Below, piece by piece: positions 1-64,000 of a stretch of DNA of 64,000 nt. A model generated the notes under the pieces. That model searched no databases. It was not told the DNA's origin and worked only from the letters and a program-made list of their open reading frames with translations. A program made the position numbers and the translations under genes. Within the stretch, counting starts at the first letter, position 1, and each line of letters begins with the position of its first letter. The stretch spans positions 11,628,842-11,692,841 of the forward strand of contig CAIIXF020000011.1 of assembly GCA_903813345.2 (NCBI GenBank), in the 5' to 3' direction. The DNA comes from Owenia fusiformis (taxonomy: Eukaryota; Annelida; Polychaeta; Sabellida; Oweniidae).

Positions 1-55
1 AGCAGATGGCTTGCACAGCAAAAAATGTGAATCAAAGCACTGAATCCTGGAGCCA

Positions 56-560
56 GGATTCATACAGGATTCATATGCACATATGAATCCTGTATGAATC
101 CTGCCTCTAGGATTCATACAGGATTCGCTGTTTAAATAGTTTACAAATGAATCCTGCCTTCAGGAATCATACAGGATTCATATGCAATATAGTTTACAAA
201 TGAATCCAGCCTCCAGGAATCATACAGGATTCATATGCAATATAGTTTACAAATGAATCCTGCCTTCAGGAATCATACAGGATTCATATGCAATATAGTT
301 TACAAATGAATCCAGCCTTCAGGAATCATACAGGATTCATATGCAATATAGTTTACAAATGAATCCAGCCTTCAGGAACCATACAGGATTCATATGCAAT
401 ATAGTTTACAAATGAATCCAGCCTTCAGGATTCATACAGGATTCATATAGAAGGTAGTTTGCAAATAAATCCTGTAGCCAGGATCCAAGCAGGATTCATA
501 TATAATATAGTTTACAAATGAATCCAGCCTTCAGGATTCGTACAGGATTTAAACGGAAAT
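56..560. repeat. 53-bp tandem repeat array, left arm
   Basis: About nine units of a 53-bp repeat. Each holds TATGCAATATAGTTTACAAA followed by GAATCC(A/T)GCCT(T/C)CAGGA and a CATACAGGATTC segment. The GAATCCTG/CAGGATTC pairs make every unit partly palindromic. The array is the reverse complement of the one at 10440-10980. Confidence 0.9.
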
Positions 561-845
561 TGATGTGCATGTTTTTGTTTTAACAGTTATCATTGGCGTG
601 TCGCATATATTACGCCAAATGCGCACAGGCGTACCAAATGAAATCGAAAATTTAATAAAAATGTGTAATTATTTGAGAAGCTACCTTGTGCATAAATCCC
701 GCATGATTCCTGAAGGCTGAATTCATTTTGTAAATTATTCAAATGGCGAGTCTTGCATGACACAATCTATTTTTAATTTAATTTAAAGATAGCCATATTG
801 TTTTTCAGTTTTTGTCCTAATCAGTTGTTGCGTTTAAGCAGAACT

Positions 846-1104
846 CTAGTATTTTAAATCTGTTTGATAATGAAGCTTGAACATTTGTTTTGTAACTAAG
901 CGCGCGATCGGCACACCGATGGGCCGCCGATGGGCATTCCGATCGGCATTCCGATGGGTATTCCGATGGGCGATGGGTATACCGATCGGCACACCTATCG
1001 ACATGCCCATGCTATTGCTCCATCGGCACCTCGGTCGGCACATACATAATGTAATGATAATACCATCGGCACTGGTCGATCGTATAACACAGATCAATAA
1101 TTAA
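846..1104. repeat. CGATCGGC-type GC-rich short repeat array
   Basis: Repeats of the form ATTCCGATCGGC/ATTCCGATGGGT, with a mostly 12-15 bp period, stand out as GC-rich against AT-rich flanks. Open frames on both strands here follow from the repeat and are not taken as genes. A related array in the same large element lies at 9385-9628. Confidence 0.75.
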
Positions 1105-4100
1105 AAGCTAAATTAATTGTTTTGCATAATGCGATCTTTGTCTTATCTTCATCCTAGGTCTTATATAATTTTATGCTTAAATCATCGATCAGAGACATAA
1201 ACCAGTTTTATATGTCTCTGCTCAACCCATCGTCAGTTCCCACGCTCAATCACTACGTTTTAGGATAGGTCCGAAGCTTGATGAAGCAAGATGGCTTAAA
1301 CATACATGTAGTAATAATTTACAACATCAATGGATATAATTACACAGTCACATGTACTTTGTTATTAAATTCAGAAACGTTTACGGCCCGCGCGTATTTT
1401 CGGATTTTAAACTTGATATTGTTTATTGAATTGTTATCTAGATTCTTCTTCTATTTTTTTTTTATTTGGGAACGTATAATTTTATTATTAGAGTACCCAG
1501 GAAAGCAATACATGTACAATAATTCAATATTACTAATAATTATTAAGCTCATGGCCACTTGGCTTTGTGTATTTCCATACTCATTTATAAAGTCCAAAAG
1601 ACGAGCGAGTTCGTATAAATAAATAACGCAAACCACGTTCTTAAAGTTTTTATTCAGAATCGTATTTTATATTTAGTATAACTTTTTATTTATTAAGTTA
1701 CAGAGACAAGCGGGCACATATAGGTTTGTTGCAAGACCATTTCTGCGATGACCAAGGACCATATTTTGGTTTTATAACGGGGATATTGCTCGGGCTTGAA
1801 TAACAAATAAAAGACATGTTCTTATTTCTGTATTCTGTCCTTTGATTGTGTATTAAGTTGTGCTGCACGCCAAACGTTAAGATTGTTAAAACACTTAAAA
1901 TAAAACTTTATTCCTTTCAATTTACATAAAAATGAAACAGACTAGATTTGAAGTTCAGTCACACCAGCCACTGGTCAAAGGAAGTACAAATATCTAGACT
2001 AATCAAATGTCTGAGAATTCAATAACTGTCTGGGATCCAATATTAATTTTATTGAATCAATCTAAGAAAAGTATAAAGATGGATTTTAAACTTTTAGAGG
2101 GAAAAGCTAAATATGCATTGTAAACCAAAAAATAATTCATCAAAGTGTCACTTGTGTCGTACATATTTCATAAAAACGAATAAAGCACAACTCTAATCAT
2201 GAAGTCGTATCGGCGCTAAACGACCCTCCCAAAAAACGCATCGAAGTAGGGAATGCTTGGTGAATTCTTCCGAGACTGACTTTTGTTATTTCAAAATTGA
2301 AATATGCCAAATTCCTATAAAATAATCAAATTACCACGCGATATTTTCCCTGGGGTTTACTCTATTTTAGATTTACAAGAAACATGTTTATTTGAGGTTG
2401 TGATGATTGCGTTTGCTTCTCACGAGTTCATTGAAAAGTTCAGTAAAACTTCAGAGATCAAAAGACTAATTAGGCACCTGATTGCGAAAGTTTGATTGCA
2501 TTTCGATCGCCGGGATTTTACAAGCGTATTGTTTAAGTACCGATCGTGTTCTTGGGATCTTGATTACTTCCCATTTTAAGTTTTGGGTTGGAAGCAATGA
2601 GTATGTCGGACTTTCTCAAGTTCACTGGCACATAATGAAACAATACCCCTTTATATTAGTCCAATTGGAATTCGCATAAACATACCATATATTAACTATA
2701 ATTAATAGCCTACATAAAAGCATCATGATAAACCATGACATCCCATGTCTGCTCAGCATGTTTCAGGTGAAACAGAAAGATGCTATGAGTATCAGAATGA
2801 CATAAAAGGGTTTAGTTTGGTATTCAAAATAATTGTAAATAATATTTAATTCATTCTACAATTGAATAATCATGATGCATCAATTAATACAATGTACATG
2901 AAATTCGTCTGTTTAAAATAATATTCATTTTTACAGGATAGCGAGATGGGAGAGAGGGATAGCAGGAAGAGAGGCAAGGCCGAAGGGGTTGGTGCAAGCC
3001 TTCACTACAGATAGGAGTTCATTCAATGGGATTCGACGCATTCGTTGAAGTTCTGAAAAAATATTTGGTTATAATTAATTCAATGAATGCATTCGACCGT
3101 TTGCAACCACAACTGACTTTCGAATCCCAAGAGTCAGTGGGTTACCTGGCTTTCCTACATCATGTTAATTTGCAGTTACTTGTTTCACTGTTTATATTTG
3201 AAAGTTAATTAATTAAGGGTTTGCGTTATATTCCAGATATAAGAGAGATTCAGCTACATGCATTTAGCAAAATTTGAACGTGTAATATGTGACCCTAAGC
3301 AACATTGTTCCCCCATCCAACGGTTTATAATAATAACAACTTACCTAAGATCTTTATACTAAACTAGTCAAATTTAAAGATAACTTTGAGAGATATACCG
3401 CAGGGAAAAATGAGTTTACGCGTTCAGCTAAAGAACGTGTAGCTTAACCTCTCTATTGTTTTTTTACAGTTGGAGGCGATCGTGACAATTTCGAAGACAA
3501 AAAGCTCTATATTAGCAATATTGAAATAGATTTATTGTTTTTGCATGTTACATAATATAAGCTTATATTCTTACAGTTTATTGCATGCTCTTTTATTAAT
3601 TTTGATATAAAAATGTTACACTGCTGCCGCTCCAGATGTTTATTTCTTATGAATATTTAGCAAATAATTCACTCTATTGTGGTGAATACCTGTACATCTT
3701 TCACAAGTGATACTAGTGTTCCACGAATCCCCCCCCCCTGGCAAATCCTGGCTACGGGCCTGGGTATTAACCGAAAATAAATGAAATATTTGTTTTATTC
3801 AAAGACGTCCTTGTTTTAATTCATGACTGTCCATTGTCCAGCTTACATCTGGGAAGACAAGATTAATCTTACTCAACATGTCAGAGCTATTTATGATTCA
3901 ATACTCAGTATTGATTCTTGTAATGAAACATGTATTGAACGTTTTGTGAAGAGAGAAAATTGGATATTAAATTATGATATAAACCACCCTATCATTACAA
4001 AATAATTTCATGCAATATTTTATTGCATCATAAAATTGAAGAATGTCAGTAATGGAATTAAATGGGGGTTGAGATTCAGGCCCATAGTCAGTTTTTCTAC

Positions 4101-5220
4101 ATTTTGAGCAGTGAACTTGGGCGAAAGTTGTCATTGTTAAATGTGACCCCTGGAATTTTTCAAAAAGTGGCCTCCTTGGTATTCCTGGCGGGCCTGACCT
4201 TCCAAAGAATTCTACCCAAGACGCACTGAGACCTGCTTTGCCGATGATTGACAGAACAAAATTCAGATTCCAAATGGCACCAACGATGAATTGTTATGGA
4301 ACAAGTTTTGGTTTTAAAGAGATGATCGGACTCTTGTAATGTTCTCCTCTCCACGAAATTGTGGGGTTAAAAGTATCATGTACATTTTACTATACCAATC
4401 TTTATATGATTTACAAATATCTAACACTCAACATGTAGCTGTAACTTCAATGCAACATTTCAGTCCCCGAGTCAAATGATCAAAAATAATTATGTTTTCA
4501 TTCACGCCTTCCTGCTTTACAGTATAATGTAGGATGCTATTGAAGAATATGCCAATAAACTCATTTCAGCGGGTACCACAGTCACACTACTCTGTCCACA
4601 AACCGTAGCCCGTATTTCTTTAAAAAGAATACAGGCTGCAGTAAAGTTGCAAATTGAGGACTTTTGATCATTTCCATATTTCTGAAGGGATACAATCGAT
4701 TTACTACTTGTATATATCAAATATATTCATCAAGCAGTTTGCATTTTATTATTACCAGGAAATCCCATAGACAAAGATAGAGAATACCTCTCCATTTGCA
4801 TCTTCACTGCAGCTTGTTCCTATGAAAAAATACAGGCTAGAGTATGGGGGTAGGGTAGTGTGATAGGGGATTATTGGACCGCCCAAGGGCCGAAGGCCAA
4901 ATGTCTAGTTTTTCAGTGTGTTCAATGCTGAATGTTGATATTCATTTTGAAACACCACGACGACTGGGCATTGCACTATGGCCCGCTATTTCTCAGATAG
5001 TAAAATATAAGACTTCTAAACTAGTAGTAATACCCTTAGAACAAGGTAGTTATTGTGGTTGTCTTGTTCTGCTTTTAGGGATTGCTTCACATGATGGATT
5101 TGATACATACACTTGTATTACAATCGGAAACAAAAGTTTTATATTTGTCAAAACAATAAGTATTATTTAAAAAACAAACAAAAGATTATTCACTAATCCA
5201 TCAATTTCCCTGTTCAGCGG
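1105..5220. other. No recognised gene; interior of the large left element
   Basis: AT-rich DNA without a recognisable coding exon. A short run of C followed by CTGGCAAATCCTGGCTACGG at about 3729-3758 is one of several dispersed copies of a GTAGCC-type motif in this window. A frame open without an ATG (about 4113-4339, plus) follows a plausible acceptor (TTGAGCAG), but I recognise no protein in it. Confidence 0.5.
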
Positions 5221-5228
5221 ATGTTTGT

Positions 5229-5350
5229 CTACTTTGATTACAGTGAAGTCTAAAGATCACCCAGGACTCTGATTACAGCAGAAGTCGTCTAGGACTCTGA
5301 TTATAGAAAATATCGTCTCAGCCTTTGATTACAGAGATCTTCTAGGTTTT
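5229..5350. repeat. Short tandem repeat, about 40 bp, three to four units
   Basis: Degenerate units centred on GGACTCTGATTACAG and GTCGTCTAGG recur every 35-40 bp. Confidence 0.6.
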
Positions 5351-5747
5351 CACCTTCAGACTCACCTTGTGGATTGAGTGTATCATGAGCTCTCGAGAAA
5401 TCAATGACAATATTTGCCCTTTCAGGCCCGTAGCCATTTTCCAGAGTGATGGAGGCAGGGGGTCCACATTAAACAACATTGGTCATCACTTAAGTTAAAA
5501 GAGCTCACAATCATGAAAAACTGCACGATTTTAAATAAACTTTGGAGAAAGGCGTCCCCCCCCTTCTCTGACTACAGGTCTGACTTTGTCAAATGCCATG
5601 GAGGTCGATTGCAATTATATTCTAGGGTCGCCATTTGAATGAAAGAAACGCATAAATTAAATATTAAAACTTTCCCACATTTTCACGTCTTTGCCTTTCT
5701 ATGTTTGAATTTTTATTTTCTTAACCTTCAGGAAAAAAAACTAAATA

Positions 5748-6165
5748 CATAGGGGTTATGCACTGGGAGGTTTTGGATACAGGGAATATCCCAAGGAATA
5801 TTCCATGTATCCAAACCGACCGTGCATAACTGGTGTATCTCATACTTGAGTGGGTTTAGGGTAGATATAACCTTTTCCACCTTTTTCAAATGACAAGATA
5901 TTTATATTTAACATTTTCGTAATATTCTTTTTGTTCAATACAATGAAATTGTAACATTTAAACTTAAAAAAATTAAATTTTAAAATTAAAAAATTAAAAC
6001 TTTTGATATTTAAACTTTTGAAAAATTCCCGGGAGCGGGATGGATATATTATATCTGCCCGCATTTGGCCTGGAGCGGGACATATACAATATATCCTGCC
6101 CGCTCCTCAGATACGATATATATTCCCGGGTGATATCTACCCCAAACCCACTCAAGTATGAGATG
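5748..6165. mobile_element. Foldback element (copy 1)
   Basis: The sequence GTATCTCATACTTGAGTGGG at about 5835 returns inverted at about 6145-6165, enclosing palindromic TATATCC/GGATATA blocks. A second copy in opposite orientation lies at 38150-38645. It shares the outer GGGAGGTTTTGGATA end and the CCCGGGAATATATAT interior. No coding capacity. Confidence 0.7.
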
Positions 6166-6761
6166 TGACTTGATCCTATATCCTATACCCCTAAAGGTCT
6201 CAAAAGATTAAAATTATTTTTGAAAACCCTTTCCCACAGAAATAATACCGGAGGAGGTGGAAATTACTTTGAAGCCCTAGAAATTAATGTTACTAAAGTA
6301 CATGCACGTTTGCGTAGATGGATTGAATACTTCACCTGGCAAAAGTTCTTAACTAACTATCAAAACAAAACAAAGCATGCAATTCTATTGGCGATCCTGC
6401 CTAAGTAATAACAATAACAATTAACACTGGAAAAAATGTTCATGCCTTATAATCAGCCATCTAAATGCAGATAATACCTGAAAATCCGTCTAGAAAAAGT
6501 AACAATAACAAAAACAATTAACAGATTCGTGCCAATTAATTAATTATCGGACTATGGATTTTTCATAAATTATGCTTGCTTCAAGCAACTGCGTACCCCT
6601 CTCTTGTTAGTAAACATAGGTCGGAAGAAATCATCATAAGATTTTGACATTGTACCATCTAGTTGAAAGCCCATGATTGTACTTGAGGCAATTTTCATAA
6701 ACTATAAAATAAAGACCGCCGTGTTAAATTATTGACGACTCATTAAACTGTGATATTATAA

Positions 6762-6993
6762 GTTATTGAATGATTTGAAGTGCAATACAGGATATTCTGC
6801 TCGAAAAATTCCGTATTGGAACGAGACAGAATATATCCTGTATTGCACTTCAAATCATTCAATAACGTTTTTATCGTGTGATCCTCTGTATTGCTACTGA
6901 GATTGTCCCCTCCGTACCAATATTTTCTGTATAACGACGGAGATGCTCAACGGGGACAATCTCAGTAGCAATACAGGTTTGTACAGCACGATA
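6762..6993. repeat. Two adjacent long hairpins
   Basis: Hairpin 1 (6762-6866) has arms of about 38 nt, beginning GTTATTGAATGATTTGAAGT and returning inverted at the right. Hairpin 2 (6886-6976) has 25-nt perfect arms, CTGTATTGCTACTGAGATTG and onward, with an outer pairing of TTATCGTG and CACGATAA. CAATACAG occurs in both stems. Confidence 0.85.
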
Positions 6994-7417
6994 ACTGACC
7001 AATCATTTTACAGATAATACGATAAATTGCCGTGTTGTTGTAACCAATTTCAAGGGGAACCCGTAAAACAGAATACAAATATATTATACAATATATTAAG
7101 AACGGAATGATAAAGTATGAAAATTCCCCTCATTCGTGATCCGGAATCGTATAGGAAAACAGATGCGATAGATAATTCTATTTGAATTAAATGAGAAAGT
7201 TTACTATACAACCTCGGAATTCAAAAATTTCCGGGCTGTTTTTATTTGCCAGTCACATTAGGCTCAGAACGCATGGACTCTGTCATATCATCGTATCTCA
7301 TGTGTTTGAAATCTAATTATTACAATTAAGGTTTAATTATTCTCGTCACATTCAAAATTGTATCTCTTATAAAAATCATTTTGTCCCCGATTCCCCTGTC
7401 ATTCTGATTTCCAGTGC

Positions 7418-7632
7418 CGATTAAACCAGTAAAATGTTCCGATCGTCACAACATTCGATGCACCGAGAGGTTTCACCAGTTCATGTACATGCAGCAATTA
7501 TTATTGGAAGGATATATGGAATGTACATGCATACTGTGCTGAATATACAGTATGCATGGAATTGTATGAATCCGTGAAATCTTTCGATGTATCGAATATT
7601 GCGACGATCGGAACATTGACTGGTTTAATCTC
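7418..7632. mobile_element. Short inverted-repeat element
   Basis: The left end GATTAAACCAGTAAAATGTT and the following CCGATCGTC return inverted at about 7600-7630. Arms are about 54 bp. Weaker pairing continues outside (CTGTCATTCTGATTTCC near 7395 against about 7722-7740). No coding capacity. Confidence 0.7.
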
Positions 7633-7869
7633 CCGACACCATTGTGTGATCTACAGCAAGTATCCTTTGGCATATCAAAGGGTTAGATAAAGTGAGACTC
7701 CGATAGATCAGAATGTCCCGACACGGGAAATCAGAATGACAGAACAAATATAATTTTGAATACCATGACCAGAGACTAAATCTATGAATGGGAGGTAGGG
7801 AATCGCACAATTTTGTAATTCCAATGCTGCCCTTGTCTTTTATCAACGTTATACAATGATGCAAACAAA

Positions 7870-9380
7870 ACAGATCGTAATAAATCTTATTTTAATTTTA
7901 ATTCCTACAGGAAATCTCACCCCCCCCCCCCCCCCAAAGACTGGTGACATTTGAAAGACTTTATCAATTCATGCAATTCAAACAATCAAATCAAATCAAA
8001 ATTAAAACATGCAAACAGGTATATCTGCTTAATATGGAGGAATATCCGAGGAAATGTGTGACTCTGGGTTCTCAGTCCTTAATGTCGCTAAATACCTAAA
8101 AAGCAACTTATCTGCTTATTATAAATTATGAAATAATTTAACAATTAAACAGAAACGCAATGCATGCCAAACATTTATCTATTGTTATATTATGCATGTA
8201 TGGGTATTATTTCATAGTTTGCACTTGTATCGAGCAGCTGTGTATACCCCTTTCTCAAGCCCAATATGGGATTAACACACCACTTGAGGCAAGATTCAAA
8301 AACTATCTCCACGGGCTATACTTGAAGAACGCCACTGACGGGTCTGTGCCCTTTAGGATGGGCCGTATTGTTCATGTGTGTATCTTACCCACGGGAACCT
8401 ACAAAACAGAAAAATATATAATTACATTGTGAGGATATATAAAACCCCCTAGAATAAGATACAAGCAGTGTAAACATCCATATTTGCAAAAATAACGATA
8501 AAGCACTGTCAGTAAGTGGTTGTAGTACCATATGCGTATAGCATTTGGAAAAGATGATAAAACGCAAAATATGATTGAAATATTTGCTGAAGTCTTGGAT
8601 CGATGATCTGATAGAAAATTTAGGGAAGGCGTTGAATCATAATTGGAGAGCAAAATAATAATAGTTGCAATTTATATATGTTTATCATTTCAATTATTCC
8701 GAGAAATCAAGAATAAAATGTAACTTTCTTTGGATATCTGTCGCATTTGTTTTACTGGAAAGGCTAGTTCCAGGGGGCTACATGTAGTTTAGTCATATTG
8801 ACGAATTTCCAAAATGACAAATTATCATGCTGCGCGTTAAATTGGGGTATCTTTTGATTCTTTTCCATTGAGGTACGCTTATATCTAATCTAATAGTTTT
8901 GTTTTAACGAAATGAAAACAAGATCTTTAATGTAAACATCCGCATTTCAAATCAAATATAATATATCCTGAGATGATCATAGAATAATTGTGTGAATCCC
9001 AAGCACAACCCATTACAATGGTCTATCAGTCAATCTGCATTACAACAAACGAATAACAATCCTGGAAACATTTCAAATATATTTGTCTTTGACTTATTTG
9101 TTTAAGAGGTGCACGCAATGTCGCAATCAAAATCATCGACGGTCCAACTTCAACGTACAATCTACGTATACAGACATAATTGCAGACTTATCTTACTAAA
9201 TAATCATTTGTCCTCATTGTGATTTGCCCGTCTGAAAGATTATTTTATAGATTATACAGAATGCTCTATAAAAGGATTTCTATATTTTTAAGACGGCAAT
9301 AGTTATTATTTACTAAAACTAGTTCTCAGTATAAACTTATTTTTATTGAATATGTTTCAAGAATATAACTTTCTAACTAA
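7870..9380. other. No recognised gene; interior of the large left element
   Basis: AT-rich sequence with a C homopolymer at 7918-7935. A 90-codon frame at 8160-8432 (plus) matches no family I recognise and has no clear splice context. Confidence 0.5.
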
Positions 9381-9384
9381 TAAT

Positions 9385-9628
9385 CTAACTCTCAAGAAAT
9401 ATCATTATGAGTTTATCGATGTTTTTTTCGATCCTCCGATGCATTGATGTATACTGTGCCGACGGGAATGCCGTCCCGATGACTTTGCCGATCGGCAGAA
9501 CTATCCCGATGGCGATGCCTATCGGAGTGCCGACCGGTGTGCCGACCAAACTGCCGACACTACACCGATCGGAGCGCCGATCGGAACATGCCGATGTGAC
9601 TCTCGGCAAAAGCAGTACTGTATCCTAG
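9385..9628. repeat. CGATCGGC-type GC-rich short repeat array
   Basis: Repeats such as GCCGATCGGC, CCGACCGGTG and CCGATCGGAG resemble the array at 846-1104. The two lie at comparable depth from the two ends of the 14-10999 element. Open frames on both strands are by-products of the repeat. Confidence 0.75.
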
Positions 9629-10439
9629 GGCCTATCATTTCAATGTAATTTAAAGGCTTACAGGGGTGCTTCAAAATCATCCCTGCGGCCCAAGAGTAAT
9701 TCATTGCATTGTGACATTCATGAGCTGCTATGAAAGCAGTGAAGGACCGATCTTGAAGGATGCTTCAAAATCGGGTTCAAATTGTAATATTGAGGCCTAC
9801 TAATCTTTCATAACACGTGACGCATTCTATATTAGCATTAAGAAATGAGAAATGGGCGTAGGAGCGGAGTAAGAGACCCAGGATAAGAAGAACCATTGGG
9901 CAAGATGGCCCACCAAGTTTGTTTATCATCAAATATACATCGCCTGATATTATCTCCTGACAGGGACAGCATCGATCTCAATGGCCATTGCACTTTGTTT
10001 CATTTAGGCGGCACCTTCTCCAAGAAGAAACTCTTTTAACGGCACCACTTCTGTAAGTCTGTGGTAAAAAACCTCCCGTCCGAAGAAGTTATCTTACAGA
10101 ACGGCCCCTTTTGACCCTCGGGGGCCCTTCTTGCCCTGCCATGGCCACACAAAACCATTTCCAGTAGTGACATTTGCGAGTTAATACCAATAAGAATAAA
10201 ACGGACCGAATAAAACCAATGTCCTTTTTTCAATAAACATGGCTACATGTATATTTAAAGTTTATATACCCATTCGGGGAAGACAATATAAATAAAACAA
10301 TGTATTTTAAATTAGCACACAGAACAACTTTTAAATAATTACACATTTTTATTAAATTTTTCGAATTCATTTGGTACGCCTGTGCGCATTTGGCGTAATA
10401 TATGCGATACGCCAATGTGAGTGTTAGAATAGAAACATA

Positions 10440-10980
10440 CACATCAATTCCAATTTTCGTTTGATTCCTGTATGATTCCTGAAGGCTGGATTCATTTGTA
10501 AACTATATTGCATATGAATCCTGCTTGAATCCTGGCTACAGGATTCATTTGCAAACTACCTTCTATATGAATCCTGTACGAATCCTGAAGGCTGGATTCA
10601 TTTGTAAACTATATTGCATATGAATCCTGTATGATTCCTGAAGGCAGGATTCATTTGCAAACTACCTTCTATATGAATCCTGTACGAATCCCGAAGGCTG
10701 GATTCATTTGTAAACTATATTGCATATGAATCCTGTATGATTCCTGAAGGCAGGATTCATTTGCAAACTACCTTCTATATGAATCCTGTACGAATCCTGA
10801 AGGCTGGATTCATTTGTAAACTATATTGCATATGAATCCTGTATGATTCCTGAAGGCAGGATTCATTTGTAAACTATTTAAACAGCGAATCCTGTATGAA
10901 TCCTGGAGGCAGGATTCATACAGGATTCATATGTGCATATGAATCCTGTATGAATCCTGACTCCAGGATTCAGTGGTTTG
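10440..10980. repeat. 53-bp tandem repeat array, right arm
   Basis: The same 53-bp family as 56-560, in reverse complement (GAATCCTGTATGATTCCTGA, then AGGCTGGATTCATTTGTAAA). Units alternate between two subtypes, giving a dimeric period near 106 bp. Confidence 0.9.
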
Positions 10981-11002
10981 ATTCACATTTTTTGCTGTGT
11001 TG

Positions 11003-11218
11003 TAATCTGGTAGAATGCTCGTATTCCAGGAGCTGGCTAATATTCTAGTGGGTGCCTCATCTTCCAGTGGATGGCTGGTCTTCAAATGATTTTTTATCTT
11101 TTTGAGGGTGGTTCCTCTTCCAGAGGATGGATAATCTTCCAGACGGCATTTTCTGTTCCAGTTGGTTACTTGGCTTCCAGTTTGTGGCTTAGATTCTAGT
11201 GGGCTGATCACTCCCATG
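11003..11218 (-). other. Exon-like block, copy A second part (unproven)
   Basis: On the minus strand an acceptor-like TTTGCCTTTAG ends at 11219. It is followed by a block open for about 96 codons, running on into the neighbouring repeat array. It is homologous to the block ending at 15598: both begin with a similar peptide (ISPLE/ISLLA, then PQTGS/PHTGS) and hold CTGGAAGATGA-type short repeats. The large element at 14-10999 abuts it and may have cut it. Coding status is doubtful because the repeat unit in the relative is 19 bp. Confidence 0.3.
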
Positions 11219-11271
11219 CTAAAGGCAAATCTGAAATACTCTAAATTTGGAAATAAAACTTCTGTACTTAC

Positions 11272-11457
11272 TTGAGCAGGATCCTAGAGACTTTTCTCAT
11301 CTTGAACAAAGCTACTGCAGTCGCACAATGACATCACCAGAATAACAACATTTTATGTAGGTACAGGTGCTACAGACACAAGGTCCTTATTGTAGTTACG
11401 CTTTGAACCATCTCAGAAAGGGTAGACGTTTCTACCTCCAGGGTAAGAGAAGTGCAT
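11272..11457 (-). other. Exon-like block, copy A first part (unproven)
   Basis: Minus-strand segment bounded by an acceptor-like GTACTTACAG and a donor-like CTCAA|GTAAGTAC. It has stops in all frames, so it would be noncoding. The same boundaries are kept in a diverged copy at 15646-15841. The implied intron to the next block is only 53 nt. Confidence 0.3.
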
Positions 11458-11779
11458 CTGTAAGTACCTGTAAAATATGAAGTCAGCAATGATTTAAATT
11501 TTGATTTGTAGTTACAATGACAAAATGATCGAACCACTTAACAGGCGGAGGAGGGAATGCAAGGCATTCCTTTAATTGATCCTAGTAAATATCTCTTGGC
11601 CTTGTACCCCTCCCGGCTCAAGATTTACATCATCAAATCAACTAACTGCCTGAACAGAAGTATCTCTGTAGAACATGAATTAAAATTATGTTTTTGCATA
11701 TTGAATTGCCCCCACCCCCAAGACCAATATAATGAATAGTATTTTATTTATCTTTTGATATGTAAAGCCAACATACACA

Positions 11780-11974
11780 TTATCTCCACATTTGCTCTAC
11801 ACTATAGCTACCCTCGTCCACGTGGGTGTAACGTTCCTGTTGTTTCTTTAGTTGCAGACACCTATTAGTACAAGCAATAGCAACATGCTTTGTAGATACA
11901 AACACTGCAAACAGCTGACCCAAATCATTGATCCACTCCAAAACATCACAACCAGGGTAGAAATTGTTATGACC
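11780..11974 (-). other. Candidate coding exon of unknown family
   Basis: On the minus strand TAGTACTTTCAG is followed by a frame of about 64 codons that reads like ordinary protein, for example CDVLEWINDLGQLFAVFV and then KHVAIACTNRCLQLKKQQER. It ends with TAA at 11780. The acceptor region resembles those near 11457 and 15841, so it may belong to the same duplicated unit. I do not recognise the family. No partner exon was found, so it could be a relic or a chance frame. Confidence 0.3.
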
Positions 11975-11984
11975 TGAAAGTACT

Positions 11985-14340
11985 AAAAAAAGGAAAAAAG
12001 TCAGCAATGATTTGACTTTTTTCCTTAAAAGAAATGAGTAAATATACCCATCTCACTGAAATGGCCATTTTCAGATATGAGTACATTTACATATTACTTT
12101 TAAGAGAATGCATGAACATGCAATATGTCACCACTGGCCATGTGTTAAAGATGCATTTAGTTCCAGTAAGCCGAACACTAACTGATTACTGCCATCAAGA
12201 AGTTTCGTCCACTCACCAGTTTGAGAATATAACAATATGTCAACACCTCTGTAGTGACATAAAAGTCAAATCATTGCCCAGTAAGTACAGTTGATTAAAA
12301 ACTATAAACAAAAATCATAGCATTACTGAATTAATGGTCAAATTGTTGCTTTAAAAGCTAGCATTATAATATTCAAATGATCAAGACCAAATTGATAGAA
12401 CTAGAAATATTTTGTTGGTATAAGTCCCGGGTATAAGTCTCAGAATGAAAATTACCAAACACATGCAAACAGAACCATTGTTCCCTGTGTTGCACCCAAG
12501 AACCTGCTTTGCTGGAAATACAAAAAATATGCTGTAATACTTGTTAAACTTAATATAACAATTTACATAAATTGCCCAAAATTAAAATCGAACAGAATGG
12601 GAGGGATGGAGTAAGGTAGTAATATATCTTAACTAAGTAATAAAATATTGCTTCCAGCTGTTCCCTGTGTGGCTGCTACCAAGGTCATTCTTCTGGTGGA
12701 CGTGTGATTCTGTGCAAGGAGAAAATTTATTTATGAGTAACTTCTGCATGAAACAGTAGTAGTTGTAGTCCAGAACATTAGTAGTCTTTTATCTTCTTCA
12801 CAACACCTACATTGAGAAAATGATTTAATTGACTACCTTAACTCCAAAGCATGCAAGGGATTATCATTTATTGCAAAAAAATAACCTTAAAAATCTGAAC
12901 AAGTCACCTTTGTCAATCAGAGTCTAGATCATAAATACCTAGACGGTTGATTGCTTTTTGGACCAAAACATGGTCGCATTTACACTGACCTCAAAACAAT
13001 AAAAAAACAAGTTAAATTGAAAAATTGATGAAAGTGAAGATCATCTACCAACTCGCACCAAAAAAGAGAATGGAAGTCGAAAACTGAGATTAACATACTA
13101 AGGTATGTTAAGTCTCAGGTGAAAATGAGTTTACAAAAAAAAATATGAAGACAATATTTTCCAAATATGGCACACATTTCTTCCATTTTGATATAAACCA
13201 GGTGGATTCCATTATTCTTTCATTTCAGAACATAGAATCTGTTAGGAAGCTTTCAGGCCAACATACCGTAACAAAGGATCAAACAATGGGTGACCATCCC
13301 TTCGCTCATGTCGTATGCTGTCTAGAGAGATTAAGAAGAATAACAAGAATGACATCCTCGGCCATGCATAATTAGGATACATCACATTAAAAAGATGAAA
13401 TACAAGACCAAACCACTATCAATTCCCAATAGTATCTTTACTGTAACACTGATAAGCAATGTCTACCTACCTAAAGAGTGCAAGGTAACATGTATCAACC
13501 CCGAGGCCATTCCGTACAGATCCAAGTGGAATCTTGCTGCGTCCTCACAAGATCTCTGGATCACACTATATCCGTCATAGCCAACTACTAACATTACAAT
13601 ACCAGCAAGTAAAAATGAGTGGACCTTCACCAGAGATCGACAATACCCCTCCAGAACGACCCAATGCATGCCGGCACCACAGCATGCATTGAAGAAAGAA
13701 AATTCAGAATACCTCCTCCTGGTGGGTGCAAGACCCATCATTTTCACTCACTAGTAAAGAATGTTTTCGCCAGCCATCAGAATATAGGCGAAACAAAGAA
13801 CCAAGCTCAACAATAAGAATCCAACATGGAAACTGTTGGTCGGGACTTACAAGGAATCGATACCTGAAACCCATGCATCCAGAGATTGATAGACACTGAT
13901 CATCAGAATCACAGTGGAGGTACTACGAGGAACATCAAACGGTATGACCGAGTAAACCAGAGCTCTCAATGCAATGGATCAGAATGACCCATGCTCAACA
14001 ATGCCATTCTTAGATATTCCTCAAAATCAATCGGGACAACATAAAACATGAACAATGGAAGGCCTCCCAACACTTGATCCAGTGTTAAGACATGTTTAGC
14101 AATCCAGCCTCATAGCAGATTCCAGGTTCCTTCACTCCAGAATAATGGGTTGGCCAACAAAATCCACTGGTTCAATCAAAATGGAAGGTGTCCCACTAAA
14201 CCAGAAGAATCGCCCGCTTCTTAATATCATAGAAAACCATAGATGGAAAACATGTCTAGCTGGCAGATGACCCCATATGGAATGACTAATAGGATAACTC
14301 AACAAGTTTACTTAACTTAGCTGATAGGAACATCGCGATG
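11985..14340. other. No recognised gene
   Basis: Frames at 12034-12294 (plus) and 13463-13747 (minus) match nothing I know. The latter ends at a donor-like TTTAG|GTAGGTAG near 13460 and holds a hydrophobic stretch. A small hairpin with TTAACATAC/GTATGTTAA arms lies at about 13091-13112. Confidence 0.4.
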
Positions 14341-14359
14341 AAGCTCATCTTTAGGGGGT

Positions 14360-15450
14360 GGATTCAAGGAGGTGACTCATCTTCCATCTTATGGCTTATC
14401 TTCCAGTTGGTGGCTCCTCTTCCAGGGAGGGGATTGCTCATCTTCTAGCGGGTGGCTTATCTTCCAGCTGGTGGGTTATCTTCCTGCTGGTGGCTTATCT
14501 TCCTGCTGGTGGCTTATCTTCCAGCGGTTGGATCATCTTCCAGTAGGTCGTTCATCTTCCAGTAGGTCGTTCATCTTCCAGCGGGTTTGCTCATCTTCAA
14601 GTGAGTTGCTCATCTTCCAGTGAGTTGCTCATTTTCCAGTGAGTTGCTCATCTTCCACTGAGTTGCTCATCTTCCACTGAGTTACTCATCTTCCAGTGAG
14701 TTGCTCATCTTCCAGTGAGTTGCTCATCTTCCAGCGGCTGAATTATCTTCCAGCGGGTGGATCATCTTCCAGTGGTTGGATCATCTTCTAGCAGTTTGAT
14801 CATCTTCAAGGTTGCCATCTTCCACCAGATAGAACATCTTCAACTGGGAACTTGGCTTTCCAATGGGTGACTTGTCTTGCAGTGTGTGACTTGCAGTGTG
14901 TGGCTTCCAGTGTGAGGCTCAGGTGCTAGTGGCCTATCTTCCAGCTAGTGGGTAATTTTCCTGCTGGTGGCTTATCTTCCAGCTGTTGGGTAATTATCCT
15001 GCTGGTGGCTTATCTTCCAGCGGGTGGCTTATTTTCCAGCGGGTGGATCATCTTCCAGCGGGTGGATCATCTTCCAGCGGGTGGATCATCTTCCAGCAGG
15101 TTGCTCATCTTCCAGCAGGTGTATCATCTTCCAGTGGGTTGTTCATCTTCTAGTGGGTTGTTCATCTTCCAGTTGGTTGCTCATCTTCCAGTGAGTTGCT
15201 CATCTTCCAGTGAGTTGCTCATCTTCGAGTGAGTTAATCATCTTCCAGTGAGTTGCTCATCTTCCAGCGGGTGAGTTATCTTCCTGCTGGTGGCTTATCT
15301 TCCAGCGGGTGGCTTATCTTCCAGGGGGTGGATCATCTTCCAGCGGGTGGATCATCTTCCAGCAGGTTGCTAATTTTCTAGCAGGTGGATCCTCTTCTAG
15401 TGGGTTGTCCATCTTCCAGTGGGTTGATCTTCTTCGAGTGAGTTGCTCCT
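14360..15450. repeat. 19-bp minisatellite with about 640-bp higher-order unit
   Basis: Units of about 19 bp such as GAGTTGCTCATCTTCCAGT and GGTGGATCATCTTCCAGCG fill two blocks (14360-14840 and 14940-15450). The blocks are separated and followed by a shared flank (about 14815-14940 and 15457-15580), so the array is a larger tandem duplication. The 19-bp period rotates the frame, which argues against coding despite long open stretches. Confidence 0.85.
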
Positions 15451-15456
15451 TTTTCA

Positions 15457-15598
15457 TCTTCAAGGTTGTCATCTTCCACCAGACAGATCATCTTCAACTG
15501 GGAACCTAGCTTTTCAATGGGTGACTTGCCTTGCAGTGTGTGGCTTCCAGTGTGTGGCTCACGTGCTAGTAGGCTGATTTCCTCCAAGCTAAAGGTAA
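15457..15598 (-). other. Exon-like block, copy B second part (unproven)
   Basis: Minus-strand relative of 11003-11218. Acceptor-like TTTACCTTTAG ends at 15599, followed by about 69 open codons that run into the 19-bp minisatellite. Similarity to copy A extends over the acceptor, the short intron and the upstream block. Confidence 0.3.
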
Positions 15599-15645
15599 AT
15601 CTGGAAAAAATATTTTACATTAGGAAATAAAAATACTGTACTTAC

Positions 15646-15841
15646 TTGAACCTCTATCCTAGAGATGTGTCTTCCACACTAGACAATGCTTCTTCAGTAA
15701 AACAGATATCACCAGAATAACAACATCATATGCAGATGCGTATACAGGCGCTACAGGGATATGGTGCATATTGTAGTTACACTGTACCATCTAAAACCTC
15801 ACAGAAAGGACAGAAACATCTTTAGAGGAAGAGGAGTGCAT
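15646..15841 (-). other. Exon-like block, copy B first part (unproven)
   Basis: Minus-strand segment with acceptor-like TGTATGTACTTTCAG and donor-like GGTTCAA|GTAAGTAC. All frames contain stops. The implied intron to 15598 is 47 nt. If transcribed it would be a noncoding or dead transcript. Confidence 0.3.
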
Positions 15842-15974
15842 CTGAAAGTACATACAAAAGAGGAAAGGTTAGCAATGATTTAATTTTTCAATTTTTAAGA
15901 TGGTTTCGGTGATCAAGACATTTCCATAACAGGGGGATCAAAAGTTGGGATTCTTAGGCAATAATTTATATACG

Positions 15975-16765
15975 AGATATTGTATATTGCTCTAAATGAT
16001 ACAATTAAAAAAATTGATATCATTCTTAGAAAAAGAAAAAATGAAAAAACTGATCAATTGAAAATCGATCTATTTTCCTTTTTACTACAGCCATTATTGT
16101 TTCAGACAATTTTTTAAAATTTCAAAGATTGTATCATAAGCAATACATTGGACACATTTTCTGAAACATCAAAAGATTCAGTTCATTGACATTTCCCGAG
16201 CACCTACTTTAAGCTATTTTTCAGTCACATTTTCAGTGGGCTGAAAATGCTATTTCATCATGTTCTGACCGTTTCCATTGTGTTCCCGGTCATGTAAATG
16301 ATATGTGGAACTAGCTAAACTGACTCGAGGTCCAAACAGAACTCTGTTATCTTGGTTCAAAGAAATTTCAAAATCCAGCATGGTTTTGTCATTTTTTGTT
16401 TTGTCATTTCCTGTTAACTTCCATGGCACCTTAACAGGAAATGACAAAACAGGAAGTGAAAAAATGTGGCATTTTTGACATTTTTCAAGGTCAGAATAAC
16501 TCTAAACGTGATGAAATAACTTTTTCAGTCCGCTGAAAATGTGACTGAATAAAAGCTAAAAGTAGACCCTCAGGAAAGGTCACTGGACAGAATCTTTTGA
16601 ATTTTTCAGAAAATGTACCCAATATATTGCTCTAACTGATAAAAAGGAAAATAGATGCTTTTCAATTTAGTTTTTATTTCTTTTTTTTTCTTTTTCTACG
16701 AATGATATCACATTTTCAAAGATTGTATTAATTAGAGTAATATAATGGGCACATTTTCAGAAAAA
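15975..16765. mobile_element. Long foldback element
   Basis: Large imperfect palindrome centred near 16430, where TGTCATTTCCTGTTAA and TTAACAGGAAATGACA face each other. The outer arms pair across about 130 bp (TATTGCTCTAAATGATACAA at the left, inverted at about 16625-16760). No coding capacity. Confidence 0.75.
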
Positions 16766-16975
16766 TTCAAAAGATTTTGTTCAGTGACCTTTCCTAATCT
16801 CCTACTTTTAGCTATTCTAACCATGTACATTGTGATCCTTGTCCTGTAAATGATATGTGGAACTATTTAATTTGACTGGAGGTCAAAACAGAATTCCGTT
16901 ATCTTTGTTCAAAAATGTCAAAATGCCATATTTTTGTCACTTCCTGTTTTGTCATATCTTGTTAAGGTAACGCAT
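16720..16975. mobile_element. Half copy of the 15975-16765 foldback element
   Basis: Repeats the left arm of the preceding element: TGTAAATGATATGTGGAACT and CACTTCCTGTTTTGTCAT recur in the same order. It abuts or overlaps the full copy. Confidence 0.7.
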
Positions 16976-18630
16976 ACCTTAACTGAAATTTAAAAAAATA
17001 TGGAGATGTGAAATAAAAAAAGAAGATAAAATATGACTCATTTTGAAATAAGAATCTGAGCATAAAGCACAACGTTTCAAACGAAAATGTTACAGATAAT
17101 TTGAATCAACATGTGAAGATAACATTTTGAGTAAGAATTTACCCAAGGATTACCACATGAGTGTGATATCAGCAATAAAAGAAACAGCGATCAAATTGTC
17201 ACTGTCTCTTTCCAGGAACACTGCCGAGAACAAACATATTAGAAATGAATAACTGATACACTAAAATGATCTATAGATATGTCCAAATAGATATGTCAGG
17301 AACAACAAACGATTCGTGAAATCATAATTTAAATGGTAGTTTATGAATAATTGAAAGTTTAATTTTGTGGCATGATATCTGTGATTTTATTATCTTGAAA
17401 CGAAAACTTTCAATTGCTTTTGCAAAGTGAAATCCCTCTGATCACATACGATCAGGCGATTTTATAAAAGACTAACCTCTATATAATATGTAACATCTCC
17501 AAGTTGACTCAGATTTTGAGTATTTTTGTTACATTTTGATGATTCCTTCACATAATCTAACGGCTATAAAGGATGGTGGAAACAGGAAATGGCGGATGAA
17601 TATAATATCACCGGACAGTGATGATTCTGACTTCGGATGATAAATAAAACAGATAAACGCAACAAATTTTCAATAAGATGATTTTTTATAACTTATTCAA
17701 GAAAATAAAAGCCAAAAAACGGCTAAATATGTAATTACGATCTCATTTTGTTTAAAATACAAGATCTCATTTAGCGGATGTAGCGTTTTTCAAGGTTACG
17801 ATCGTGAATAGGCTACTTCCGGAAAAAAACTTTGAAACAAATCTACGCAGTTTTTATCCATTTTCGGTGAGTAAACGATAATTTGTGCATTTATTAGTTC
17901 GTCAGAATAAAACATTATATAATTTTAAATCAGTTGCGCACTTATTCCTTTTTTGATCTCTATGAATAACTTCATTTCGGGCCAATAAGCTAAAGTGAAA
18001 ATGTAAAATCACGTGTCAAAACAAAATAATTTCACAGGTGAAATCCCGGGAATATTAGATACACAGTATAGCTTTAATAATGATGAATTTGCAATTTCTA
18101 ACAATGAAATAAATCAACAGATATAATGGATGATAAAAATACAACTATATTGTATTGTCATATCTATTTGTCTCGTATATCAATCTGAGAAATATTTCGC
18201 TGGACTGTCAAAACAAGTAGTGCAAGAAAAAAAGATGGATGACAAGAAATAAATTGATGACATGTGGTTTGAGCCTACTATCTCAATATCAACACAACTA
18301 ATGCACATTTTCACAGTTGTTTGGTGTTCCCTGGTGAGGTAAGATGATTTACCGAAATTTTCAAAATTTTCAAATGTGTTCCCGTGCTAGAAGTATTCTT
18401 TGAAGTTTACCAGAATCACTCTCACTTTATGGTCCAAATTCTGTCTCTAAGGACCATAGCACTTAAAATGTATGGTTGTGTAATATACGTATACATGTGG
18501 TGCTCATTTTGATATATGTTGTAACTCATGGAGTACATTCGTCGCCAAGAAAAACAGCTTGAAATGTCATGGTACTTTTTCCAGTAATTTCTTTTTTGCT
18601 AATTTATTTACTCCACTTCTACCTTAAGTA
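16976..18630. other. No recognised gene
   Basis: AT-rich. A short run around 17565-17640 (plus) reads like a charged, Asp/Ser-rich peptide but is interrupted by stops. No firm call. Confidence 0.45.
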
Positions 18631-18640
18631 CCACTGCACC

Positions 18641-19031
18641 TTATAGTAAAATTTTAAATGTTTGTGATTACTTTGAATTTAAAAAATAAGCAATCAAATG
18701 ACCAAATTGAACATTATGTAAAAATAGAAGCATTTATATTTATCCTGACTTTTGCATATTTCAGATAGTAATGTATAATGTGCAGCAAAGCTGTGGCCTT
18801 TTGTAATTTAGAGAGTTTCAGCCATGTATTTTTTCGAAAATAACATGGCAGAGAAGTATCAAAATAAAAGAGGACACAGATATGATGGCTAAACTACAAA
18901 ACAAACTAAAATATACAAAAGTTAGGATAAATATAAATGTTTCTATTTTTACATAAACTGTTTAATTTGGTCATTTGATTGCTTATTTCTTAAATTCAAA
19001 GTACTCACAAACATTTAACATTTTACTATAA
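18641..19031. mobile_element. Foldback element, about 390 bp
   Basis: TTATAGTAAAATTTTAAATG at 18641 returns inverted at about 19012-19031. Arms of about 115 bp include AAGCAATCAAATGACCAAAT. A spacer of about 150 bp separates them. Confidence 0.75.
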
Positions 19032-19034
19032 CAT

Positions 19035-20050
19035 GGCTGAAATTGCAAGAGGGTACAGGCGTATTGCACAAAAAACTAAATAGTCTGAAATATGCAAATG
19101 TCATTCATGTACAATATGAATATACTTTTCCACATATTATTGCACAATGGTCTCCTGATTTCTTATTTTGGGGTTCTACTGACGCAGTAAAACAGTAAAA
19201 AAAATGAACTGTTGATGAAGCTTATATTATCTACTTTATGAACATGAATGTCATCAATCGTTAGGATTATTATATCAATGATAAATATTACAAAATTTGG
19301 GATAAATTCCTACCAAGTGTTCCTCCATTATGTCGTTCTCCAATCTACAATCTGATTGGTTAATGTAAGAAATGGCGGGAAATAATAAGGAGCATATATT
19401 ATTGCATATTAAATAGACCAATCCAGTAAATCATGCCATCTATTGGTTAAGATGTCATTCTTACAATTTCAGTACAGAAATGGGATTAAAATATTGCTAA
19501 TTTTCAAAAACTTCTTTCAATTATGTTTACAAACATTGCTGTCTGTAAAGTATGACATCATAAATCTAGCCAATATACCCTAGTTTCCTTGGTTCACAAA
19601 TAGGGGTCAGGATTTATTGGAAAGGTCTATTAGAGCAATTGATCACGGTGGGTAACGTTAACGCGTCGCCTCGGGCGCACCGCGCATGCCCGGCGCTACT
19701 ACCAACCAACCTAGTGCGTATAAGATGTCAAAAGTAGCGCCCATCAGAACACATCTAGATTTATGATATTTTCATATTTTTGAGACATCTCGCCATTTTA
19801 AATCTCGGTTGTAAAACTTCTTATTTTGTACTTTAAAAAGTAGGTCACTAAATTTTCTCATTTTTCGATACATTTGATAAAACTCCACTCTTTTCTCGGT
19901 ACATTAGTGCACTCTTTGAGCAAAACTGAAAGACTTAGACAATATGTGTTACATATTTGTAACATGTGACTCTATTAGAATGGCTTCAATAGCGGAAAGC
20001 ACACCTCGACTTTATCGTATTTGTTTATGTACGTTTATGTTATAAAACCA
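19035..20050. other. No recognised gene; small CpG-rich patch
   Basis: The patch at about 19645-19700 (ACGCGTCGCCTCGGGCGCAC) is unusually CpG-dense for this AT-rich region. It could be a remnant promoter, but no gene was found beside it. Confidence 0.4.
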
Positions 20051-20057
20051 TACATAC

Positions 20058-20333
20058 CTTCGGTATCCCAGCGCTTGAACTCCTCTAGAAACTGTTGTTG
20101 CTTGTCGAAATCTGTGGCTTTTTCAACTCCTCTTTAGATATTCAGCTGCTAAAGCTCTAAAGTGTTAGGAACTTATACATTTAGCTCGTGTCTATTTCCA
20201 CGGTTCTTCAAGTCTATGTAATCGTTAGGTTCTGTCACTGTCGGCAAGGAATTTCTTGACATTTTTGTAGACTGCATCTCTCTTTTCCCCTTTCAGATCT
20301 CGTTTGAATGAAGTAAAATAATCCCGCCATGAT
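20058..20333 (-). pseudogene. Decayed protein-coding exon, unknown family
   Basis: On the minus strand three stretches read as charged, ordinary protein but lie in different frames. The first is WRDYFTSFKRDLKGEKRDAV and on to KNVKKFLADSDR. The second is NDYIDLKNRGNRHELN. The third runs from FRALAAEYLKR into EKATDFDKQQQFLEEFKRWD. The last ends exactly at a good donor, CCGAAG|GTATGTATG (boundary 20058). At least two frameshifts and several stops separate the parts. It looks like one old exon that has decayed. The family is not recognised, and it could be host or transposon derived. Confidence 0.4.
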
Positions 20334-20449
20334 AAGCGTCCAGTTTCAGTTTGCGATCAGATAAAAAAAACTAAGTACAGCTCCACGTGGCAAAGCTCAG
20401 AATGAAGTTACACGCCGCTCTAACATGTATTCATCACTTGGGATCAACT

Positions 20450-21633
20450 GGAAACGAAGACATAATGTCTCGTTTCAACATGGCCGGACTTCCGGAAACA
20501 ATTTTTCGTTAGATCTTTTGTTTTCTCGATTCATCTAAATTGCTTTCCTCCTACAGATTTTATTTTGATATTTTACATCATAAAACGCAATTGTTTGGAT
20601 ATTTTACAAATCTATTTTCTCGATTCTCAGTTTCCGCTTTGTGTCAATGAAGCAAAGACACGTTTGACTTGGGACAGGGACGATTAGTCTATCTGTATAT
20701 ATCAACGTTGTAATAATATTTGGAGTTAAATTTGCACTTGAAAGCACAGTAGATATTTTAAGAGTTGAACACTTTTGGGACTCATCGTGACCACTTTACT
20801 CAATGAATTCGGCGGACAATTTACTGTGACGATAATTGCTGGCCAAATTTAAGATATGGCCTTCATCTTTAGAATGATATACAAGAAGGGATAACTGAAA
20901 TGGTACATTGAATCACTACAAAGTACTGTTTGTCAATCATACTACCATAAAGGTCTGACGATACAACCAGGTGCGTAGGAAAGTGAAATTCAACACTATA
21001 AAAATATATACTAAGGAGATTTGTCAAATCATATGTGTTAGAACACTAAATTTACGCTGGTGAAACGTCATTAATCAACAATGGTGGCCTTAAAGTACAT
21101 GTACACGGTATGTATATAGCCTTATATAGTATGTGCAAATTACATACCTAGCGAAGCATTTGTATGGAAGTCTATGACGTTGAGGGTCGGCTAGACGGCT
21201 ACATATTCCTGTATGGCAACCAAACCTTTTTACCATGACAATCTTATATGCCCTCGGTCTGTCGTAATATAGTCCTCGCAATCTCGGCCTATATTGATGA
21301 CAGACCTCAGGCAAACTGTATACATATAAATACGATGTCTTCCTTTCATGCTCCAGAAAGCTATGTACGGCTTCTTTTCATTGAGCAGGTGTCTTCATTT
21401 TACAAGCGATGTCGATAAAATTGTGTAACTAAAAATCCAATCAGTTAAGTTTTGTATACTAGTATCTGATATATATTTTGAAACCTGAATCTACGTACTA
21501 AATACTGAAATACGTGCCAAATATTAAGTTCAAACTTAGAGGATAAAAGCGATTGAATCGGGATACAAAATTTCTTATCAAATTCAGATTCCGGAAGTCC
21601 GGCCATATTGAAACGAAGACCGTCTTCGTTTCA
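20450..21633. mobile_element. Non-autonomous DNA element, about 1.2 kb
   Basis: Inverted ends of about 50 bp: GGAAACGAAGAC...GTTTCAACATGGCCGGACTT at the left, and the reverse complement at 21585-21633. The left end itself forms a small hairpin (GAAACGA/TCGTTTC), and so does the right. No transposase is seen inside. Confidence 0.65.
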
Positions 21634-21639
21634 AGTTCC

Positions 21640-22560
21640 AAGGATTCGTGCAACAACAATTAACTCAGCATCTACTCATACCGCCTGTTCCATTTACACG
21701 ACGCATAAAGATATCATTCGTAAGCTAATATTCCTACGCTCAAATATCAAAAGCACATAAATGTAAAGTGATCCGAACGTGAACAATAATTATAAATAGA
21801 TGGCATATAAATACAAATCGCCTTCAAATCAAGTTAAATACCACTTTTACATACCACAGATATATGAATAACTCCAGGCTCGTAGCCAGGATTTGCCAAG
21901 GGGTTCACTTTTTAAAGATTTCCAGGGGGATTCATTTTTGACAACTTTGCCTCAAAATGGTCAAAATCACTTGCTCAAAATTCTTGGCCAGAGGAAGGCT
22001 GCTTCCCTCGAACCCCTGAACCCCTCCTCCTCCGCCCCTAGACCCGATGGAATGTAAAATGGGAGTAGAACACGACTGAGAGCAAAATCACCGATATGTC
22101 CTGAATTCACAAACGATTTCGAGGATGGTAGATGTTAAACATAAGACAGTTATCGGAATATGCAACGCTTATTTTATAAGCTTTAAAATTAACACTCACT
22201 TGAAAAGTTAGTCTATTTATTATGTGTGAATCCTCGTTTGCATAACTTATAATTCTGTATAAGTAAACCAGAAAAATATATTTTTCCAATATATATATAT
22301 ATTTTCCAATATATATCCATTGATGTAATACATGTAGTATGAGTATTTTGGCAAGTGTTAAATATTCTGAATAAATGGAGAGCTTTCGATACAAGTTATT
22401 TGATCAACTTGTACCTAAACTTCTAAATAAAAATACAGGGTGTTACATAACAAAGACTATTAATAAAAATCGGATGTAACGTTCAAATGCAAACCATTTG
22501 TAACTTTCACTCTCTTGGTCTAAAATGGGAATTCCTATATCATTACATACATCATAAGTC
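21640..22560. other. No recognised gene
   Basis: Contains a copy of the dispersed CTCGTAGCCAGGATTTGCC motif at about 21879-21897. Otherwise AT-rich with short chance frames. Confidence 0.45.
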
Positions 22561-22572
22561 TAGCTATATCTT

Positions 22573-23274
22573 AAGCCCGGTATACACCAATGGGGCAAGT
22601 TGGGACCTCCATAGACTTAACATTGCGTGGGACCTCGTGGGACCTTTTGGGATTTTGCCCCATGAAGTCTGTGGGACTCCATGGGACTTCGTGGGATTTT
22701 GCCCCATCTTGCCCCATCGAGTCCCACGAGGTCCCATGAGGTCCCATGAAGTCCCACGTGGGACTCGGTGGGACTCGATGGGGCAAGATGGGGCAAAATC
22801 CCATGGTGTCCCATCGAGTCCCATCTTGCCCCATCGAATCCCAATTTGCCCCATCGAATCCCACGAAGTCCCATGGGACCTTGATGACTTTGCCCCATCG
22901 TGCCCCATGGAGTCCCATCAAGTCCCATGGAGTCCCATCAAATCCCATCGTGCCCCATTGGTGTATGTCGGGCTTCACACAACACGTCATATGATCAAAA
23001 ATCCCACGATGCCCCATGGAAAGAATGAACATGTTCATTCTCGATGGGACTCCATGGGACTCCTTGGGATTTTGCCCCATCTTGCCCAATCGAGTCCCAC
23101 CGAGTCCCACGTGGGACTTCATGGGACCTCGTGGGACTCGATGGGGCAAGATGGGGCAAAATCCCACGATGTCCCATGGAGTCCCACGGACTTCATGGGG
23201 CAAATCCCAAAAGATCCCACGCAATGTTAAGTCTATGGAGGTCCCAACTTGCCCCATTGGTGTATACCGGGCTT
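22573..23274. mobile_element. Highly palindromic element with 6-bp target duplication
   Basis: Ends are AAGCCCGGTATACACCAATG and its reverse complement, with arms of about 60 bp. TATCTT flanks both sides (22567-22572 and 23275-23280). The interior is built almost wholly from GTCCCA, CCATGG and GCCCCATC words arranged as nested palindromes. A third, internal end (GGTGTATGTCGGGCTT, ending 22975) shows that an element of about 400 bp is nested or duplicated within. Long open frames on both strands are mirror by-products of the palindrome, not proteins. Confidence 0.85.
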
Positions 23275-23770
23275 TATCTTTTAGACGTCGCGCGGGCGCC
23301 AGCAGAGTTTCATCGCGGAGATAAAAGTTCCCGATATGTTGGCGATTTTTTTTCTCAACCAAACTCCAACGACCAAACGGTTATCTTACGGTTCTCGGTG
23401 GCATCGTAGGGTCATCTAGGGATTTTATTTAATTTTATACTGATTTGTTCAATAATTCTTGATTATAATTACTCAAATGATATAAACATTTTAAATATGA
23501 TAAGGCTAGGAAATATAATTGCCCAGAACTTTTTTCTGAAATATAAAAGAACGAATAGTATAACGAAATACAATTAAAACAATAACACATTTGGGTGGTT
23601 GTGTGTGTGGAAGGATATTTTCGTACTTAATAGCCGATTGTCAGTCTTGGCATTTAATCCTGTTGAACAGGACGATACCTTTTTATCCGTATATTCGATT
23701 CAATCATGCATACGAGACATGTGTTCAGTAAATAGAAAGGTTTCCACTAATACAGGATTTACTATACATA

Positions 23771-24606
23771 CACTCCCCTCCATAAGTTTGGCAACCTTTT
23801 TCCCCCATTGAACTACGTGTTAAAGCCTCTTTACCTTTGAATTTTTATTTACTTAACCTGCGATAAAAATACTTATACTATTGGTGGAAACGTAATTTGA
23901 CTTTAATTCCAATACCTCCAAATTTTCTCAATTTTTTTCCTCAATTACAATAGGTCGAAAATTGATGATAAATTTGATGAATTTTTGAAAATCGACATTC
24001 CCATGTTAACCAATGGGAAATGGTAGGTTTGCCGCAAGTCATATGACAGAATATCCATCCATCAGAGTCCTTGTAAAAAATACGAGTTAGGCAGGCAATT
24101 GAATTTGCTAACTTTATTTAACAAAAAATTGATATGTTACTTCAGGTTCAACAAAGTTATAGGGCTTTAAGTCAAAATTGTTTTTCAAAAAACCTCTCCC
24201 ATTGAAATAACACAGGAGGCGAAAAATTATTTTCAAAAATGACTTTGAAGCGCTGTAACTTTAATATTCATCAAATAAACTAAACATTTAGTGTTCAAAA
24301 AAGTTAGACAATTCAATTTTCTATATACAAATATTTTTTGCTGAATCTTTTACTGAAAAGATATCCTGATTTCTGATTTGCCCCGAACCCTTCATTTCCC
24401 ATTGGATTACATGGGAATGACGATTTTCAAAAATTCATCAAATTTATCATCAATTTTCGACCTATTGTAATTGAGGAAAAAAATTGAGAAAATTTGGAGG
24501 TTTTGGAAATAAAGTCAAGTTACGTTTCCATTAATATTATAATTTATTTCATAGCCGGTTAAGTAAATAAAAATTCAAACGTAAAGAGGCTTTATGGAGG
24601 GAAGTG
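23771..24606. mobile_element. Tc1/mariner-type non-autonomous element with long inverted ends
   Basis: CACTCCCCTCCATAA at the left pairs with TTATGGAGGGAAGTG at the right, each flanked by TA. Inside, arms of about 150 bp pair (AATTTTTATTTACTTAACC, and ATTGATGATAAATTTGATGA further in). No intact transposase. Confidence 0.75.
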
Positions 24607-24609
24607 TAT

Positions 24610-25730
24610 ATTCTGGTACATCACGTTTACCAAGACGAATTTTCTATTTTCAGACTAAACAAATGAATTAGAAATAGTTGAAATCTGTATTGGGACCATC
24701 TCTGATCTTTATGTAGTAAAAGGTCTAACCCGTGAAAAGAGAAAAATCACACTTTTCTCAAGAACACTGAATTGTGCAATTTTTTTTAATGAAAAAAGAG
24801 AATTTTCCATTTGAAAGCAATGTAAATTAAACTAAAACATTTTTTAGAAATAACCAAACGGTCAATTTTCACATATTTAGTAATGTTATACCTGTACAGT
24901 ACATCAGTAGGCCAATATCTTTCACCTTGAATTGTAGATAAAATTCTTCCCACACATTATGTTTTCTACGAGATCACCTAAAAATACGAAGGGTCAAAAT
25001 GGCAAAGTATCAATTTCAATTTATGGAGTCAAGTTGTCACCTTGACAAACTAGAATCGGACAAACCGTGCCTTATATAGCTATGTGTGAAAATATATTTA
25101 ACTGGTCATTTTATTTGTTCTCCTGTTTCACTGGTCAGTATCAAGCGAAAGTTGTTACACGGTAAACACGATACAAAAATATGTCATATTCCGCAAAGAA
25201 TATGGCATATTCACTTGCAGTGTATGACAGATTCACCTGCGGTATATGACATACACACTAACCAATGAGAATGTGATACGGGAGTACGCAATTGTCAATT
25301 GCATCCATTGAACGAACAAGTAAAACTTTATAAATTATTATAATATATTCAACTCCACAGAATTCATTATTTTTATAAGTTTCATCCCCCCCCCCCCTTC
25401 CCCGCTTATGAAATTATCTTATTGACTAAAACATAATTCACGCATAGCTAGTCAAATCAGAATACTCACTCATACTAGATAACCTTGAACCTAATGCATA
25501 TGAATGTTGCCTTTTTCGAAGTGATAAATGGATAAGTTCATATTTGAATAAACTTCCAGTATCATTCAGGGAATATAAGAGAGGCTAGGCTAGACGTTCA
25601 AATGCAAACCGTGAATCTGAACGCGTAAGTCCACGCTCAAGTACACGTGTAAGAAAATTTTCTGTTAAGCTACACGTCTGAAACCAAACCAGTGGACGTG
25701 GTGATATATTTATGTGGTGACTGTGTCTAT
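24610..25730. other. No recognised gene
   Basis: AT-rich. The word GGCATATTC/TGACATA recurs loosely around 25180-25255. C-run at 25386-25398. Confidence 0.45.
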
Positions 25731-25737
25731 GGTTCAT

Positions 25738-25808
25738 GGCTCTATGGTGTAATGGATAGCACTAGGACTCTTGTCCATTAGGCCTGGGTTCAAATCTAGT
25801 CGCATGAA
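25738..25808 (+). pseudogene. tRNA-like relic (possible SINE head)
   Basis: An A-box-like TGGTGTAATGG and a B-box-like GGTTCAAATCT lie at tRNA-like spacing around a GGAC TCTT GTCC mini-hairpin. The acceptor ends (GGCTCTA and CGCATGA) do not pair and the T stem is poor. This is a decayed tRNA or the tRNA-derived head of a SINE rather than a working gene. Confidence 0.35.
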
Positions 25809-25809
25809 A

Positions 25810-26680
25810 ACATTTTTGTTTTTTATTTTTGCTTTCATATTCAACCACAATTCAAAGACTAGATGCGAGTAGAAATAATCTTGATTTACCTCATCAAAAA
25901 TTCCAAATTGAGTCAAACTGATGTCATATTTGGAATCTACACGTAGAATTACATCTAGAAATGTGGTTTTGAAGAGAGTTTATCAACTTTGAAAATGTGA
26001 CTTCTAGGTCGGGGAGATTCCCCATAGAGCCCATGTTGTAAAATCACAAACAAGAAGTGAAATATCTTTTCTTGTGTTAGGCAGATATTTTTTTCTTTTA
26101 CTGGGCATATTTTAATTTGTATACCTATCAGATACAAAAGGGTAATATGAAAAGTGAACCACTAAAACTGATGAATATTCAAGTTTAAGGGAATTTTGTA
26201 ATACCCTGCCATGTTATTTCCCCCGACTCAGCCACCTGGTGGCGAAACTGGTAACTACCTAGCTACTCGCATCTGTGTAATTACTTTAGTATCACTTTTT
26301 GCTCATATCAAGGTCGGACGAAAATGCCTCGTTCGCAAATCAAATGTAGTGATAAGGCAATCATAGGCCCTAGTTGTCAGTTCATTTCGTTTAGTATACA
26401 TATTGTACTAAGCCCAGTGTGGGTAACAAATTAGCTCTGCGTATATTTATATTGTACGGAATAAAACAAAACGATCACATTTGAAGTTGTCATTTACCCA
26501 TTAAAATGTAATCTTATTTCCAATGAAGGATTGGGGTTTAGTAATATAACAAGCAAGATTATCTGTATCTATAGCCTCCGCTGGGCCATCCTAGAACATA
26601 GCTAAAATCACGTAATGAGCGACGTGTCATCACTCATCTACACGTAAAACCTGTATCTTTCACGCTTACCTGTAGCAAGT
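25810..26680. other. No recognised gene
   Basis: Nothing beyond chance frames. The first part may be the body of a SINE following the tRNA-like head. Confidence 0.4.
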
Positions 26681-26682
26681 AG

Positions 26683-27148
26683 AGGTGTCACTCCGGTAAA
26701 TAGCACTTCCGGGTAGGATGTTTTTTAATACTTTAAAAACGAAGCCATGCCAACTTCAATGGTGTGTATAGTAGGTTTAAGTGTATGCAATGTGGCCATT
26801 TGAGGTATGTATGTAAAGCTGAGGCCAAGTACTTTCTAAATGTGCCATTTTAAGAAAAAAATCGCAAGAATATAGTCCCGTAAACTGGAACTACTTTATT
26901 CGTTAATTTTTATCGGTGAAGCAGGGATTTTACCTGAAAATGAGTCCCTATGTTGGCGTAGTGATATTTAAAAATCGAGACGCAAACCCTATGTTAAATA
27001 TAGTGTCAAGATGAAGGTTATGTATAGGGGAACGCAGAAATATAGTCATTGTATGGGCTAGTTTGTTCGAAAATGGCGATATGTACCCCAGAACTTGAAT
27101 TTTGTGATTTTTTTCAATATTTTTCAATGATTTACAGGAGTGACACCT
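26683..27148. mobile_element. Short inverted-repeat element
   Basis: AGGTGTCACTCCGGTAAAT at the left faces ATTTACAGGAGTGACACCT at the right. Interior of about 430 bp without coding capacity. Confidence 0.5.
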
Positions 27149-27262
27149 AGACTAATCTGACGTCATTTTCCTGCGCGCGCATAGAAGTACACGTTCATGC
27201 GTAGTTGAATACGCGTCTGTAAATTGTACCAATATGATGTGATGTGATTGGTTGGAGTTATG

Positions 27263-28480
27263 GTTGCCATAGCAACAGAAAGCATGAAGACCAGGGGCAA
27301 CTATCAAAGAATTAAATTATCAGTCGAAGCGCTTTTGACAATATATTTCAATCACAATTGAAATGACATATCATATTCTTATTGTATACTTCATAACTAC
27401 TCTACCTAATGTCCTTAGTTTTTAACATGTAGTTCATGTGATCTACTCCAGTCTTTGAACACCTTTTTAAACCCATTTTCCCATACCTTGCTGCAAATTT
27501 TTAAGATAGCTGACTTTAAGTCTTCCCATGAGAAACTCCCTCAATTCCCCCCTCTTCAGGTCACCATGAAGGTAAAATCATTAGGGGACAAGTCAGGAGA
27601 GTATAGAACATGACCTAACAGTGGGAAACCTAGTGCTTCAATGGCTTGTACCGTGAGAATAGCTTTTATTTGAGATGGAGCATTATCCCAGTACAATGTG
27701 AAACGTTTTGCGGGCCTCTTCTTCTTCTTTGCTCTTGTCAAATCTCTTCTGTATTGTTTTTCATCATTGACCTGTGTCATAGACATTCTATGATCACATC
27801 AGTTTTCATTATATATTTATCTTTTCTGTGACATCAAACTTCAAATTTGCAAGAAAATATGTAACAATGGAAACAAATTTTGAATTGTTCGATTGATATT
27901 TTTATCATCATATTTAAAATACTTTGTTTCCATTTTGTCTCTTAATTGACCCATGTTCCATAAAAGGCTCCGTAACCATGGCAACCATCGTGACGTCATA
28001 ATAAACAATACATAAGAACTCTTCAACATGTCCCATATACAAATCAAATTGTTATTAAATGGTTTTGGATTATCTTCTTAGCATACCATAAGCTGGAAAT
28101 ATGTCTTTTTTCACCAATTTTGGTGCATTTTCTAGGTTGTAAACAGACAACAAACATGGGTTGCTTAGCAACCATGACACGCGCTAACCAATCATCTGTT
28201 AGGAGAATAAATTATATATTTTGGCTTCCAAATGGTCATACTTTCATATAAGAATAACATTTCTGAAATATAAAGATTGACTTGTGCCACTCTCCAATGG
28301 TGTCCTGCCCCCTTTTTACAAATAGTGCCTCTTAAAACAATAAATGCTGGCACCCACGTTTATTTCTTTTCAGTTTGAAAAAGAGGTGCTTTTTATCATT
28401 TTTCGTTCAAATTGGACGCAATTAAATTGCCCTGGGTACCCCCGACTCCAGTTGCCATGGTAACTATAATATTAACCAAT
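27263..28480. promoter_or_regulatory. Cluster of RFX X-box-like sites with CCAAT and CRE motifs
   Basis: Three sites fit the RFX consensus GTHNYYATRRNAAC exactly: GTTGCCATAGCAAC (27263-27276), GTAACCATGGCAAC (27972-27985) and GTTGCCATGGTAAC (28451-28464). A fourth, GTTGCTTAGCAAC (28160-28172), has the same half-sites with shorter spacing. CCAAT or ATTGG lies within about 20 bp of three of them (27247, 28188, 28476). The second is followed 5 bp later by TGACGTCA (27991). RFX, CREB and NF-Y sites together are known from X-X2-Y promoters. Regulation here is inference; no gene starts next to the cluster. Confidence 0.4.
27440..27800 (-). pseudogene. Mariner transposase C-terminal relic
   Basis: The minus-strand frame holds LYWDNAPSQ, then EALGFPLLGH and YSPDLSPNDF. 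This is the typical end of the mariner/Tc1 catalytic domain: WDNAP with the second aspartate, then YSPDLSPND. After 27556 the frame shifts, and the tail continues as DLKRGELREFL with later stops. The N-terminal DNA-binding half is absent. Clearly a dead copy. Its minus-strand reading may once have extended to higher coordinates. Confidence 0.75.
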
Positions 28481-28616
28481 CAGATGGCAGCATTTATATA
28501 TTGTTTTAATTCAGAAATGTACATTGTACAAGGTATATTCCGACCAAATTTCAGGATGTTTAGACCAATATTTACAAAATACCAGATACCTTTACCTTAT
28601 TTATTGATCACCCTGT

Positions 28617-29280
28617 AAACTCTCTAATGTTTCTGTTGGTGTACTTAAAATGGTACTCACTGCAGATACCATATTTTTGTAATGATAAAGGTTTACTTCC
28701 AATAAATTGTTTCTGTTGATGTACTTCAGAATGGTACTCACTGCAAATACCATCTATATGTAATGATAAAGGTTTACTTCCAAAAAATTGTTTCTGTTGA
28801 TGTACTCCAGAATGGTACTCACTGCAAATACCATCTATATGTAATGATAAAGGTTTACTTCCAATAAATTGTTTCTGTTGATGTACTTCAGAATGGTACT
28901 CACTGCAAATACCATCTATATGTAATGATAAAGGTTTACTTCCAATAAATTGTTTCTGTTGATGTACTTCAGAATGGTACTCACTGCAAATACCATCTAT
29001 ATGTAATGATAAAGGTTTACTTCCAATAAATTGTTTCTGTTGATGTACTTCAGAATGGTACTCACTGCAAATACCATCTATATGTAATGATAAAGGTTTA
29101 CTTCCAATAAATTGTGTCTGTTGATGTACTTCAGAATGGTACTCACTGCAAATACCATCTATATGTAATGATAAAGGTTTACTTCCAATAAATTGTTTCT
29201 GTTGATGTACTTCAGAATGGCACTCACTGCAAATACCATCTATATGTAATGATAAAGGTTTACCTACAATTTAAATTGTT
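28617..29280. repeat. 81-bp tandem array, about eight copies
   Basis: Unit starts fall at 28681, 28762, 28843 and so on to 29248. Each begins AATGATAAAGGTTTACTTCC and contains TTGTTTCTGTTGATGTACTT. Copies in the middle are near identical, and those at the edges are diverged. The period is a multiple of three, but TAATGATAA in every unit gives stops, so it is not coding. Confidence 0.95.
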
Positions 29281-29758
29281 TCTGTTGATGTGCACGTGCT
29301 TATGGCTTTGTAGGGAGGAAACGATGAGTTAGTAATACAACTGACAAGTTGACAAGAAAAGGCAAACTGATAGAGTGTGACCAATAATCCTTTATACGTG
29401 AACATTGAACAATACGAGTATGTTGTCAGTTTTTTATTCTAATTTAAAAATGTATTCCTGATATATATGATATACACCATATACAAACAAACTGAAATTA
29501 AATTGATTTCAATCATTTATTTTTCATCTAGAAAAATCGTCCCTGAGTAATCAAGTGTAAATAATTGTTGTGATTATGAGTTATCGTCAATGGTAGCCAA
29601 TGGCTACTAGCCATATCTGTACCTTCTGAACTTATCATTTTGCTGTAGTACGTACCCTGTTCCTGTTCTAAAACTCTAAATATAAGTTTTAGCACTTCAA
29701 CACCTACATATATACTACATAATGTAATATAATATATACATATATAATAATATCTCTA

Positions 29759-30557
29759 CAGGGCGTCTCAAAAATGTACCCAAAAGTATATCTATCAACA
29801 GCACTTAACCCTTTACTTTTTATTTCATATTTCGATGACAGCCTAGTATCCTTACAACATTGTTCGTCGTCAATTCTCTGCGGATGTTGGCCTTAAGTTG
29901 TTCTAGGTCTTTTCGCTTGGGAATAGCTTAAAACGCTCCTTCAAATAGCATCAGAGACAGAAGTTTGAGGATGACGACGGCAGAACAATCACAGAGGACA
30001 AGGTCAATTATCGTCAAATGATTTAGAAGTTCTACCTTCCAGCGTAACGCAGGCTAGCTCAGAGACCGAATGATATCCAAATGAAAACTCGGTGGTTTCA
30101 AAAAGATCACATACAGCAAGGGCCACACAATAATTATTATGAACGCAGTTTCTTGAAACTCTGATCTCTGTATAAATACATTGTGAGAGCCTCTCTGTTC
30201 AACAGATTTGACACCCCAGACTTTTTCTCCGGGGCTGCTTGAAGAACCATGTTTATGCAAATCCCAAGGCAAGAGACATAGAACAACTTAAGGCCAATCC
30301 AATGAGAAATTCAAAATACTCCACCTGAAACATTATCAAATGTGATGAACAATGTAGCAGAAAAGAGCAGCAGCAAACTGTCATCGAAATATGAGCAGGT
30401 CACATTGATCATGTAGTGTAAAAAGGGTTAATGCATCAAACAGGCTACACTGGACTAAAAACTTTGTATAGGGGAGAAAACGTTCATGCTTTATAAATAT
30501 TGATTGGTTTATATGTGCTGTTGATATATTTTGGGGGTACATTTTTGAGACACCCTA
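29759..30557. mobile_element. Mariner foldback element with transposase 3' ends in both arms
   Basis: The ends are mariner-like: CAGGGCGTCTCAAAAATGTA at the left, and its counterpart GTACATTTTTGAGACACCCT at the right, with TA at the left edge. Both arms contain the C-terminal transposase coding region. In the right arm (plus, about 30240-30400) the frame reads LKNHVYANPKARDIEQLKAN. In the left arm (minus, about 29850-29910) it reads DLEQLKANIRRELTTNNVVR. Each coding end points outward, so the element is an inverted fusion of two 3' halves. Stops and shifts make it inactive. Confidence 0.75.
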
Positions 30558-30815
30558 TGCACATATTCCGATCAGAATATAGCAATATTAATGGATGAAG
30601 AAGAAATTATTCTGATTTTATTCCAAACAACCTGGCCGGAATCTGTGGTAACATCGACGATTATTTAATTATCTTTATCACACCCTGATTCATCTTTTAT
30701 CAAGGTGTATGAATTGTAGTGTCCAAGCTGTATATGTAGCATCAATGGTGCTTGCGTTTTGATAATATCATAAGGTGTTTCATTAAAGCTGAAGAGATGC
30801 CCACAATTGAGGCAG

Positions 30816-30903
30816 TTAGTCTGCAGGATTATGCCCCATCAGAATGAATATAGGCCATGTAGCTTCCAATGCACTGTCAGTGTCTGCATATATGACTTCC
30901 AAT
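30816..30903 (-). CDS. Methyltransferase exon 4 (terminal)
   Basis: Acceptor TTCCTCTTCAG with a pyrimidine-rich tract. Codes LEVIYADTDSALEATWPIFI and on to a TAA at 30816-30818. The phase fits exon 3 and the hydrophobic final strand (WPIFILMG) is usual for the family. Intron 3 is 319 nt. Confidence 0.82.
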
Positions 30904-32313
30904 CTGAAGAGGAATGTTTTTTTACATACAATTGTAACAAAATCAATAAAAGTATACTTATCGTTTATATATATATTTATTATTCAACATCATGATTCTA
31001 CAATTTGTTAATTGCTCACTGAATTGTTTCTGTTTAATCATGTCATTATTACATTTATTATGGCTTCATTTAGAGAGAATGATTAATTTCTTAAAAACAT
31101 ATCATGACATCGTACACTTTCAGTTTTTAAATGTTTTACATTAACTCGGGCAATAGCATGCACTTTCCGTTTTCAAGCTTCTGATATTTTTTCTCTGAAA
31201 TCTAAGCTTTGAAAATACTCACTTCTTTTGTAAATCTTCCAAGACCTGACTGCCTGGGTGATCTTTCATGTAATTCTGGTAAGCTGACCAGGTTCTAACG
31301 TAGCCCACATACTCTGAGACAGTCCAGTGACGCTCTATACACAACGTATCTACCCTGGAATATATGAAGAGAAATGGATTTAATAAGGCTTCTCAAACCT
31401 TATAGTGTGTAACATGTAATATAATTTTATAAACTATTTTTTCTAAGTGATAATGTCAAATAGTTTGTGTCCGTTTCAATGTTGCTTCTACGTGATGCTT
31501 TATTGTATTATAAAAACCGACAAACATACTATAATCTATTTGGGAATATGTATTTTTCAACTGGATAAGCCCTTATGGTATCCTCACGTATTATGTACCT
31601 GATATATGGAAATGGCAGGTCTACATTTTTGTATTTTTCTTCGATGTATTTCCGCTGCGGATCCCAATAATCATGAAGTGCACCATTATAAAACTAAAAC
31701 AAAAACCATCTACAAAGTAATGCCTTAAACCGGATGTATAGAAATGTATCCGTTCACCAAAAACGTTTGGATTGCACCAAATAGCATCATAATTCAAAAA
31801 ATCTCAAAATTATGGATATAAAGTCTGCACTTTTGTCCATACCTGTTCATGTGGTACCATTGCAGCGTCTCTATTCAATATAGCATTACCATAACCGATC
31901 AATGCAAGGACGCCGTTGGGTTTTAAAATTCGCAGTGCCTCTCTATAAAATATCTTAGCGTCAAGCCAATGAAACGCCTGAGCACACGTTAGCAGGTCAA
32001 CAGACGAATCGGCCTGAAAGCTTAGGTCTTCACCAGCATGAACTTCGAACGTTATACTATTCTCTTTAATAGTGTTCTGTGCGTTTAAGATTTGCGCCTT
32101 GCTTACATCTGTCCCTATGACTGCTTTAAAATGAGGCGCAAGTGTTTGTGTGAATTGACCTGATCCACAACCTACGTCGATAGCAAGGTCTTGGACAAAG
32201 TGTGGTTTCTCTCTGCAAAACTTGAGAACTGTTTCCAGGACCGATGAGGGATACGAAGGTCGGTGTTGTGCATAAATCCTTGCATGCGAAGCCTCTTCGA
32301 AAAATCTTTTCAT
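30816..32313 (-). CDS. Class I SAM-dependent methyltransferase, four exons
   Basis: Predicted 261-aa cytosolic methyltransferase that uses S-adenosylmethionine; the substrate is unknown. Exons in transcription order: 32313-31843, 31693-31599, 31354-31223 and 30903-30816, all with GT-AG borders and matching phase. The fold is seen in motif I AIDVGCGSGQ (residues 44-53), an acidic residue after strand 2 (VIGTDVS, about 65-71), a QAFHWLDAK segment (112-120) and RILKPNG (128-134). The C-terminal half holds YWDPQRKY (about 166-173), HWTVSEYVGYVRTWSAYQNY (about 198-217) and a final WPIFILMG. This matches the UbiE/COQ5-like group of about 260-270 aa often annotated in animals as putative methyltransferase DDB_G0268948-like. 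The start ATG opens the MKRFFEEASHARIYAQ stretch usual for this group. AATAAA (minus) at 30617-30622 could serve polyadenylation. A MITE lies 135 bp upstream of the ATG. Confidence 0.9.
31223..31354 (-). CDS. Methyltransferase exon 3
   Basis: Acceptor TATTCCAG; codes VDTLCIERHWTVSEYVGYVR and on to EDLQK plus two bases. Donor AA|GTGAGT. Intron 2 is 244 nt. Confidence 0.87.
31599..31693 (-). CDS. Methyltransferase exon 2
   Basis: Acceptor TTGTTTTAG; codes FYNGALHDYWDPQRKYIEEK and on to PYI plus two bases of Arg. Donor CAG|GTACAT. Intron 1 is 149 nt. Confidence 0.88.
31843..32313 (-). CDS. Methyltransferase exon 1
   Basis: Codes residues 1-157 with the whole SAM-binding core. Donor HEQ|GTATGG; ends in phase 0. 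Confidence 0.88.
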
Positions 32314-32447
32314 TTCTGAATTTCAGTCTGGAAATATGATTGAAATATGATGAGATGGCTGTACTATTAATGACAAGTATTTATTTATAAATGAAAGTTC
32401 ATTTATGATGTCCTGGATTTGACAAAGTTCATTTCAGTTGGTTCCAG

Positions 32448-33128
32448 AAAGGTCCATGTGCAGTATGGCAAGTGATTTTAGACCGTCATATCTTTCACCA
32501 TGAGTACTTTCTGGGCATATAGTGGTTTTTATTGAAACAATATGTTTTCTTTCAAGTAAAGCCCCGGTGATGATAAAAAATATCAATCGAACAATTTGAA
32601 AAATTATAAATAGGGACCCCACGTCAACAAGTTTTTCAAAATGTTGAACTTATTTGCACAAATAAAGAGGATCTTCTTTTTTCCGATTTTCATTGCATGA
32701 AAACATTATTCAACAAGGGGTCTAAAATATCTTCAAAAGTAGAATGGTATTGAAAGTCTAGTTTTGAAGATATCAATCTTCGATGACCAAAATTATGCCA
32801 AAAACAATTCAATGGATAGCATCGCATTTCAATACCCATCCCCTTTTCAGAAGTTACTAAATATAGTGCAGAAGAAACTTTTGAAACATTTAAATTGAGA
32901 AAAACAAGATCCTCTTTTTTTTTAAAATAAGCCTAGCATTTTTTTTAAAGTGACAAGGAGGGGTCCTAATCCATAATTTTTAAGAGAGTTGGATTGATAT
33001 TTTACTATCACGGGGACTTTACTTTAAAGAAAACATATTGTTTGAATAACTACCACTGTACCCAGAAAATACTCATAGTGAAAGATATGAATGTCTAAAA
33101 TCACTTGCCATACTGCACATGGACCTTT
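32448..33128. mobile_element. MITE with long inverted ends upstream of the methyltransferase
   Basis: AAAGGTCCATGTGCAGTATG at the left returns inverted at 33109-33128. Arms extend more than 150 bp with small gaps (AAGTGATTTTAGAC, then GTACTTTCTGGG). It holds no gene. Its near edge lies 135 bp from the methyltransferase start codon, so it may form part of that promoter region. Confidence 0.8.
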
Positions 33129-33129
33129 A

Positions 33130-33590
33130 TGGACAGTCATCGATGAAGCTCTATTTTGCTCATGTTTCAATAATGATGAAATGTAACTTGTGTATTAACT
33201 TATACCTTCATACCGGTTAGTGTTTTTACATAACTTTTTAAGTCCTCTTTGAGTAAAAGCAATGACACGTCGCAAAAAGTTACCAAACCACATATACCAC
33301 GTTGTAGCTCCCATGTCCCCTAGGAATTCGAAATGTCTCTAGAAAAAGAGCCACCAAAATCAAAAGATCTGACCGCTTTTCCGCCATCTATTCGAATTTT
33401 CAACACTTTTCAACAGTTTTCAAACAGTCACAAAAAGTCAAATATTTGTAGTGAACCAAATAATTTCGTAATACTTTTTAAGAAATTATATACACCAAGG
33501 AGATAAACAAAATAAAATGTAAAGTATGTACATTTTCACTGGTGATTGCGTTGGATATCCATCAACCATTCGATCCCGGTTTTAAACATT
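33130..33590. other. No recognised gene
   Basis: AT-rich spacer between two MITEs; nothing supported. Confidence 0.45.
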
Positions 33591-33591
33591 A

Positions 33592-34271
33592 AGGGAACAT
33601 GGGGCAAAGCGGCCCAAAAAATTTAATTTTAAGTTGTTCTGTACGGGGTATTTTCGTATCTGTCAATCATCGCGCACTTTGATGTTCCACTTTATTAAAC
33701 CAAAATTAATCAATTACAAGACTCGTCCACAAACATCTTATCTCAGACGTTCAAACCTTTGACAGATTAAGTATTCTTAACCCCTACCATAATTCTAGTC
33801 ATTCGATATGTGTCGGAAGGAAATAAGGCACAAGCCAGATGTTAAAATTGTTACATTTGAAAACCAATTGTTCTTGCACAATAAGATTTTTGTATGTTAT
33901 AACATGTGTGGGCCGTTTTGCCCCAAAGACATGTGAATTTTCAAATAGACGTCATTTTGATTTGCCTAATATTTGAAGCTCGAAATTTTTACAAATAAAG
34001 AATAAATGTGCACACTCTATGTAAAATGTTAAATCAAAACGATATTCTATTGTTGCCGGATTTTTTAGAGATTCTCGTGAGAGGGGTAATTTCCAAAAAA
34101 GAGGGTGAAAAGTAGAATTACCTCTTACGTAAAGCGAGACGCTGCTTGGTTAAAAATGGACGGTCGAGAAGGTGGCAGATATTTCAAAATTCGATTTTGT
34201 GACTTTTGAAGAACCATCCCTATTTCGATGGGCCACTTTGCCCCAGAGGGCCGTTTTGCCCCATGTTCCCT
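33592..34271. mobile_element. MITE with AGGGAACATGGGGCAAA ends
   Basis: AGGGAACATGGGGCAAAGCG at the left pairs with the right end reading inward as AGGGAACATGGGGCAAAACG. GCGGCCCA/GGGCCGTTTTGCCCC repeats inside. The target duplication is unclear. No intact gene. Confidence 0.7.
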
Positions 34272-34479
34272 ATAGATTTTTTGTACTTCTACCTTTTCAA
34301 CAGCGACATCTGTGGAGTTATCGATCCCCCAAAGCAGACGTTCTTATAACCAAAAAATGGAATCTCGCGCAGATTGCCTCTAGTGGAAGATTTGCATGTT
34401 TTTCAATTGAATTCATGGGGCCATTTAATTGTGGAGTTATCCATTTGCTTTCAGTGTACTGTCGCCTGTGATGTGAACA

Positions 34480-35155
34480 TCCGGAATTTTTCTGCAAGGA
34501 TCCCGGGGATCAATTCTTGAGGATACGATTTAACGCTCACCTCTACAGAGGAGACTGGTGCCACCCCGGAAGTGGCATCATTCTGTACAAGTATCAATCA
34601 TCTAGAAACTGGCATACCTTACCTTACATTTGTAAACATTTCACATTGTTTATATATATTAACAGATTGAGATACTTTCTGATGCTTTGGTAGGAAAATT
34701 AGTAGGAACATTGGGAAATAAATAACTTACTTGAGCTCGTCCTACACGTAAATAGGGTGGGAGTTATGCGTCATAATCACGAACGTTCAGATTATCAAGA
34801 TGCGAACGATGCGCGTTTGAATAGTTTGCTTTATTTTGAAAGGAATATTTTGTCAGTAGTGAAATAAAATGCGTTACTAACTTAGAGTTAAAATACATTT
34901 TCCTTGATTCTTAAGGCTATACTAACAAATATTATAACTCCGAGTTATAATTTCTACGCCTTCCCTGCGCCGCAAGGCGAGCGTAGTTTTTCTACGCTCG
35001 CCGCAGAAATTCACCGATTTAATTGTTCTGCGGTCGACTTGCGGCCGCCGTGCGACAAATGTGACTGGGGTGTTAATAGTAATGGTAAATCCTCGAGGGG
35101 CCGGATGGCAGTCTTGCATTTGGTGATTTGATCGCAGAACGTGTACGTGTATCAT
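34480..35155. other. No recognised gene; hairpin at 34976-35002
   Basis: The hairpin has a perfect 11-bp GC-rich stem (GGCGAGCGTAG and CTACGCTCGCC) around a T-rich loop, in a CpG-rich patch that includes GCGGCCGC at 35041-35048. Open frames on both strands here (about 75 codons) match nothing known. Confidence 0.45.
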
Positions 35156-35890
35156 GCCCGTAGCCAGCTTTTTGTAAGGGGGGGGGGGGGGGGCTCGAAC
35201 CCCCCCAGAACCCCCCCCAAAAAAAAAAATTCCCCATGCTAAACCAAAACGTCAAGTAATTCCCAAAAAGGCCCACTAAAGAGGCCCTACAATATTTTTG
35301 GGCCAACATTCTTTTCTGGGCCCATCCTTTGGCCACGCAGAAAACCTTTTAGGGCCCTAGAACCCAAATTTTGAAAATTTATGGCCCATTTTTTTGAAAA
35401 TTTGGCCTCAAATTGAACAAAACAAGGCCCAAAAGTTCAAGTAAAAAGGTCAAGTAAAGGCCAACTAAAGAAGCACTACAATATTTTTGGCCCAACATTT
35501 TTTTCTAGGCCAATCCTAGGGCCGCGCGTAAAATTTTTAGGGCCCTAAAACCAAAATCCGGGCAAAAATTCTGAAAATTTTTGGCCCGTTTTTTAAAAAT
35601 TTGGCCTTAAATTGAAACAAATCAAGCCCAAAAAGGTCAACTAATGCCCAAAGAGGCCCACCAAAGAGGCCCTACAATATTTTTGGGCCAACATTTTTTT
35701 CTGGGCCCATCCTATGGCTGCGCGGAAAACCTTTGCGGGCCCTAGAACCAAAATTTGGGCCTAAATTTTGAAGATTTATGGCCTGTTTTTTGAAAATTTA
35801 GCCTAGTATTGAAAAAATAAGGCCCAAAAAGGTCTAGTTAAGGCCAAATAAAGAGGCCCTTCAATATGCACAGTAATGAGCTTTTGAGTG
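35156..35890. repeat. Tandem repeat, about 190 bp, over three copies
   Basis: Units rich in GGCCC words, each holding AAAGAGGCCCTACAATATTT and TTTTTGGGCCAACATT, recur at about 35275, 35464, 35661 and 35846. The array follows a GCCCGTAGCCAG motif and a run of G and C. Confidence 0.85.
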
Positions 35891-36198
35891 AATCGACCGC
35901 AACTCGGAAAGCCTAGAACATGTCGAGTTAGGAATTATTTAGTCACTCAAGTCCAATCGGATAAATAAGTACATGTTCACTTAAACTATATATCTATACA
36001 AAGAAACATAAATAATATCGTTTTGGATTTTCAAATTAATCTTTAATATCGTGATAGGGGTTAACGTTGGTCAAGCTTATTGTATCTGTTTTAGTATAAA
36101 AATGCTGTAAAATGTATTGGAGCTATCAGACTCTTCAATAACAGAAATAAAACCTAGCAAAACTTAAATTAAGAACGTAGCCATTAAGTGAATTCCTA

Positions 36199-36340
36199 AT
36201 GCCTTGGTCACATTTGCTCCGATTTTCACTACGGCGCCCGGCCGATTGAGTATTTTGTTCAAAATTGAATACAATATTGAACAAAACACTCAATTGGCCG
36301 GGCGCCGGCCGATGGATCGGAGCAAAGGTGACCCAGGCAT
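36199..36340. mobile_element. 142-bp palindromic MITE, copy 1
   Basis: ATGCCTTGGTCACATTTGCT at the left, reverse complement at the right, with GGCGCCCGGCCGATTGAGTA arms around a TTGTTCAAAATTGAATACAA core. The family recurs at 47074-47214 and 47693-47834. Confidence 0.85.
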
Positions 36341-36396
36341 AAGCTGAAATTGTAAATAATTACAAAGGAATTTAAAAATGGTTATTCGGTCGTATG

Positions 36397-36499
36397 TATT
36401 CACTTGGGTATTCTGTTCAAAAATGTATTCAATTTTGAACAAAATACTCAATCGTCCGGGCGCCGGCCGATGAATCGCAGCATTTGTGACCCAGGCATT
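36397..36499. mobile_element. Truncated copy of the 142-bp MITE
   Basis: Keeps the core and the right arm (CGGGCGCCGGCCGATGAATC and CATTTGTGACCCAGGCAT); the left arm is lost. Confidence 0.75.
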
Positions 36500-37140
36500 A
36501 CATAACATATGATTGGGGTAAATATCCCCAATTGCATTACATAATTACAATTATATATCGATATATTTATAGTTTTGTGGCAGGCTGCACCGCACAAAAT
36601 TATAAATGTATCCATTCTTAATTTGGCTGATTTTGGTATAGCAGGCTGCACCGTATATCATGCATTACAATGACATACTCGTTTCTTTTGACGAAATGCT
36701 GAGGCAGGTCGCTCCGCTCAGCATTGTGTCAAGATTGCTTTATAGATGGCAGTTTTACCATTCTGTTATTGGAAGCCTATTCATACACGAGTAGGCTCAT
36801 AGCATATGAGAATCGCTAAGTTGCCAAATGATATTTCATGTATTTTATGTATAGTATATGTATCTAAGTAATTGTAGAACCAAAATATATTCTTATTACT
36901 AGTATATCATATTGTAATAAAACGTGTATTGTCATTTTCATAAAACAAATATTTATGCGGTATACAGTCAAAGCCAGATCATTAGAAGTCATGTTTCAAG
37001 GGTTTAACCATTCAACCATTTCCATGTAATTGTCTATTTAATTGTACCTATGCTTAAACCTTCTATATTTTGCATATTTTTACATTTAGGAAGTGCTTAA
37101 AAATCAAGATCGGGTACCACATTGTTGTATTTAACTTAAT
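36500..37140. other. No recognised gene
   Basis: AT-rich. GCAGGCTGCACCG occurs twice (about 36580 and 36640), with a looser third form at 36703. Confidence 0.45.
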
Positions 37141-37154
37141 GCGAAGTGAATCAA

Positions 37155-37730
37155 ATCCCCGAATCCTGGAGGCAGGATTCAAGCAGTATTCATGCAGGAT
37201 TCGCTGTTTAAGTAGTTTACAAACGATTCAAGCAGGATTCATATGTGAGGTAGTTTACAAATGAATCCAACCTCCAGGATTCGTGCAGGATTCACATGGA
37301 AGGTACTTTACAAATGAATCCTGTATCCAGGATTCAAGCAGGATTCATATGTAAGGTAGTTTATAAATGAATCCAGCCTTCAGGATTCGTGCAGGATTCA
37401 TATGGAAGGTTGCAAATGAATCCTGTAGCCAGGATTCAAGCAGGGTTCATATGTAAGGTAGTTTACAAATGAATCCAACCTTCAGGATTCGTGCAGGATT
37501 CATATGGAATGTACTTTACAAATGAATCCTGTAGGCAGGATTCAAGCAGGATTCATATGTAAGGTAGTTTACAAATGAATCCAACCTTTAGGATTCGTGC
37601 AGGATTCACATGGAAGGTACTTTACAAATGAATCCTGTAGCCAGGATTCAAGCAGGATTCATAAGGTAGTTTACAAATTAATCCAGCCCTCAGGATTCGT
37701 GGAGGATTCATATGGAAGGTAGTTTGGGTT
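37155..37730. repeat. 53/106-bp tandem repeat array, third locus
   Basis: The same family as the arrays at the ends of the 14-10999 element (TAGTTTACAAATGAATCC, ATTCAAGCAGGATTCATATG). It is in a two-subtype, 106-bp arrangement. A relative of the single-copy block beside those arrays follows at about 37845-37900 (TACGCCAGTGTGTGAGATAG). Confidence 0.85.
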
Positions 37731-38149
37731 CGGGGAGAAATTTTGAAAATTTGATTGCATTTGAAGCTTTCTTGGGCGTTTTGAAAATACATTTTTAAAG
37801 TGTGGTGCATTTCAATATAACAATAAACTTTTCTCTCTAAATTTTGAGAGTACGCGTTGACGTTTATGCGTATATGACACTACGCCAGTGTGTGAGATAG
37901 ATCACATGAATCCAGCCGAAATCAGAGACATATAAAACATTAAGGCCTGTCGAAATGAATCATGCAGGATCCATTTGCAAAATAAATTTAATTTGTTTTG
38001 ACAATCTCATTTCTAAATCAAGTTTTAAACGCCAAGAATGCGTTACATTTCAGGTCTAAGGCCTACATGTACTGTACATTGTTGTATCTGAGAAAAAAGC
38101 CATGTAGATAAAGGATATAAATTACATTTTGAACTGACTGTAAAGTACA

Positions 38150-38645
38150 GTCATGTATCTCATACTTGAGTGGGTTTGGGGTAGATATCACCCGGGAATA
38201 TATATCATATTTGAGGAGCGGGCAGGATATATTATATATGTCCCGCTCCAGGGCAAATGCGGGCAGATATAATATATCCATCCCACTCCCGGGAATTTTT
38301 CAAAAGTTTTAAAAATTTTAAAAAAATTAACATTTGAAAGTTTAAAATTTGTTAAAATGTTTAAATGTTACAATTTCATTGTATTGAACTAAAGGAATAT
38401 TACGAAAATGTTAAATACAAGTTGTGCTTTTACAGTATAGGCCTATCTTGTCATTTGAAAAAGGTTGAACCCCAAACCCACTTAAGTATGAGATACACCA
38501 GTTATGTACGATCGGTTTTGGATATAGGGTATATCCCTCGGGACATATTTATATCTCTCCTTGGTCCCTTCGGTCCCTACGGATGATATAAATATATCCC
38601 TCAGGATATAACCTATATCCAAAACCTCCCAGTACATGACCCTTA
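38150..38645. mobile_element. Foldback element (copy 2)
   Basis: Opposite-orientation relative of 5748-6165: GTATCTCATACTTGAGTGGG at the left, inverted near 38470-38500, then AGTATGAGATACACCAGTTA and a GGTTTTGGATATAGG/CCTATATCCAAAACC pair at the right. Confidence 0.7.
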
Positions 38646-39950
38646 TATATATATATATATATTGCTGTAAAATACTTTACATACAAGGAAAGGTCACTTT
38701 ACCGATCTCATATTTCTTGTTAGAACCCGGCAGAAAATAGAAAACTGTTTGGAAATAGTTTGCATTTTGAAGATTGGTTATCGTTTTTGCATTGACTTTT
38801 GACGATTTGGAACGCGCAGATCTACTTCAATGATAGTATTAACCACATCGGTACCATCAGAACTATCTCAATACAGAAGTTAAAGCATCATCATGATAAA
38901 CCATGACATCTCATTTCTTCTCAGTCCTGGGATGCCATCATGATATAATGAGCTACGATTTGGCGTATCCTGTGTTCAGAGTCGAGTTATAAACTACCAA
39001 GCTCTCTTTTAAGATGTGAATTCAAGTCGAACGAATGCAAAGATTAGATTTGGTGATCTAGGAGAGTCCAAAATTGAGGATTTTGATCTTTCATTCCAGT
39101 TAGTCTCAGCTTTTTTTAACAAACAAATATATACATATTAAGTTCGAAAATACTCAAGTTACAAACAAAAACATATATTCAGCAAATACAAATATTTAAA
39201 GAGATCGAGTCGTCCAGATTTCTGATTTCAGTAATGTCCCAATATAATTGCTTATAAAACATCATATTGACCTTAGATATATCTTGAGGCCTTATCATAA
39301 GTACGATATCACCAATATATTGAGGATATCAACAGGACAACCAAAAGAACAACCAACTGTCAGAATTGAACGCAACAAGTCGAAAGCAGAATACAGTGTT
39401 TTTTTGGATTTATCCACATTGTAACCCCTTAGAAGTAATACATATGGCTTCTCTAAGCCGAAATAATCTGAAGGAAGAAGCCAATCAGACTGGAACAAAT
39501 TTGAGCGGGCTTTTTAAATTTAAATTTGAATTTCTATTGATGTAAGTGGAAATTCATGGCTAGGAACAATCATCGAATTGATACTGTTAACGAATTAATT
39601 GAAGCCTCTGAATTGATAAGTTGATAAACATAAACTTGTTTTACATCAAATAAAACGAAAAATCAGGGGGTTACTCTAATTGTGTTTTTAGGAGACCCGA
39701 TTTCTTTAATGTACAAAGTTTTCTTCAATTTACCCATACATATCCCAAAAATACGAATAATGTAGCTGGAAAAAGGTCAACACTAACTTCAAAATCACAA
39801 AAGCAATGACGTAGTTTTTAGATTCACCCTGTCATACGTGCTCATGACAATACTATCAGTTATCACACGTTTCAGCATGTGATACAGGAAATATTCCACG
39901 AAAGGTAATACTGTATCATCCACGAAAGCGAAGCTTGAGTGGTGATGCAT
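38646..39950. other. No recognised gene
   Basis: Minus-strand frames at 39295-39498 and 39795-39950 look protein-like in part but match no family I know and have no clear splice partners. Confidence 0.4.
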
Positions 39951-42250
39951 CAGGGTTCGTACACCTTTTTCAAAATAAAATTCCCTGACATTTCCCTGAC
40001 ATTTCCAGACAAAAAATGAAATTTCCAGATCTAGTTTTGCTTGCACGGCCTACTAAAAAGTCTCAAATAACTGTATTTTTTGGCTCACACAGTGAGCCTA
40101 TGGGATCGACCAGGCGTCCTTCCGTCCGTTGGTCCGTCCGTCCGTCCATCAACATTGGCCGCACGATTAAAACTGCTATTCGGATTGAGTCATATCCACA
40201 TTCATTTTATGCATATCCATAATGCCTATTTGACCTATCATCGCCATTTCCCAAGTTCGCCCAGTTTCCGAGAAATTACTGATTTTGACGTCAAAAAGTC
40301 AAATTTTCTGTAAATACTAGACACTTTGTTGAAGTAGAACTTTCAAATAACTTGTAGTAGTTGCTGTATATGCAACTTATGTCCTCTGAAGATTTCAAAG
40401 CTCTTGGAATTACAGTTTTTGGTGTTTACTCTATAAAATTTGACAAAAAGTAGGACTTACTATAGTCATTTTCAGGAAACTTCCTCATGTATAAAATCAA
40501 TGGCAGGTTTTGTGATTGACAAGTTTCTCAAAATTTCCCTTATACTTGATCATTTCTTGCAATGAATTATATCATTACTAGATTTAAGCATTCCCTACAT
40601 TGCTCAATATATGTCAGCATCAAATTTTTACCGTTTTTGAGATATTTGACGTAAAAAAACAGTAAAAATAAGTTATTTTTCAACTTGCTTCGATTTGTAA
40701 TCATCTAAAAGTTGCCAGGAGTTCAAATCTGACATTAATCTTAGGATTTGACCTTTACTTGACCTTAAGCGACCTTCGAAAGGTCAAAAAAGTTGGTTTT
40801 CAAATTTTTGAATGTAAATTTTGGTCAGCTTAATCACAAAAGACCTTACAGAGCTCTGAATAAGTAAAATTTTCAAGGTCATCAAACTAGGTCACACAAC
40901 TGTGCAAAGTTTCTCAAAGTTCAAGACTACCAATACAAATCAATATTTTTAGTACCATTTCTCATGACTTCATCAAGGAGAATTAGATCCCAGGATCGAA
41001 ACTCGATATTTTCTAACAATGAAAATGTCAAAATGTTGTTATTTTCTGAAATTATAACTGATTATAAATTCACAATAAACAGTCAAGAAGATTCGAACCA
41101 ATATCTCAATCATCTCTTGTGAGTTTTGGAATTTTTCGTTAGGAAGATAAGACCAAAATTCATGATATGGGACAGAATATCAATGTTGCCCTCTAGGAGC
41201 CAATCCTCCTTGTGACTATACTTCTTAAGCAATTCACCAATTTATTCCTGAAATTTTTCATTTTACATTGTATAAGGCCAAAGGTAAACATACGCTCCCA
41301 AATATACATGTACAGGGGCGTAGCCAGCAAATGTCAACAGGGCAAGGGGATGCAATTTCTGGGTTTTGCATCATTGCAAGCGAAGTTAAACCCAAAAGGG
41401 GGTAGGCGGGTTCACCCACGGAAATTTTTGAGAATTTACATTGTATATGGTGCATTCTAAGCATTTCAAACTATAATTTGTTAATGTTTTGTAATGAATC
41501 CGAATGACAACAGAAACTTGAAAATTTCCACCTAATGAAACATACTTTATCAAATACTGATCATTGTCTTCTCTCTTTTGGGAAAATCTGCACCAAAATA
41601 TGATACCATATTAGAAATTCCTTCTCAAATAGCATCACTATAAGGCACAGGCCTATGATAGTACCAAATCAATTTCATAAAAAAATGTTGGCCATTTTGA
41701 ATTCAGAGACCATCTTGAATATTTCTTCTTATGCACATTGGCATATAAAATTTGAGCCAATGTAAAACTCTAGGTTCATCTTTACATAAAAAAGGTTCTT
41801 CTTTTGATTCTTGGTTATTTCCTCCTCTTTCCTTGAAATTTGGACCAAATAAGGTTTTCAATTTTTTTCAGGAAAAATAGCAAAATGGTAGAAATTAACT
41901 TTGAATGGCCCAAGACTACCTTACTTCATGGAAAACCATAATTGGATTGAACCATCTATATATAGAATCTCATTCAACCAACACTAGTAAAAAGATTTCC
42001 AATTTGTGGGAACAACTAAATGTTAGATTTTGGATTTCATTGATATCCTGTCATAGCTCTAAAATGTATTTTGCTGCAACATTATTTATTCTGATACAAA
42101 ATTCCCTGACATTTCCCTGACATATCTACTTTGTCAAAATTCCCTGACATTTTTGGCCCTTTTTGACCCAATTTTAAAATTCCCTGACATTTCCAGCACC
42201 TGGAAAAATAAATCAATTTCCCTGACATTTCCAGGTGTGTACGAACCCTG
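39951..42250. mobile_element. Composite repeat bounded by CAGGGTTCGTACACC ends
   Basis: CAGGGTTCGTACACC at the left and GGTGTGTACGAACCCTG at the right, with AATTCCCTGACATTTCC words inside each end. A second repeat is embedded from about 40081. It opens with the palindrome GGCTCACACAGTGAGCC and a CCGTCCGT run and extends about 1.1 kb. No matching target duplication was seen. No intact gene. Confidence 0.6.
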
Positions 42251-42259
42251 TACATTGTT

Positions 42260-43330
42260 ACCCGAGTGGAGTGGCAACAGGATGGTGCAAAGGCCTGTAG
42301 CAGATCGTTTGGTAGAACTCTTTGGAAATCAGAAGATAGCATTGAATTACCCAATGGATTGGCCCCAAGTGTCATCCCACTTTACACCCTTGATTTTTTG
42401 AAGGGCCTCTGAAAGCGCTTTACAGGATCACTAACGGACCTAAATGAACTTCTGCAAAAATAATTGATGGAATCAGTGTGATATTGCAATGCATGTGCGC
42501 ATGGGCAAGGGTAACTAAGATTTGCTTTGTCGAACATGTTGAGGAGACCACATGATTATGCGGATAGACCCATGGCCAATGATCATATGTAAGACAAATA
42601 GGAAAATTACAGTATGACTGAGTTAAAGGTCAAACTTCTACTCAGAAGAAAGTAAAATGGTAAAGAAACTGTTCCTCTTTTGTCATTTGGTCCATCCAAT
42701 CACTTAGAAGTTGGCGCAAGTCAGATTTTACCATGGGACACTAAAATCTGTCCTGTGAAGCCAATCAAGGACAGATTTTGAATCTGATAGTATCAAATTA
42801 AAAAGTCAAAATTATGAAAGATATTGAACTTTTTGTAAGTGTAACATCTTTTGAGACACACTGTATTATAAATGAAAACGCAATGCATATTTCGACCAAA
42901 CTGGAAGACCACTAAAACATAACTTTTCTCATTTTGTGAAATTATTTATGGACTGGACATATCAACTCATAATTACGATAATGTCCGGTATCTTGTAACT
43001 TTGACTAAAGTTTACCCAGAAGCTCTAATTTTGACTCAGCTAGTAATACAAATCAACAGAAAGACCTTTTAATGACAAAAACGTATATTTTGACATCTGA
43101 ATCTATATATAATAGGATTTTATTAGTACTGGTGCCCTTTTAGGGCCAAACGTACATCCGATATCTCCCAACAGTTATATTAATACCCAACTTGTGAAGT
43201 TAAATAAATGGAAAATAATAATATTTACACGCAACACGAATTGTTATGTTTACTTCACAACAAGCAGATCTAGGGAGTAACACAAATACAATTTTCAATG
43301 ACAGTAAATATAGCAATAAAGTAAAGAAAA
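42260..43330. other. No recognised gene
   Basis: A frame at 42247-42401 (plus) reads partly like protein, ending SSHFTPLIF, but no family is recognised. Confidence 0.4.
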
Positions 43331-43363
43331 TAGGATTACATTCTTCTAATGACATATAAAATG

Positions 43364-43720
43364 TTACTTTGGTACAAGAATCCTGTCTCTACCAATCATT
43401 AGATAATTATTTATCATGTCATTTAATATGATCCCTTCAATCGTCAATAGCAAAATTGTCTTTTGTTGGTCATTCATGTTTTTAAAATTTCTACACAGGT
43501 TTTCAAGTTTTTCAATATCAGAATTTCTGATATACTCCAATTTTTCCATTTGAATTAAAAGTGTGTTTCATCTTCTATAACCTAGTCCTTCCATATTTTA
43601 CAAAATCGACTAAATCGGCCTCTCTCTATCTGTAGATTGTGGGCGCTTACGTAATCTAGTTACAGCTGTATAAATGTTTTAGCGTTTGAAAGTGTCGTTT
43701 CTGAAAGGTAGTGTTCAAAT
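43364..43720 (-). pseudogene. LINE reverse-transcriptase C-terminal relic
   Basis: Minus-strand sequence reads YVSAHNLQIERGRF, then RFCKIWKD, a stop, then VIEDETHF. It goes on in a 61-codon frame ending at a TAA near 43364. The order HNLxIExGRF...CKxC...xxEDExHFL is that of the zinc-knuckle tail of LINE polyproteins in animals. The cysteines are only partly kept, and stops break the frame. The catalytic domain is absent. Confidence 0.6.
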
Positions 43721-43849
43721 CCAAAGTGCGATTTTAGGTGTAAATAATCCAAGCTTCCCCCCATTCCCACTTATCAGATTCTTCCAATTAATATATTTGA
43801 TATCTCTCAATTAATTTCTTTTTTGACTTTAATAGCAAGCTTATTTGTG

Positions 43850-45260
43850 CTCTTCTCTATGTTTACCTTATCTTCAAGATTTAATTCATCAGACATTTTG
43901 ATTTTAAGTATGGCAAAGTATATTTTTGAGTTGTTTGTGCCATGTGAATGTGTTATTTGTTAAATCAAATGTTTTACTAATGTTTTGATGAATCTAATGT
44001 TTTTTAATTTCTATGAATTTTGATAATTATACTGCTTTGTACAGTCTTTCCAATTTGCTTCAAACGTCAGCAGTCATTGAAGTAAAACATGAATATCACA
44101 AACGTTAACTTCTCAAATTCTGACCTCAATCGGTTAATTGTCATGTTTCCTTCACGACAATTGATCAATTATATTTGCCTTAGGCGACTGATTAACATAC
44201 TCTATCTTAACAAAAGATGGGGTCAGCTATGAGAGAACATAAGGACACATAAGTAATTACAAGAAGAACTCCAGTATATTCATTCATATTAGTACACTTT
44301 ATAGCATATGTAAAGTGAGTTTGAAGAGTGTCATATCTCTTCAGTACATTACAGGAATATTTTGATTTTAACAACATTAACCAATAAAGGAAACCTGGAC
44401 AACAATTGACTTCTACTTCAAGTTTGAACTTCACGATAAAACGTACTAGGTGCTAAAGCAAACAATTCTAACTTGAAAAGAGATTTATGGTATCTCACTG
44501 TCGCATGATATATTTGAGTATCCCTATAAAGTTGATATGCACAATAATCCATAGTCGTAAACAAAAAGAATTGTTTTACATTGTGCGGTACTTATTGAGT
44601 TATCAAAACACTGTCTCAGAATCCTTGACTATTTTCTGAGTGATATTCAGCAATGACTGATGTGCAGTTTCAAAAGTTTAAGTTTTATTTATAAACTAGA
44701 TTATATTGTATACGTTGTTCCTAGATACTAAATATGACGTGTGTTACAAAACAATCATATAGAGAGGTTCATTCATTGACAGGTTCTGTACCTCCTTCAA
44801 AATATGTCATGAAGTTTTGGACATTTTTATATTATTAACAGACTTGAACAACGATTTGAAACGTGATAACGAGAGTCAAAACGTAACGAATCAGGTAAAA
44901 CTCGATCGAGTCGATTTACGACGTACATGTGTGTCTCAAGGAGCTACCTGAAACTGGAAGGGGAATATGATACCTAGTAGAATGGGAACTTATCTGTCAG
45001 AGACTATGTGAATGCACACAATGATATAGCAAAATCCTAAAATCTTAAGACACCTTTACAAACTTACATTTCGGATTAAGAACTGGTTTAATAACTACGT
45101 CGGTTATAATAGCACACCATTTTACATATATAAACATACATAATTCCGAGGAAATTGGGTTGACGTGAACATAGAGCTGTATCTGCGACTATTCGAACAC
45201 AGAGTATCAGATGATACCAAATGTCCATAATTTGCCTGATTTAAAATGGAAAATATAGCA
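43850..45260. other. No recognised gene; region upstream of the SLC5 locus
   Basis: AT-rich with chance frames only. Confidence 0.45.
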
Positions 45261-45266
45261 GCATAA

Positions 45267-45404
45267 TATATAGTGTATGGATGACTATAACACGCGACAC
45301 ACGGATACTGAGTTTTTCTTTTGGAATTATCCTACTCTAATAGCAAGCAATAGCTATCCAAGTTTAAAAAGGAATCGACGAATCGAACAAAACGAAAGGG
45401 AAAC
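45267..45404 (+). promoter_or_regulatory. Putative promoter and 5' leader of SLC5 first exon, copy 1
   Basis: TATATA at 45267-45272 is followed by the block TAATAGCAAGCAATAGCTAT and CCAAGTTTAAAAAGG, close before the ATG. The same block precedes the copies at 48226 and 50757. Confidence 0.5.
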
Positions 45405-45746
45405 ATGACTGACATGGTGACATTCCACTGGGCTGACTATTTAGTCTTCTCCGTAGTTCTACTAGCATCTGCCCTCATTGGGGTATACTACGGATGTACG
45501 GGCAAGAAACAATCCACCAGCGATGAATTTCTACTTGGGGACAGACAAATGCCTTTATTTCCCGTCAGTATGTCGATGGTTGCAACTTTCTTCTCGGCCG
45601 TTTCTGTTCTTGGCGCACCATCCGAGATATACAACTATGGGACTCTCTACTGGTTGTGGGTCATATCTTTTTGGATTGCACTCCCCATAACTGCGCATGT
45701 GTATTTGCCTATATACTATGACCTAAAGTTGACAAGTGCATATGAG
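45405..45746 (+). CDS. SLC5-type transporter first coding exon, copy 1 (alternative or orphan)
   Basis: Codes 114 residues beginning MTDMVTFHWADYLVFSVVLL, then a STSDEFLLGDRQMPLFPVSM segment, SAVSVLGAPSEIYNYGT and the end of the second to third membrane helix. The donor GAG|GTAAGAC is intact and in phase 0. It differs from the 50757 copy at only about seven residues, mostly conservative. No exon 2 follows before the next copies. It could splice over 9.1 kb to 54872 as an alternative first exon, or it may be an orphan left by duplication. The open frame without damage favours function or a recent origin. Confidence 0.75.
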
Positions 45747-45963
45747 GTAAGACAAAATGAATCAGATTCAAGATATCCATCGTGTCCCATATTCTCTTGC
45801 TCACACTCCTGCTTCACTGGAAGTATGGTTTGATAATATGACACATCTTTTTTTATTTCATATTATTTTAGCACTTAGATCTCTTTGTTCAATAAAAATG
45901 ATGATACTTGTATATCATGACCGCCACCAGATATATGCACAGGCCAAGGTGATCAATCCTCAC

Positions 45964-46385
45964 AAAGGAGGAGATAAAGTATCGCAATAGATTTCGGACA
46001 GTCATATATTGGATTTTGGCTATTTTCTGAGGATTGAAACAGGTGCAGCAGATGTTAGACCAATGCATTACCTCCAGGAAAAGGAAAATAATTTCGAGTT
46101 TGAGACAGGGAATATGCAAACAACCAACCCACATGTTTTTCTGAGATGTTTTCGTTTTTCAACCCCTTCCACCCCTGGATTTTTTAATTTTCTTGCATCA
46201 ATATGTTGTGTTTTGACACACAGTTCACCCCTTTAAAGGAATAAATGATTCTCACGGGGTTTTTAAAGATATCTATTATGGGTGACCAAAATTAGCTGAA
46301 AGCAATGCATTGCATGAGTTATCCCTATGGGAAAATAATATGGGAAATATTATTTTCCACTTTAGCTAAAGGGAATCACTTACTG
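45964..46385. mobile_element. Half copy of the 52414 foldback element
   Basis: Starts AAAGGAGGAG and follows the left arm of the 52414-53129 element (GGACAGTCATATATTGGATT, then ATGCATTACCTCCAGGAAAA and CATCAATATGTTG). It stops after the centre. Confidence 0.7.
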
Positions 46386-46728
46386 CATTAATAGAGATTT
46401 GGTCCAAGTTTGTTTTAAACGACACGGAAAATGATTTAAATGACATAACCTTATATATCAAAATTATTATTGTGGAAAACTTTTCACTGGATTCAAATAT
46501 GCTATTAAAAAGGAAGAAAAATTAGTTGTTAGAGGATAAAAGTGCAATCTCATAAAATCTCATGAAAACGAGAATTAGCGAGATTTCAAAGCTATATTTA
46601 AGCTTTTCTATTGGTCATATGGACAAACTACCACAAGTGCGCATACTGCAAGGATTTTACAATGACAATACTGCTTTTAGGGGAATCTAAACAGAAACAT
46701 CGAAAAAATGATAAAAGGTGTTTGAAAA

Positions 46729-46999
46729 CTTGGATATCTATTGCTTGCTATTAGACTAGGATAATTTTACAAGAAAAGTTAAGTAGACGCGTGTCTCTAC
46801 ATCCATCCATACACGTAATATTAAGTTTTTCAAATATTAAAGGTGATTTCAAGGTTATTTTCCTTTCCAGCCTTTAGTCTCATAATTAATATGAATATCT
46901 AGGTCTTATGCTAACCGATTTCTAAAAGAATATTTCAAATTTAAATACATTAAAAGGAAAGCCTAGAACATGATGAATATCATCATGACCATAGAGGAA
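46729..46999 (-). repeat. Inverted copy of the SLC5 upstream region
   Basis: Reverse complement of 47899-48170. It carries the leader block (AACTTGGATATCTATTGCTT) and about 220 bp of the sequence upstream of it, but no exon. With its partner it makes an inverted repeat with arms of about 270 bp and a 900-bp spacer. Confidence 0.85.
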
Positions 47000-47073
47000 C
47001 ATCAAAATTAAGGACAAACATCTAAACTATTGACAAATGAAAAATGTTGAATCCTTTTAAAGCGTAAAGGGTA

Positions 47074-47214
47074 ATGCCTGGGTCACATATGGTGCGATTC
47101 ATCGGCCGGCGCCCGGCCGATTGAGTATTTTTTCCAAACTGAATTCACTTTCGAATAAAACACTCAATCGACCGGGCGCCGGCCGATGAATCGGAGCAAA
47201 TGTGACGCAGGCAT
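47074..47214. mobile_element. 142-bp palindromic MITE, copy 3
   Basis: ATGCCTGGGTCACATATGGT at the left; GCGCCGGCCGATGAATCGGA and TGTGACGCAGGCAT at the right. Lies in the spacer of the 46729-48170 inverted repeat. Confidence 0.85.
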
Positions 47215-47692
47215 AACGCATATCAATTAGCAGATTCCGGAATAACACAAAATCAAAAATATGCAAATCAGGGTGTAAGTTGCACTTCATGTGCAGTACA
47301 AGGGTATATAATACAAGGGACCGTCTCAAAGGTATAACTAAAGCTTTTTATAAGTACTCAACTAGAAAGTCTTAATCACTATCACTACTTGAATATGTTT
47401 CGAGATTGATTATTACAGGATCAATTTCCTCAATAAGATAGATATTTTCTCTTACCCATCTCTAAGTAAATTGAATACAACTTGATTTGAAATTATTCCT
47501 GGGTATATGTACAATCAACATTAGTTGATTTGGGATTACATAATTGCATTGTTTATGAAAACCACAGTGGTCAATCCATGCATAAATCTATTTTATTGCG
47601 TTTGAGTCACGTAGTACGAATTAGCAAGAAAATGATTTCTATTTGGTCGTTTAACGTTATGAAAATAGAACGGTAATTGTAAATGCAGTAAT

Positions 47693-47834
47693 ATGCCTTG
47701 GTCACATTTGCTCCGATCCATCGGCCAGCGGCCGGCCAATTGAGTGTTTTGTTCAATATTGTATTCAATTTTGAACAAAATACTCAATCGGCCGGGCGCC
47801 GAAGTGAAAATCGGAGCAAATGTGACCAAGGCAT
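47693..47834. mobile_element. 142-bp palindromic MITE, copy 4
   Basis: ATGCCTTGGTCACATTTGCT at the left and AGCAAATGTGACCAAGGCAT at the right: perfect 20-bp ends. A further stray end (TGCCTTGGTCACAT) lies at about 47883. Confidence 0.88.
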
Positions 47835-48225
47835 TATTGAGTGAATGTGTATGTGTTAGTGAATAAGATCACTTCGGTGCCTATGCCTTGGTCACATGTT
47901 CATCTATGGTAATGGTGATATTAATCATGTTCTAAGCTTTCTTTTTAATGTATTTAAATTTGAATTATTCTTTTAAAAATCGGTAAGCCTAACACCTAGA
48001 TATTCATATTAATTATGAGACTTAAGGCTGGAAAGGAAAATAACCTTGAAATCACCTTAATATTTGATAAACTTAATATTACGTGTATGGATGGATGTAG
48101 AGACACGCGTCTACTTAACTTTTCTTGTAAAATTATCCTAGTCTAATAGCAAGCAATAGATATCCAAGTTTAAAAAGGGAATCGACACATTTTTCTCAAA
48201 TCGATAAGATATAAAGGAAAACACG

Positions 48226-48563
48226 ACTAACATACATTTATAGTAACTTTCCACTCGGCTGACTATTTAGTCTTCTCCTTAATTCTGCTAGCATCTGCCC
48301 TCATTGGGTTATACTACGGATGTACGGGCAAGAAACAATCCACCAGCAATGAATTTCTGCCTTTACTTCTTTGTTTCCCGTCTGTATGTCGATGGTTGCG
48401 ACTTTCTTCTCGGTCGTTTCTGTTCTTGGCGCACCATCCGAGATTTACAACTATCGGACTCTCCTACTAGTTGAGTATCATCTCATTTTGGATTGCACTC
48501 CCCATTACTGCGCATGTGTATTTGCCAATACACTATGACCTAAAGTTGACAAGCGCATATGAG
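48226..48563 (+). pseudogene. Broken copy of the SLC5 first exon, copy 2
   Basis: Same exon as 45405 and 50757, but disabled. The start codon and following bases are changed (ACGACTAACATAC in place of ATGACTGACATGG). About 20 bp are missing after GAATTTCTGC. A small shift brings TAGTTGAGT into the frame near 48465. The donor GAG|GTAAGAC is unharmed. The TATATA seen before the other copies is also lost (AATATTACG). Decay is limited, so the duplication is not very old. Confidence 0.9.
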
Positions 48564-49065
48564 GTAAGACAAAATGAATCAGATTCAAGATATCCATCGT
48601 GTCCCATATTCTCTTGATCACACTCCTGCTTCACTGGAAATATGGTTTGATAATGACACATCGATCTTCTTCTTTTATTTCATATTTTTTTTGAGATCTC
48701 ATTTTTGCACTAAGATTTATTTGTTCAATAAAAGTTATATGATATATTATGATTGCCATCAGAGATATACACAGGCCAAGGTGATCAATCCTCACACATT
48801 TTACGACCCTTATTCAGGTAAACAAGAGCTGAAAACGAGATGTCATGTCGATGAATTTTCCTTAATAAAACACCTACCTGAGACAAAATTCTGGGGAGAT
48901 CAATCCCAGAATAAAACTCAATGGTACAGAGGTTAAGGCCAATGATTGGCTTTTACCTGTGTACCCTTGAGTGTTACTCCGGAATAGCACCTTAATACTT
49001 ATCAGTGAGCAACATCCAAAAACGAGCGTTCGATTTGCTAATTGATATGCATTAACCTGCTTCCT

Positions 49066-49318
49066 GGTCAACTCAACCCCAAGTCAGCTCAACCCAAGTC
49101 AACTCAACCCTTAGTTAAATCGACCCCACGTCATCTCAACCCTTAGTCAACTTGACCCCAAGTCATCTCAACCCTTGATCAACTCAACCATTAGTCAACT
49201 CGAGTTGAGTTGAGTTGACCAAGGGTTGTGATGACTTGGGGTCTAGTTGACTAAGGGTTGAGCTGCCTTGGGGTCGACTTGACTAAGGGTTGAGTTGACT
49301 TGGGGTTGAGTTGATCAG
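49066..49318. repeat. Minisatellite that is itself a 250-bp palindrome
   Basis: The left half repeats CAACTCAACCC(C/T)AAGTC- or TTAGTCAACT-type words; the right half repeats their reverse complement (GACTAAGGGTTGAGTTGACT). The turn lies near 49200 at AACTCGAGTTGAGTT. Confidence 0.85.
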
Positions 49319-49446
49319 TTACCGATTTATCAATGCCTCAACTAGGCTGGAATATGGGAGCTTTTCTCATTCGCAAATTGCTTTAATTTATTGATGATTT
49401 ACAAAAGCCAGTGGATCTTGGAATAATTAGTTCTCTGACCCTACTA

Positions 49447-50010
49447 TCACACCAAACTAGTTCTCACTACGTTCTCGAAAACGGGCTTAAACTGTGCACG
49501 AACGGATTTGACGTACTAAGAACCCACTAAGAACCGTTTGGGATCTGATTACAAACTTCATGAAACTACTAGAACGAGTAGGTCCTCCAGCACTTAGAGC
49601 ATGCTCAACATTTTCTGGTGATCATCAAAACGTTGCCGAATCGGTTTTAAACTGTGTGCGAACTGAATGAACGTAGCTACAACGTTCTACGGTCTGTTTA
49701 CGAACTTCATGGACTTTCCCGGACGGGGTATGTGATTTAGAATTTTGAATCGATTCAAAATTCGATGGCGACCATACCGTTCTGTAATCAGGTCATGATG
49801 ACCTTCTAGACTAAGGGACGGTTTATACTACGTTGCACACCGACGTGGTGCGACCTGAACGAACTTCGAACGTGATGGACGTATTGAAGACTGTTTATGA
49901 ACGAAGTAGCTAATTATTTTAGACATATATCCCGACCGCAGCCAGATCGAGCCCGTTTTACGACATTTTCGTAGGACTGGCAAGAACGGGTAAGAACTAG
50001 TTTGGTGTGA
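49447..50010. mobile_element. MITE with TCACACCAAACTAGTTCT ends
   Basis: The left end TCACACCAAACTAGTTCT faces AGAACTAGTTTGGTGTGA at 49993-50010. The interior carries ACTAGAACG/CGTTCT and GAACTTC words in both orientations. No coding capacity. Confidence 0.7.
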
Positions 50011-50610
50011 ATGGGGGGGGGGTGACATTTCTAAGATTTACATCTTCATTATGATTTCTATGTTGGTCAAAAGTTCTTTGGAGATAAGAAGGGATTATTT
50101 TATTTCTCACTTTATACATGATATTTAGTGTTTTTCATTTCTCCTAGTCAAATGATCATTCCAGTTCAGAGATTTAAATAATTTGATTTTTGAAGTTCCT
50201 TGAATACACCCATTTACTAGTAGGGTATGCAGCTCTAGTGGCTTTGTTCAAGTTTTGTTAGATCATATTTAGTTGCTTTTTCGAGTAAAATACTTCCACA
50301 TTCAAGTTCAGGAAGTACAAAGTAGGAGTACATTTCTTCAAGATGTTTGGATCCAACGTTGTTTTTAAAGTTTTAAAAGAATTCGACATTGTATTACATT
50401 TGTCAATAGTTCCGTGTTTATGTGAGCTTAAAGTGTTCATCTATATATGGTCGTGAATCATGATATAGTTTATCACGTTCTTAGCTTTTTCAATGTATTT
50501 AATACCGAGTGAGTATTTTAAGCATAACACCTAGATATTTATATTCATTGTTTCCCATAAGATTGGAAAGGTAAATAACATTTAAATCAACTTGATATTT
50601 GATAAACTTA

Positions 50611-50756
50611 GTATATATTGTATGGATTGATTAGGAGACACGCAGCAACTAGACTTCTCTTTTGGAATCATCCTACTCTATTAGCAAGCAATAACTATCC
50701 AAGTTTAAGAAGGAATCGACGCATTTTTCTCAAATTGATTAGATATATAGGAAAAC
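50611..50756 (+). promoter_or_regulatory. Putative promoter and 5' leader of SLC5 first exon, copy 3
   Basis: TATATAT at 50612-50618, then the shared block TTAGCAAGCAATAACTATCC and AAGTTTAAGAAGGAATCGAC, then the ATG in the context GAAAACATGA. Confidence 0.5.
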
Positions 50757-51098
50757 ATGACTGACATGGTAACATTCCACTGGGCTGACTATTTAGTCTT
50801 CGCCTTGGTTCTACTAGCATCTGCCCTCATTGGGTTATACTACGGATGTACGGGCAAGAAACAATCCACAAGCGATGAATTTCTACTTGGAGACAGAAAG
50901 ATGCCTTTGTTTCCCGTCAGTATGTCGATGGTTGCGACTTTCTTCTCGGCCGTTTCTGTTCTTGGCGCACCATCCGAGATATACAACTATGGGACTCTCT
51001 ACTGGTTGTGGGCCATATCTTTTTGGATTGCACTCCCCATAACTGCGCATGTGTATCTACCAATATTATATGACCTAAAATTGACAAGCGCATTTGAG
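50757..51098 (+). CDS. SLC5 exon 1 (copy 3)
   Basis: Residues 1-114; the first membrane helices and the GDRKMPLFPVS loop. Donor GAG|GTAAGAC, phase 0. The nearest intact first exon to exon 2. Confidence 0.88.
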
Positions 51099-54000
51099 GT
51101 AAGACATGATGAATCCGATTAAAGACATTCATTGTGTCCCATGTTTTCTTGCTCCCACTCCTGTTTCACTGGAAACATCTGATATGAAGAGTTGAAACTG
51201 TCATTAAGAGCGATGGTCATCATCTTTTTTAACTAAAGTCTCTTTCTTCAATCATTTTCTTTTAATTGAATAAAACATGAAATAATAGATTTTACAAGGC
51301 AAAGATAAAATATTAAACCACGTTCACACCACCTCCATCCATTCGAACATTCCCAACAATCATACCCAACAGTTCTGGTATATACATAAAAACATAGTAT
51401 TTTCGAATTGAGTCTCGTCCAAGTTGGGGTGTACCTCATTACATTGTTTTGCACATATACAATATTTGATTGTTAGTGAAAGCCTATTTAGCAAAATGTT
51501 TTCATTATTTACAGATCTTCCGAACACAATATCATGGACATTAAAATCAAAATTTAAATTAAATCGTTTCTTTAAATTAGCTTTCAAGAAAATCTGAACC
51601 CGCCTACACTCCCAAAACATGTGCTTTAAAGTGTCTCTTAGTGGACAGTAACTACATTTAGCATCCTGTTCAATTCCTATCTGCGTTAAGCATTTACGAA
51701 GCTGTAGTGTTCTGGGAACATGCGCTCTTTGATAGGCAAAATAAGAGTAAAACAACTAAGTAGGTTAGTTGTTGGCATGATGACTTAATTTCATTATAAA
51801 TCACATAATGTTGTGTAACAATACTTTTTGCCGATAGGGCTAACAACCAAGGGTGGTGGTTTTTGTGGTACATATACCATGAAAAATCGTAAATTGGAGT
51901 TGTCGAATTTTATTTTGTTTCGTGCAACTATAAGTCATTCTATATAAAGTAGTCTGTTCTTTTTAACTCACAATCATGTTTATCTTTATACAGTGCTTCC
52001 AAATATTTGTTTCTATTTATTATTTTTTGAATTGACTTTACTGTTAAACCATTCAATGACACTGGTTTTTCGCCAAGTGCTAAATGCACAAGATCCATCT
52101 GTAGGCTTGGTTCAAAGACAGAAGTTAAGTCTCGCTTCAATAAGTGTTTCCACTCATTTGGCGCAGCTGATATTATAGCATACTCATCAATAAAATTGAT
52201 TTGTACGTTGTATTTTGCCTTAAAATCAAAATACATGTACTGTAAAAAGTTTCCCTGGTCGTTTCTAAGGAGGTCATTTACGTAAATGACCATAAGATGT
52301 TTACTTATTACCTCTTTGTTATTAATTAGGACCAATCTATTATTCCAGAGTAGTTCACTTTTAACTTCGTCAGAACTAGTTTTTGGAGCTAGTATATTCC
52401 TTATATCAGAGTAAAGGAGGAGGGAAATTAGCGCAACAGATTTTGTACAGTCATATGTTGGATTTTGGCCATTTTCTGAGGATTTAAACAATTTCATATG
52501 TTAGGCCAATGCATTACCTCCAGGAAAATCACTTCTAGAGATGATAAAATAATCTCGACTTTGAGACAGGTTAGATGCAAACAACCCACCCACATGATTT
52601 TTCTGAAATGTTTTCCTATTTTTCGACCCCTTCCATCCCTGCTTTTTTAATTTTTCGTGCATCAATATGTTGCATTTTGACACATAGTTAATCACTTTAA
52701 AGGAATAAGTGATTCCTTCAGGGGTTTTAAAGATACCCATTATGGGTGACCAAACTTAGCTGAAAGCAATGATTTTTCCTATGGGAAAATAACATGGGAA
52801 ATATTGTTTTCCACTTTATCTAAATGGAATCATTTATTCCTTTTAAGGGATCAACTGTGTGTCAAAACGCAACATATTGATGCAAGAAAAATTAAAAAAG
52901 CAGGGATGGAAGGGGTTGAAAATCAGGAAAACATTTCAGAAAAAACATGTGGGTGGGTTGTTTGCATCTACCCTGTCTCAAAGTCAAAATTATTTTATCA
53001 TCTCTAGAAGTGATTTTCCTGGAGGTAAAACATTCGCCTAACATATGCACCTGTTTAAATCCCCAGGAAATGGCCGAAATCAAACATATGACTGTCCAAA
53101 ATCTGTTGCGCTAACTTCCCTCCTCCTTTGTAAAATAGTTGAGTAAAATTCTGTCACGTCGTGAGCTATTGTTTTAATATCCAAATTACATTGTACCAGG
53201 TATAAAGAACTTAATTCCCCCAAGTGGTTTAAAGTACAATTTTGGAATATGTTTCCAATGTCACGGTTCAGTTTATAGCCACATCAGTTAAAGTGCTTTT
53301 ATCATAAATAAAAGTTACAAGATATATTATCATCGTCATGAGATATTATATACGTACACAGGCCAAGGTGACACAAGCCTCACAAATATTACGACCCTGG
53401 ACGACAAGAGCTGAAAGCGAGATGTCATGTTATTTCGATGAGTTAAATACATCATCGTTTATCAAAGTTTGATCTCATCAGTTGAAATTCTTTTCATGTA
53501 TTCAATCAAATTCCTGATTTTTATGACCACTGAAAAACACAGAATCCTGTGGACCAGTATGCCATTACAATGAAATTATGACTGCATTAATAAGATGGAG
53601 TTTGAGTATTTTTGAGCCTTCTCTAGGCCATCATTCTAGCAATTTGTCAGTATAGCTACCACGAGCCAACACTGCGAATGGCTTACAATTTAATGCTGCT
53701 TTCAGGAAAATCTAAACACAAAACACAAAATGATTAAGCGGTTTGAATTTGAATTCAATAATTGTTTTGATCATTGCATTGGAATCAGACTATTGATATT
53801 AAGAAGCATTTTCATTTAGGTAAATATTCGGGCTTCTATGCAGTGTATATTAAAGTGTCTAGAAAAGGGGTTGTTTATTTGATCTCTAGTATTCTACACG
53901 GTAACCTTTTTGTATGTACGTCATGGCAGGCATTCTAATGGCACGACAACCATAACTTACTACATTCATCATAATATTTATCTGAGCATTTCATTCAAAT

Positions 54001-57000
54001 TTATGACTATTCAGAGAGTTGAATAGACGTAATCCTGTTTTTGCAAATGTGATCAAAATCAAAAAGGCCAAAACTAGTCATAAAGCTGGTGTGATGATTT
54101 GGAAATTAAAAAACATTATATTATGCCATACAGTGTCGCGAAACTGACGGACAATTGACCGAGAGAAAATCTTGATAGCTAACCCGAAACAATTTAATAT
54201 ATAGGCAATCCCGATTAAGTACCTGAAACGCTGCTGTCTCATTATTTAGCTTTTGAGATTAAGCATATTTTATAAAATTTCATAAAATTCGTGCAAATTA
54301 ACTCTAATATTGTTTTTTGTTTCTGAGTCAATCTGGCTGAAATTTTAACTCAGTATCTCTACAGTATTCATAATAAAAAGGTCCTTGAGGAAAAAACTTA
54401 GTAACAAATTAGATATACGAGAATAAGAGTTAATATAATAACCATTGAAAAACTACATTTTATTTTTTTCATTTCTCAAAATAATAATTCGAAATCAGAT
54501 ATGTGCATGGCAAAAATCAAATGATATATCAAAAATATTAATTATAACCAATGTGTTGAAAGACACAAATATTAGACAAATTGTACATGCATAGTAAAAT
54601 TATTTCATTTTATCATTTTATGGGTAACACATAATTACCATCCTTTTGGGATTTGGACCCAAACATATTTTTCATATAGGTTGGTAAATATCAATGTGCT
54701 GCAATCCGGGGCCATATCTTAACCGCAAACAAAACTTTGAACGAAAATAAATATAAATTTTCTTTCTCCTTTTCCCAACAAGATCAGATTTTAAAATAGT
54801 TTTTAACTAAGAAAGTCTGGAATCTGGTGTCCTGAATTTCACCCATCTATCTATGTGTTCTTCATTTTCAGTATCTTGATAGACGTTTCAATAAGGTTAT
54901 ACGCATCATGGGAATCATTACATACACGTTCCACATTGTAAGTATTCGATGGATAATGTAATGAGTTCACTAATTCTAGTCAAAACACCGGCTAGCTTCT
55001 CCAAATGCTGGTTTCGCATTATTACATTAATTCAAAAGAGGAATTATGAATTCACATGTTGTTCATGTTACTCGTACATATTTTTGAAGTTAATGATTTA
55101 AATATTCAATATTCATGTAAGTGTGTGGAGAGACATCATTATATTTTACCTGAGAGGCAAAAAGTGTCAAGAGTCGAGACCCTATCCTCCTCTTCGAGGA
55201 AAATAATATTGATTTTTGGACTCTCAATTGTTAGAGCTACAGTACTAAATACGTATTGATTTGTTTACTTTCAGCTCATATATATGTCAGTTATATTATA
55301 TGGCCCATCTGTAGCATTTGAGTTAGGTAGGTATTCACTTTGATGTTCTTTATGCTTTCAAATTTCCTTATTGCAGAAGAACCAATCACGATATCTGTAA
55401 ACTAGATTTCCTTATTTCATTTACTAAGAAATTGATTGGACTGCAATGCATTTGTTGTCGTAAATAGACGACATGCTCGTGCATCATGCGAATCCTACCA
55501 CATATTTCATGTTTTGATTGAGAAGGTGTGCAGTTTGTAAATAAATAATTTTCTTTATTTTCAGTAAGCAAGTTGCCATACTGGGCAACCGTCCTTCTCG
55601 GGGGATTTGTATGTCTCTTCTACACGTCATTCGTAAGTTGATGTATAGAGTGCCTTGTCCAAATATTTTAACAAATATATGATCATGCTTATCATCACGG
55701 ATCAAAGTATAGCATTAAAACCAGTGGCATGGTTTGTAGAATGTTTTATTTAAAATTGCCTCTTATAGCCTCTCAGAAATCAGAATACCACAACGTAATG
55801 TCATCTTAATTTACAAGGTGTCAGTTGTTCCTATCTCAACGTACTTAAACATGCAACTCCAAATTGTCGTCTTCAGGGAGGAATGAAGGCAGTGCTGTGG
55901 GCTGATACACTGCAAGTGGCAGTCATTCTAATAGGTATCCTGGCACTTATTATACAAGGATGCATCAACCTGGGTGGAGTAGGAGAAGCTTTCAGAATCG
56001 CTAATGAAAATAGAAGAATCGAATTCTTCAAGTAAGTATTTTGATTTACTAATGGTGGGAGAACGATTCGTACACATACTAGGTATATACCCTGACATAA
56101 ATCTATGTCGACCAACAGCTATGGAGTTGTTTACAATAGTGATACGGTACGATAATAATATTCTTAGTGTTTTTGGCAATAAAGAATAGTCCGTGAAATA
56201 TTGTGTTTTAGTTGGAATCCAGACCCTACGGAGCGCCATACAACATTGACTGTAATTATAGGAGGAACGTTTACAGTGTTAGTAATATATGCAGGAAATC
56301 AACAAATGATACAGAGATATCTTACGGTGGATACAAAACGAAGGGCGCAGATGTAAGTAGATCAAAAAACTAGTTAACACAAGGGATTCATGCAGGTTTT
56401 GAACCCAGGAGCCTCAAAGATCGAGTTATACAGGGTAATACAAAATGCCACCACTTATTTTGGAATAACGTTCTCAATATTGAAGGAATCTTTGATTTGA
56501 TTTTTTGTGCATATAGAGTGTTTTATAGAAGAAAGATTGGTAGGCTTGCATTGCATCAACATCTTGGAAATTATGAGATATCTAACTTTCCGCGGAGGCG
56601 TGCTCTGACAAAAAATCATTCAAAAATGTAAATTGGAAAATCTGTCTTTTTAAAATTTACCAAGTACGCGAGTCAGTTCATCAAAATTGACAAAATTATT
56701 TAAGAAAAATGTTTAGATGTGACATACGTATTAATGATAATGTATGTAAAAGCAATCCAGAAATGACTCAAATAATGGCTAAGACACACATGCCAATTTT
56801 AGAAAATTGTGTTTTTGAACTTTTTTGACAATTTCATCGAGAGCATCTCTGGACGGAAAACTTGATATACATGTAGCTACGTCTCAAAGTTGTTGATGGC
56901 ACATAAGTAAAACAAACAAGCATTCATCCATTACACTCTTATACATGTAAAAGATCACGAAGATTCTGTCGTTATTGAGAAATATATTCCAAAATTAGTG

Positions 57001-60000
57001 AGTGGCATTTTTTGTGTCACTCTGTATTAACAATTTGTCGAGTAAATAGACTGTTTAAAGTTATTATTTCACGTCTGAAAGAATGATGTGTACATTATTT
57101 TATTTTGGATGGTTTCATATTTTTCTATAATCTTACAAAATCTCACTGATGCTTTATTTACTGTATTGTATACACATGACACATTATGCATGACTTGAAC
57201 CAATAAATAGTCAATGGTTACCAAAAGTTAATCATTATTAACACTGTTTTGTTACGACAATTAAATATGCAAGCATTTACTTAATTTGTTTAACAACAGT
57301 TAAACATGTATTTTCAGAGCGGTTTATGCTAATATGCCACTTACCTTTATTGCACAGTCGCTTTTCTGTCTAACAGGGGTCGTATTATTTGCTGCGTACG
57401 CAACTTGTGATCCTTTAACACAAGAGCAAATCAAGAACCGTGACCAGGTAAGAAATGGACCAAATAGATTACAGTCATTACAAGTAATTTAACTCCAGTT
57501 ATGTGAAATACTTTGCCATTTATAGTTTTTTATAGAAGAAAAGAGTTAACATGATTATGTGAGAAAGTGATTTGCTGAGTTTGTTATTTCAGATGGTTAC
57601 ATATATGGTCATGGACATTCTTGGTCACCTCAAGGGCATGGGGGGACTGTTCATGGCCTCTGTATTTGCGGCTGCAATGAGGTATAAATCTAAAATTATA
57701 ATCTATTGTCTTAACTATAGCCTAAGCTATATAAGGGTACCTAAGCTATATACCCCACAACCATCTAAGCCATAGATATACGTTATATAGAGCCAAGTAC
57801 ACTAAAATATACCATAAACATTAAGTGTTGGCCTATAACCTGAGCTATAGCCTCCGTACTACATCCTACAACCCAAAATAACAGCCTACATGTATAACAT
57901 ATTTAAAATATAGTTTTCTCAGACCCCTCAATATCATTCCAATAGAATGACAGAGCGAATTTCTTGCTATTTTAAGATTTCATCATTCTTGGATCCACAG
58001 ACTTTACTATTCCTTGGAATGGTCAGAAGCTTTAAACAAAAGAGGGACTCTGAAAATCAGAATGAGATCCCATAGTTATCAACATGTTTGAATATCTCTT
58101 TCTTTTAGACCAATTGCTCTTAGGTTAGCCATTTTTCAAATAAATGCCAACATTATTACAGTACGATGTCCTCTGGCCAAAATGCCCTAGCAGCGGTGTA
58201 TCTGGAAGATGTAGCAAAACCAATCTACGAATCAGTCCACAAAAGACCCATGCCAGCAAAGTTTGCAGTGGGATTGTCAAAGGCATTTGGTACGTTCATC
58301 ACAACAACTACTAATGTATGCACAATATTGACTGTTTGCTTGGTTAATTTTTGATTCTTAATTTATAAATTCTTATGTTAATTATATTTCCAAAACAAAT
58401 TCGTTTTACAGGTAAGCTAAACAAGAGTACATGAAAATGAATTCCAGGATACCAAAATCTTTAATGTCTTTTATTCAGGATCAAAGTATTGATCTTAACT
58501 GTACTCTGTCTTGCTCCTCAAGTTGTGCTTTTCAGTTGCAAATCATTGTTATTGATATAGAGGAAAGACTGTCTTTAATAGTGAACACCTCTCCCTAGTT
58601 AACACTCCTCCGCATATACTCTTTACTGTATGAAATTTCGCTCTCTGTAGTGAACAATTGCAACTACTAACAATGAACGTTTATCTGGGCGAAAAAAAGT
58701 TCAATATACATTGGTTTTACTGTATTGTTCTTTTAGTGGATGTCAGTCCGTTCTATACAATTCAAAGTTTGTAGTTGTTTCAGTTTTTCTATTCATTCAG
58801 CTGTGTTCTTTGGAATTGCTACAATGGCTTTGGCGTTTGTAATCGACCAACTGGGAGGTGAGATATTGACACTGGCATTGAAGATCTTTGGCATCATTGG
58901 CGGACCTCTACTTGGTCTATTCACCCTTGGGATCCTTTTTCCATGTGCAAATGCATGGGTAAGTACTCCTTAAGTAAGGCTAGCTGTCAGCTACTAACAC
59001 GTAATACCTAGTCTGTCATACATGCACTTCTCATTAGTACACCAGAACGGGGCCTTATTCCATTACTCGTGACTGTTTTATTATATTTAAGCATATGAAA
59101 ATGGCTACAGTTTATTACACCAAATAATGTTTAAATTAGATCCAAACCCCAGTCTAGAATATAAAATTCTATAAAATAGTGTTCTCAAAACATCAGGTTC
59201 TATGTGTTGATAATTATAACAAGTGCTCCAGATGTTTCCAAATTCTGCCCATAGGGAGCAGGTGCTGGTCTTATTGCAAGTCTTGCGATTGAATTTTGGA
59301 TTAACCTCGGATTCATTCTGAATGGGTTAACAACTCCAACGTTACCAACTCGTACGGATGGATGTCCTAATGCCACATTTACCTCAAATGCAACATTTAC
59401 AACAATGGTTTCAACAACAACAACAATGGTGTATGAAACGACACAAGCAGTCGAACCTACTGAAGAGTTAGTATTTGCTTCTCATATAATTCACAGAGCT
59501 TATATTATTTCTTCATTATAGTACATCAAAAATGTACAAACAAAATAAGAAATAACTGTAGTTTTTGAGAGTTTGAAGAACCTGAATGACAGTAAAGACA
59601 AAAGCATGTTAGTTAGTATAACTGTATAACTGTATTCTAAATCAATGAAACACATAAACTAAATAACTGAATAATATATTTTAACAGGCCTGCTATATTC
59701 TACATGTATAAGATCTCATATATGTGGTTCACTGTTATTGCCCTTCTGGTTACCTTTATTGTTGGACTTCCTGTCAGCTGGATAGCTGCAAAGATAACAG
59801 GTAATTAGATTGCACCTAAAATTGTTATAGCTGGAATTAAAGATAACAGGTAAAAACAGGACGAAAAGGTGCCTCGTTTTAGATATCCGTAAAAATCTAC
59901 CAGAGTTTGTCTCAATAGTGTACTTATGATATTACACTTATGGAACTTTATGTTTTGTAAGAATTTGTTCAAGACTTCTGGGGAAACCCTCGTATATTTT

Positions 60001-61117
60001 TAATTTAAACAATCTAGATATTATACAGGGCGGGCCAAAACAAACGTCCACATTTTTGTTTTGCTACGAAATAGATGGGTATTTGTCTTGAAATAACATT
60101 TCGATTACCACAAGGGTCAAGATCATGATTTACCAATTGCCGAATTCAGAATGCTAAGAACTGGCAAGACAGATATAACCCCTTTGTCAGCTTCAAATGA
60201 AAGCAAATTGAGTCACTTGGTTTTGTTAATATAGCCTAAATAATGTAGTGAAGTCTGTTTTCAAGACATTTTGTAGATAATGCCTATTTAAGGCTAAAAT
60301 TATCATAAAATGGTCAATAATGATGTTGTACAATATATCACTTAACTGACATTTTATGACAGGCAATACAATTATAGACACCAGAATTAATGAAAATGTA
60401 TTCCATATCATGGGTTATGGCAAAATTTCGACCGAGTTTCTTTACAAAACGTGTTTGAAGCAAATATCAATGCATCTAGCTTTATAACGGACTACAATAC
60501 ATAAAACTAGGCTCCATGATTATCTTAGAGCTACAAAATGATTTACAAACAATAAAATTAAACTCAACTCCAATATTTTTTCTTCCTATATACGTAAAAG
60601 TCTAAAGGTGTTGATTAAGCAATGCAATATTATGCAATAAGGTCAAAACATAGAGCAAAATCTTGTTTTTGACTTTTACTACCTCATGTTGCGGGGATCA
60701 CCATGGAGTCACCAATAGCCATTCATATTTTATGAATCATACATCATTTTGTTTGACATTGAATTATCTTTCTAATGATATATATTTCTTGTATATATCT
60801 AACATATCAGGAAAGATATTGCAAAAATAAAAATGTGGACGTTTTTTGGCGAACCCAGTACACTGTCATATACGACGTTCGAGAGTAACAAAGAATGGAT
60901 TCAATGATTTTACATTATATCATAGTAATTACAATCGTTTTCTATGTTTCACTATTTTTGTATTCATGAATGTTCAGGTCGGTATAAAACGGAAGACGTA
61001 GATCCTTGCCTAGTGTGGCCAATATGTGACAAGATCTGTTGCTGCCTACCAGAGATGTTCAGAGGGTGCTGCAGAGTGCCCGAAAGAAAGGTATACTGTA
61101 GTACAACCAGAAAATAA
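50757..61117 (+). CDS. SLC5-family sodium-coupled solute transporter, 13 exons
   Basis: Predicted 597-aa membrane transporter that would move a small organic substrate (probably a monocarboxylate) with sodium across the plasma membrane. Exons: 50757-51098, 54872-54937, 55275-55326, 55565-55632, 55877-56031, 56212-56352, 57318-57447, 57593-57681, 58162-58289, 58801-58958, 59255-59466, 59688-59800, 60978-61117. All have GT-AG borders and phases that agree. Family marks: FLLGDRKMPLFPVSMSM (about 43-59), SAVSVLGAPSEIYNYGT, GGMKAVLWADTLQV (from 177), STMSSGQNALAAVYLEDVAK, IGGPLLGLFTLGILFP, and a Thr-rich loop with two NAT sequons before the last helix. The tail is Cys-rich (DKICCCLPEMFRGCC). Length fits SLC5A8/A12 (about 610 aa). 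SLC5A6-like is the main alternative. The last exon may instead splice on at 61091. Confidence 0.9.
51300..52412 (-). pseudogene. 5'-truncated LINE relic in SLC5 intron 1
   Basis: The minus strand codes the C-terminal part of a Tx1/L1-like LINE polyprotein. First comes LWNNRLVLINNKEVISKHLM, a NFLQYMYFDFKAKYNVQINF-to-IISAAPNEWK segment, then KIRQLQFTIFHGIC. Then comes the zinc-knuckle tail, CSYCPLRDTLKHMFWECRRV. Stops and shifts lie between 51756 and 51940. The endonuclease and catalytic reverse-transcriptase parts are missing. It abuts the foldback element at 52414. Confidence 0.75.
52414..53129. mobile_element. Long foldback element in SLC5 intron 1
   Basis: AAAGGAGGAGGGAAATTAGC at the left returns inverted at the right. 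Arms of about 290 bp enclose a short centre near 52780. Includes GCGCAACAGATTTTGTACAG and GCATTACCTCCAGG in both orientations. A half copy lies at 45964-46385, downstream of exon copy 1. Confidence 0.85.
53130..54871. other. Rest of SLC5 intron 1
   Basis: Sequence resuming the duplicated intron (ACACAGGCCAAGGTGA at about 53357, as at about 45940 and 48772), then AT-rich DNA without recognised features up to the acceptor TTCATTTTCAG. Confidence 0.5.
54872..54937 (+). CDS. SLC5 exon 2
   Basis: Codes YLDRRFNKVIRIMGIITYTF and HI; phase 0 at both ends. Acceptor TTCATTTTCAG, donor ATT|GTAAGT. Confidence 0.88.
55275..55326 (+). CDS. SLC5 exon 3
   Basis: Codes LIYMSVILYGPSVAFEL plus one base of Val. 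Acceptor TTACTTTCAG, donor G|GTAGGT. Confidence 0.85.
55565..55632 (+). CDS. SLC5 exon 4
   Basis: Codes (V)SKLPYWATVLLGGFVCLFYT and SF. Donor TTC|GTAAGT. Confidence 0.88.
55877..56031 (+). CDS. SLC5 exon 5
   Basis: Codes GGMKAVLWADTLQVAVILIG and onward to RRIEFF. The first residues are the family's most diagnostic stretch. Donor AA|GTAAGT. Confidence 0.9.
56212..56352 (+). CDS. SLC5 exon 6
   Basis: Codes (N)WNPDPTERHTTLTVIIGG, then YAGNQQMIQRYLTVDTKRRA. The QxxxQRYLTxxxxxxA motif is shared across SLC5. Donor AT|GTAAGT. Confidence 0.9.
56431..57024. mobile_element. Mariner-type MITE in SLC5 intron 6
   Basis: CAGGGTAATACAAAATGCCA at the left; the right end reads inward as CAGAGTGACACAAAAAATGC. 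TA on both sides (56429-56430, 57025-57026). Inverted arms continue through TTTTGGAATA and TTCTCAATA. No coding capacity. Confidence 0.75.
57318..57447 (+). CDS. SLC5 exon 7
   Basis: Codes (I)AVYANMPLTFIAQSLFCLTG and onward to DPLTQEQIKNRDQ. Donor CAG|GTAAGA. Confidence 0.9.
57593..57681 (+). CDS. SLC5 exon 8
   Basis: Codes MVTYMVMDILGHLKGMGGLF and MASVFAAAM plus two bases of Ser. Donor AG|GTATAA. Confidence 0.88.
57690..58161. other. SLC5 intron 8
   Basis: Holds a loose run of CTAAGCTATATA-like words at 57715-57800. Otherwise nothing. Confidence 0.5.
58162..58289 (+). CDS. SLC5 exon 9
   Basis: Codes (S)TMSSGQNALAAVYLEDVAKP and onward to VGLSKAF plus one base of Gly. The STxSSxxNALAAV region contributes to the sodium site in the family. 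Donor G|GTACGT. Confidence 0.9.
58801..58958 (+). CDS. SLC5 exon 10
   Basis: Codes AVFFGIATMALAFVIDQLGG, then KIFGIIGGPLLGLFTLGILF and PCANAW. Acceptor CTATTCATTCAG, donor TGG|GTAAGT. Confidence 0.9.
59255..59466 (+). CDS. SLC5 exon 11
   Basis: Codes GAGAGLIASLAIEFWINLGF, then a Thr-rich extracellular loop with two NAT glycosylation sequons and TTMVSTTTTMVYETTQ. Donor GA|GTTAGT is weaker than the others but keeps phase. Confidence 0.87.
59688..59800 (+). CDS. SLC5 exon 12
   Basis: Codes PAIFYMYKISYMWFTVIALL and VTFIVGLPVSWIAAKIT: the last membrane helix. Donor G|GTAATT. Confidence 0.9.
60026..60858. mobile_element. Mariner-type MITE in SLC5 intron 12
   Basis: CAGGGCGGGCCAAAACAAAC at the left; the right end reads inward as CTGGGTTCGCCAAAAAACGT. 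TA flanks both sides (60024-60025, 60859-60860). ACGTCCACATTTTT is present in both arms. No transposase. Confidence 0.78.
60978..61117 (+). CDS. SLC5 exon 13 (probable last)
   Basis: Codes GRYKTEDVDPCLVWPICDKI, then CCCLPEMFRGCCRVPERK and, if not spliced further, nine more residues to TAA at 61115-61117. The cysteine cluster directly after the last helix suggests palmitoylation (inference). GTATAC at 61091 is a possible but weak donor to an unseen exon. Confidence 0.82.
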
Positions 61118-61291
61118 CTTACGCATCGGTACTATGTGTAGAAACTATATAACCCCTTATAAGTGTTTAACCCATTTAGATAAACGATATTGTGTGATTC
61201 AACACTATAAGCTTGATGCACTAGACGTAATATAATCTTATACTAAAAGTGCTATTTTAAAAAGTTCGTATCCAACTGAAACATGCAGAAT

Positions 61292-61380
61292 AAGCTAACT
61301 CGAATATGTGATATGAACCTGTCTAACTCGAATATGTGATATGAAACTGTCTAACTCGAATATGTGATATGAACGTGTCT
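61292..61380. repeat. 28-bp tandem repeat, three copies
   Basis: Unit TAACTCGAATATGTGATATG plus AACCTGTC, starting at 61296, 61324 and 61352. Confidence 0.9.
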
Positions 61381-61592
61381 ACACATTGACGTCGGAGGGG
61401 GAGGGCTTTCGGGCCGACCCTCCCCCTTTCCCAAAAATGTTAGATTTGAAACCGAGCCTTGAAAGCTCTAGAGCTAATTAAAGTTAAAGTGTAATAATGA
61501 CAGATATGATACTTATTAGTTAACTAAATTAGATACATCAGTCTACATCGAGCATAGAAGATCTCATTTCTCATATCACATTTGATTCTATA

Positions 61593-61847
61593 CTATATGA
61601 GCCTGGCCATGGGAAAACCGGTCTTATCACAAATATGAAAATTGTGCTACAGAGCCAAAATGTGCCCAAGATTAAAATAAATTCAAAACCGACTTTTTGA
61701 TCTATATATGCAAGGGAAAATGGTTAAGACATAAGTCATGGCTCATTTGAAAGGTCTTTTTGTGCTTTTTAAGATAAACAAAAAATCAAAATATTGAAAA
61801 ATCTGTGATAAGACCCGGCTTTTTCCTGTGGCCTGGCTCATATATAG
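61593..61847. mobile_element. Short MITE downstream of SLC5
   Basis: CTATATGAGCCTGGCCATGG and CCGGTCTTATCACA at the left return inverted at 61807-61847. About 255 bp, no coding capacity. Confidence 0.75.
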
Positions 61848-61889
61848 TTTTTAGGAACCCATACAGTATGAAGAATAAGGGCAAAATGT

Positions 61890-63381
61890 ATATTTTAGTA
61901 AATGTTAACGTTTTTTAGTCAAAGTTTTCTAAAAACACATTTTTTCTTTTTATTATTGGGAATGTTGTGCTGAGATATGTTCGGAATGAACCAGTGCTTG
62001 AAAATTTTCTGGGTGCATGCCCCCCCCCCCCCTCCCGATCCCCCTAGATTGCGCTTCGCATGCGGCGCGCTTCACGCATGACCCATCCATACCCAAAAGT
62101 GGCCCCCTCCCTTGACAAATCCTTCTGACGCCCCTGCTACATGATATGACAGTACTGGATATGAACTAGTACCAACATAAGATTACCACTGCTTGAGATA
62201 CTAGTTTCTCATATATGACTAGGCTCTTTACGCCATGCAAGATATTGCCATCTTTCATCCTAAAAAGTCACACGTGTAAGATGAGATTTACTTGTGACAT
62301 CACTGGTCTTTGAACATCAACAACATAGCAACAAATACACCATTGCTAAGAGTCTATGCTCATTCTACAAAACTAAGCTGTGACTTCATAACAATGGAGC
62401 TTTGTTGCCACGCGTATCTATGTATTTTCTACAATATTGTTATGACGTCATAACAATTGAAAGATGAAGTTCCATTAATCTGAAGCTATTTTTCACCCAG
62501 TTTTGTCATGAAGACATGAAAATATGGCATAATACGGAGTCATATGAGAAAAACTTTCTTGTACTCGTACCTGTCCAAAATCGTCCATTCTTGACTCGCT
62601 TATCTCATTAGTGCAAATATAGTGGTCTACATATATATTTTAGTAAATGTTAACGTTTTTTAGTCAAAGTTTTCTAAAAACACATTTTTTCTTTTTATTA
62701 TTGGGAATGTTGTGCTGAGATATGTTCGGAATGAACCAGTGCTTGAAAATTTTCTGGGGGCATGCCCCCCCCCCCCTCCCGATCCCCCTAGATTGCGCTT
62801 CGCATGCGGCGCGCTTCACGCATGACCCATCCATACCCAAAAGTGGCCCCCTCCCTTGACAAATCCTTCTGACGCCCCTGCTACATGATATGACAGTACT
62901 GGATATGAACTAGTACCAACATAAGATTACCACTGCTTGAGATACTAGTTTCTCATATATGACTAGGCTCTTTACGCCATGCAAGATATTGCCATCTTTC
63001 ATCCTAAAAAGTCACACGTGTAAGATGAGATTTACTTGTGACATCACTGGTCTTTGAACATCAACAACATAGCAACAAATACACCATTGCTAAGAGTATC
63101 TATGCTCATTCTACAAAACTAAGCTGTGACTTCATAACAATGGAGCTTTGTTGCCACGCGTATCTATGTATTTTCTACAATATTGTTATGACGTCATAAC
63201 AATTGAAAGATGAAGTTCCATTAATCTGAAGCTATTTTTCACCCAGTTTTGTCATGAAGACATGAAAATATGGCATAATACGGAGTCATATGAGAAAAAC
63301 TTTCTTGTACTCGTACCTGTCCAAAATCGTCCATTCTTGACTCGCTTATCTCATTAGTGCAAATATAGTGGTCTACATATA
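61890..63381. repeat. Near-identical tandem duplication, about 745 bp per copy
   Basis: Copy 1 runs from about 61890 to 62634 and copy 2 from about 62635 to 63381. The copies differ only by a few changes: C-run length, GGGTG against GGGGG before it, and GAGTCTATG against GAGTATCTATG. Each holds a GTAGCC-type tail region (GACGCCCCTGCTACATGA) and the 20-bp palindrome TTGTTATGACGTCATAACAA (62437-62456 and 63183-63202). No gene is recognised inside. Confidence 0.93.
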
Positions 63382-63384
63382 TAT

Positions 63385-64000
63385 ATTTGTAAACTTATTG
63401 ATCAGTCCACGTAATTTTATTATAACCTTCATTATGTACCCATTTATTTAGTATAGTTAATCAACTTACCATATACATCCATTTATAATTGGTATATAAC
63501 CATTTAGTTGTGGAAACATATCTGAAATAACCCCAATTGTACTTTACATATCATGCCAGTTATTTAAAGAGGACATATTTCATAAAAGGTAAAGATGTGA
63601 CAATGTAGAACCACACACACCCAACACACACCTCAAGAAACCTGAAGTAACATCCCTGCAAAAACATATCCCAAATGCACTCCCAACTGAGATACCTTCT
63701 TGAACTGCTATCACTCCCTTAATAGTAATAAGAAAAATGTAATTAAATGTATTCATTTAACATTTATTTCATTGTCATTTTAAAAATGTTTGTATTTTTA
63801 AAGAAATATAGAATAAACATTAAGCTATAGTCTATGAAACGAAAATAATCAATTCATTTTTTGCGTCGATCTAATTTAATTTCAAATTGTTTTGAATAAG
63901 TATAATATTTTTAATTTTAACGTTCAAATGGTGCGTCCAGATGAATTATTTCTTAAACCTTGCAGTATTGCATTGCTTAACATTATAACAAGAACGTTAT
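63385..64000. other. No recognised gene
   Basis: AT-rich end of the window without supported features. Confidence 0.5.

Follow-up and report, generated by a model that had tools for sequence, protein, structure and literature searches.

We identified a gene in Owenia fusiformis for an SLC5-type, putatively sodium-driven nutrient transporter that probably makes two slightly different versions of its protein from two starting points. The gene lies in a 64,000-nucleotide stretch of DNA, called the window here. Its first coding exon occurs in three tandem copies, A, B and C, and we think it rather likely that A and C are working alternative first exons with separate promoters; B, between them, is dead. 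Three copies of the exon, a single downstream set, a matching phase, the decay of B and the selection that has acted on A and C after they split are directly established.

The presence of three copies is far beyond chance. When the assembly was searched at the DNA level with copy C, three places matched, namely A, B and C themselves; chance similarity was rejected as an explanation, as the two places besides C match at 81% over 720 bases and at 87% over 559 bases. Homology common to all three begins upstream at about -141 and continues into the intron as far as about +150, in agreement with the sequence-only reading, made from the letters of the window, that exon, donor and upstream region are present in triplicate. 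That reading also described the outer copies as open, with about seven residue differences and the same end phase. Indeed, A and C each have an ATG start and 114 stop-free codons and end in GAG followed by the donor gtaaga, in phase 0. Between them there are 20 nucleotide differences and, among the 114 residues, exactly 7 replacements (from A to C: S16A, V17L, V27L, Q48K, V86A, Y104L and Y113F), which leaves the two exons 94% identical in protein. The middle copy has lost its start and frame, as proposed: ACG stands in place of ATG (48223-48225), an 8-base insertion, a 10-base deletion and a 1-base insertion all shift the frame, and TAG occurs at codon 83. Its start had been put at 48226, but the alignment places it three bases earlier, with the ACG at 48223. 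The coordinates of all features are collected in Table 1.

Table 1. Features of the locus, in window coordinates.
Feature	Position	Strand	Remarks
Shared upstream block, copy A	45264-45404	+	homologous to 50609-50756; TATA-like TATATAG at 45267
First coding exon copy A	45405-45746	+	intact, 114 codons, phase 0, donor gtaaga; dN/dS to C 0.18
Foldback element, partial copy, tail of unit A	45964-46398		about 80% to 52413-52851
Unit A tail resembling intron 1	46628-46726	+	70% to 53656-53747
Large imperfect palindrome between A and B	46721-48176		1456 bp; 72.5% self-complementary, aligned length 1498, 42 gaps
First-exon copy B, pseudogenised	48223-48563	+	ACG start, +8/-10/+1 indels, TAG; donor kept
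Shared upstream block, copy C	50609-50756	+	TATA-like TATATAT at 50612
First coding exon copy C	50757-51098	+	intact; of the three copies, nearest to the downstream exons
Intron 1 stretch	51253-53285		about 2 kb, borders approximate; no A/B unit counterpart except A's foldback piece
Foldback element inside intron 1	52413-53129		part also present in the A unit
Exon 2	54872-54937	+	continuous open frame
Exon 3	55275-55326	+	continuous open frame
Exon 4	55565-55632	+	continuous open frame
Exon 5	55877-56031	+	continuous open frame; assembly search query
Exon 6	56212-56352	+	continuous open frame; assembly search query
Exon 7	57318-57447	+	continuous open frame
Exon 8	57593-57681	+	continuous open frame
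Exon 9	58162-58289	+	continuous open frame
Exon 10	58801-58958	+	continuous open frame
Exon 11	59255-59466	+	continuous open frame
Exon 12	59688-59800	+	continuous open frame
Exon 13	60978-61117	+	stop TAA at 61115-61117

Exons 2-13 span 54872-61117 and read in one continuous frame with either A or C. Each of exons 2-12 is preceded by AG and followed by GT, with matching phases. With exon C, the predicted protein has 597 amino acids, most of which are covered by the SSF domain PF00474 (130 bits against a cut-off of 22.8; profile positions 1-404 of 406). The best solved-structure matches of the full protein are SMVT (SLC5A6; E 1.3e-125) and SMCT1 (SLC5A8; E 2e-122), and NIS structures come next (E 9.1e-102 and 3.2e-101); the matches to SGLT1 and SGLT2 structures are far weaker (E 6.5e-9 to 6.9e-6). 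By these matches, the predicted product is an SLC5-type sodium symporter of the SLC5A5/6/8/12 clade, nearest to SMVT and SMCT1.

Over the window and the next 9659 bases, a single set of exons 2-13 is found, in line with the sequence-only reading, and no remnant of these exons was detected between A and C at E values up to 20. That reading also depended on A having no independent downstream exons elsewhere, and these were sought across the whole assembly. A query of exons 5 and 6 gave 27 matches, among them the window's own two at 91-98%, where the match ends run into the intron. The best match elsewhere reaches 68%, so that a second downstream set above this identity, which could have belonged to A, was not found in the assembly; gaps in the assembly could hide one, and the absence is not absolute.

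Substitution patterns suggest that A and C have both been maintained. Counted by the Nei-Gojobori method (77.8 silent and 264.2 replacing sites), the two exons differ by 12 silent and 8 replacing changes, giving a dS of 0.173, a dN of 0.031 and a ratio of 0.18 (Fisher p = 2.4e-4). This comparison had been proposed as a check on the sequence-only reading, and its outcome favors function. Neutral evolution of A since the split, with C under perfect constraint, predicts about 23 replacing changes on A, compared to 8 in the pair (Poisson p of 3e-4 at the silent rate, 3e-8 at the 5′ flank rate and 3e-12 at the intron flank rate). The changes private to each copy were also counted. A has 5 silent and 2 replacing changes and a further one in codon 48, where B is gapped; C has 5 silent and 5 replacing changes, with the two in codon 104 counted singly. 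B, in contrast, has 8 silent and 18 replacing changes, distributed over the codon positions in a neutral-like 9:7:10, and serves as a built-in neutral control. Neutral simulations of eight changes yielding at most three altered codons and no stop gave p values of 0.020, 0.031 and 0.046 for kappa of 1, 2 and 4, although this test (p 0.02-0.05) was chosen after the counts were seen, includes codon 48 despite the gap in B and leaves out indels.

Comparison with relatives points the same way. The identities of A and C to seven paralogous first exons are nearly equal (A/C: 68/68, 69/68, 62/63, 67/66, 65/63, 63/64 and 57/57), and at residue 104 it is A, not C, that keeps the tyrosine of all six paralogues with a letter there. 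Because of the dN/dS ratio, the contrast with B and the equal closeness of A and C to the paralogues, A appears to have been constrained through most of its existence as a duplicate; the selection signal indicates past constraint. As an alternative to two functional first exons, the sequence-only reading had offered a recent duplication with one orphan exon. "Recent" does not suit A and C, whose aligned flanks differ by 23-28% (31 of 137 sites on the 5′ side and 40 of 141 in the intron), and an orphan in the sense of an unconstrained exon is disfavored by the low ratio and the behavior of B. On grounds of selection, the functional option is thus better supported than the relic option. Gene conversion as the whole cause of the likeness between A and C is likewise disfavored, with silent divergence near the flank level and replacing divergence at 0.031. 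Silent divergence is still somewhat lower than in the flanks, so some exchange between A and C may have occurred.

The surroundings of the exons give some indication of how the copies arose. Unit A resembles intron 1 up to 53747, short of exon 2 at 54872, so the duplicated unit comprised the promoter and exon 1 together with some of intron 1; unit B weakly resembles intron 1 at 54419-54502 (65%, E 0.001). Between A and B, the outer arms of the palindrome repeat the upstream region of B, in inverted and in direct orientation. Its left arm, the inverted block, is 95% identical to B over 277 bases, compared to 72% for C and 78% for a short piece of A. The intron side of B is close to A (11 of 141 sites different), and on the 5′ side B lies at similar distances from A (26 of 137) and C (28 of 148). 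Similarly, intron sites group A and B against C in 35 cases, with 6 and 4 for the other two groupings, and sites in the 5′ flank do not resolve into one grouping (15, 10 and 13). B itself is a mosaic, and the pattern suggests that sequence has been exchanged between copies.

We propose that tandem duplication left extra copies of a segment upstream of the gene, with the core promoter and exon 1 as well as some of intron 1 in it, and that each working copy would have its own transcription start. Having a donor and no good acceptor, each working copy would splice straight to exon 2 at 54872, and the products would be two proteins of 597 amino acids that differ at 7 of their first 114 residues. 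We infer that A is transcribed and that its transcripts are spliced over C to exon 2; the two forms may also be expressed in different places or at different times. A TATA-like motif lies at -138 in A and at -145 in C, in aligned places, and is lost in B. Given a same-strand background of 0.19 such motifs per 100 bp and further matches shortly upstream of the start, at 48210 in B and at 50744 in C, these sites are weak as evidence. Compared with those of B and C, the upstream block of A shows an 11-base gap and a 4-base insertion. We noticed post hoc that it carries no private substitution from -91 to -19, a stretch that coincides with the 11-base gap, and we do not count this as evidence. Finally, an inverted copy of the promoter block at 46721-47068 points at exon A; that it drives antisense transcription setting the choice between A and C strikes us as highly improbable.

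What the cell would gain from two such exons is suggested by where they differ. The sequence-only reading had proposed transporters differing in their first helices, which holds literally; the seven replacements, however, are mild and offer no obvious gain. None of them falls in residues 49-85, a segment that we take to include the sodium-site helix of the LeuT-type fold. Since the differences are mild and spare this segment, separate regulation is a likelier benefit than new substrates.

The most serious rival to two working first exons is that C alone is used now and that A either lost a former use recently or is merely a duplicate exon that is still open. We consider this unlikely, while giving it real weight. 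B shows that copies do die at this locus, and the roughly eight private changes in exon A would leave it without a stop by chance with a probability of 0.69-0.75. Against it stand private changes that are silent in 5 cases and replacing in 2-3, a sequence no further than C from the paralogues and a start, frame, donor and TATA-like site that are all kept. A related and improbable scenario would make A the leftover of a whole duplicated gene, with the constraint dating from the time before its exons 2-13 were deleted. Tandem paralogues of the SLC5 family are common in this assembly, and the likeness of unit A reaches far into intron 1 (53656-53747, 70%), with that of unit B extending weakly to 54419-54502. 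Against this, the space between A and C lacks any remnant of exons 2-13 at E values up to 20, and the private changes of A still look constrained.

Another possibility is a single promoter and one non-coding leader exon serving both copies, with A and C used as mutually exclusive second exons. A pyrimidine-rich stretch ending in TAG is indeed conserved in all three copies, 61 bases ahead of the start in A, 73 ahead of its equivalent in B and 72 ahead of the start in C. As acceptors, though, these sites score only 1.2, 2.9 and 1.9, below all 12 real acceptors of the gene (4.4-16.2), from which the score itself was built, and the conserved block continues upstream to the TATA-like site. This makes independent first exons, each with its own start, likelier than leader-linked cassettes, and we regard the shared leader as very improbable. 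Were A and C both spliced in at this site, the frame from A would meet a stop once 7 codons of C's leader had been read, so the two jointly would make no long protein. An assembly artefact, with allelic or duplicated haplotype copies placed in tandem, is scarcely credible. The assembly is in 525 contigs, but the window is without any N, and the copies carry different insertions; their flanks diverge by 19-23% on the upstream side, and on the intron side by anything from 8% (A-B) to 30% (B-C). Such differences are unusual for haplotypes.

If two first exons are in use, the locus would be a small example of an organization known from UGT1, GCNT2 and the protocadherin clusters (PMC1885805). Features of a variable-first-exon locus found here are at least two homologous, intact first exons in tandem (A and C), their common end phase and donor (phase 0 and gtaaga) and a single shared downstream set. 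In the vertebrate UGT1 and GCNT2 loci, variable exons are gained and lost over time, and pseudo-exons are among them (PMC1885805, PMC3325998). UGT1, however, comprises roughly a dozen variable exons for the substrate-recognition half of the protein, whereas this locus has two presumably live exons, 94% identical in protein, that encode the start of a membrane transporter. Clustered protocadherins likewise join variable first exons to constant exons and undergo gene conversion among neighbors (PMC1885805), as the mosaic structure of B suggests here. Their clusters each hold over a dozen variable exons and have a role in the nervous system; the locus described here is far smaller. The variable-first-exon loci that we found in the literature are vertebrate clusters (PMC1885805, PMC3325998), and one source terms the variable and constant organization of the clusters studied vertebrate-specific (PMC1885805). 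Among the papers listed in our literature searches there was no report of a duplicated coding first exon in SLC5A6 or SLC5A8, which is no proof of absence, or of tandem coding first exons in an SLC5 gene. If our interpretation is true, a two-exon case with a dead sibling still in place would show how variable-first-exon loci begin, with duplication of a promoter and exon 1, selection on some copies and decay of others. It would also be a caution for gene annotation, in which the nearest first exon may be the sole one kept.

Related genes in the assembly provide a comparison. A search with the first exon gave 38 matches, 4 of which come from the window (A, C and B twice). Scanning the assembly with PF00474 lacked the power needed for this clade and, among the three copies, listed C alone. 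The nearest clade (57-61% identity) contains seven stop-free first exons, six intact to the end and one (L008) frameshifted near residue 102. Each of the seven has its own exon-5 match 2.9-23.7 kb downstream on the same strand; therefore, within this clade, two intact first exons per downstream set are peculiar to the locus described here. Downstream pairing covered these nearest-clade exons and a paralogous array on contig C468. A decayed first exon on contig C10, at 29476731, has no exon-5 match listed before the next first exon. The C468 array contains first exons at 15764, 24734 and 66335 (98-100% identical to the query used for that array) with a single exon 6 at 44568, and an exon-12-like piece lies between the first two. 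Surplus first exons, as in this array, may sometimes be debris, a point that counts against two working first exons in the SLC5 gene described here.

The copies of the first exon of the SLC5-type gene (A and C intact, B decayed) lie among several foldback elements (see table). Between copies A and B is an imperfect palindrome with smaller foldbacks nested in it, and its outer left arm repeats, in inverted orientation, the block upstream of copy B (95% identity). A shorter palindrome separates copies B and C, and intron 1 holds a foldback element with a second, partial copy elsewhere in the window.

Features in the window and paralogous SLC5 loci elsewhere in the assembly (G000; C10 and C468 are its contigs)
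Feature	Coordinates	Length	Self-complementarity
Palindrome, A to B	46721-48176	1456 bp	72.5%
Nested foldback	47071-47217		
Nested foldback	47693-47834		
Palindrome, B to C	49084-49314	231 bp	87%
Intron 1 foldback	52413-53129	717 bp	84%
Its partial copy	45964-46398		
Direct duplication	~61890-63380	roughly 750 bp	
Repeat frame, minus strand	28608-29270		
Methyltransferase frame, minus strand	31810-32322		
L008	G000 C10:29505000-29505700		
L009	G000 C10:29476500-29477300		
L013	G000 C468:15700-25699		

Among the paralogous loci, L013 is an array in which two first exons precede the single exon 6 on the contig; it is possibly another first-exon surplus, or else a broken tandem gene. L009 is a decayed first exon carrying TAG and TAA, and the matches listed for the assembly include no exon-5 match belonging to it. 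The first exon at L008 has a frame change near residue 102.

The direct duplication, 3' of the last SLC5 exon, was spotted by eye. Elsewhere in the window, one open frame encodes a methyltransferase domain (PF08241, 5.9e-20), and another, taken from the ORF list, is made up of eight repeats, each of roughly 27 residues (SKPLSLHIDGICSEYHSEVHQQKQFIG).
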